39,330 bases of DNA from contig DFWY01000009.1 in NCBI GenBank assembly GCA_002381615.1, positions 21,004 to 60,333 of the forward strand, written 5' to 3'. The translations under genes were made by a program, and so were the position numbers. The notes under the pieces were generated by a model. It did no database searches. It had not been told where the DNA came from and saw nothing but the letters and a program-made list of their open reading frames with translations. This DNA is from Polaromonas sp. UBA4122. Lineage in GTDB: Bacteria > Pseudomonadota > Gammaproteobacteria > Burkholderiales > Burkholderiaceae_C. Below, piece after piece: positions 1-39,330 of this stretch. Numbering within the stretch: the stretch's first letter is position 1; the number at the start of each line of letters is the position of its first letter.

Positions 1-13
1 GTATAAGAGACAG
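1..13. other. Nextera transposase adapter remnant (artefact)
   Basis: The first 13 bases, GTATAAGAGACAG, equal the 3' end of the Tn5 mosaic-end adapter used in Nextera libraries (AGATGTGTATAAGAGACAG). The dprA reading frame becomes recognisable immediately afterwards. These bases are best treated as untrimmed adapter at a contig edge, not genomic sequence. Confidence 0.88.
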
Positions 14-14
14 C

Positions 15-746
15 CGCAACCCCACGCCACAAGGCGAAGCAAACGCCCGGCAATTTGCCAAGGCCTTTGCCAGCGCTGGGCTCTGCGTGGTATCGGGGCT
101 GGCCCTGGGCATTGATGGCGCGGCCCACGATGGCGCGATGCGGGGTGGCGGCGATACGATAGCTGTGGTCGGCACCGGACTGGACCGGGTCTATCCCAAA
201 AAAAATCTCTCTCTGGCCCACCGGATTGTCCAGCAGGGCATGATCATCAGCGAGTTTCCGCTCGGCACACCTCCGCTGATGGCCAACTTTCCTAAACGCA
301 ACCGCATCATCTCCGGGCTATCCCGGGGTACGCTGGTGGTCGAGGCGGCGCTGCAATCAGGCTCGCTGATCACGGCGCGGCTGGCCGCAGAACAGGGCAA
401 AGAAGTTTTTGCCATCCCCGGCTCCATTCATTCCCCCCAGTCACGCGGCTGCCACGCGCTGATCAAGCAGGGCGCCAAACTGGTGGAGTTGGCGCAAGAT
501 GTACTGGAAGAGTTGAATCTTCCACTGACTGTACAGACCGCAGACGGCGGTGACACGGCTGCGGGGCGGCCTTCCGATGACCCGCTCCTTGAGGCGCTGG
601 GCTTTGATGCCGTGAGCCTGGATGCCTTGCAGGCACGCTGTGGGCTTGACACCGCCCGGCTGCAGGCACAGCTGCTTGAACTCGAACTCAGCGGGCAGGT
701 CGCGCGCCTGTCTGGCGGCTTGTTTCAACGCCTGGCGGCGGGCTGA
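15..746 (+). CDS. dprA: DNA processing protein DprA (5'-truncated)
   Basis: DprA binds single-stranded DNA entering during natural transformation and loads RecA. The frame is open from the adapter junction and reads SRNPTPQGEANARQFAKAF, the start of the family's Rossmann-like core, so the N-terminal part is lost at the contig edge and there is no true start here. Family hallmarks follow: VVSGLALGIDGAAH, GTGLDRVYP, IISEFPLGTPP, FPKRNRIISGLSRG, VVEAALQSGSLITA and AIPGS. The last roughly 60 residues (LLEALGFDAVSLDALQ onward) fit the C-terminal winged-helix domain. It is followed by smg on the same strand after 196 bp, an arrangement familiar from other proteobacteria. Identification is secure; the only oddity is the truncation. 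Confidence 0.96.
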   Translation, partial: RNPTPQGEANARQFAKAFASAGLCVVSGLALGIDGAAHDGAMRGGGDTIAVVGTGLDRVYPKKNLSLAHRIVQQGMIISEFPLGTPPLMANFPKRNRIISGLSRGTLVVEAALQSGSLITARLAAEQGKEVFAIPGSIHSPQSRGCHALIKQGAKLVELAQDVLEELNLPLTVQTADGGDTAAGRPSDDPLLEALGFDAVSLDALQARCGLDTARLQAQLLELELSGQVARLSGGLFQRLAAG

Positions 747-905
747 CGCCAAACCTAAGAACCGAAGTGCCATCGGGTGCGTAGCGCCCTCACCGCAACG
801 GTGAACGTGATCGAAGGAGCAAAAGCTGGCTCTCATGCGGGTTTCCTAAAAAAATCAAGCGGTCAACTGCGGTTTTTAGGTTAAATCCGGCCCTCATTCA
901 CAGGC

Positions 906-936
906 TTGACACGACCGCCCCTGTCTGCGTTATATT
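906..936 (+). promoter_or_regulatory. Probable sigma70 promoter of smg, leaderless start
   Basis: A perfect -35 TTGACA (906-911) is followed after 19 bp by TATATT (931-936); reading the -10 as TTATAT gives 18 bp. The ATG of smg begins 7 bases after the -10, where transcription itself would be expected to start. No Shine-Dalgarno sequence precedes the ATG. Box identity is seen; the leaderless interpretation is inferred. Confidence 0.6.
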
Positions 937-942
937 GAGTAC

Positions 943-1458
943 ATGTTTGAAGTACTGGTGTACGTTTACGAGAATTACTGGCAAGGGGACGCTTGCCCCG
1001 AACTTCCGCGACTGGGTCGAAAACTCACTGCGGCAGGATTTGATGCCGAGGAGATACAGGAAGCCCTTGTGTGGCTTGACGGCCTGAACATCGCGGCACA
1101 GAGCACGCAGATCAACCTCCCGGCCAAGGCGCCGTTGGACGGGGCCGACTCCAACACCGCCCCTCCCTGCATTCAGCCGCAGTCGGCCAACAGCCTTCGC
1201 ATTTATTCGATTGCCGAGCAGGTGCATCTGGGCGCGCAGAGCCTGGGATTTGTGAGTTTCCTGGAATCATCCGGCGTGTTGCCGCCGCACATGCGGGAGA
1301 TCGTCATTGACCGCGCCATGGCTGCACCGGGCGATCCTGTGACGCTGGACGACCTGAAAATCATCGTGCTCATGGTGTACTGGAGCTTTGGCGAGGAGCC
1401 TGACGCGCTGGTCCTCGACGAATTGTGTGACGACGCAGAATTTCGTCTCCCCCACTAA
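943..1458 (+). CDS. smg: Smg family protein (DUF494)
   Basis: This 171-residue protein belongs to the Smg/DUF494 family, found beside dprA in many beta- and gammaproteobacteria; its biochemical role is not established. It opens with MFEVLVYVYENYWQ, typical of the family, followed by LTAAGFDAEEIQEALVWL. The C-terminal half (IYSIAEQVHLGAQSLGF, then MREIVIDRAMA and the acidic tail with VLMVYWSFGEEP) is also family-like, and the length is normal. No signal peptide or membrane segment is visible. The ATG at 943 is the only sensible start and sits directly at the predicted transcription start. The gene ends 41 bp before the convergent DUF1631 stop codon. Confidence 0.93.
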   Translation: MFEVLVYVYENYWQGDACPELPRLGRKLTAAGFDAEEIQEALVWLDGLNIAAQSTQINLPAKAPLDGADSNTAPPCIQPQSANSLRIYSIAEQVHLGAQSLGFVSFLESSGVLPPHMREIVIDRAMAAPGDPVTLDDLKIIVLMVYWSFGEEPDALVLDELCDDAEFRLPH

Positions 1459-1499
1459 GCGTCTTCCACCAAGTCCGACAGGCTGCTATGGCAATGTCT

Positions 1500-4034
1500 C
1501 TACCCGAGCAAGCGCTCCGGGTTCGCATCCAGCTTGGCCAAAGCGTCGCGCGTGGCGCGTACCGTGAGAGCCTCTTCTTCTGTGGGTAGCAGCAAACCCG
1601 CTTGCAGGTAGGCCGCCAGCCGACGTGCCTGAATCAAGAAGTTTCGGCCGTCGGCCGCAGCAAACAGATGCAGCTGCTTGCGATCGCTGCACCAGGCAAA
1701 CTGCACATGGCTGACTTTGCCGTTGTGGTCCAAGTTGAACCAAGTGCCCAGCTGCAGTTCCTTTACCCACGAGCGCATGGCCTCCGTGGGATGGCTGCCG
1801 CCATCGGTGATCACCTCAATATCCGCAGCGTCAATGCCGATCATCGTCACCAGGCTATCCGTATCCAGTGGCAAGTCGCCGACATCCTCATCGGACAAAT
1901 AGTCTTCCAGATTCGTCAGCCGCTTGGCCATGGCATCAACCCGTTCCATCGAGATGGCATCGGTTTTGGACATGAAAGCGTCGGCCAGCGTGTCGCTGAT
2001 GATTTTCAGATGCCCGTCCTGCTCGGGTATTCCCAAGCCAAGCATCGACATGCCCAGTCGCAGGACTTGCAGCAGCTTGGGTAAATCCGCAATGACGCGG
2101 GCACGATCGCTCCGGTTGGGTTTAGCGCTTGCGGCCCAGACTAGGTCGGCAGCAGCGCGCTTGAGCGTGAGGGTTTCCGGGTGCTGAGGGCCATTTTTCA
2201 TCGCAGCAATGGCCAGCACTTCGGCCCAGATCTTGAACAGGAATTCGCGGATCTCGTCGCGTACCGGCATGTCATTGAGCATGTTGCGCATCTCAATGGT
2301 GTACTGGATGGCCATGGTCTCTTTTTGCTCGACCTGCTGGGCCACGCTTGCCACGCGCGCTGTGCTGCCCTTTTGCGAGAGAAATTTGGAGAGGAACTTG
2401 TCAAACTCGTCGTAGACGAGCTGAAACACCCGGCGCCCGGTTTCGGGATACTGCTCGATCACTTGCACAATCCGCTTGATCTCCGATTCCATGGCGCCGC
2501 CCGACACCGCGACATCGAAGCCGAGTACGCAGGAGCCCATGCGGTCAATCAACCGGCGCGCCGGATGCTGCAGGGATCCGAAAAACTCGGGCTCGGAAAT
2601 CGCCACACGCAGCACCGGCATTTGCAGCCGCGCAAACCAGACACGGATCACCGGTGGAATCCGGTCTTCGGCCAGAATGCTCTGGAACATCAAGGCCACA
2701 ATTTCGATGGTCGCCTTTTCCGATGAGGTGGATGCCGCCTGTTTGAGTGTGCTGGTGCGCGCGCGCAATGCACCCATGGCCTGCTCGACATGCGCCTGAC
2801 CATACACCTGGCCTTGTGCATCTGCCAGCAACGTGCGCTCCGCGCCGTTTTCTTCCGCCCGCTGCACCCTGCCCATCGCCTGCGCGAGCTGCGGAGAAGC
2901 CTGGTTGGGCCGCGTGTCATCAAAGCCCGCGACCCGGTTTGAAAGCAGCCGCTTGAGGTGCCCCATCACGCCCTGGGCCCGCATGCGCGCCCTGGCCAAT
3001 GGGGTGGTCGAGGTTTGCATGCGTGTCTCGTCGTAGACCGGGTTGCTTGAGCCCGAAGTCTCCGAGCCCGGTGCAGCGCGTGCTTTGCTCCATTCTCCTG
3101 TGCCCACGCCATAGACGGATGCGCTGCTGGAACTTGAGGCACGGCCCGAAGCTGAGCCCGCAGCGCCGCTGCCACGAGGGCCTGTCCAAACACTGCCAGC
3201 AGCACCGCCAGGACCACCACTTCTGCTCCCCGTCCCACCGGTCGGATCATTGACCGCCCCGCTACCGCCAGCGGTTCTGCCACCTGATCCAGAGCCATGG
3301 GCACCACCCGTTCTGCCTCCGGATACAGCTTTCCCCCCGGCCTGTTCAGCAGCCATTTTGGAAGCCCTGCTCGCACCGGCAGCAGAGGGTGTGCGCTTGA
3401 CCAATGGACGCAGATCGATTTCAGCCATCACACCCCGCTGGACCAGAAATTCATTGGTGGCGTGATAGACCTCAAGCAGATGCTCGCCCAGGCTGGTCTG
3501 AATCAGGTCTTGAACTACCAGCCACACATCCCTCGACAGAGGTGCGTGATTCCACTGTTCGACCAGATGCTGCGCGAGTACCTCGGGGCGAAGGATGTCT
3601 TGTTGGTGCAATTCAGGAACAGTTTCCAGATTTTGCACACGGAGTCGGAGGTCATTCAGCTCCCAACTCGCAAAATCCAGCAAGCGCAGCGCCAGGCGTG
3701 AGGCGAGAATCTTGTCCTCCATCACGTCGTTGCCCATCAACTCAAATTCGCTGCTCTCCGGAAACCTTGATGTTGTCGTAGTTGGAGGCGTTGACTGCGC
3801 TTTGGTCCATGCGCTGGTGGTGCCGCGGACCCAGACCACACCATTTTTCTGGAAAGCCTGCCAGGCATCACGCCGCTCCTGCATTGCGCGTGCGTCGCCA
3901 GGCTGGTCGACCATGGCCGACAGCCGGTCTTGAATGGTTTTGGCCAACTCGGGCAAGACCCGTACGGCACGCTCCGTGAACAATGCACGAGCTTGCTCGG
4001 CCAGAAGACGGTTCTTTTTGTTACTTGGAGCCAC
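1500..4034 (-). CDS. DUF1631 family protein
   Basis: A protein of about 844 residues that I assign to DUF1631, a proteobacterial family without a settled function. The N-terminal part (to about residue 215) and the long C-terminal part (from about 345) are alpha-helical in character. Between them lies a linker of about 130 residues made largely of Gly, Ser, Ala and Thr. The end of the protein (GTWFNLDHNGKVSHVQFAW, then LHLFAAADGRNFLIQARRLA) looks like a small beta-rich domain reminiscent of PilZ-like folds; this is resemblance only. Two in-frame GTG starts exist, 4040 and 4034; 4034 is preferred because AAGG precedes it by 5 bases. The gene lies 27 bp downstream of secF on the same strand and may be co-transcribed with it. 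No signal peptide is seen, so it is probably cytoplasmic. Confidence 0.85.
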   Translation of the reverse strand: MAPSNKKNRLLAEQARALFTERAVRVLPELAKTIQDRLSAMVDQPGDARAMQERRDAWQAFQKNGVVWVRGTTSAWTKAQSTPPTTTTSRFPESSEFELMGNDVMEDKILASRLALRLLDFASWELNDLRLRVQNLETVPELHQQDILRPEVLAQHLVEQWNHAPLSRDVWLVVQDLIQTSLGEHLLEVYHATNEFLVQRGVMAEIDLRPLVKRTPSAAGASRASKMAAEQAGGKAVSGGRTGGAHGSGSGGRTAGGSGAVNDPTGGTGSRSGGPGGAAGSVWTGPRGSGAAGSASGRASSSSSASVYGVGTGEWSKARAAPGSETSGSSNPVYDETRMQTSTTPLARARMRAQGVMGHLKRLLSNRVAGFDDTRPNQASPQLAQAMGRVQRAEENGAERTLLADAQGQVYGQAHVEQAMGALRARTSTLKQAASTSSEKATIEIVALMFQSILAEDRIPPVIRVWFARLQMPVLRVAISEPEFFGSLQHPARRLIDRMGSCVLGFDVAVSGGAMESEIKRIVQVIEQYPETGRRVFQLVYDEFDKFLSKFLSQKGSTARVASVAQQVEQKETMAIQYTIEMRNMLNDMPVRDEIREFLFKIWAEVLAIAAMKNGPQHPETLTLKRAAADLVWAASAKPNRSDRARVIADLPKLLQVLRLGMSMLGLGIPEQDGHLKIISDTLADAFMSKTDAISMERVDAMAKRLTNLEDYLSDEDVGDLPLDTDSLVTMIGIDAADIEVITDGGSHPTEAMRSWVKELQLGTWFNLDHNGKVSHVQFAWCSDRKQLHLFAAADGRNFLIQARRLAAYLQAGLLLPTEEEALTVRATRDALAKLDANPERLLG

Positions 4035-4061
4035 AAGCACCTTGGATGGTTAGCCAGTAGC

Positions 4062-5015
4062 TTACACCGTGGCACCTGCGTTGGGGTCGTTGGGGTCTTC
4101 TTCCTTCTTTGCCGGGCCCTTGATCAGATCTTCGCGCTTGATGCCCAGCCACATGGCGATCGCGGCAGCCACGAACACCGACGAATAAATGCCAAACAGA
4201 ATGCCGATGGTCAGGGCCAGGGCAAAATAATGGAGGGTTGGGCCGCCAAACAACAACATGGACAGCACCATGATCTGGGTAGAACCATGGGTAATGATGG
4301 TGCGGCTGATGGTGGACGTGATCGCATTGTTGATGATCTCAACCGTATTCATCTTCCGGTAACGACGGAAGTTTTCCCGAATCCGGTCAAAAATCACCAC
4401 GGATTCATTCACGGAGTAACCCAGTACTGCCAGCACGGCAGCCAGCACGGCGAGCGAGAACTCCCACTGGAAAAATGCAAAAAATCCGAGAATGATGACC
4501 ACGTCGTGCAAGTTGGCAATGATGGCCGCCACCGCATATTTCCACTCAAAACGGAAGGCAAGGTAGACCATGATGCCCAGCACCACCATCGCCAGCGCCT
4601 TCAAGCCATCCTGCGCCAACTCTTCACCCACCTGCGGGCCGACAAACTCCGTTCGGCGCAGTGTCACGTCGCTGTTGGCGGCCTTCAGCGCAGCCAGTAC
4701 TTTTTCGCTTTGTTGGGCGGTGCTCACCCCCTTTTGTGCCGGCAGGCGGATCATCACATCACGCGAAGTGCCGAAATTCTGCACTTGCACATCGGCCAAG
4801 CCCAATCCATCCACGGTGTCACGGATTTTCCCGACATCAGCGGCCTGTGTGTAATTTACCTCCATCAAGGTGCCACCGGTGAACTCTACCGACAGATGCA
4901 GACCCCGGGAAAAGAGGAAGAACACAGCCAGCGCAAACGTCGCAAAACTGACGGCGTTGAAGAGCAAGGCATGCCGCATGAACGGAATGTCACGTCGGAT
5001 TTTGAAGAATTCCAT
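4062..5015 (-). CDS. secF: Protein translocase subunit SecF
   Basis: SecF pairs with SecD in the inner membrane to drive late steps of Sec-dependent export using the proton gradient. The 317-residue protein starts MEFFKIRRDIPFMRHA, has a first membrane helix near residues 18-36, the periplasmic domain opening with VEFTGGTLMEV, and a cluster of five helices from about residue 135 onward. The conserved motif GYSVNESVVIFDRIREN is intact, as is the TSISRTIITH-type segment (here ITSTISRTIITHGST). Length is normal. It begins 39 bp after the secD stop in a yajC-secD-secF order, and a DUF1631 gene follows closely. Confidence 0.97.
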   Translation of the reverse strand: MEFFKIRRDIPFMRHALLFNAVSFATFALAVFFLFSRGLHLSVEFTGGTLMEVNYTQAADVGKIRDTVDGLGLADVQVQNFGTSRDVMIRLPAQKGVSTAQQSEKVLAALKAANSDVTLRRTEFVGPQVGEELAQDGLKALAMVVLGIMVYLAFRFEWKYAVAAIIANLHDVVIILGFFAFFQWEFSLAVLAAVLAVLGYSVNESVVIFDRIRENFRRYRKMNTVEIINNAITSTISRTIITHGSTQIMVLSMLLFGGPTLHYFALALTIGILFGIYSSVFVAAAIAMWLGIKREDLIKGPAKKEEDPNDPNAGATV

Positions 5016-5054
5016 CTGGGGTCCTTGGAGAAACGCAGGAAAAAGAGGCGAAGG

Positions 5055-6929
5055 TTATTTCGTTACGGTGCCGGACGTGGCAGGTCGCCACACCGTACCG
5101 ATCGACACCGTCTTGAGCTTTTTCTGACGGCCATACCAGAGGTTGACCAGGCTGCGCGAGAAAAATACCGCCGAGAACATGCTGGTCAAGATGCCGATGA
5201 CGTGCACCACCGCAAAACCACGCACCGGCCCTGAACCGAAGGCCAGCAAGGCCAGGCCCACAATCAGTGTCGAGGTGTTGGAGTCCAAAATGGTTGCCCA
5301 AGCCCGCTCATAACCTGAGTGAATAGCCGCCTGCGGCGAAGCGCCGCCGCGCAATTCCTCGCGCACACGTTCATTGATCAGCACATTGGAGTCGATCGCC
5401 ATGCCCAAGGCCAGCGCCATGGCAGCCATGCCGGGCAAGGTCAATGTGGCTTGCAGCATGGAGAGCACTGCAACCAGCAGCAGCAAGTTGACGGCGAGCG
5501 CCAATCCCGAGAACAGGCCAAACAGCATGTAGTACATGGCCATGAACGCAACGATCACCACAAAGCCCCAAGCGACGCTCTGAAAACCCTTGGCAATATT
5601 GTCCGCACCCAGCGTCGGGCCAATCGTGCGCTCCTCAATGATTTCCATGGGAGCGGCCAGCGAGCCCGCGCGCAGCAGTAGCGCCAGGTCATTGGCTTCA
5701 TTCACGCTCATGGAACCGGAAATCTGGAAGCGGTTGCCGAGTTCGCTCTGGATGACCGGTGCGGTCAGCACCTCGCCCTTGCCCTTTTCAAACAGCAGGA
5801 TGGCCATGCGCTTTTTGATGTTTTCGCGGCTGGTATCGCGCATGATGCGCCCGCCCTTGGCATCGACCGTCAGGTCCACCTTGGGTTGCTGGTTCTGGGA
5901 ATCAAAGCCGGGCTGTGCGTCCGTCAGGTTTTCGCCGGTCAGGATCACCTGTTTCTTGACAATCACCGCCTGTCCGTTGCGCTCGAAGAAGCGCTCGTCA
6001 CCAAACGGCACGGCACCGGTGTTGTTTTCCGCCGCTCTGGCCTCGGCGCTGTCATCCACCAGACGCATCTCCAGCGTGGCGGTGCGCCCGAGAATGTCCT
6101 TGGCCTTGGCCGTGTCCTGAACGCCCGGCAATTGCACCACGATACGGTCTATGCCCTGCTGTTGAATCACGGGCTCGGCGACGCCAAGTTCGTTAATCCG
6201 GTTGTGCAGGGTCACCATGTTCTGTTTGAGGGCCTGGTCCTGGACCCGGCGTGCGGCCTCAGGCTTGATGGTGGCGGTCAATTTGTATTCGGTGCCTTCC
6301 GGGACCTCTCCCGTCTGGAGGTCCGGGAATTGGTCCTGAATGAGCGCTTGGGCAGACGCCAGGGTCGCTGCATCGCGGAACTTGATGTCAATGGCCTGTC
6401 CGTTGCGACTGATGCCGCTGTGCCGGATATTTTTTTCGCGCAGCGACAAGCGGATGTCACCCGCCAGGGACTCTGCCCGCTTGGTGAGTGCAGCCGGCAT
6501 GTCCACCTGCAGCATGAAGTGCACGCCACCGCGCAGGTCCAGCCCCAGGTACATGGGAAAAGCATGCAGCGAGGTTAACCAGGCGGGCGAGCGTGACAGT
6601 AGATTGAGCGCAACCACATAAGCCGGATCCGCAGCATCGGGCGTCAGGGCTTTCTGGATCGCATCTTTGGCTTTCAGCTGTGTATCGGTATTGCCAAAAC
6701 GGGCTTTAACGGAACTGCCCTCCAGGGTGATGGCATCGGCTGTAATGCCCGCAGCCATCAGCGCCTGCTCCACCCGGGCCGTGGTTGTCGCGTCAATCTT
6801 GACGATGGATTTGATGCTGGAGACCTGCACCGCCGGCGCTTCGCCAAAAAAGTTGGGCAGTGTATACAGGGCTGCGATCAATAGCGCGACCACAATAATG
6901 GCGTATTTCCAGGCCGGATAACGATTCAT
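5055..6929 (-). CDS. secD: Protein translocase subunit SecD
   Basis: This is the large partner of SecF in the SecDF-YajC complex. The 624-residue protein begins MNRYPAWKYAIIVVALLIAAL, giving membrane helix 1. The periplasmic P1 region carries LGLDLRGGVHFMLQVDM (family motif D-L-R-G-G). The C-terminal membrane domain carries AMALALGMAIDSNVLINERVRE and ends with helices near residues 555-600. P1 also contains NRINELGVAEPVIQQQG, a family signature. Length agrees with the family. It lies between yajC (77 bp upstream) and secF (39 bp downstream), so a single transcription unit is likely. No internal irregularity is seen. Confidence 0.98.
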   Translation of the reverse strand: MNRYPAWKYAIIVVALLIAALYTLPNFFGEAPAVQVSSIKSIVKIDATTTARVEQALMAAGITADAITLEGSSVKARFGNTDTQLKAKDAIQKALTPDAADPAYVVALNLLSRSPAWLTSLHAFPMYLGLDLRGGVHFMLQVDMPAALTKRAESLAGDIRLSLREKNIRHSGISRNGQAIDIKFRDAATLASAQALIQDQFPDLQTGEVPEGTEYKLTATIKPEAARRVQDQALKQNMVTLHNRINELGVAEPVIQQQGIDRIVVQLPGVQDTAKAKDILGRTATLEMRLVDDSAEARAAENNTGAVPFGDERFFERNGQAVIVKKQVILTGENLTDAQPGFDSQNQQPKVDLTVDAKGGRIMRDTSRENIKKRMAILLFEKGKGEVLTAPVIQSELGNRFQISGSMSVNEANDLALLLRAGSLAAPMEIIEERTIGPTLGADNIAKGFQSVAWGFVVIVAFMAMYYMLFGLFSGLALAVNLLLLVAVLSMLQATLTLPGMAAMALALGMAIDSNVLINERVREELRGGASPQAAIHSGYERAWATILDSNTSTLIVGLALLAFGSGPVRGFAVVHVIGILTSMFSAVFFSRSLVNLWYGRQKKLKTVSIGTVWRPATSGTVTK

Positions 6930-7006
6930 GAGAGGGCTGTTTCTGGTGGACGGATGGACAAAAAGTGGGCCTTGACTGCGTCAGCGGGCCAACACGTCGT
7001 ACTGCC

Positions 7007-7348
7007 TTATTTGGCGGTATTGATGGCGCCCTTGGGCAGCACCTGGACAATGGCACTGCGCTGCAGCTGCACTTCAACGCCGGGAGCGAGCTCAAGGGTC
7101 AGATAAACCTCTCCCATCTTGGTCACCTTGCCCAGCAGACCGCCAGCGGTGGCGACTTCATCGCCTTTGGCCAGTGCCTCAATCATGGTGCGATGCTCTT
7201 TCTGCTTCTTCATCTGCGGGCGGATCATCACAAAATACAGCACCACAAACATCAGCACCAAGGGCAGCATACCGGTCAGGGAAGACATCCAGTCGCCGCT
7301 TGCGGCGGCAGCGGGAGCGGTTTCGGCAAAAGCAGAAGAAATGAACAT
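7007..7348 (-). CDS. yajC: Preprotein translocase subunit YajC
   Basis: YajC is the small accessory subunit associated with SecDF and the AcrB pump. The chosen start (ATG at 7348) gives 113 residues beginning MFISSAFAETAPA and has GTGGAG seven bases upstream; the in-frame GTG four codons earlier belongs to that ribosome-binding site. A single membrane helix (MLPLVLMFVVLYFVMIRPQ, about residues 27-45) is followed by the signature KKQKEHRTMIEALAKGDEVATAGGL. The cytoplasmic domain ends at QVLPKGAINTAK. It is the first gene of the yajC-secD-secF set, 110 bp after the oxidoreductase stop codon. Confidence 0.96.
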   Translation of the reverse strand: MFISSAFAETAPAAAASGDWMSSLTGMLPLVLMFVVLYFVMIRPQMKKQKEHRTMIEALAKGDEVATAGGLLGKVTKMGEVYLTLELAPGVEVQLQRSAIVQVLPKGAINTAK

Positions 7349-7386
7349 GGCGAACTCCACAACTATTTAAAGAGACACTGACGCGC

Positions 7387-7409
7387 GCACTGGCCGATAC
7401 AGCCAGTGC
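7387..7409 (-). promoter_or_regulatory. Perfect hairpin in the yajC leader
   Basis: GCACTGGC (7387-7394) and GCCAGTGC (7402-7409) form a perfect 8-bp stem with a 7-base loop, between the oxidoreductase stop and the yajC start. It has no U-tract in the minus direction, so it is not a classical terminator. A second GC-rich hairpin (GGCGG/CCGCC, near 7429-7443) lies just upstream, and TACAAT (minus strand, about 7422-7427) could be a -10 box. The role could be transcript processing, attenuation or a weak terminator. Confidence 0.4.
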
Positions 7410-7458
7410 ACAGAATCCGTGATTGTATGCGGCGGGCAGCCGCCCGTGCGCCCACGGT

Positions 7459-10400
7459 TCATGTCGCTGGCTTCTGGGGAGCGAGCGCCGCCTGACGGAA
7501 AGACTGCATCAGCGCGGCCCATTTTGGCCGCGCCGTCGCCAGATGGCGGGCCTTGACATGGCCGTAACCTTTAATCAACTCGGGAATCCTGGCAATTTCC
7601 AGTGCCATGGCATGGTTTTCAGCGGTGAGGCTAGAGAGCACCTCCTCCACGCTGGCCTTGTAGTCATCAATCAGCGCGCGTTCCTTCTTGCGCTCCTCGG
7701 TACGACCAAAAATATCCAGCGGCATACCGCGCAGCCCTTTGAGGCGGGCCAGCACTTTGAAGCCGGCCAGCATCCAGGGGCCGAAATGCTGCTTTTGCAG
7801 TTCACCCTGCTCGTTTTTGGATGCAATCAGGGGCGGCGCCAAGTGGTAGCTGAGCTTGAAGTCGCCTTCAAACATGGCGTTGACCTTGTTGAGAAAACCG
7901 GCATCCATGTGCAGCCGCGCCACTTCGTACTCGTCCTTGTAGGCCATGAGCTTGAAGAGATAACGGGCCACGGCCTCGGTCAGCGCGGTCTTGCCCAAAG
8001 GCGCCTCCACCGCGCGTACTTTGTCTACAAAGATCTGGTAGTTCTGTGCATAAGCCGCGTTCTGGTAGGCCGTCAGGAAGTCCACCCGCTTAGCCACCAT
8101 CTCGGCGAGAGAGGGTTTTTTCACGAACTCAATCACCTGCGCAGCCTTGAACAGGGCTTGTACTGCGGCCAGATCGTGCGCACAGCGACGGCCCCATTCA
8201 AAAGCCGCCTTGTTGTTGTCCACCTGCACGCCATTGAGTTCAATGGCACGCATGAGCGCTGCGTGAGACAACGGCACCCGGCCTTTTTGCCAGGCAAAGC
8301 CCAGCATCAGCGGGTTGGTGTAGATCGAGTCCCCGATCATTTGCACGGCCACCTGCTCGGCATCAAAAGTGGCCATCAGCTCCGCGCCCACCGCAGCACG
8401 CACCGCGCTTTCGCAATTACCGCCTGGGAATTGCCAGCCTGGATCGGTCACAAACGCGGCCGTCGGGGTGCCGTGCGAATTCATCGCCACATAGGTGCGG
8501 CCGGGCTGCATCACCGTGAGGGTGTACTTGGCTGCAGCCACAATCGGGTCGCAGCCAATCACCAGGTCGGCTTTGGCGGTATCCACCTTGGTGGTGTAAA
8601 TGGCGTCCGCCCGGTTGGCGATCTGGATATGGCTCCAGGTGGCGCCGCCTTTTTGCGCCAGCCCGCCAGCATCCTGCGTGACAACACCCTTGCCCTCAAG
8701 GTGCGCCGCCATGCCCAGCAACTGGCCAATGGTGATGACACCAGTGCCGCCCACGCCCCCCACCACAATGCCCCAGGCGCTTTCAGCCACGGGCAGCACG
8801 GGTTCGGGAATCTCGGGCAAACCCGTGAGGCCGCCCCTCTTATCCTTCTTCGGCTTCTTCAACTGGCCGCCTTCAACGGTCACGAAGCTCGGGCAAAAGC
8901 CCTTGACGCAGGAAAAATCCTTGTTGCAGGTGTTCTGGTTGATGCGGCGTTTGCGGCCAAATTCGGTTTCCAGCGGCTCCACCGACAGGCAGTTGGACTG
9001 CACCGAGCAGTCGCCGCAACCCTCGCACACCAGTTCATTGATGAGCACGCGTTTTGCAGGATCGATCAAAGTGCCGCGCTTGCGGCGGCGGCGCTTTTCA
9101 GTGGCGCAGGTCTGGTCATAAATGATGGCGGTCGTTCCCTTGAGTTCGCGGAACTCGCGCTGGATGCGGTCAAGTTCGTCGCGATGATGCACCGTGACAC
9201 CGTCAAGCAGGCGGGCACCCTGATACTTCTGCGGTTGGTCGGTCACGATGACCAGCTTGGCCACCCCTTCAGCATGCAGGCTTTGCATGATCTGCAGCAC
9301 CGAGTGGCCTTCAGGCCGTTCACCCACCGGCTGGCCGCCGGTCATGGCCACCGCATCGTTGTAGAGGATTTTGTAGGTGATGTTGACACCAGCGGCAATG
9401 CTCTGGCGGATGGCCAGCAGGCCGCTATGGAAATAGGTGCCATCGCCCAGATTGGCGAAGATATGCTGGTCGCTGGTGAAGGGCTGCTGGCCGACCCAGG
9501 TCACGCCTTCGCCACCCATCTGGGTGAACGTGGAGGTAGAGCGGTCCATCCACACCGCCATGTAATGGCAGCCGATGCCGGCCACCGCGCGCGAGCCCTC
9601 GGGCACGCGCGTGCTGGTGTTGTGCGGGCAGCCGCTGCAAAACCAGGGTGCCCGTTCACCGGTATCGACCTTGACTTCGGCGAGGGCCCGTTCGCGCGCC
9701 TCAATCACCGCCAGGCGTGCCTGCATGCGCGAGATGATGTCGCCGGGAACGCCCAGCTTCGTCAAGCGCTTGGCGATGGCCTTGGCGATGATGGCAGGCG
9801 TCAGGTCCGCCTTGGCGCGCAGCAGCCAGTGGTCGCTCGGGTTGGAGCGGCCCCATTCGCCACCTGATTCATCACCCTCGGGCTCGTCAAACTTGCCCAG
9901 CACATTGGGCCTCACATCGTCGCGCCAGTTGTAGAGCTCTTCCTTGAGCTGGTATTCAATGATCTGGCGTTTTTCTTCGACCACCAGGATTTCCTGCAGG
10001 CCCTGGGCAAAGTCGCGCGTGATGCTCGCCTCCAGCGGCCACACCACATTGACCTTGTGCAGCCGGATACCCAGCTGGTGGCAGGTGTCCTCGTCCAGCC
10101 CCAGATCGGCCAGCGCCTGCCGGGTGTCGTTGAAGGCCTTGCCGCTGGCAATGATGCCGAAGCGGTCATTCGGTGCGGCAATCACGTTGTGGTTGAGCTT
10201 GTTGGCACGGATATAGGCCAGCGCGGCATACCATTTGTAGTCCATCAGGCGTGCTTCCTGCTCCAGCGGCGGGTCGGGCCAGCGAATGTGCAGGCCGCCC
10301 GGTGGCATCTGGAAGTCTTCCGGGATGATGATCTTCACGCGGTCCGGATCGACCCAAACCGAGCTTGAGGACTCTACTACTTCCTGGATGGTTTTCATGC

Positions 10401-11025
10401 CGGACCAGACGCCCGAAAAGCGGCTCATGGCAAACGCATGCAACCCCATGTCGAGGATGTCCTGCACGCTGGACGGAAAGAACACGGGCAAGCCGCAGGC
10501 CTTGAAAATATGGTCGCTCTGGTGCGCGGCGGTCGAGCTCTTGGACATATGGTCGTCGCCCGCTATGGCGATCACGCCGCCATGCCTGGCGGTGCCGGCC
10601 ATATTCGCGTGCTTGAACACGTCCGAGCACCGGTCCACCCCCGGGCCTTTGCCGTACCAGATGCCAAACACGCCATCGAACTTGTTGCTTTGCGGGTAGA
10701 GGTCGAGCTGCTGGGTGCCCCAGACAGCCGTTGCGCCCAGTTCCTCATTGACGCCGGGCTGGAACACAATGTTTTGCGCTGCCAGGTGCTTCTTGGCCGC
10801 CCACAGCGCCTGGTCATAGCCGCCCAGCGGCGAGCCTCGGTAACCACTGATAAACCCGGCGGTGTTCAGACCCGCCATGGCATCGCGCGTGCGCTGCAGC
10901 ATGGGCAAGCGAACCAGCGCCTGCACGCCGCTCATGAAAGCGCGGCCGTGGCCGAGGCTGTATTTGTCGTCGAGCGTGACGGTTTCCAGCGCTTTGCGGA
11001 TGTGCTCGGGCAGTGGGGCGTTCAT
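7459..11025 (-). CDS. Indolepyruvate ferredoxin oxidoreductase, fused alpha/beta/gamma type
   Basis: A 1188-residue fused 2-oxoacid:acceptor oxidoreductase that decarboxylates aryl-pyruvates made by transamination of aromatic amino acids to acyl-CoA, passing electrons to ferredoxin. An N-terminal pyrimidine-binding-like region holds GFISGYRGSPLGGYD and PGVNEELGATAVWG. A thiamine-diphosphate domain near residues 450-600 includes WFCSGCPHNTS and NLGDGTYFHSG. A cysteine-rich segment near 660-710 (CEGCGDCSVQSNC, then NQNTCNKDFSCVKGFCPSF) is the likely iron-sulphur region. A gamma domain opens with GGVGGTGVITIGQLL (about 745). ATG at 11025 has GGAGA nine bases upstream. The divergent Lrp/AsnC gene across a 182-bp gap probably controls it. 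The exact 2-oxoacid substrate is inferred from the family. Confidence 0.92.
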   Translation of the reverse strand: MNAPLPEHIRKALETVTLDDKYSLGHGRAFMSGVQALVRLPMLQRTRDAMAGLNTAGFISGYRGSPLGGYDQALWAAKKHLAAQNIVFQPGVNEELGATAVWGTQQLDLYPQSNKFDGVFGIWYGKGPGVDRCSDVFKHANMAGTARHGGVIAIAGDDHMSKSSTAAHQSDHIFKACGLPVFFPSSVQDILDMGLHAFAMSRFSGVWSGMKTIQEVVESSSSVWVDPDRVKIIIPEDFQMPPGGLHIRWPDPPLEQEARLMDYKWYAALAYIRANKLNHNVIAAPNDRFGIIASGKAFNDTRQALADLGLDEDTCHQLGIRLHKVNVVWPLEASITRDFAQGLQEILVVEEKRQIIEYQLKEELYNWRDDVRPNVLGKFDEPEGDESGGEWGRSNPSDHWLLRAKADLTPAIIAKAIAKRLTKLGVPGDIISRMQARLAVIEARERALAEVKVDTGERAPWFCSGCPHNTSTRVPEGSRAVAGIGCHYMAVWMDRSTSTFTQMGGEGVTWVGQQPFTSDQHIFANLGDGTYFHSGLLAIRQSIAAGVNITYKILYNDAVAMTGGQPVGERPEGHSVLQIMQSLHAEGVAKLVIVTDQPQKYQGARLLDGVTVHHRDELDRIQREFRELKGTTAIIYDQTCATEKRRRRKRGTLIDPAKRVLINELVCEGCGDCSVQSNCLSVEPLETEFGRKRRINQNTCNKDFSCVKGFCPSFVTVEGGQLKKPKKDKRGGLTGLPEIPEPVLPVAESAWGIVVGGVGGTGVITIGQLLGMAAHLEGKGVVTQDAGGLAQKGGATWSHIQIANRADAIYTTKVDTAKADLVIGCDPIVAAAKYTLTVMQPGRTYVAMNSHGTPTAAFVTDPGWQFPGGNCESAVRAAVGAELMATFDAEQVAVQMIGDSIYTNPLMLGFAWQKGRVPLSHAALMRAIELNGVQVDNNKAAFEWGRRCAHDLAAVQALFKAAQVIEFVKKPSLAEMVAKRVDFLTAYQNAAYAQNYQIFVDKVRAVEAPLGKTALTEAVARYLFKLMAYKDEYEVARLHMDAGFLNKVNAMFEGDFKLSYHLAPPLIASKNEQGELQKQHFGPWMLAGFKVLARLKGLRGMPLDIFGRTEERKKERALIDDYKASVEEVLSSLTAENHAMALEIARIPELIKGYGHVKARHLATARPKWAALMQSFRQAALAPQKPAT

Positions 11026-11207
11026 GTTTTTTTGTCTCCAGCCTGTTTGTAATGCCGTCTTGTGGGCAGGTGTAAGCGAGGCCCAACCCGGGTAGGGTCA
11101 GGTCTCTAATTGAACGCAAAGTGTATGCCGGGCGGCTCGATATGTCTTTGCGTTCTTTGCCTGATTTAGACTCTCCCGAGAAAGATTCTTGCTGGAAAAT
11201 AAGATAA

Positions 11208-11693
11208 ATGGACACATTAGACAAGTTCGACATTGCCATCCTGAATGAGTTGCAGCTGGATGCGCGCCTGACCAACACCGAGCTGGCTTCCCGCGTGGGT
11301 CTGTCGGCAGCGCCCTGCTGGCGGCGCGTGCGGGCGCTGGAAGAGGCGGGTTTCATCACCGGTTACCGGGCCGAGATCAACCGTCACAAGATTGGCCTGG
11401 GCGTGCTGGCCTTTGTGCGGCTCGACGCCGCCCAAAACACCGGCGACATGCTAAAGGCCCTGGAAGAGGCCATCCGCAAGATCCCCGAGGTCGTCAGCTG
11501 CCACTACATCAGCGGTACCGGCACCTTCGAGCTCCAGGTGGTCAGCCGTGACCTCAACACCTTCAGCCAGTTCGCACGCGACGTGCTGATCAACCTGCCC
11601 AACGTCAAGGATTTGCACACCAGCTTCTCGCTGGGCGAGGTCAAAGCCAGCAGCGCGCTGCCGCTCGGGCACCTGACGCGTTCTGCCTCCTGA
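11208..11693 (+). CDS. Lrp/AsnC family transcriptional regulator
   Basis: A 161-residue regulator of the leucine-responsive/AsnC family, which bind amino acids or related metabolites as oligomers and control nearby catabolic genes. Residues 1-60 form the helix-turn-helix domain (LDKFDIAILNELQLDARLTN, then LASRVGLSAAPCWRRVRALEE). From about residue 65 the RAM/AsnC ligand domain follows, with VVSCHYISGTGTFELQVVSRD. Length and order are normal. It is divergent from the indolepyruvate oxidoreductase, so that gene and itself are its likely targets; the effector is probably an aromatic amino acid or its keto acid (inference). Its TGA stop coincides with the border of repeat copy F. Confidence 0.93.
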   Translation: MDTLDKFDIAILNELQLDARLTNTELASRVGLSAAPCWRRVRALEEAGFITGYRAEINRHKIGLGVLAFVRLDAAQNTGDMLKALEEAIRKIPEVVSCHYISGTGTFELQVVSRDLNTFSQFARDVLINLPNVKDLHTSFSLGEVKASSALPLGHLTRSAS

Positions 11694-11760
11694 AATTCAA
11701 GCAAATAATGGTTGTAGCGCGCCATTGACTTGCGTGAGCAGCTATGAATTACGTAGCAAC
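11689..11760 (-). repeat. Dispersed two-stem repeat, copy F
   Basis: Read on the minus strand this copy runs from TTGCTACGTAATTCATAGCT to TTGAATTTCAGG. The first stem is GCTA/TAGC. The second stem is weak in this copy. Its 3' border CCTGAAAT (plus strand) contains the TGA stop codon of the Lrp regulator. Copy G lies 50 bp further on in the same orientation. Confidence 0.75.
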
Positions 11761-11810
11761 CAGTACGAACGCATCGTCCGCCTTGGCCCACCTCCCCCAC
11801 CCGGTCGTTT

Positions 11811-11873
11811 TAATGCCTTTTATGGCCGTAGCTCCCGAGTGACGGGCGAAAACTGCTATTAGTTTACTAGCAC
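11811..11873 (-). repeat. Dispersed two-stem repeat, copy G
   Basis: On the minus strand it opens TGCTAGTAAACTAATAGCA (first stem TGCTA/TAGCA), continues with CGCCCGTCACTCGGGAGCTA (second stem CCCG/CGGG) and ends GGCCATAAAAGGC. All blocks match the other copies in order and spacing. It lies in the convergent gap between the Lrp regulator and mltA, a 249-bp interval containing only copies F and G. Confidence 0.7.
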
Positions 11874-11942
11874 CTCAAGCACTTTTCCCGCTGCGTAACC
11901 GACCACTCGAAGCGCGGCAGTGTCATCAGCAAATGCGGGGGC

Positions 11943-13097
11943 TTACCTGGGCCAAAGAACCCAGAGCCGCAGTGGCTGGTTAACACGCGCCGCCATTTCA
12001 CCGGCCTGGGGCCCCGTGCCTGCAAAATAGTCCGCCCGCACGGCGCCCACAATGGCGCTGCCGGTGTCTTGTGCAAACACCAGTTTCTGCAAATTGGCCG
12101 CGCCGCCGCGGGATACCAGCCACACGGGTGTGCCGTAGGGAATGCTGTCGCGATCCACGGCAATGGATCGGCCCGGTGTGAGCGCCACGCCCTGCGCGCC
12201 TTTGGGGCCAGAGGCGGCATCGAAATCGCTGAGAGCTTCTTCGCGGAAAAAGATGTAGCGCGGATTGCTCCAGAGCAGCTGCTGCACGCGCTGTGGGTTC
12301 TGCAGAGCCCAGGCTTTGGTGGCGTCGGGCCAGGGGTTGATTTTGGTCACGCCCTGCTCCAGTAGCCACTGGTTGACGCTGCGGTAAGGCTGGTCGTTGG
12401 AGCCGGCAAAGGCAACCCGAACGGTGTGCTGCGAACCGTCGGGCTCGCTGATGCTGAGGCGGCCAGACCCTTGTATCTGCAGCGACAACGCGTCGATAGG
12501 GTCCACCACCCAGGCGATTTCCCGTCCCTTGAGTGCCGCTCTAGCTTCAGGCAAGGTGTCGATTTCCTGCCGCGAGAACCAGGGCTTGCGGCTGCCGAGC
12601 GTGACTGGCGTGCGGTACAAAGGCACTTCATAAACCCCGCCGGCCTGCCGACTCGCTTTGAGCACCGGTTCGTAGTAGCTGGTCAGCAGCCCTTCCGATC
12701 CGCCTCGCAGGGTCTCGACCCGGTAGGGCTGCAGCCGGGCCACCATCCAGGCGCGCTGCTCTTCGGCGGAAGCAATGCTCAGGCGTCGAATGTCGCTGCA
12801 CAAAGGCGCAAAAGCCGGGCCCGGGCGCTCGCAGCTCTTGAGCCAGGCGTTCCAGGCCTCAAACAACTGATCCTCCTCAAACCCCGGCAACTCGGCCCAG
12901 CGAACCGGAACCCAGCGACTTTTACCCTGCTCCAGGGGCGCTGGCAGCGGGCCGGCATCGCCAGGGCGGTCGCCGCTTGCTGCGGGGGCGACCTTCGCCG
13001 AAGACGGCAAAGACGACGAAGACGGCATGGGCGGACTGGCACAGGACGCGAGAAGCGCGGCCATGGCGATAATTGAAGATAGTCGTGTTGACCGCAT
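11943..13097 (-). CDS. mltA: Membrane-bound lytic murein transglycosylase A
   Basis: MltA cleaves peptidoglycan glycan strands, releasing 1,6-anhydromuropeptides at the inner face of the outer membrane. The start at 13097 gives 384 residues beginning MRSTRLSSIIAMAALLASCA, a lipoprotein signal with lipobox LAS-C19. An earlier in-frame start would bury this signal, and AGGG lies six bases before 13097. The MltA barrel domain includes SEGLLTSYYEPVLKAS and SLQIQGSGRL. The 3D domain near the C-terminus has FAQDTGSAIVGAVRADYFAG with the catalytic-type Asp residues. Residues 21-60 are a Pro/Ser/Ala-rich tether. The gene is divergent from a small membrane protein gene only 31 bp away, so both promoters overlap. 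Confidence 0.95.
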   Translation of the reverse strand: MRSTRLSSIIAMAALLASCASPPMPSSSSLPSSAKVAPAASGDRPGDAGPLPAPLEQGKSRWVPVRWAELPGFEEDQLFEAWNAWLKSCERPGPAFAPLCSDIRRLSIASAEEQRAWMVARLQPYRVETLRGGSEGLLTSYYEPVLKASRQAGGVYEVPLYRTPVTLGSRKPWFSRQEIDTLPEARAALKGREIAWVVDPIDALSLQIQGSGRLSISEPDGSQHTVRVAFAGSNDQPYRSVNQWLLEQGVTKINPWPDATKAWALQNPQRVQQLLWSNPRYIFFREEALSDFDAASGPKGAQGVALTPGRSIAVDRDSIPYGTPVWLVSRGGAANLQKLVFAQDTGSAIVGAVRADYFAGTGPQAGEMAARVNQPLRLWVLWPR

Positions 13098-13128
13098 TGA
13101 GACCCTGTTTGCAACCCAAGGAAGTGTC

Positions 13129-13287
13129 ATGTCCCTACTTTTGCTTGAAGCCCTGGGGGCGTTGCTACTGTTCGTGTTCATTGTGTGGTGGACGATGTTT
13201 TCAGGTCGTAAAAATGGTGAACTGAAGAGCGATTCGGAGTCCCTTGCCTCAAGTCTGGAAGCAGACCCGAAAGCTGACAAAAAATAA
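13129..13287 (+). CDS. Small single-pass membrane protein, 52 residues
   Basis: I do not recognise a named family. ATG at 13129 follows AAGGAAGTGTC, a good ribosome-binding site, and gives MSLLLLEALGALLLFVFIVW followed by WTMFSGRK. One membrane helix (about residues 3-24) is followed by a hydrophilic tail rich in Ser, Glu, Asp and Lys. Upstream in-frame codons run into mltA's signal region and are rejected. The gene lies back-to-back with mltA and ends 10 bp before the convergent response-regulator stop. Good initiation signals and a clean helix make it likely real, but its function is unknown. Confidence 0.65.
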   Translation: MSLLLLEALGALLLFVFIVWWTMFSGRKNGELKSDSESLASSLEADPKADKK

Positions 13288-13297
13288 AAACGCCTGT

Positions 13298-13924
13298 CTA
13301 CAGGTTTCGCAGCAAGTTGGCCAACTCTACGGCTGACTTGACCCCCATTTTGTCAAAAACCCGAGCCCGGTGGACTTCCACCGTGCGCACACTGATGTCC
13401 AGCTGATCAGCGACCAGCTTGTTGGGCAAACCACCAACGACCAGCCGCATCACAGCACGCTCGCGATCGGTCAGGTCATCGAGCCGCGCCTGCCGGCTGG
13501 TGGATTCGCTGTGCTGCGCCAGTGCCGTGCCGGAATGGCCGAGCGCCTGCTCGATCCGGTCCACTAGCGCGTTGTCTGAAAAAGGCTTTTCACAAAAATC
13601 AAACGCACCGCGCTTGACGGCGTCGACGGCGGTGGGCACGTCGGCATGGCCCGTCAAAAAAATTACGGGCAAGGTCGGTAGCAGGCCGTAGGCAATCAGT
13701 TTTTCGAACATGGCCAGGCCGCTCAGGCCCGCCATGCGCACATCGAGCAAGACGCAGGAAGGCGACTGGACCTCAAACTGCCTTGACACCAAAGCGTCAA
13801 ACGCTTCGGCACTGTCAAACGTCTCGCTGGGCAGACGGCGCGAACGCAGCAGCCAGGCCAGCGCATCGCGCACGCTGGTGTCATCGTCGACGATGTACAC
13901 CGTGGCATTGGGAATGGGTTCCAT
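13298..13924 (-). CDS. FixJ-type response regulator (REC + LuxR HTH)
   Basis: A 208-residue response regulator. The receiver domain starts VYIVDDDTSVRDAL, has the phospho-accepting Asp61 in LLDVRM, then FLTGHAD and the lysine of CEKPF. The C-terminal LuxR/FixJ helix-turn-helix follows, DLTDRERAVMRLVVGGLPNK, then ISVRTVEVHRARVFDKM. ATG at 13924 (GAGGA seven bases upstream) is chosen; an upstream extension would overlap the kinase gene and carries no domain. It starts 10 bp after the stop of the sensor kinase gene, its obvious partner. The target genes cannot be read from the sequence. Confidence 0.94.
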   Translation of the reverse strand: MEPIPNATVYIVDDDTSVRDALAWLLRSRRLPSETFDSAEAFDALVSRQFEVQSPSCVLLDVRMAGLSGLAMFEKLIAYGLLPTLPVIFLTGHADVPTAVDAVKRGAFDFCEKPFSDNALVDRIEQALGHSGTALAQHSESTSRQARLDDLTDRERAVMRLVVGGLPNKLVADQLDISVRTVEVHRARVFDKMGVKSAVELANLLRNL

Positions 13925-13934
13925 GGCAGGTCCT

Positions 13935-16058
13935 CTATAGGGCGCCCTGCGCGGCATCGGCTGTCTGCACCGAAGCCGCCGGCAGGGTAAAACTGAAAAT
14001 CGTACCGCGTGGCTGTGCTGCTTCAAATCCGAGGAATCCGCCATGCTGCTCGATGACGGTGCGGCACAGACTGAGCCCCAGGCCCATGCCCTCTTCCTTG
14101 GTCGTGAAGAAAGGCGTGAAAAGCTGCTCGGCGACTTTCCCGGAAATACCCTCACCGCAGTCACTCACCGCAAATTCGACCCATCGGCTATGCGCATTGG
14201 AGGCCGCCGGGCGGATGCGCAGCGTCAGCACTTTCGCGCGCTGGGTTGATGCGAGCCCTGTCGTTGGTGTTTCATTCGTGCATTGCATGGCCTGCATGCC
14301 GTTGCGCGACAGGTTGAGCAGCACCTGCTCGACCATGATGGGGTCACACAACACAGGCTCGCAGGCTTCATCCACTTCGATCACCACGCGCACACCCAGA
14401 TTGCGTGCCTGCAGACTCACCAGCGGCATGATCGCATCGAGCAGGGCACGTGGCTCCACCGCCTCGCGCACCTGGTCGCGCCGCCGCACAAAATCGTGCA
14501 CGCTTTTGATGACCTTGCCGGCGCGCTCGGCCTGCTCTGCAATGCGGCGCATGGCCCGCTGCAGCTCTTCGGACAAGGGTGGTACGGGATGGGCCGGGGC
14601 CTGCCCCCTCAAACCGGCCTTCGCTGTCGGCACCCGTTCACTGTCCACTTCATCCTGCAAGAGATTGAGCGAGCCCGTGGCGTAGCTTGAAATGGCGGCC
14701 AGGGGCTGATTGAGTTCGTGGCTGAGCAGCGACGCCATCTCTCCCACCATGGCCAGTCTTGCCGTGGCCTGCAAGCGCTCTTGGCTGGCACGTGAGAGTT
14801 CTTCAATCCGGCGCTGCTCACTCAGGTCCAGAATGGCACTCATCCAGCCCGTGTGCTTGCCTACCGCGTTGATCAGCGGCGCCTCCATGATCAGCACCGG
14901 AAACCGCGTGCCATCCCGCCGCATGAACACCGATTCATGGCCCTCACGCGGCGGGTTGTTGCCCGCCATGCGAATCTCCTGGCGCTGCTGATACACGCCC
15001 GCGAGTTCCGGGGGCCAATAGGGCGAGGGGATGCGCTGGTTGAGCAGCTCTTGGGCATCCACCCCCACCATTTTGCAAAATGCCGCATTGACGTAGGTGA
15101 TGCGCCCCTGCAGATCCCGCGCGCGCAGGCCCGTCAACACCGAGTCTTCCATGGCTTTGCGAAAGGCGAGGGCCTCGCCCAGGTCATACTCCACCTTGAG
15201 GCGCCGCCGCATGTCGCGGGCGAACAGGAACAGCACGGCCAGCAAGGCCATGGACATGGCCGTGACGAGCGCCGTCAGGACATTGGGAAACAGCGCAGGG
15301 GTGCCCGGCCGGTTTTCCATCCGGACCACTAGCGTGTTGCCGGGCAGATCCAGCAATTGCTGCGCGACGTAAATCCGGCTGCCCCGCAAAGGAATGCCAA
15401 GCAGCGCCAGGCGCGTGCCATCAGCTTCCGTGAACGACAAGCCGAAGCCCCGGGCCAACTGCTTGCTCACCAGCTCGCCCAGGATGTCCTGCAGGGAATA
15501 GCTCGCCACGGTGTAGCCGGTCAGACGGCCGGCCACCACCATGGGCATGCACATGTCCAGAACTTCCAGCCCCAGGCCATTGAGTTGAGGCTCGAAGTAG
15601 CTGGTGGAATAGGCCGCCCCGCTCAGGCGTTGGGCCGTAGTGCAAGCGAGGCTCACGTCGGCCTGCAGGCTGCTCCGCCCCAGCCGTTCAAACACCGAGT
15701 TGCGGTACGGCGTCTCGATAAATCCCAGTACATCCAGCGCCGCATTGCGCCATTCAAGCCGCACGATTTCGCGGTGCTTCAGAAGCAGCTCGGCAGCCTG
15801 CGAACGCCAGGCCTCCAGCGTGGGTTCACCGGACTGCAACGCTTGAAAAGTCTGGACATTACGCGTCAAGCCCGAACGGATGTCTGTCACGGTTTCAGCC
15901 GCGTTGTGCTCCAGCCGGCTTTGCACCATGCCGGACTCATAGCGTCCAGCCAGCCAGACCAGGATTACCAGCAAAGCCACTACCAGCGCGACCAGCAAGG
16001 CCCAGAGAGACCAGCGACGGCTGGCCTGGCTGACGTCCGTCGCTAGGGGAAATTTCAC
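13935..16058 (-). CDS. PAS-containing sensor histidine kinase (DctS/FixL-like)
   Basis: A 707-residue membrane kinase. Two membrane helices (about residues 16-38 and 258-282) enclose a periplasmic sensor region of about 220 residues. A PAS domain follows (about 300-420; ITYVNAAFCKMVGVDAQELL). The dimerisation domain holds the H-box SHELNQPLAAISSY with His447. The ATPase domain has the N-box NLSRNGMQAM (Asn586), the G1 box SDCGEGIS and GMGLGLSLCRTVIEQHGG. This organisation resembles DctS/TtrS/FixL kinases paired with FixJ-like regulators. The start is GTG at 16058 with GAGG eight bases before. It lies 10 bp after the amidohydrolase gene and 10 bp before its regulator, apparently at the tail of the yhdP operon. 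The signal is unknown; dicarboxylates are one guess from family likeness. Confidence 0.92.
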   Translation of the reverse strand: MKFPLATDVSQASRRWSLWALLVALVVALLVILVWLAGRYESGMVQSRLEHNAAETVTDIRSGLTRNVQTFQALQSGEPTLEAWRSQAAELLLKHREIVRLEWRNAALDVLGFIETPYRNSVFERLGRSSLQADVSLACTTAQRLSGAAYSTSYFEPQLNGLGLEVLDMCMPMVVAGRLTGYTVASYSLQDILGELVSKQLARGFGLSFTEADGTRLALLGIPLRGSRIYVAQQLLDLPGNTLVVRMENRPGTPALFPNVLTALVTAMSMALLAVLFLFARDMRRRLKVEYDLGEALAFRKAMEDSVLTGLRARDLQGRITYVNAAFCKMVGVDAQELLNQRIPSPYWPPELAGVYQQRQEIRMAGNNPPREGHESVFMRRDGTRFPVLIMEAPLINAVGKHTGWMSAILDLSEQRRIEELSRASQERLQATARLAMVGEMASLLSHELNQPLAAISSYATGSLNLLQDEVDSERVPTAKAGLRGQAPAHPVPPLSEELQRAMRRIAEQAERAGKVIKSVHDFVRRRDQVREAVEPRALLDAIMPLVSLQARNLGVRVVIEVDEACEPVLCDPIMVEQVLLNLSRNGMQAMQCTNETPTTGLASTQRAKVLTLRIRPAASNAHSRWVEFAVSDCGEGISGKVAEQLFTPFFTTKEEGMGLGLSLCRTVIEQHGGFLGFEAAQPRGTIFSFTLPAASVQTADAAQGAL

Positions 16059-16068
16059 GCCCGGGGCC

Positions 16069-16875
16069 TCACAACACGCAATGCTTCAAAGCGGGCAGAC
16101 GTCCGCGCAGGACCTGCAGATGGGCGCCAAGAACTTCACCCATCACCAGTCCCGCGCCTTGCGGCTGCTGCGCCAGAATCTGTCCCCACGGATCAACCAG
16201 CATGCTGTGGCCCCAGGTGCGGCGCGCATTTTCATGCGTGCCGCCTTGGGCGGCCGCGACCACATAAGCCAGATTTTCAATGGCGCGCGCGCGCAGCAAT
16301 ACCTCCCAGTGGGCCTGACCGGTGGTGTAAGTAAAAGCGCTGGGCACCAGCAGCACGTCGGCCTTCAAGGCGCGGTAAAGCTCGGGGAAGCGCAGGTCGT
16401 AGCAAACGCTCATGCCGATGGTGTAGACATGGCCGTCCTTTGAGGCAAGCTCAAACCGCACCGGCTGCGTGCCCGGCTCCAGCACGCGGGTTTCGTCGTA
16501 GCCTTCCTGGCCCTGCGCGAACCTGAACAAATGGATCTTGTCGTAGCGCGCCACGCATTGTCCCGACGGTGCATAAGCCAGAGAACTGTTGCGCGCGCGG
16601 CTGGCATCAAGGGTCGCCATCGGCAGCGTGCCGCCGACAATCCAGAGTCCCAGTTCGCGCGCCGAATGACTCAGGAAGTCCTGGATCAGGCCGCGGCCGG
16701 CGGTCTCCTGAATTTTCAGTTTGTCGGTGTCCTTGAAGCCCATCACGCAAAAGTACTCGGGCAGAACCGCCAGCTCGGCGCCTTGTGCGGCGGCCTGCGC
16801 CAGCCATTGCCCGGCCGCGTCCAGATTGCCCTGCACGCTGGGTCCTGAAACCATCTGTATGGCAGCTATTTTCAT
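16069..16875 (-). CDS. Carbon-nitrogen hydrolase (nitrilase superfamily, Nit-like)
   Basis: A 268-residue amidohydrolase with the complete nitrilase triad: Glu40 in VLPEYF, Lys113 in YDKIHLF and Cys158 in SVCYDLRFPELYR. The last motif and the size are typical of Nit1/Nit2-type enzymes, which hydrolyse omega-amides or deaminated glutathione; the substrate here is inferred, not proven. ATG at 16875 (MKIAAIQMV) is preferred over a TTG two codons earlier, since nearly all family members start so. It begins 2 bp after the yhdP stop, suggesting translational coupling. Pairing of yhdP with a nitrilase-family gene also occurs in other beta- and gammaproteobacteria. Confidence 0.92.
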   Translation of the reverse strand: MKIAAIQMVSGPSVQGNLDAAGQWLAQAAAQGAELAVLPEYFCVMGFKDTDKLKIQETAGRGLIQDFLSHSARELGLWIVGGTLPMATLDASRARNSSLAYAPSGQCVARYDKIHLFRFAQGQEGYDETRVLEPGTQPVRFELASKDGHVYTIGMSVCYDLRFPELYRALKADVLLVPSAFTYTTGQAHWEVLLRARAIENLAYVVAAAQGGTHENARRTWGHSMLVDPWGQILAQQPQGAGLVMGEVLGAHLQVLRGRLPALKHCVL

Positions 16876-16877
16876 GA

Positions 16878-19800
16878 TCAACGGGTTCCCGCAGGGGCGT
16901 CGCCAGCCCTGCCTTGTGCCTTGCGATCGATCTTGGTGATTTTGGGGTCAGCCCAGGTGCCGTCAATGTGGAATTCCTGGGTGGCGGCCTCCATCAAGGG
17001 GCGGCGCAAAAACATCTGCGCCAGGAAGGTTCCCAGGCCGACGGCAGGATTGATGACTGTGGCAATCAACGAGGCCGTACCGGCATTGATTTCAGGCACC
17101 ACGACCACCTTGATGTTTTGCGTTTCACGGGCAATGTCGGCACTGCCTTCCATCAACACAGCGGCATTTACACCGCTCATCTGCAAGTTGTTGGTGTGCG
17201 CCAGCCCCTGCTTGATGGTGACATCGCCGCGAACGAAGTCAAAGGCAAAGCCTTCAGAAAAAACATCGCGAAAGTCCAGCGTCAGCCGTCTGGGCAAGGA
17301 CTGCAGGCTCAGCACGCCCAGCAGCTTGCCAATGCCCGGGTCCGCCTTGACAAACTGCCCCGACTCGACGTTCACGTTGAACTGCCCGCTCATGCTCGGG
17401 TAGTCCAGGCTCAGGGGAGAGCCTACCCAGGCCACCTGGCCTTCGAGCTTGCCCTTGCCACGGCGGATCAGCTCGCCCATGCCAAAGCGCTTGAGCAACT
17501 CGCCCGAATCGGCAATGTCCAGCCTGAAGTTCAGCACGGTGCGACGGCTCTCGGTGGACGCCCGCGTAGCGCCCGGCCCGCCTGCTGCAGCGGGGGAGGC
17601 GACCGGCGCGTTCACCGCTACCCAGTTGCCGGTAGCGGTCAACACGGCTTCGGGCAGGATCACATTGAACTTGTTCAAGCGCCACTCGCGCACTCCGTTG
17701 CTGACGGTGGTTGATGCGCCCCGGTTGACCGCTTCAATTTCAACGCGCCCCAGCTTCTTGCCGCGCAGTTCCATATCCTCCACCATGATGTCAAGGGCGG
17801 GAATACTGGCAGGCTGTTCGTTCAGAATAGCCTCCACATCGCTGGCCGTGCCATGCGCCAGGCTCAAACGTGAAAGCCGCGCATACAGACGGGCGGCGCC
17901 AACGCCGCCGGGTTGCCGAAATTCAACATAGCCATTGAGCTCGGAGGCATCGATATTGGCGCGCCAGTTCAAGCCTTCGCGCGATCCTCCCACCACGACG
18001 TTGTTCAGCCTGCGCCCTTCCACCACTAATTCCTTGGCCCGTATGGCCATCACCGTGGGCAGGTAGCCCAGGGCCGAACTGGCGGCTGAGCGGTTAACCG
18101 CCACGTCAGAGCTACCGGAGGGCGCGGCCTGCAGTGCGCTGCCGCCAGTCGAGTCAGCAAGAATTTTTCCCCAGGCATCGAGGTCCACCCGGGCCAGGTT
18201 GATGTTGGCGGCCACACCCGCTTCTGGTGCTGGCACCGTTTCACCCGCCTCCAGCCCCACGCCTATGCTGCCGCGGATCACGCGGGGCTCGGTGCCGCTC
18301 ACGTCCCGCACATAGCTGATGGCAGCCACGCGCCCGATGCTGACCGACAGCTGATCCTGCAGCGTCTGGCCCGGCTTCATGGCGTCCCGCAGCAGGACGT
18401 TCTCAAACCTGAGCGGCAGCGCTGACTCGGCCGTTTTGCTCAGCGGTGCTGGCAAATTCAGCGCCATGCCCTGCAGGCTGCTGGAGACCGTGACCTCGGA
18501 AACCCCTCGCCTAAAGCCCAGCGAGGCCGAGTAGGCCGTGCTGCCGCTGGCGTGTTGCGCCATGCGTGAGATCAGCCCCAAGTCTTTGGCCTGGCGCAAC
18601 CCTTCTGCCGTGAGCGTGCCCTGCGCCTTGAAGGTCACAGGAGTTTCCATCTCCGGACTACCCGCCGCCGGACGTGCCTGCGCGCGCATGCCACCATCGA
18701 AGCGGATATCGCCCCCGAACAGGATCGCCTGGGCGCCGGTGACCGTAAAGCCCCGCTCGCTCACGCTCACCACGCCCTTGAGTTTCGTCAGCTGAGGGGT
18801 GCCAGGAGCGAACTGCACGTCGTTGCCGGGCAGGGTGATGCTGCCAGCAACCTGCGATTTGTCGATCGAATGGATGGGTAAACTCAGGTGGAAGTGGTAG
18901 TCGCCCATGCCGGTTGCCACGGCTTTGGCCAGCACCTGGTTGGTCATGTCGCTTATCGGGGACCTGTTGACAAAGCCCAGTGCGTCGGAAAGCAGCCCTT
19001 GGATGTCAGTCGTCACCTCGACCGTGGCGCCGTGGGTCAGGTCAGGAATTCGTGCGTCTGCCTTGACCAGCTGCAGGCCAGGCAAGCCGGCGACTTTTCC
19101 GCTGGCGCCATTCACATCGAGTGCCGCGCGGTTGAAAACCAGCTCCCCATTGAGTTCGGTGAGGGCTGGCCACGGTGCCGCGCCCGGCGGTTGCAGGGAT
19201 TTCGGCACATAGGCAAAGTGCCCGTTATGCACTTTCGCTGACACCCGGAAATCGCCTTGGGCCGGGTTGATGAAAGGGAGTTGCCTGACCGGCCCCAAGA
19301 CCCTGAATTTCACGTCGCTGACCTGGCCCTGCAGCACGGCATCACGCACGTAGTGACGCACCGCGTCCGGCAGCACCAGCGGCAAATAACGGTGAACCCG
19401 GGTGCCATCGCCCCGGCTCAAGGTGCCCTGCAGATCCAGTACACCGGGAAACCGGTGATCGGTTAATGTGCTGGCTGTCGGCATGCCTGGGGCCAGGTCT
19501 TCAGTACGCCAGCTGACCTGCGCTTGCCCCTGTGCGTCGGCGTTGGCAAACTGCAGATTGTGCAATTGCGCTTGAATTTTTCGGCCTGAGAACTTCCATT
19601 GAGTGTCCACCGACAGCTGATCCAGCGGAAGCTGCGACTCCTCGAAGATGCCAGGCAGATCAAGCGCACCATTGCTTATGATCACCTTGGCTTTTCCGCC
19701 CTCATGCGTGAGATCGAAATCAATGTCAGCACCGCTGACGCCTGGCCTGCCAGGTGTTGCGTGCGTGGCGCTTCCAGCCACCGCGCTGGTCGCCGGTACT

Positions 19801-21131
19801 GCGGCCGGTAGTGCCGCAAGACTCAGCCCCGCCACACGACCTTTGGCAGCAAAGGTGGTGGGCGCCTCCAGCGGGCCTTGCCAGCGGGCTTCAAGGGTTT
19901 CCACCAACCCCTTGGGCGCGAAGGAGGTGATGAGCGCATGCGTGGCACTGTCCAGGGGCAGGCGGTTGGCGATCTGGGTCAGTGCCGCAAGGTCAAGCTT
20001 GTCGGCCTTCAGTTCGCTGTGCTGGGGCGCTCCCGCTTGATCATTGGTGTGAACCAGCGCCACGTTGCCGCCGGGCCACTGCAAGCCGTCCCGGGTGAGA
20101 AACCGCAGGCCCTCGGTGTTGAAATCAAAGCCGTTGGCGCGCTGTCCACCACCGATACGCCCGGCCACCGATTCGAATGCCAGGGGCTCAAGCTTGGCAC
20201 CCAGCTGGGCGTCCACATCCTGTAGCGCCACATCGGCCACACCGCCCGTGATCTTTCCTTTGCTGACATCAGCCCAGGCGCGAAGCGCTCCATTGCCCCG
20301 TATCAGTTCCACACCCAGCGTGTCCATGCTGACGTATTGCCTGATGCGTGACACGTCGACACGGTCGAAGTTGGCATACAGCTGACCTGTCCACGCGGCA
20401 AAATTGCCCGCGTTGCCCGACAACAGCGACTGCCTGAAAATACCCCTGAGCGTGAAGCGGTCACCCCATTCGGCGGGTGGCGTGGCGTCCAGACGCAGGA
20501 GGTGGCGGTGCCGGGCATTGCGCATCACCCCATCCACCTGCGTCAGTGCCAGTGGCGGCGCGGGGTGCAACTCGTCGGTCCAGCGCACGGTGCCGCCGCG
20601 CAAGACGAACTCGGTTTGCGAAAAGAACCAGTCGGCCACTGCGCTTTGGCCGGCGTCCCGGTTCCGCGAGACATCCAGTCCGCCCACGTAGATCTTTCCG
20701 TCGGCGGTGCGCCGGATGTCGAGATCAGGCTTGTCGATATACAGCTGTTCAAAGCCGAGCCCCCAGAGAGAGGAGGGCGACAGGGCACCCAGAACGCGCG
20801 GCAGGCGCAGAGCCTCGCGTCCCTGCGCATCCAGCAGCGTCACGTCGTGCAACTCAAACGAGGGAATCATGCCCTGCGAATGCGCGGTGATCTGACCGAT
20901 GCGAACAGGAACCCCCAGCGCCTTGCTGGCCTCTATTTCAAGACGCGGACGGAATTCCCCGATTCGCGGCACAATCCATCCATGCAGCACCCACCAGCTC
21001 AGGCCAAAGAGCAGCCAGGCCGCCGCGACCAACCACAGCAAGAAGCGCATGGAAAATGCGATCCACCGGAGGCGTCGGGGCGGCAAGGCTGGCGGGGTGG
21101 ATGGAATGGCTATCGTTGGCTCCAAGGACAT
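16878..21131 (-). CDS. yhdP: YhdP family AsmA-like envelope protein
   Basis: At 1417 residues this is a long AsmA-like protein of the YhdP family; E. coli YhdP works with TamB and YdbH in moving phospholipid to the outer membrane. An N-terminal membrane anchor (about residues 25-52) is followed by GRxEI-type family sequence (PRIGEFRPRLEIEASKALG). The rest is a very long periplasmic beta-rich region. The C-terminal AsmA-like part includes LLGVLSLQSLPRRLTLDFRD and GSADIARETQNIKVVVVPE, both strong YhdP signatures. It is the first gene of a run with the nitrilase, kinase and regulator genes, and is divergent from glnE. Confidence 0.94.
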   Translation of the reverse strand: MSLEPTIAIPSTPPALPPRRLRWIAFSMRFLLWLVAAAWLLFGLSWWVLHGWIVPRIGEFRPRLEIEASKALGVPVRIGQITAHSQGMIPSFELHDVTLLDAQGREALRLPRVLGALSPSSLWGLGFEQLYIDKPDLDIRRTADGKIYVGGLDVSRNRDAGQSAVADWFFSQTEFVLRGGTVRWTDELHPAPPLALTQVDGVMRNARHRHLLRLDATPPAEWGDRFTLRGIFRQSLLSGNAGNFAAWTGQLYANFDRVDVSRIRQYVSMDTLGVELIRGNGALRAWADVSKGKITGGVADVALQDVDAQLGAKLEPLAFESVAGRIGGGQRANGFDFNTEGLRFLTRDGLQWPGGNVALVHTNDQAGAPQHSELKADKLDLAALTQIANRLPLDSATHALITSFAPKGLVETLEARWQGPLEAPTTFAAKGRVAGLSLAALPAAVPATSAVAGSATHATPGRPGVSGADIDFDLTHEGGKAKVIISNGALDLPGIFEESQLPLDQLSVDTQWKFSGRKIQAQLHNLQFANADAQGQAQVSWRTEDLAPGMPTASTLTDHRFPGVLDLQGTLSRGDGTRVHRYLPLVLPDAVRHYVRDAVLQGQVSDVKFRVLGPVRQLPFINPAQGDFRVSAKVHNGHFAYVPKSLQPPGAAPWPALTELNGELVFNRAALDVNGASGKVAGLPGLQLVKADARIPDLTHGATVEVTTDIQGLLSDALGFVNRSPISDMTNQVLAKAVATGMGDYHFHLSLPIHSIDKSQVAGSITLPGNDVQFAPGTPQLTKLKGVVSVSERGFTVTGAQAILFGGDIRFDGGMRAQARPAAGSPEMETPVTFKAQGTLTAEGLRQAKDLGLISRMAQHASGSTAYSASLGFRRGVSEVTVSSSLQGMALNLPAPLSKTAESALPLRFENVLLRDAMKPGQTLQDQLSVSIGRVAAISYVRDVSGTEPRVIRGSIGVGLEAGETVPAPEAGVAANINLARVDLDAWGKILADSTGGSALQAAPSGSSDVAVNRSAASSALGYLPTVMAIRAKELVVEGRRLNNVVVGGSREGLNWRANIDASELNGYVEFRQPGGVGAARLYARLSRLSLAHGTASDVEAILNEQPASIPALDIMVEDMELRGKKLGRVEIEAVNRGASTTVSNGVREWRLNKFNVILPEAVLTATGNWVAVNAPVASPAAAGGPGATRASTESRRTVLNFRLDIADSGELLKRFGMGELIRRGKGKLEGQVAWVGSPLSLDYPSMSGQFNVNVESGQFVKADPGIGKLLGVLSLQSLPRRLTLDFRDVFSEGFAFDFVRGDVTIKQGLAHTNNLQMSGVNAAVLMEGSADIARETQNIKVVVVPEINAGTASLIATVINPAVGLGTFLAQMFLRRPLMEAATQEFHIDGTWADPKITKIDRKAQGRAGDAPAGTR

Positions 21132-21203
21132 GAGAATTATGACCGCCGACGCCGCTGTGTGCTCGGGGGTGGAACCATGAAGTTTGTGACGTAGTGTGAT
21201 GTG

Positions 21204-23966
21204 ATGACTGCCCTCCCAACCGTCTGCTCAGACACCCTCTCCCCATCCGGGTCGGCTGCATCGGCTTATTCCCGGTGTGTTCAGCGCATTCGCCGCCGCT
21301 ATACCGAACAGCTGCCCCTGTTGCCTGCGGGCGAGCCGGTGCGTGCCACCCTGCAGATCGCCCTTGATGCGCTGCTGCTGAGCGGCCTGGAAACGGGTGC
21401 GGCGCTTCGGGTGCTTCGCCAGTTGGTGATGGAGCGGCTGGTGGTGCTCGATTGCGACGGCGCCTGCGAAAACCAGGCACCGCTGGCCGTGGTGACCCGG
21501 GCCATGACGGAGCTGGCAGAACTGGCCCTCGATGTCGCCATGCTGGACTCCCGCGAAAAGCTTGATGCCTTGCACGGTGCGCCACAAGCCCACGATGGCG
21601 AGCGCGCCCAGATGTGGGTGGTGGGCATGGGCAAGCTGGGCGCGCGTGAACTCAATGTCTCCAGCGATATTGACCTGATTTACCTCTATGACCACGATGG
21701 CGAGACTGCGGGCCGCAGCGACGGCCGCGGTCAGATATCGAACCACGAATACTTTGCGAACCAGGTCAAGGCCGTTTTCAGCCTGATCGGCGACGCCACC
21801 GAGCACGGCTTTGTGTTTCGGGTCGATCTGGCTCTGCGGCCCAATGGCAATTCCGGGCCTGCCGCCATTTCACTCAGCGCGCTGGAAGACTATTTCCAGG
21901 CCCAGGGGCGTGAATGGGAACGCTTTGCCTGGCTAAAAAGCCGGGTGGTGGCACCCCTGGAGGGCATTCGTAACGGCGCGGCACAGGCCATGCGCGGCTC
22001 CGTGCTGCCTTTCGTCTTCAGGCGCTACCTGGACTACAGCGTGTTTGATGCGCTGCGCATCCTGCACCGGCAAATTCGCGAACATGCGGCCAAGCGATGC
22101 GCCGGACACCCCGAGCGCGCAAACGACGTGAAGATGTCGCGCGGCGGCATACGCGAAATTGAATTTACCGTTCAGTTGCTTCAGGTGGTGCGTGGCGGGC
22201 AGTTTCCCGAACTGCGCACCCGGCCTACGCTCGATGCACTGCAGCGCGTCGCCAGCGCCGGACTGATGCCTCAGGACACCGCCGATGCGCTGGCAAGGGC
22301 CTACGTTTTCCTGCGTCGCGTGGAGCATCGCATCCAGTACCTGGACGACCAGCAGACCCATGTGCTGCCGACCCGCGACGACGACCTGGGCTGGATTGCA
22401 GAGACCTTGGGCTACAGCAACTGCTGCCAGTTTCTCAGCGAACTCGACGCCCACCGCGAGTTGGTCGCTGGCGAGTTTGACAAGTTGCTCGGCGGCAAAA
22501 CCGAATGCAAGGGCTGCGGCAACGGCGCCGGTGCAGCGTCGCAGCAGCTTGACGATTTGCTCGAACAGTTGCCGGCGCTTTGGCCAGAAAAATTCCGCGC
22601 GCGCCTGGCACTGTGGCGCCAGCATCCCAGGGTGCTCGCCCTGCGCGAGGACTCGCGTGCCCGCCTGACACGGCTGCTGCAGCGTACCGCGCTATGGCTG
22701 CTCGAAGGCACGGTAACTGAAGAGGCCGCCGTGCGGCTCGTTGACTGGATGGAACCCCTGCTCAGGCGGGAGAGCTATCTGGCGCTGCTGCTGGAACGTC
22801 CGGCGGTGCACGAACGCCTGCTGCGGCTGCTGGGCGCGGCCAAATGGCCCGCGCGTTACCTGTTCCAGCACCCCGGCGTGATTGACGAGCTCGCCAGCGA
22901 CGCGCTGATGCACGAGCGCTTTGCACCCTTGACCTTCACCCAAGAGCTGCAGCAGCGGCTGGCCGCGCTCAAACGCACCAATGAAGATGACGAGGAAACC
23001 TGCCTGAACCTGCTGCGCCGCGCCCACCACGCCGAAGTTTTTCGCACACTGGCCCGCGATGTGGAAGGGGTGCTGACGGTCGAGCAGGTGGCTGACGATT
23101 TGAGCGCACTGGCCGAAGCCGTTCTGAACATCACCACCGACTGGTGCTGGCAGCGCCTTAAAAACCGGCACCGTGAGACGCCGCAGTTCGCCATCATTGC
23201 CTACGGCAAGCTGGGCGGCAAGGAGCTTGGGTATGGCAGCGACCTGGACATCGTGTTTGTCTATGAAGACGAGGACGAGCGCGCTCCCGAGGTCTATGCG
23301 GCCTTCGTGCGCAAACTGATCAACTGGCTGACCATCAAGACCGGCGAGGGCGACCTGTTCGAGATCGACACCGCCTTGCGCCCCAATGGCAATTCGGGCC
23401 TGCTGGTCACCCCCTTTGAAGCCTATAGCCGCTATCAGCAGCAGCGCGGCAGCAATACCGCCTGGACCTGGGAACACCAGGCCATGACACGCGCGCGCTT
23501 TGTGCTGGGCGAAGAATCCCTGCGTCAGCGGTTCGACCAGGTTCGGGAGGCGGTCATCACCGCACCGCGCGAGGTGGCGGCACTGCGCAATGAAATCGTG
23601 AGCATGCGTGAGAAGGTGCGCGCTGCCCATCCGATCAAGGGTGAAAAGTTTGACGTCAAGCATTCCTCGGGCGGCATGGTCGATGCCGAATTTGCCGTGC
23701 AGTTTCTGGTGCTCTCACAGTCGGCGCAGCACCCCGAACTGGCCGACAACGTGGGCAATATCGCCTTGCTGCAACGCGCCGAAGCCGCCGGCTTGTTGCC
23801 CCAAGGCGTGGGCCAGCGCGCTGCCAGCGCCTACCGCGAGCTGCGCCGCGTGCAGCACAACGCCCGCCTGAACGAAGCGCCGACCCAGGTCAGTCCGCCA
23901 GCGCTGCAGGCCGAACGCGAGGCCATCCAGACGCTCTGGGCGGCCACCTTCAACCCGCCCCATTGA
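21204..23966 (+). CDS. glnE: Bifunctional glutamine synthetase adenylyltransferase/adenylyl-removing enzyme
   Basis: GlnE attaches AMP to, and removes it from, glutamine synthetase in response to PII and glutamine. The protein (about 920 residues) shows both nucleotidyltransferase domains. The N-terminal de-adenylylating domain has GKLGARELNVSSDIDLIYLY and RVDLALRPNGNSGP. The C-terminal adenylylating domain has YGKLGGKELGYGSDLDIVFV and DTALRPNGNSGLLV. Length is normal. The frame opens with GTG ATG; ATG at 21204 is chosen, though no clear Shine-Dalgarno sequence is visible. It is divergent from yhdP with about 70 bp between. A small insertion near residue 434 (TECKGCGNGAGAASQQ) is unusually Cys/Gly-rich. 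The stop codon overlaps a palindrome that may belong to the next gene. Confidence 0.97.
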   Translation: MTALPTVCSDTLSPSGSAASAYSRCVQRIRRRYTEQLPLLPAGEPVRATLQIALDALLLSGLETGAALRVLRQLVMERLVVLDCDGACENQAPLAVVTRAMTELAELALDVAMLDSREKLDALHGAPQAHDGERAQMWVVGMGKLGARELNVSSDIDLIYLYDHDGETAGRSDGRGQISNHEYFANQVKAVFSLIGDATEHGFVFRVDLALRPNGNSGPAAISLSALEDYFQAQGREWERFAWLKSRVVAPLEGIRNGAAQAMRGSVLPFVFRRYLDYSVFDALRILHRQIREHAAKRCAGHPERANDVKMSRGGIREIEFTVQLLQVVRGGQFPELRTRPTLDALQRVASAGLMPQDTADALARAYVFLRRVEHRIQYLDDQQTHVLPTRDDDLGWIAETLGYSNCCQFLSELDAHRELVAGEFDKLLGGKTECKGCGNGAGAASQQLDDLLEQLPALWPEKFRARLALWRQHPRVLALREDSRARLTRLLQRTALWLLEGTVTEEAAVRLVDWMEPLLRRESYLALLLERPAVHERLLRLLGAAKWPARYLFQHPGVIDELASDALMHERFAPLTFTQELQQRLAALKRTNEDDEETCLNLLRRAHHAEVFRTLARDVEGVLTVEQVADDLSALAEAVLNITTDWCWQRLKNRHRETPQFAIIAYGKLGGKELGYGSDLDIVFVYEDEDERAPEVYAAFVRKLINWLTIKTGEGDLFEIDTALRPNGNSGLLVTPFEAYSRYQQQRGSNTAWTWEHQAMTRARFVLGEESLRQRFDQVREAVITAPREVAALRNEIVSMREKVRAAHPIKGEKFDVKHSSGGMVDAEFAVQFLVLSQSAQHPELADNVGNIALLQRAEAAGLLPQGVGQRAASAYRELRRVQHNARLNEAPTQVSPPALQAEREAIQTLWAATFNPPH

Positions 23967-23980
23967 TTTAACTTAATCAA
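23963..23980. promoter_or_regulatory. Candidate TetR operator palindrome
   Basis: TTGATTTAACTTAATCAA has perfect 6-bp arms (TTGATT/AATCAA) around a 6-base centre, 21 bp before the TetR-family start codon and overlapping the glnE stop. Size and position fit an autoregulatory site for the TetR-type repressor; binding is inferred. Confidence 0.5.
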
Positions 23981-24001
23981 TCGTTTGATCTATGTGCTTT
24001 A

Positions 24002-24763
24002 ATGCGGCGCATGACTTCAAGCGCCCGAACCACCCCCCTTTCAAGCGCGCGCCGCGCTGCCGGCAGCGCCCGGTTGCCGGTCGCTGGCACGGCGGCTGAA
24101 CCACTACCGCCCGGCGAGCCGCGCAAGCAGCGCTCGGACGGTGTCGAAGCCCGGCAGCTGCTGCTGCATACCGCGCTCAGGCTGTTCTCCGAAAAAGGCT
24201 TTGCCAAAACCTCGACGCGCGAAATTGCCCTCGCCGCCAGCGCCAATATTGCCTCGATCAGCTATTACTTTGGCGACAAGGCGGGCCTGTACCGCGCGGT
24301 CTTGACCGACCCGCTGGGCAGTCCCGACGCAGACGCAGCCCTGTTCGACCAGTCCCATTTCAGTTTGCGCCAGTCACTGCAGGGCTTGTTGGTGGGGTTT
24401 ACCGAGCCACTCAAGCAGGGCGACCTGGCGCAGCAGTGCATGCGCTTGCACTTTCGCGAGATGCTGGAGCCCACCGGCATCTGGGAGCAGCAGGTTGGCT
24501 CCCGCATCAAACCCGCGCATGAGGCCCTGCTGCGGGTGCTGTGCCGTCATCTGGGATTACCCCAAGCGGACGATGATCTGCACCGGCTGGCCTTCTCCAT
24601 CGTGGGCCTGGGCATCCACCTGTTTGTCGGGCACGAGGTGATGCAGGCCCTCAAACCCGAACTCGCTGGCACGCCGCAAGCCATTGATCGCTATACCGAA
24701 CGCTTGGTCGATTACGCGCTGGCCATGGCGCACAGCGAAGCGCTGCGACGCCAGCCGGTCTGA
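24002..24763 (+). CDS. TetR/AcrR family repressor, CecR-like (DUF1956)
   Basis: A regulator of up to 253 residues at the head of an RND pump cluster. After an atypical low-complexity N-terminal stretch of about 45 residues rich in Ala, Arg, Ser and Pro, the TetR helix-turn-helix appears: LLLHTALRLFSEKGFAKTST, then EIALAASANIASISYYFGDK. The C-terminal domain (FREMLEPTGIWEQQVGSRIK, then HLGLPQADDD) resembles DUF1956 regulators such as E. coli CecR (YbiH), which controls an efflux operon. Start codons at 24002 and 24011 are both possible. The membrane fusion protein gene begins 39 bp after the stop, so the regulator is probably co-transcribed with the pump it controls. Confidence 0.9.
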   Translation: MRRMTSSARTTPLSSARRAAGSARLPVAGTAAEPLPPGEPRKQRSDGVEARQLLLHTALRLFSEKGFAKTSTREIALAASANIASISYYFGDKAGLYRAVLTDPLGSPDADAALFDQSHFSLRQSLQGLLVGFTEPLKQGDLAQQCMRLHFREMLEPTGIWEQQVGSRIKPAHEALLRVLCRHLGLPQADDDLHRLAFSIVGLGIHLFVGHEVMQALKPELAGTPQAIDRYTERLVDYALAMAHSEALRRQPV

Positions 24764-24802
24764 CTCCCCACCTATTCAACCATCCTGAAGCCAGCCCACA
24801 CC

Positions 24803-25996
24803 ATGAACCGATTCAAACTCAAACCAGTTGCTATTGTTTTAATAGCTGTTTGCGCAATAGGGGCGGTGGCTATAGCCATGTTTTATTCAAAATCAGGGAC
24901 TACGAACAAGTCCACGGCCATGCCCGCCGCGACCGCCCGGCCCGCGCTCACCGTGACCACGACACAGGCGCAAACCAGCGCCCTGCCGATCCAACTGACG
25001 GCCAACGGCAATATTGCCGCCTGGCAGGAAGCCAGCATCGGGGCGGAAAGCAACGGTCTGCGCCTGGCCGAGGTGCAGGTCAATGTGGGCGACGTGGTGC
25101 AGCGCGGCCAGCTGCTGGCCCGCTTTGCCGATGACAGCGTACAGGCCGACGTGGCACAGGACCGCGCCGCTGTGAATGAAGCCACGGCCAGCGCCCTGGA
25201 GGCGACGGCCAACGCCGATCGTGTGCGCACGCTTGCCGGCACCGGTACCTTCAGCGGCCAGCAGATCAACCAGTACCTGACCGCCGAGCAGACCGCCAAA
25301 GCGCGGGTGGAGTCCGCCAAAGCCGGGTTGGCGGCGCAAGCGCTGCGCCTGAAAAACACCCAGGTGCTGGCGCCCGACAGCGGCATCATCTCGGCGCGCA
25401 GTGCCACCGTGGGCGCCGTGCTGGCCTCGGGCACCGAGTTGTTTCGCCTGATTCGTCAGGGCCGGCTGGAGTGGCGCGCGGAGGTGACGTCCACCGAGCT
25501 GGGCCGCCTGCTGCCCGGTACCGTCGTCAGCGTGACGGCCGCCAGCGGCGCGCGGCTCTTGGGCCGGGTGCGCATGGTCGCCCCCACGGTGGACCCGCAA
25601 ACCCGCTCGGGCCTGGTGTATGTGGATCTGCCGACGGACCCCAAGACGGGCAGTCCGTCAGGCTTCAAGGCGGGCATGTTTGGCCGTGGCGAGTTTGAGC
25701 TGGGCAGCTCAAACGCCCTGACCGTGCCGCAGCAGTCCGTGGTGGTGCGCGATGGTTTCAGCTACGTGTTTCGCCTGAACGCCGACCAGCACGTCAGCCA
25801 GATCAAGCTGCAAATGGGGCGACGCGTGGGCGACCGGGTAGAGGTACTTTCAGGCCTCAACGCTGACGCGGTGCTGGTGGCCAGTGGCGCTGGTTTCCTG
25901 AACGATGGCGATCTGGTTAAAGTGGTCCCTGCTCCTGCTTCCACAGCAAATGCGCCTGTAGCCCCCGTCAAACCTTCGGCACCAGCTAGCAAATAA
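24803..25996 (+). CDS. RND efflux membrane fusion protein (periplasmic adaptor)
   Basis: A 397-residue HlyD/AcrA-type adaptor linking an inner-membrane RND pump to an outer-membrane channel. The N-terminus MNRFKLKPVAIVLIAVCAIG followed by AVAIAMFYSKS is an uncleaved anchor or signal peptide; this segment is encoded almost entirely by repeat copy B. It is not a good lipobox (Val precedes Cys). A lipoyl-like half-motif (ANGNIAAWQEASIGAESNGL, then VNVGDVVQRGQLLARFAD) begins at about residue 68. An alpha-helical hairpin spans about 115-180, and the second lipoyl half contains VLAPDSGIISARSATVGAVL. The beta-barrel and C-terminal parts follow. The stop lies 9 bp before the pump gene start, with AAGGAG between. 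No outer-membrane factor gene is nearby. Confidence 0.93.
   Translation: MNRFKLKPVAIVLIAVCAIGAVAIAMFYSKSGTTNKSTAMPAATARPALTVTTTQAQTSALPIQLTANGNIAAWQEASIGAESNGLRLAEVQVNVGDVVQRGQLLARFADDSVQADVAQDRAAVNEATASALEATANADRVRTLAGTGTFSGQQINQYLTAEQTAKARVESAKAGLAAQALRLKNTQVLAPDSGIISARSATVGAVLASGTELFRLIRQGRLEWRAEVTSTELGRLLPGTVVSVTAASGARLLGRVRMVAPTVDPQTRSGLVYVDLPTDPKTGSPSGFKAGMFGRGEFELGSSNALTVPQQSVVVRDGFSYVFRLNADQHVSQIKLQMGRRVGDRVEVLSGLNADAVLVASGAGFLNDGDLVKVVPAPASTANAPVAPVKPSAPASK
24828..24897 (+). repeat. Dispersed two-stem repeat, copy B (inside adaptor gene)
   Basis: This copy runs from TTGCTATTGTTTTAATAGCT to TTATTCAAAATCAGG. The first stem is GCTATT (24830-24835) with AATAGC (24841-24846). The central part is less regular but contains a GGCTATAGCC palindrome. 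It lies wholly inside the coding sequence, in frame, reading VAIVLIAVCAIGAVAIAMFY and on to the Ser-Gly boundary. Confidence 0.7.
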
Positions 25997-26005
25997 GGAG
26001 CAGTC

Positions 26006-29000
26006 GTGAACTTCTCCTCGCTCTCCATCAAGAACCCGGTGCCGGCCATCATGCTGTTTGTGCTGTTGTCGCTGGCGGGCATCCTGTCCTTCCGGTCCAG
26101 CGTGGTGCAGGATTTTCCCGATATCGAATTGCCCATCGTCACGGTCAGTGCCGCGCTGTCAGGTGCGGCTCCGGCGCAGCTGGAAACCGAAGTGGCCCGC
26201 AAACTGGAAGACTCGGTAGCCACGCTGCAAGGCGTGAAAAACATCTACACCAAGGTGCTCGACGGCGACGTGGAGGTCACTGTCGAATTCATTCTGGAAA
26301 AACCGATTACCGAGGCGGTCAACGACGTGCGTGACGCTGTGGCCCGCGTGCGCGCTGACTTGCCCGCCGACGTGCGCGACCCGTCGGTCACCAAGGCCTC
26401 GACCGCCGGCCGCGTGGTGTTGACCTTCACGGCGGCGGCCGCACCCACTCCGGCTGGAACCGGCCGCGCGAGCCCGCTCGATGACCAGGCCCTGAGCTGG
26501 TTTGTGGATAACGCCGTGGCCAAGCGCCTGCTCAGCGTGCCGGGCGTCGGTGCCGTCAAACGGGTGGGTGGCGTCAGCCGCGAAATCCGCGTCGAGCTCG
26601 ATGCCAACAAAATGGCGGCGCTGAATGTAGCCGCCATTGATGTGTCGCGCCGCCTGAAGCTGGTGCAGCAGGAAGCACCGGGTGGCCGCGGCGACGTGAG
26701 TGGCGCCGAGCAGTCGGTGCGCACCATTGCCACCGTCAAAACTGCGGCCGAACTGGCGATGCTGGACATCTCTCTGGCCGACGGTCGCCACATTCGCCTG
26801 GACCAGGTCGCCAACGTGCTCGATACCGTGGCCGAGCCCAGGTCCGTGGCGACTCAGGATGGCCGCACCGTGGTCGGCTTTGAGGTCTTCCGTACCAAGG
26901 GCGCCAGCGAAGTGGATGTGGCCCGCGGCGTGCGCGCCGCCGTGACCGAACTGCAGATGAACAACCCCACCATCACCCTGACGCCGGCCATCGACAACGC
27001 CCAGCCGGTGGCAGAAAACTTCCAGGGCTCGATGGAGTTGCTGTTTGAGGGCGCACTGCTGGCCATCCTGGTAGTGTGGTGGTTTTTGCGCGACTGGCGC
27101 GCCACGCTGGTGTCCGCTGCTGCTTTGCCGCTGTCGGTGATCCCGACGTTTTTGGGGCTCAAATACTTTGGCTACACGCTCAACACCGTGACGCTACTGT
27201 CGCTGGCCCTGGTGGTCGGCGTGCTGGTGGACGACGCGATTGTGGAAATTGAAAATATCGAGCGTCACCTGCGCATGGGCAAAACGCCGTACCAGGCCGC
27301 CATGGAAGCGGCCGACGAAATTGGCATGGCGGTGATTGCCACCACCTTCGCGCTGGTGGCGGTGTTTTTGCCGACCGCCTTCATGGGCGGCATTCCTGGC
27401 CTGTTTTTCAAGCAGTTTGGCTGGACCGCCGTGCTGGCCATTCTGGCGTCGCTGGTGGTGGCGCGGCTGCTCACCCCCATGATGGCGGCCTACATCCTGA
27501 AGCCGCACAAAAACGCAGCGCACGCCGACCCCACAGCCGCCTACCACGAGGCCCCCGATGGCTGGCTGATGACCCGCTACATGGCCACCATGCGCTGGTG
27601 CCTGCGCCACCGCGCGGTCACGATGACCGGGGCGGCCATTTTCTTCGTCGCCTCGGTGTCTCTGGTGCCCCTGTTGCCCACCGGCTTTGTACCGGCAGCG
27701 GACCGGGCCCAGACGCAGATCAACATCGAGTTGCCGCCCGGCAGCACCCTGGCTGAGACCCGCGCGGTGGCCGAGCAGGCGCGCGTCGCCAGCATGGGCG
27801 TCAAGGAAATCAAAAGCGTGTTCAGTTCGATCGGCGGCGGCTCCAGCGGCGATGCTTTTGCGCCCGGCGCCGCGGCCGAAGCGCGCCGTGCGGTGCTGAC
27901 GCTCACCACCAGCCACCGCAATGACCGGGCGGCGTCCATGGCCGATATCGAGTCGCAGCTGCGTCTCAAGCTGACCGACATTGCCGGCGCGCGCTTTACC
28001 GTCGGTCCACCCGATACGGGCGTCAAGATGCAGCTGGTGCTGCAAAGCGAAGACCCGGTGGCCCTGCTGGCCAGCGCGCAAAAGGTCGAACGCGAACTGC
28101 GCACGCTGCAGGGCGTCGGCAACGTCAGCTCCAGCGCATCGCTGGTGCGGCCCGAAATCATTGTGCGGCCTGACACCGCCCGCGCCGCCGACCTGGGCGT
28201 CACGGCCGCCAGCATTGGCGAAACCGTGCGCGTCGCCACAGCCGGCGACTACGACACCAGCCTGTCCAAGCTCAATTTGTCGGAGCGCCAGGTGCCGATT
28301 CGTGTCAAGCTGCCCGACGCCGTGCGCGCTGACCTGACGGCCTTGGCGCGCTTGACGGTGCCCGGCAAAATGACACCGACTGGGGCGGCTGCCCCCGTGA
28401 TGCTCGGCAACGTGGCCAGCATCAGCATGGAGAGCGGCCCTGCGCAGATTGACCGCCTCAACCGCAGCCGCAACGTGACGCTGGACGTGGAGCTGGGCCG
28501 ACGCCAGCTGGGCGACCTGAACGCCGAAGCCCGCGCCCTGCCCAGCATGAAAAGCCTGCCGCCCGGCGTGAAGATTGCCGAGCTGGGCGACGCGCAGGAG
28601 ATGCGGTCGCTGTTCGCCAGTTTTGGCATTGCCATGCTGATTGGCGTGCTGTGCATTTACGGTGTGCTGGTGCTGCTGTTCCATGACTTCTTGCAGCCCG
28701 TCACCATTCTGGCGGCTCTGCCCCTGAGCATTGGCGGCGCCTTCGTCGCCTTGTTGCTGACCGGGCGGGCACTGTCCATGCCTTCCATGATCGGCCTCAT
28801 CATGCTGATGGGCATCGTCACGAAGAACTCGATTCTGCTGGTGGATTACGCCATTTTGGCGCGTGAAAAGGGCATGAGCCGCTTTGACGCGCTGGTGGAC
28901 GCTTGCCACAAGCGCAGCCGCCCGATCCTCATGACCACCATTGCCATGGGCGCCGGCATGCTGCCGCTGGCCCTGGGCTGGGGCGCCGACCCGAGCTTTC

Positions 29001-29212
29001 GCTCACCGATGGCGATTGCGGTGATTGGCGGGCTCATGACCTCCACGCTGCTGAGTCTGCTGGTGGTGCCTGCCGTGTTCACCTATATCGACGACCTGGA
29101 GCATTGGTTCAGGCGCATGGCCGCGAAGTTGCAAAGACGCCGCGGCGAGGCAACCGGGGCAGAACCAGCGATTGCAGCGGACAGAAAAGCGGCAGAATCG
29201 CCGGCACCGTGA
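26006..29212 (+). CDS. RND efflux transporter permease
   Basis: A 1068-residue inner-membrane proton-driven exporter of the AcrB/MexB-type (hydrophobe/amphiphile) RND family. The N-terminal helix is in NPVPAIMLFVLLSLAGILSF, followed by VVQDFPDIELPIVTV. Membrane helix 4 carries the proton-relay aspartates Asp409 and Asp410 (GVLVDDAIVEIENIERHL), and helix 10 carries Lys940 (GIVTKNSILLVDYAILARE). Both periplasmic porter regions are present, though the second is compact. The start 9 bp after the adaptor stop, with AAGGAG, points to co-translation. Substrates cannot be read from the sequence. The nearby TetR gene is the likely repressor. A long frame on the opposite strand is a composition artefact. 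Confidence 0.96.
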   Translation: MNFSSLSIKNPVPAIMLFVLLSLAGILSFRSSVVQDFPDIELPIVTVSAALSGAAPAQLETEVARKLEDSVATLQGVKNIYTKVLDGDVEVTVEFILEKPITEAVNDVRDAVARVRADLPADVRDPSVTKASTAGRVVLTFTAAAAPTPAGTGRASPLDDQALSWFVDNAVAKRLLSVPGVGAVKRVGGVSREIRVELDANKMAALNVAAIDVSRRLKLVQQEAPGGRGDVSGAEQSVRTIATVKTAAELAMLDISLADGRHIRLDQVANVLDTVAEPRSVATQDGRTVVGFEVFRTKGASEVDVARGVRAAVTELQMNNPTITLTPAIDNAQPVAENFQGSMELLFEGALLAILVVWWFLRDWRATLVSAAALPLSVIPTFLGLKYFGYTLNTVTLLSLALVVGVLVDDAIVEIENIERHLRMGKTPYQAAMEAADEIGMAVIATTFALVAVFLPTAFMGGIPGLFFKQFGWTAVLAILASLVVARLLTPMMAAYILKPHKNAAHADPTAAYHEAPDGWLMTRYMATMRWCLRHRAVTMTGAAIFFVASVSLVPLLPTGFVPAADRAQTQINIELPPGSTLAETRAVAEQARVASMGVKEIKSVFSSIGGGSSGDAFAPGAAAEARRAVLTLTTSHRNDRAASMADIESQLRLKLTDIAGARFTVGPPDTGVKMQLVLQSEDPVALLASAQKVERELRTLQGVGNVSSSASLVRPEIIVRPDTARAADLGVTAASIGETVRVATAGDYDTSLSKLNLSERQVPIRVKLPDAVRADLTALARLTVPGKMTPTGAAAPVMLGNVASISMESGPAQIDRLNRSRNVTLDVELGRRQLGDLNAEARALPSMKSLPPGVKIAELGDAQEMRSLFASFGIAMLIGVLCIYGVLVLLFHDFLQPVTILAALPLSIGGAFVALLLTGRALSMPSMIGLIMLMGIVTKNSILLVDYAILAREKGMSRFDALVDACHKRSRPILMTTIAMGAGMLPLALGWGADPSFRSPMAIAVIGGLMTSTLLSLLVVPAVFTYIDDLEHWFRRMAAKLQRRRGEATGAEPAIAADRKAAESPAP

Positions 29213-29238
29213 GCAGAAATTGAAGGTTGACTGCTTGG

Positions 29239-29309
29239 CCTGAAATACAAGACAAATCGGCTCTCGGCCCTTTATTGACGGGCATGAACAGCTATTTATT
29301 TAATAGCTT
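29239..29309 (-). repeat. Dispersed two-stem repeat, copy E
   Basis: On the minus strand it begins CAAGCTATTAAATAAATAGC: the first stem is GCTATT/AATAGC. GCCC (29267-29270) and GGGC (29280-29283) form the second stem. It ends TCTTGTATTTCAGG. The last codons and TAA stop of rfaE2 are made by its first arm, and its other end lies 26 bp from the pump gene stop. Confidence 0.8.
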
Positions 29310-29793
29310 GTGGGCTTGACCGAATCTTCTGCACCAGCGCCGTGGTCGAATAGCCATCGACAAACGGAATCGCCAGCGCCTTGCCGCCATAGCGTTCCAC
29401 CACAGCGGTTTCGGCGAGCTTGCGCATGTCGTAGTCGCCGCCCTTGACCAGAACATCCGGCTTGAGCTCGGTGATCAGTTCCAGGGGCGTGTCCTCGTCA
29501 AACCAGGTGACCAGGCTGACCGACTCCAGCGCCGCCATCAGTGCGGCACGATCTTGCTGATTGTTCAGCGGACGATCCGGGCCTTTGCCCAGCCGTTTCG
29601 CCGAGGCATCGGTATTGAGCGCCACCACCAGACTGGCGCCGAGCTGGCGGGCCTGGGCCAGGTAAAGGGCATGGCCGCAATGCAGCACATCAAACACGCC
29701 GTTGGTAAACACGACGGGTCGCGGTAGCGCTGCCACACGCGCCTGCGCGTCTTCGCGCGCAGCCATCTTGGCTAAAAATGCCGGCGCGCTCAC
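29296..29793 (-). CDS. rfaE2: D-glycero-beta-D-manno-heptose 1-phosphate adenylyltransferase
   Basis: This enzyme activates heptose 1-phosphate with ATP to ADP-heptose for the lipopolysaccharide inner core. It is the stand-alone equivalent of the C-terminal domain of HldE. The nucleotidyltransferase core is intact: FTNGVFDVLHCGHALYLAQA with the HxGH motif, then VVALNTDASAKRLGKGPDRP and LVKGGDYDMRKLAETAVVER. GTG at 29793 overlaps the upstream stop in GTGA, typical of coupled translation, and gives 165 residues; an ATG at 29766 is a possible alternative. The kinase partner is not in this window. The C-terminal residues Ala-Ile-Lys and the stop come from repeat copy E. Confidence 0.93.
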   Translation of the reverse strand: MSAPAFLAKMAAREDAQARVAALPRPVVFTNGVFDVLHCGHALYLAQARQLGASLVVALNTDASAKRLGKGPDRPLNNQQDRAALMAALESVSLVTWFDEDTPLELITELKPDVLVKGGDYDMRKLAETAVVERYGGKALAIPFVDGYSTTALVQKIRSSPQAIK

Positions 29794-30659
29794 ACGGCTT
29801 GCGGCTTGGTGTCGGGCATCGCAGACACCGCCATCTCGCGGCTCAGCTCCTTGCGGTAGCGGTTGAGTTCCTGCACGGTTTTAAAATTCTGGTTCATCAA
29901 CAGGCTCATGTTGTGCAGGATGCGATCCACCACTTTGCCTTCCCACGCCGCATCAAACTTGATTTGCGTGTCGAGCCAGTGCTCCAGCCACTCGGGATTG
30001 GGCAGACGGCTTTGAACGGTGTCGCGTGGGAACAGGGTTTTGTTCACATGCAGATTGGTCGGGTGCAGCGCCTGCGACGTGCGGCGGGCACTGGCCATCA
30101 GGACACCGACCTTGGTGAAGGCGGCCTTGGCCTCATTGCCGAACTTGTTGATGGCGCGCTTCATGTAGCGCAGGTAAGCGCCGCCGTGGCGCGCTTCGTC
30201 CTGGCTGAGCTGGGTATAAATCTGCTTGATGACGGGCTCGGTGTGCCATTCGCTGGCGCAGCGATACCAGTGGTTCAGCCGAATCTCGCCGCAAAAATGC
30301 AGCATCAGGGTTTCCAGCGGGGGGGCCGGCTCGAACTCGAAGCGCACTTCGTGCAGCTCTTCTTCTGTGGGCGCTAGCTCGGGCCTGAAGTGCTTGAGGT
30401 ATTCCATGAGCACCAGCGCGTGTTTTTGCTCTTCAAAAAACCAGATCGACATGAAGGCCGAAAAATCACTGTCGTCCTTGTTGTCACGCAAAAACATTTC
30501 CGTTGCCGGCAACGCCGACCACTCGGTGATGGCGTTCATCTTGATGGTCTGTGCCTGCTCGTCAGTCAGTTTCGAGGCATCAAAACTGGCCCAGGGAATG
30601 TCCTTGTCCATGTCCCAGCGGACGGCTTCAAGTTGTTTAAACAGTTCGGGGTAAAGCAT
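29790..30659 (-). CDS. Ferritin-like di-iron protein (desaturase-like)
   Basis: A 289-residue protein of the ferritin-like superfamily, widespread in Burkholderiales but without a proven role. Four helices with metal ligands can be traced: Glu46 or Glu54 in ITEWSALPATEMF, Glu77 and His80 in FFEEQKHAL, Glu125 in HFCGEIRLNHWY, and Glu155 and His158 in SQDEARHGGAYL. This E...ExxH...E...ExxH pattern is that of di-iron oxygenases and acyl-ACP desaturases. ATG at 30659 follows AAGGAG by 6 bases, so the in-frame TTG five codons earlier is rejected. Its TGA overlaps the rfaE2 start. Substrate is unknown; lipid or envelope modification would suit the neighbour, but that is only inference. Confidence 0.85.
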   Translation of the reverse strand: MLYPELFKQLEAVRWDMDKDIPWASFDASKLTDEQAQTIKMNAITEWSALPATEMFLRDNKDDSDFSAFMSIWFFEEQKHALVLMEYLKHFRPELAPTEEELHEVRFEFEPAPPLETLMLHFCGEIRLNHWYRCASEWHTEPVIKQIYTQLSQDEARHGGAYLRYMKRAINKFGNEAKAAFTKVGVLMASARRTSQALHPTNLHVNKTLFPRDTVQSRLPNPEWLEHWLDTQIKFDAAWEGKVVDRILHNMSLLMNQNFKTVQELNRYRKELSREMAVSAMPDTKPQAV

Positions 30660-30903
30660 AGAAGCTCCTTGCAACGGATACGCAGAAAAATCTGCCTCGG
30701 ATGTTCTGGCGGTCCATCCTGGGGATTGGTCGCAATTTTAGGCGGCTAATGTGACGACAGGAGACTTGCAGGCTATTTACCTACAGAGTAGCGTTGTTTC
30801 GGCCCTCAGGTCGGAAGGCGTGCCGGCAAGAGGCCGTCCCCGCGATGTTTGCAGCCTGTGTCCGCACAGCCGTCCTGGCCAGTCTCTGCGCGAGACGATG
30901 CCG

Positions 30904-30921
30904 TTGGCAAAAAAATGCCAA
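30904..30921. promoter_or_regulatory. Perfect inverted repeat upstream of glutathione peroxidase
   Basis: TTGGCA-AAAAAA-TGCCAA has perfect 6-bp arms around six adenines, 38 bp upstream of the peroxidase start codon. It could be an operator for a redox or other regulator. No known consensus is assigned. Confidence 0.35.
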
Positions 30922-30959
30922 AATAAATTGGCTTCAATCAACTGTCAGCGAGTATTGCC

Positions 30960-31561
30960 ATGGTCGCCCTCCCTCTCAAACCTTTGCGCCTGATCACCTT
31001 GCTCGCCAGCATCGCGCTGTCCGCTCCAGCGGTCTGGTCGCAACGCCCGGCGCGCCTGCGCCGCTTGCTGCGCCAGCGGCCTGCTCCGGGCTTTTGCAAC
31101 AGAACGTCTTGCGCCTGCAGGATGAAAAACCGCAGTCGCTTTGCCAGTACAGCGGCAAAGTCGTGGTCGTGGTCAATACCGCCAGCTTTTGCGGCTTCAC
31201 GCCGCAATACAAGGGCCTGGAAGAACTTTATGCCAAATACAAAGACCGCGGACTGGTGGTGCTGGGCTTTCCCTCCAACGACTTTTCGCAGGAAACCGGT
31301 AGCAACAAGGAAATTGCGGATTTCTGCGAGAGCACCTTCGGCGTGAAATTCCCGATGTTCACAAAAACCACCGTGTCCGGCAAAGACGCCAGCCCCCTGT
31401 TCAAGCAGCTGGCCGACAAAACCGGTACCACGCCGCGCTGGAACTTTTACAAATACGTGATTGCGCGGGATGGTGTTAACGCGACCAGCTTCAACTCCCT
31501 GGCCGGCCCCACCAGCCGTCAGTTTGTTCAAGAGATCGAGAAACAGCTGGCCAGCCAGTAA
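30960..31561 (+). CDS. Periplasmic glutathione peroxidase, apparent frameshift
   Basis: Glutathione peroxidases reduce peroxides using thiols. The core, about 170 residues, is complete: VVVVNTASFCGFTPQYKGLE with a catalytic cysteine (not selenocysteine), GFPSNDFSQETGSNKEI and RWNFYKYVI. The only good start and signal peptide (ATG 30960, MVALPLKPLRLITLLASIAL then SAPAVW) lie in a different frame from the core. The frames must join at about 31036-31045, equivalent to one missing base; TGGTC read as TGGGTC would give a continuous signal peptide and mature protein. Either the gene is newly broken, or this is a single-base assembly error, which I think more likely because the rest is intact. A core-frame start further upstream gives an implausible N-terminus. 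Confidence 0.8.
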
Positions 31562-31735
31562 GCCTGAAAAGCCGTTACTCCAAGTAAAACCATCACCCAG
31601 TCACCATGTTGACTAAGCGGCAACTTTTCTTGTTTGATGGCATAGGGGCCAATTTTTCACCAGCCATCACGCGCTGCCAACGGCGTTCAAAGCAAGCCGC
31701 CTCACGGCGCGCCAAACGCTTGGCACAGCCTCCAT

Positions 31736-31768
31736 CCTGTCGGATAGGCCGGCCGCGACAGGTTTTTT
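31736..31768 (+). terminator. Rho-independent terminator
   Basis: CCTGTCG (31736-31742) pairs perfectly with CGACAGG (31756-31762) around a GC-rich loop, followed at once by six T residues. It lies 174 bp after the glutathione peroxidase stop, on the same strand, and is the only classical terminator I can point to in the window. The interval 31562-32003 otherwise shows no convincing gene. Confidence 0.6.
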
Positions 31769-32003
31769 GCGTTAACAAAAATTTACTTGAAGCATCGCGC
31801 ACAGGTGGGAACTACCACCGCCTAGCCTATCTCTAAAACTTGTGTTGGTCGCTCCCCAGCAGGCAGCGGCGGTCACATGACTCTTTTACTGTTGCGAAGC
31901 CTTCTGAACCGACTTGGTTTGGATGCAATTCCGGGGTGCTCATCCTCCTCCTCTTTCATTCGCGCCGGACCGCTTCGCAGCATTTTTATCTTGCGGGAAC
32001 CGC

Positions 32004-32239
32004 ATGAGCGGCGCTCCCCTGCGGGTTGCCGTCATCGGTTCCGGTATTTCGGGGCTGGCCGTTGCATATGCCCTGCTCGGCCTTTGTCGAAACGCCGCTC
32101 ACGGCGCACAAGCAGTTCAGCACGCCCGAACATTCACCGCGATCATTGGCATGCCGCTGAAGAGCTGTATGAAAAGCTGCCGCTGGTGGGCGGCTTGATG
32201 CGCTGGTTCAAAAAGCGCGCCAGGCAGAAAAGTGCTTAA
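32004..32239 (+). pseudogene. Remnant of an FAD/NAD(P)-binding oxidoreductase
   Basis: ATG at 32004, with GCGGGA before it, opens MSGAPLRVAVIGSGISGLAV and AYAL, a textbook dinucleotide-binding start (GxGxxG) of amine-oxidase or NAD/FAD-binding oxidoreductases. After about 25 residues similarity stops, and the frame ends at 32198 with no family-like sequence. A different frame ends at 32239 with RDHWHAAEELYEKLPLVGGL then MRWFKKRARQKSA, which looks like the end of another real protein, so an internal deletion may have fused two gene ends. I cannot name the second fragment. Repeat copy C begins at the next bases. Confidence 0.55.
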
Positions 32240-32240
32240 T

Positions 32241-32313
32241 TTGCTATATTTTTAATAGCTATTTGTGCCCGTATTTATTGGGCTTAAGTCACTTTTTTGC
32301 TCTAAAAAATCAG
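32241..32313 (+). repeat. Dispersed two-stem repeat, copy C
   Basis: It runs from TTGCTATATTTTTAATAGCT to CTCTAAAAAATCAG. The first stem is GCTAT/ATAGC, and the second is GCCC (32267-32270) with GGGC (32280-32283). The final TCA (32310-32312) is the TGA stop codon of the glutathione S-transferase gene read on the other strand. Confidence 0.8.
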
Positions 32314-32924
32314 CTTGGATGGGTTTCCACGAAGCTGGGGCGTTGAAGCAGTTTTTCCTGCAACTTTGCCAGATTGGGACAGGTCTCGCGCCAATTGATC
32401 TGGGCGAAGCGCAAATCCAGATAACCCAGCGCGCAGCCAACCGCCACATCCGACAGGCTGAGGTGAATGCCGCTGCAAAAAGGCTTGTCGCCCAAGCCGG
32501 TGCTCATGGCTTTGAGCGTGGCGTCAATTTTGCCCATCTGCCGCGCTATCCAGGCGTCGCTGCGCTGCTCGGCACTGCGGCCCGGCCAGGTGGCCTCCAG
32601 CCGGGCCAGGATGGCCGCATCGAGCAAACCGTCGGCCAGCGCCTCCCAGGTTTTGACCTCGGCACGCTCGCGGCCCTGAGTGGGAATGAGCTTGCCCACG
32701 GGCGACAGGGTATCCAGGTATTCGACGATCACGCGGGAGTCAAACACGGCTTCACCGCCTTCCATGATCAGGCAAGGCACCTTGCCCAAGGGGTTGGAAG
32801 CGATGATGCTGGTATTAGCCGCCCAGACATCTTCCAGTATCAGCTGGTAGTCGAGCTTTTTCTCAGCCATCACAATGCGCACTTTACGTACGTAGGGGCT
32901 GGTGGCGGATCCGATGAGTTTCAT
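32310..32924 (-). CDS. Glutathione S-transferase family protein
   Basis: A 204-residue GST-fold protein. The N-terminal thioredoxin-like domain reads MKLIGSATSPYVRKVRIVMA, with NPLGKVPCLIMEGGEAVFDS containing the cis-proline and the glutathione-binding Glu/Asp-Ser turn. The alpha-helical C-terminal domain holds SLSDVAVGCALGYLDLRF. It resembles the YibF subgroup. The likely catalytic Ser/Thr/Cys near position 9 is a serine. It is divergent from purB with 144 bp between. No clear Shine-Dalgarno sequence precedes the ATG. The physiological substrate is unknown. The stop codon is shared with the border of repeat C. Confidence 0.93.
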   Translation of the reverse strand: MKLIGSATSPYVRKVRIVMAEKKLDYQLILEDVWAANTSIIASNPLGKVPCLIMEGGEAVFDSRVIVEYLDTLSPVGKLIPTQGRERAEVKTWEALADGLLDAAILARLEATWPGRSAEQRSDAWIARQMGKIDATLKAMSTGLGDKPFCSGIHLSLSDVAVGCALGYLDLRFAQINWRETCPNLAKLQEKLLQRPSFVETHPS

Positions 32925-33050
32925 GGTAGGAGGGGGATCGAGATCGTGGTCTGGGGAAAGCGTATTCTATCGAGTCAACCCCCGTCCCGGCTGATGTAGC
33001 GCAAAGGCGCGCAAAGCTGCACCGTTTCAGCGTCCCACCGCTGCAGGTAG

Positions 33051-34448
<1,398 letters not shown>

Positions 34449-34560
34449 GAACTAAGTTTAAAGCAGTCCTGGAGCGCTGGCTGAAAGGCCCGCACGCTCA
34501 TCGGCGGACTCACCCGCTGCTGCGCCAAAGCAGACGCGGCAGGCGAAACAGATTGGTCGC

Positions 34561-34872
34561 CTAAGCCGGCTCAGGCGGCATGGCCGCGCCACACTGCCAG
34601 CACTGCTCAAAGCCGCCTTCGACGATTTCCCCGCAGCGGCACAGCCAGCGCCGTTGCGGCATGTTTTGCAGCGCGTGCAGCAGCTCGCGTGCCCGAGGCT
34701 CCTCTTCATCATGCGTGAGCCAGACTTCGGGCAGGCACTGGTCAGGCGGCAGTTCACCCGCTATGCCGCTCAAAAAATAGCGCTGCACACTGGCAGCTAT
34801 TCCGGCCTGCTGCAAGGCGTCAGCCCACAGCGCAGCGATGGCAATGTTGGGGGCGCGGGTCAGTCTAAGCAT
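34561..34872 (-). CDS. DUF2007 domain protein with C-terminal zinc ribbon
   Basis: A 103-residue protein. The N-terminal 65 residues fit DUF2007 (LRLTRAPNIAIAALWADALQ, then GIAGELPPDQCLPEVWLTHD), a small domain proposed to act in signalling or regulation. The C-terminus has two CxC/CxxC pairs, LCRCGEIVEGGFEQCWQCG, which should bind one zinc ion. The family is common in betaproteobacteria but not functionally defined. It lies on the opposite strand from purB, 112 bp from its end. No ribosome-binding site is obvious before ATG 34872. Upstream it is separated from the DUF3717 gene by repeat D. Confidence 0.8.
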   Translation of the reverse strand: MLRLTRAPNIAIAALWADALQQAGIAASVQRYFLSGIAGELPPDQCLPEVWLTHDEEEPRARELLHALQNMPQRRWLCRCGEIVEGGFEQCWQCGAAMPPEPA

Positions 34873-34900
34873 GTACCAGTGTAGGCCAGATAGGCGGGTG

Positions 34901-34972
34901 TTTACTACTAAATTAATAGCTGCCTGTGCCCGTCCTGTAAGGGCTGGAGGCCTAAAAGTCTTGTATTTTCAG
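34901..34972 (+). repeat. Dispersed two-stem repeat, copy D
   Basis: It runs from TTTACTACTAAATTAATAGC to CTTGTATTTTCAG. The first stem is degenerate. The second stem is GCCC (34928-34931) with GGGC (34941-34944). It ends TTTTCAG, in which TCA (34969-34971) is the TGA stop codon of the DUF3717 gene on the minus strand. It fills nearly all the gap between two minus-strand genes. Confidence 0.75.
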
Positions 34973-35406
34973 TTTTTTCCAGGCGACTGGGCCGGCGTTT
35001 TGTTTTCAAGCGCCCGGTCGGCATAGCGGCCAAAGCGCCAGGCTGTCGCCTCCAGCGTGATGCGCCGCCAGGTACTGCGCTTCTCGGCGGGCGTCATTTC
35101 GGGCCAGTGCTGCACTTCGTCGAAGGTGCGGCCGCAGCCCTTGCACAGCGCATCGCCCTGGCTGGTCGAGCAGATGGCGATGCAGGGCGTGTCGGCCGTT
35201 GTGTCGTACCAGGCGCTCCAGGCGGCCAGCGCCCTGGGCGGAAAGCTCTTTTCGTCCGCCTCGTCCTCATGCTGGAAAACCATGAGCGCGTACACCTCGG
35301 CCAGCGCATGCAATTCGGGCGCCAGCGTCACGCCGTCATGTGAGGGCTTGTTGTCGCGCCAGTAGTTGATGGCGGCTTCAATGTCGGTGATGTGGATGCC
35401 GGGCAT
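34969..35406 (-). CDS. DUF3717/DUF1289 domain protein
   Basis: A 145-residue protein with two small domains of unknown function. Residues 1-70 match DUF3717 in style (MPGIHITDIEAAINYWRDNK, then LAEVYALMVFQHEDEADEKS), a domain mostly seen in Burkholderiales. Residues 78-125 match DUF1289 (TPCIAICSTSQGDALCKGCG, then RTFDEVQHWPEMT), whose four cysteines suggest a small metal-binding motif. The protein looks soluble and cytoplasmic. It is divergent from the riboswitch-controlled terC unit. No clear ribosome-binding site precedes the ATG. Its stop codon overlaps repeat D. Confidence 0.85.
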   Translation of the reverse strand: MPGIHITDIEAAINYWRDNKPSHDGVTLAPELHALAEVYALMVFQHEDEADEKSFPPRALAAWSAWYDTTADTPCIAICSTSQGDALCKGCGRTFDEVQHWPEMTPAEKRSTWRRITLEATAWRFGRYADRALENKTPAQSPGKN

Positions 35407-35560
35407 GGGGAAAAAGAAAAATGCGGGAAAAATACGAGAAAGGCGCGGTCCGCGTCATCGGCGAAGCTGCAGAGCCGGGCTGCTCATTATCGGCGGGACA
35501 GCGGGCAGCTCCATAACAGCGCGGGCATGCTGAGGGGATGGCGATGAAAGACCCCGGTGT

Positions 35561-35588
35561 TTGCAGGAAATCCTTTTTACTGTCAAAT
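35561..35588 (+). promoter_or_regulatory. Probable promoter of the manganese riboswitch and terC
   Basis: TTGCAG (35561-35566) and TCAAAT (35583-35588) are separated by 16 bp. Transcription would start near 35595, exactly where the aptamer's first stem begins. That agreement is the main support, as the -10 box is imperfect. Confidence 0.5.
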
Positions 35589-35593
35589 AGCGC

Positions 35594-35740
35594 AACGAAG
35601 GGGAGTAACTCCCTTGGGTTGCTGCCATGTTCAATCACGGACGCCGCAGCAAAATCGCTTCAGCAAGTCGTCATCACGAAGTTCACACTTCCGGCTTGTT
35701 GGGCATGCAGCAACACTGCATGTCGAGCCAGACCTTCGAT
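35594..35740 (+). promoter_or_regulatory. yybP-ykoY manganese riboswitch
   Basis: The family signature AAGGGGAGTA is at 35598-35607, and the 3' part GCCAGACCTTCG is at 35727-35738. CGAAGG (35596-35601) pairs perfectly with CCTTCG (35733-35738) as the closing P1 stem. In between, ATCACGGACGCCGC and CGTCATCACG supply the internal-loop sequences typical of the class. These RNAs sense Mn2+ and usually precede metal exporters such as MntP or TerC-family proteins; here the downstream gene is TerC-family, on the same strand. The assignment rests on motif recognition, not on a covariance search. Confidence 0.85.
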
Positions 35741-35856
35741 TGAAACCTGAACAGGTTTGATCGAGGCGTTCGCGGCATCCATCATCCGCACCACTCACTG
35801 CACTCACTGTGCCTGTTCAGTTTCAATAAATCCGGAAATCCATCCTGCGGATTTCC
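35740..35856 (+). promoter_or_regulatory. Riboswitch expression platform with alternative helices
   Basis: TTGAAACCTGAACAGG (35740-35755) is complementary to CCTGTTCAGTTTCAA (35812-35826) over 15 bp with one bulged C. The left arm can instead fold locally as AAACCT-GAAC-AGGTTT (35743-35758), so the two folds exclude each other. Then GGAAATCC (35834-35841) and GGATTTCC (35849-35856) form a perfect 8-bp hairpin without a T-tract. The terC ribosome-binding site (GGAG, about 35874) follows. The structures are seen in the sequence; the switching role is inferred. Confidence 0.55.
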
Positions 35857-35885
35857 ACGTCGAAACTTGATATGGAGTGTGAACA

Positions 35886-36623
35886 ATGGAATTATTTACA
35901 GCCCCCTGGTGGTCCGCCCTGCTGGCGATCATTTTCATCGACCTGATGCTCGCTGGCGACAACGCCATCGTGATTGCGCTGGCCGCCCGCAAGCTGCCGC
36001 CCCACTTGCAGAAAAAAGCCATTGCCTGGGGCGCTATCGGGGCCATTGTGGTCCGCTCAGCCATGACGGTGGGCGTTGTGTGGCTGCTGAGGATTCCCGG
36101 CCTGATGCTGCTGGGCGGCCTGGGGCTGCTATGGATCGCCTACAGGCTGCTGGCCGACCAGGACGACAAGGCGCACGCTGGGCCGGTTGCCAGCACCTTC
36201 TGGGGCGCCATGAAAACCATTGTCGTGGCCGACGCCTTGATGGGCATTGACAACGTGCTGGGTGTGGCCGGTGCCGCGCACGGCTCGTTTGACCTGGTCA
36301 TCATCGGCCTGCTGGTGAGCGTGCCGATTGTGGTGTTTGGCAGCACGATGGTGCTCAAACTGCTGGAGCGTTTTCCCATCATCATCAATGCCGGTGCCGC
36401 CGTGCTGGCGTTCACAGGCGCCAAGATGATGGTGAGCGAGCAGTTGCTTGACTCGATTTACGGGGGGCCGAACGCCTTGCCCTCCCTTGAGGCCCTGCAT
36501 ACTGCGGCCGAATGGGCCACCTACACGCTGGCCATTGCCGGCGTGCTGGGCGCGGGCTGGTGGGCCAAGCGGCGCGCCAAATCCGAATGCGATGCCAACG
36601 CTGCGCAGACGATGAAGGCCTGA
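35886..36623 (+). CDS. TerC family integral membrane protein, probable Mn2+ exporter
   Basis: A 245-residue polytopic membrane protein of the TerC family (YjbE/YkoY branch). Seven or so helices are visible, and the conserved acidic metal-site motifs are intact: IIFIDLMLAGDNAIVIALAA in helix 1-2 and VVADALMGIDNVLGVAGAAH in the second half. Members of this branch export manganese, some in the context of supplying metal to secreted enzymes. The upstream Mn2+ riboswitch strongly supports a role in manganese export. ATG at 35886 has GGAGTG about 8 bases before it. The C-terminus is a short hydrophilic tail. Confidence 0.93.
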   Translation: MELFTAPWWSALLAIIFIDLMLAGDNAIVIALAARKLPPHLQKKAIAWGAIGAIVVRSAMTVGVVWLLRIPGLMLLGGLGLLWIAYRLLADQDDKAHAGPVASTFWGAMKTIVVADALMGIDNVLGVAGAAHGSFDLVIIGLLVSVPIVVFGSTMVLKLLERFPIIINAGAAVLAFTGAKMMVSEQLLDSIYGGPNALPSLEALHTAAEWATYTLAIAGVLGAGWWAKRRAKSECDANAAQTMKA

Positions 36624-36665
36624 TTCTGGCTACTCCGGCACACCGTGCGGTGGTATTCTGAGGCC

Positions 36666-37019
36666 ATGAAACTCCTCATCAACTGGCTTTTAAGTGCGAC
36701 TGCCTTGCTGGCGGTGGCGTATCTCTATTCAGGCGTGGTGGTGAGCAGCTTTACGGCGGCGCTGATTGCAGCGGCCGTGCTGGGCGCCCTGAACATGGTG
36801 GTGCGTCCCATCCTGGTGTTGTTGACCCTGCCCGTCACGCTGGTGACGCTGGGTCTGTTCCTCTTCGTCGTCAACGCGCTGATGTTCTGGGCCGCTGCCA
36901 GCCTGGTTACCGGCGTGAGCGTGAAGGGTTTTGGCGCAGCCCTGATTGGCTCGCTGATTTACTCGGTGCTGCAGCTAGCGATCGACTTTGTCTTGCAGCG
37001 CCTGTTCTTTAATAAGTAG
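36666..37019 (+). CDS. Phage holin family 4-type / YvlD-like small membrane protein
   Basis: A 117-residue protein with four predicted membrane helices (KLLINWLLSATALLAVAYLY at the N-terminus, then helices near residues 30-50, 57-80 and 90-112). The motif AAVLGALNMVVRPILVLLTL is characteristic of the Pfam family named phage holin 4 superfamily, to which B. subtilis YvlD belongs. Despite the name these are usually chromosomal proteins of unknown function, and nothing phage-like is nearby. ATG at 36666 with GAGGCC upstream is chosen over an in-frame GTG at 36645. Its last 45 bases overlap the convergent protease gene. Confidence 0.85.
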   Translation: MKLLINWLLSATALLAVAYLYSGVVVSSFTAALIAAAVLGALNMVVRPILVLLTLPVTLVTLGLFLFVVNALMFWAAASLVTGVSVKGFGAALIGSLIYSVLQLAIDFVLQRLFFNK

Positions 37020-38612
37020 CTCGACCTGGCGGGTTCGCGTGTCAATGATTGAGCCCTCCACATAGTCCGCGCTGCTGGGGTTGCTGCGCATCAGCGACTG
37101 CGCGGCCTTGAAGCGGTCCCGCGCCGCCGGGTAGTCCAGTTGTGCGGCCCGGCTTTCGGCATCGGCGCGAATTGCCCGGACAGTCTGGTTTTGCTGGCCG
37201 TACGCCACGGCGAGCAATTGCCAGGCCATCGCATCTTTGGGATGGGCCGCCACCCAGGTCTGCAGCCGGTCCGAGACGTCTCGCGCCCGGTGCGCCGCCA
37301 TCAATGAGCGGGCCTGCGTCAAGACCTCAGCGCGCGAGCGGGTCTTGGCCATATCGACCGATGATGCAGAGGGAGGAACCACACCCGCCAGCAAATCAAT
37401 CTCAATGGCCAGCAGCTCCACTGCCGTGTTGGCGCGTGGGATTTCAGCGGTGAGCGGTTTGAGCCGGGTCAAAAGGCTTCGCGCGCCCGCAAAATCGCGC
37501 AACTGGGCCGCCGCAAATACCCCGCCATACAGCGCTCCCGCGTCGCGGATGTTGTCCGCCGAGGCCGGGGACGCAAGCGCCTGCAACGAAGCGCTGCGGT
37601 GCCGGGCTTCGGCCACTATGGCGTGCAGCGCGTCGACCCCGGGAACCGCCAGAATTCGGGCGCGCGCGGCCATCATGGCGTGCAGCTCATGCGCCTTGCC
37701 AGCGTTTGCCTGGCTCTCTTTGCTTGGCTGGATGGCCGCCGCCGAAGACAACTGCAAGCGCGACTGCGCTTCGGCAATGCGCTGGGTGGTCAGTGGGTGT
37801 GAGCGCAGGTAAGGGAAGGCCCCGCTGTCGTTCAGCCTTGCGGCCTGTTGCAGTTTTTCAAACATCGTCGTCACGCCACGGCTGTCAAACCCGGCATCGG
37901 TCATGACGCCAAAACCGACGCGGTCGGCTTCGCGCTCCATGTCGCGCGAAAAGTTAAGCTGACCCTGTGCCGCAACGGCCTGCCCACCGACGATGGCTGC
38001 GCTGGCGGCGTTCGGGCTTTTGTTGGCAGCCAGGACGCCCAGAATCATGGCGGCAATCATCCAGGGCGCCTGCCGGCTCTGCTGCGTCATCAGCCGCGAA
38101 ATATGCCGCTGCGTGACATGGCTGAGCTCGTGTGCCAGTACGGCAGCCATCTCATCCGAACTGCCCACCGAGCCAATCAGGCCCAGATGCACCCCAAAAT
38201 ACCCGCCGGGCAAGGCAAACGCATTGATGCTTCGGTCACGGATCAGAAAAAGGTCCCAGGCAAAGCGCTCATCCAGCTCCGCCTGAAGTTCGCCCCGCGA
38301 ACGCGCCGCCGTCAGCAGAGGCTGCCAGATGCTTTGAAGGTAGTCCCCGAGTACCGGGTCATCGACATAGTCCGGGTCGCGATAAATGCTGGCGGCAATG
38401 CGGTCGCCAATGCGCCGCTCCGCCGCCGCCGACAGCTCGGAGTTGTCACCCAGCGAAGGCAGCGAGCCCGTCGCACCGCCAGACGCACTTCGTGGTGCTT
38501 GAGCCAGCGAGAAGTTGGTAGCCGCCATGAACACCAGGGCCGCCAGCGCCAGCCGGGTCCGGGCAAGGCGCTGTGTTGGCGGGGCGTTTTTAGAACGAAT
38601 CAAGGGAAACAA
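36975..38612 (-). CDS. bepA: M48 family periplasmic metalloprotease with TPR domain (BepA-like)
   Basis: BepA (YfgC) is a periplasmic zinc protease and chaperone that monitors outer-membrane protein assembly, notably LptD. An N-terminal signal peptide (RLALAALVFMAATNFSLAQA) leads to the M48 domain with the zinc motif HELSHVTQRH and the third-ligand region FSRDMEREADRVGF. From about residue 320 helical TPR-like repeats run to the end. There is no ATG: in-frame TTG codons occur at 38618 and 38612, and the latter is preferred because GAGGTGA lies six bases before it, so this is a UUG start. The 3' end overlaps the holin-like gene by 45 bp, tail to tail. It is divergent from moaC. Confidence 0.9.
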   Translation of the reverse strand: MFPLIRSKNAPPTQRLARTRLALAALVFMAATNFSLAQAPRSASGGATGSLPSLGDNSELSAAAERRIGDRIAASIYRDPDYVDDPVLGDYLQSIWQPLLTAARSRGELQAELDERFAWDLFLIRDRSINAFALPGGYFGVHLGLIGSVGSSDEMAAVLAHELSHVTQRHISRLMTQQSRQAPWMIAAMILGVLAANKSPNAASAAIVGGQAVAAQGQLNFSRDMEREADRVGFGVMTDAGFDSRGVTTMFEKLQQAARLNDSGAFPYLRSHPLTTQRIAEAQSRLQLSSAAAIQPSKESQANAGKAHELHAMMAARARILAVPGVDALHAIVAEARHRSASLQALASPASADNIRDAGALYGGVFAAAQLRDFAGARSLLTRLKPLTAEIPRANTAVELLAIEIDLLAGVVPPSASSVDMAKTRSRAEVLTQARSLMAAHRARDVSDRLQTWVAAHPKDAMAWQLLAVAYGQQNQTVRAIRADAESRAAQLDYPAARDRFKAAQSLMRSNPSSADYVEGSIIDTRTRQVELLIKEQALQDKVDR

Positions 38613-38692
38613 AAGCAATCACCTCTGCGGTGTGGGTGGATTCACAAACATGCTCTTATGATGACGGATGGTTGTAAAGGTTCTGTAACAGC

Positions 38693-39226
38693 ATGACGAC
38701 GTCTTCTCCTTCTTCTTCAGCACTCACCCACTTCGACAGTCAGGGCCAGGCCCACATGGTTGATGTGGCGGCCAAGCCGGCCACGCACCGCATCGCCATC
38801 GCCCAAGGCCGTATCGTCATGAATCCGGCAACGCTCTCGATCATTCTGGCAGGTAGCGCCAAAAAAGGCGATGTGCTGGGCATCGCACGCGTTGCCGGCA
38901 TCATGGCCGCCAAAAAGACCAGCGACCTGATCCCGCTGTGCCATCCGCTGGCGCTGACCCGGGTTGCTATTGATTTTGTAGCTGCTCCCATAGTCAGTAC
39001 GGGAGCTAAAGGCCTTATGGAGGGTGAAACAGGGGCTGTCACCTGCACCGCCACGGTAGAAACTGTCGGCCCCACCGGCGTGGAGATGGAAGCGCTGACC
39101 GCCGTCAGCGTCGCACTGCTCACCATCTACGACATGTGCAAGGCGGTGGACCGCGGCATGACCCTCACCGACGTGAAACTGCTCGAAAAGCACGGGGGGA
39201 AATCGGGGGACTGGGTAAGTGGTTGA
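38693..39226 (+). CDS. moaC: Cyclic pyranopterin monophosphate synthase MoaC
   Basis: MoaC, with MoaA, converts GTP to cyclic pyranopterin monophosphate, the first intermediate of molybdenum cofactor. Catalytic regions are intact: [66 protein letters not shown] and [13 protein letters not shown]. The 177-residue protein is longer than the usual 160 or so. About 12 extra residues sit between CHPLALTR and [15 protein letters not shown], and this stretch is encoded by repeat copy A. The start ATG 38693 has only a distant AAAGG. No other mo genes are in the window; 39227-39330 shows no feature. Confidence 0.95.
38964..39020 (+). repeat. Dispersed two-stem repeat, copy A (inside moaC)
   Basis: It begins TTGCTATTGATTTTGTAGCT (first stem GCTA/TAGC). 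The second stem is a perfect 6-bp GCTCCC/GGGAGC around a 10- to 11-base loop, and it ends AAAGGCCTTATGG. It reads in frame from moaC codon 91 as [20 protein letters not shown], with the same frame and orientation as copy B in the adaptor gene. Confidence 0.75.
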
Positions 39227-39330
39227 TTTGGCTGTGTTTTTCGCACATTGATCAAACGCATACGGTTGAATTTCACTATTGATGCATTGTCTTAATTGGT
39301 TGTGTCCCGTTAGCCGCTGACGAGCGCACT

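Follow-up and report, generated by a model that had tools for sequence, protein, structure and literature searches.

Palindromic repeats lying in frame within genes for conserved enzymes are best known from Rickettsia, according to a review (PMC2229807). The Rickettsia palindromic elements (RPEs) are described there as repeats of 105–146 bp that form long stem-loops and have terminal inverted repeats, and one RPE product, Gmk, is reported there to have been shown active. The same review includes the MITEs ERIC, RU-3 and NEMIS, small non-autonomous repeats with open frames that have been found fused to genes (PMC2229807). The Beta-proteobacterial repeat element (BRE) is dispersed in Bordetella and the Comamonadaceae, with some copies wholly within coding sequences, and the full-length element in Bordetella measures 75–91 bp and averages 69% GC (PMC3110155). 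The REP palindrome is given as 20–40 bp (PMC3733652).

The repeat considered here was noticed in moaC, within a stretch of 39,330 nucleotides from Polaromonas sp. UBA4122 (the window: assembly GCA_002381615.1, contig DFWY01000009.1, forward-strand positions 21,004 to 60,333). No Rfam family reaches its gathering threshold within the window, and the literature searched, in which few subscription journals were covered, yielded no account of this repeat.

The repeat family and its copy in moaC

The repeat, about 70 bp long, has a GCTATT-N5-AATAGC hairpin, followed by a second, weaker one (GCCCG/TGGGC), and ends in an AT-rich tail. Conservation covers approximately positions −5 to +65 relative to the anchor in 121 of 123 distinct fetched copies, the other two having been excluded from the conservation profile for a poor anchor or nearness to an edge, and in the comparison with MITEs the ends displayed AT-rich character only. 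The anchor GCTATTN7TAGCTGC, with at most two mismatches, gave 525 matches in the 4.17-Mb genome vs. 132 for the reversed pattern. A covariance model, R2, was built from the 30 loci listed for exact anchor matches in this genome, minus moaC, leaving 29 other copies; its E-values are approximate, because calibration was shortened. In the genome scan with R2, 150 of 2224 first-look candidates were scored and all of them had E ≤ 7.1e-8, so this copy number is a lower bound; the moaC copy is absent from the 150 scored places. Covariation of both stems in alignment A1 was not above that of shuffles, a result that says little in either direction since hairpin 1 hardly varies. The features in the window are as follows.

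38693..39226, + strand: moaC, cyclic pyranopterin monophosphate synthase, 177 aa (Pfam MoaC 3.8e-55, profile 1–136 of 136)
38964..39028, + strand: in-frame moaC copy of the dispersed two-hairpin repeat (R2 29.8 bits, E = 1.3e-7)
38963..38980, + strand: left part of the repeat, coinciding with codons conserved in MoaC (those for VAIDF plus the one after; from relatives' codons)
38966..38982, + strand: hairpin 1 of the repeat, GCTATT...TGTAGC, a weakened GCTATT-N5-AATAGC (from sequence and family structure)
38984..39006, + strand: perfect GCTCCC/GGGAGC stem, in a register unlike the family's usual stem 2 (from sequence and R2 alignment)
24828..24892, + strand: repeat copy at the start of an HlyD-family ORF (24803–25996; Pfam HlyD; R2 51.5 bits, E = 4.1e-15)
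34902..34966, + strand: repeat copy (R2 45.7 bits)
29245..29309, − strand: repeat copy (R2 42.1 bits)
11695..11759, − strand: repeat copy (R2 41.9 bits)
32241..32306, + strand: repeat copy (R2 39.1 bits)
11809..11873, − strand: repeat copy (R2 25.0 bits)
25939..26003, − strand: weak repeat-like match (R2 21.6 bits, E = 8.7e-5)

The segment in moaC is a real in-frame copy of the repeat. It ranks sixth among 13 R2 matches in the window at E ≤ 10, eight of which have E < 1e-4, and the claim of the preliminary description that a repeat copy begins at codon 91 is borne out by its score: this codon occupies 38963–38965, and the repeat starts at its second base, 38964. The stem formed by GCTCCC (38984–38989) and GGGAGC (39001–39006) is perfect, as had been described, but its register differs from that of the family's usual second stem, and in the R2 alignment two of the five stem 2 pairs of the moaC copy are marked as non-standard. 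Approximately 15 nt at the left of the element are conserved RVAIDF codons and not added sequence (L018, as an example of a relative, reads GTG GCG ATG GAT TTC at that place), so that the element, of about 19 codons, is not the same thing as the net gain, of 12 codons. At the same place in moaC, R2 matches strongly in L004 (36.3 bits, 2.5e-9) and L006 (35.1 bits, 6.3e-9) and weakly in L005 and L010 (16.7 bits, E = 0.014 each), and is silent at E ≤ 10 inside the moaC of six of ten other long-loop relatives.

Elsewhere in the window, the copy in the HlyD-family gene encodes, as read from the DNA, a hydrophobic N-terminal stretch of the protein. The copies at 11695..11759 and 11809..11873 have the same orientation, with 49 nt between them.

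The window gene is the sole complete moaC detected in a genome that is 99.79% complete, and its product belongs to the MoaC family (Pfam PF01967), with a full-length profile match and a MoaC fold. All of the conserved MoaC columns are kept, in agreement with the earlier statement that the catalytic motifs are intact, and the best named matches come from Rhodoferax, Variovorax, Polaromonas and other Burkholderiales, among matches that may omit very near genomes. Elsewhere, the genome has a second 3' fragment of moaC, 91% identical across residues 120–175. C-terminal-only moaC fragments occur in ten other genomes of the genus, eight of which also have a longer match, and a phage-type integrase gene directly follows moaC in both genomes examined (G024 and G040). 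The moaC 3' end looks like an integration site (window 39150–39226; L002 1501–1677; L358 683–1666; L360 594–1610).

Loop length, predicted structure and history of the gain

The spacing from the CHP motif to GVEME is 46 in the window protein, and among the 147 MoaCs with readable motifs (window included, with some near-identical rows such as L046 and L117) it is 34 in 114, shorter in three and longer in 30. Repeat-like DNA, with an alignment score >20, is found in nine of the 30 MoaCs with a spacing of at least 35, vs. none of the 117 in which the spacing does not exceed 34. Seven of these scores come from the 11 MoaCs of spacing 46–52 (L001, L004, L005, L006, L007, L010 and L015) and two from the ten of spacing 38 (L116 and L122), whilst L003, L011, L014 and L016, with a spacing of 46, score only 12–18. 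Solved MoaCs are 10–14 residues shorter at the site in the four alignments shown; for E. coli (4pyd) the difference is 12, which is the approximate excess that had been estimated by eye.

The insert is predicted to sit at a beta-hairpin tip, in the segment that separates CHPL from GVEME. The AlphaFold (AF2) model, with a mean pLDDT of 90.5, has strands at residues 88–98 and 114–126 and coil at 99–113, with a mean pLDDT of 60 over residues 101–110, and it matches solved MoaC structures (28 PDB matches at E ≤ 0.001, MoaC entries on top). The preliminary description had asked whether residues 91–109 would be modelled as an exposed loop; the coil predicted at the hairpin tip answers to this in part, and, as the model places a strand at 88–98, residues 91–98 of the repeat would be native strand and the remainder hairpin tip. 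In eight species with a spacing of 46 (window included), the 20-residue tip has a mean identity of 24% vs. 85% in its flanks. Variability is also seen in the native eight-residue tip of 33 canonical genus mates (38% vs. 82–84% in the flanks), and so is not by itself special to the insert. From these comparisons of sequence, the tip appears to be a site that tolerates change with the insert or without it.

The tree was made from MoaC minus the hairpin and the neighbouring protease, for 103 of 128 rows, 25 rows (L005 among them) having been left out for too little protease. Nine of the ten long MoaCs in the tree fall within one clade of 14 (support 0.95), which makes a single ancestral gain the simplest account; the same clade also has four MoaCs of spacing 36–38 and one of 34 (L017), and the long form L007 is placed outside it. 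Each half of the clade contains long MoaCs that bear the repeat, L006 being in one and L001, L004, L010 and L015 in the other, and L011 and L014, which are long and lack repeat-like DNA, are early branches in one half. Judged from the sequences, one gain in the ancestor of the clade followed by decay or shortening would be the simplest history. The repeat copy in frame and the gain in length first described are real, but the gain is common to the clade and not peculiar to this genome.

It had also been proposed that orthologues of the same length and residues, lacking any repeat-like DNA, would speak against an insertion. L003, L011, L014 and L016 do share the length without repeat DNA, but their residues differ, and as all four are nested in the clade, decay after one gain is the simplest of several readings. 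R2 finds no match at E ≤ 1e-6 in genome G042 and four in G003, and their MoaCs (L014 and L011, respectively) still have a spacing of 46, which is what would be expected of old gains. L116 and L122 lie outside the genus in the tree and, at the corresponding point in MoaC, have repeat-like DNA and four additional residues instead of 12 (R2 E = 3.4e-5 for L122 but only 0.088 for L116), suggesting independent events at a permissive site.

Copies in other genes and the manner of entry

R2 at E ≤ 1e-6, with stricter filters, detected the repeat in 41 of the 61 genus genomes (this genome included) and in none of 40 genomes from other families of the order; within the family, it was present in 38 of 120 genomes drawn (again with this one included). 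An open frame extending for ≥50 codons upstream of the copy and ≥35 downstream is present at 26 of the 123 distinct fetched copies and absent at 97. Of these 26, 19 ORFs were scanned; Pfam domains were found in 15 and none in the other four. The 15 copies in domain genes represent 14 genes, namely those for PutA (two copies), YggS, HemD, a DAO oxidoreductase, NadE, ThiL, a DUF3047 protein, an aminopeptidase, a tRNA-synt_1c protein, MoeA, PurL, a DUF3108 protein, DapE and MoaC, with the copy outside the domain in the DUF3047 and DUF3108 proteins. The earlier proposal that the element can enter coding sequence is supported by such copies in other genes. Eight of the 15 copies are in frame −2, five in +0 and two in −1, and 12 are among the 150 R2 places, the exceptions being moaC and the weak copies L074 and L100, which have an exact anchor yet are not among these places. 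The two copies in putA (L073 and L074) appear from their coordinates to share one frame, one lying in the Aldedh domain and the other, the weak one, in the Pro_dh domain.

In alignments with PDB sequences, the extra residues at the copy number about 11 in PurL and more than 20 in MoeA, and the DapE alignment breaks at the copy. Two candidates were rejected as insertions on the same kind of alignment, the second PutA copy (L074) with a net gain of only about one residue and YggS with only about three. The DapE site spans 29–38 residues in 16 of 17 repeat-rich genus genomes and 16–19 in all seven repeat-poor ones (24 of 28 read); DapE of the repeat-rich G025 has 14 residues there and no repeat. 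For YggS, the median is 33 residues in repeat-rich and repeat-poor genus mates alike (35 of 35 read), with median DNA scores to the repeat of 40 vs. 15, and for ThiL it is 37 in both groups (28 of 30 read; single ThiLs 25–41), with scores of 55 vs. 16. In many repeat-rich genomes of the genus, yggS (L361–L395, L456–L484) has repeat-like DNA over the whole repeat with its length unchanged, and repeat-free relatives have ordinary codons at that site.

Repeat-like DNA at unchanged length in yggS, and in thiL within the genus, suggests replacement, as the repeat could have been written over a loop that was longer beforehand. ThiL is longer in this family than elsewhere, with mostly 44–48 residues vs. 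28–39 outside it (read in 28 of 29 and 13 of 14, respectively), so an old insertion at the level of the family may explain ThiL; YggS is not accounted for in this way. Native YggS was compared with the repeat translation against null windows drawn from loci that themselves contain repeats, and none of 22 (13 from other families and nine repeat-free genus mates) was above the 95% point of this null; for other genera of the family, two of 18 were above it, one of these also above the 99% point. That yggS or thiL was the source of the repeat, considered because yggS matches it throughout with no change in length, is not supported, native YggS being no nearer to it than random windows and ThiL being long family-wide. 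The insertion first envisaged stands as regards the gain of 12 residues, but it is not a clean one, in that the copy coincides with conserved codons and that yggS, and thiL within the genus, carry repeat-like DNA without a change in length.

That the repeat enters genes in general by templated overwriting of native sequence, and not by adding a fixed insert, is a tentative proposal that we consider rather unlikely. If it were true, conserved enzymes could be colonised with a net change in length that runs from roughly zero in YggS to a dozen residues or more in MoaC, DapE, PurL and MoeA, in three of the six reading frames.

Competing explanations and comparison with known systems

The reading that we regard as probable is that a high-copy repeat produced a clade-ancestral gain of 12 residues at the hairpin tip of MoaC, and that it is most likely a near-neutral, drifting passenger. 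A presumably non-autonomous repeat of about 70 bp would have entered the moaC frame in the ancestor of a clade of this genus, lengthening the beta-hairpin tip between CHPL and GVEME by 12 residues and putting repeat DNA on the adjacent conserved codons with the encoded residues unchanged. Its sequence may then have drifted, and we propose that it was retained because the tip tolerates very different sequences; mobility and neutrality are both inferred. Counted against this reading are the silence of R2 in six of ten long relatives, the positions of L017 inside and L007 outside the clade, the four long MoaCs without repeat-like DNA (L003, L011, L014 and L016) and the DapE of G025. The observation is confirmed, and the interpretation first placed on it is partly supported.

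An unlikely account of the moaC copy is that the loop was already longer, or had been exchanged, and that the repeat replaced native codons by template switching or conversion. It would fit YggS and ThiL, which match the repeat at unchanged length, as well as the coincidence of the moaC copy with the RVAIDF codons, the +4 instead of +12 in L122 and L116, and the early branching, within one half of the clade, of L011 and L014, whose long loops have no repeat DNA. Repeat-bearing long MoaCs in both halves are, however, what one gain with decay predicts, an old insertion can account for ThiL, and native YggS of other families is no more similar to the translated repeat than random windows are, leaving no obvious homology from which replacement could start. 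It is scarcely credible that ordinary moaC codons and an AT-rich loop mimic the repeat by chance, even though the left 15 nt are conserved codons and stem 2 is outside the family register, given that three species have matches at this one place, with E-values of 1.3e-7, 2.5e-9 and 6.3e-9, and that repeat-like DNA is restricted to lengthened MoaCs.

Retention of the element for a function at this site, as an RNA hairpin for moaC expression or as a loop with a role in the protein, would be consistent with the hairpins predicted on the coding strand and with the extra length long kept in one clade; we consider it improbable, as the repeat has decayed past recognition in four long MoaCs, the insert varies freely and a nested group (L008, L009, L012 and L013) has a shorter loop. 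More improbable still is that moaC is degenerate here and the insertion no longer matters. The C-terminus, KSGDWVSG in the window protein vs. KSGSFINP in the second moaC fragment, and the presence of this 3' fragment lend themselves to such a view, but the gene is the only complete moaC in the nearly complete genome, its conserved residues are kept, and there is no internal stop in the moaC of any of ten other long-loop relatives. The related genomes are numerous enough to date gains and to tell insertion from replacement, and natural loop-insertion variants are on offer in MoaC, MoeA, DapE, PurL, ThiL and others.

Compared with known systems, the repeat resembles REPs in its short palindromic units and high copy number, and there are Y1_Tnp matches in this genome, but its conserved span of about 70 bp is longer than the 20–40 bp given for REPs, and its first hairpin is AT-rich. 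One Y1_Tnp gene (L102 1350–2002) matches nearly the whole profile and has on either side a GC-rich inverted repeat of 20 nt, CCCCGGCAAAGCCGGGG, which is probably that gene's own REP. Near Y1_Tnp genes, R2 matches in L102 (weakly, 4.4e-5), in L103 and L107 (one place) and in L104, in a genome where the repeat is dense throughout, and has no match in L105 or L106. A RAYT as the mobiliser of the repeat was considered and is unsupported; the best Y1_Tnp gene has an inverted repeat of its own. From BRE, going by the description of BRE in Bordetella, the repeat is set apart by its length of about 70 bp and the 30–55% GC of the full-length R2 matches in the window. With ERIC, RU-3 and NEMIS it shares small size and open frames fused to genes, but these have other hosts.

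The likeness to RPEs, which the preliminary description had drawn, is one of behaviour, in that a dispersed palindromic repeat is found both between genes and in frame within genes for conserved proteins. It does not extend to sequence, size or host, as the repeat here has about 70 bp, two short hairpins and a host in a family of the Burkholderiales, and it is not an RPE. What these copies may represent is an RPE-like phenomenon that affects central enzymes of a Rhodoferax-like lineage and the family to which it belongs, with three reading frames of the repeat in use.
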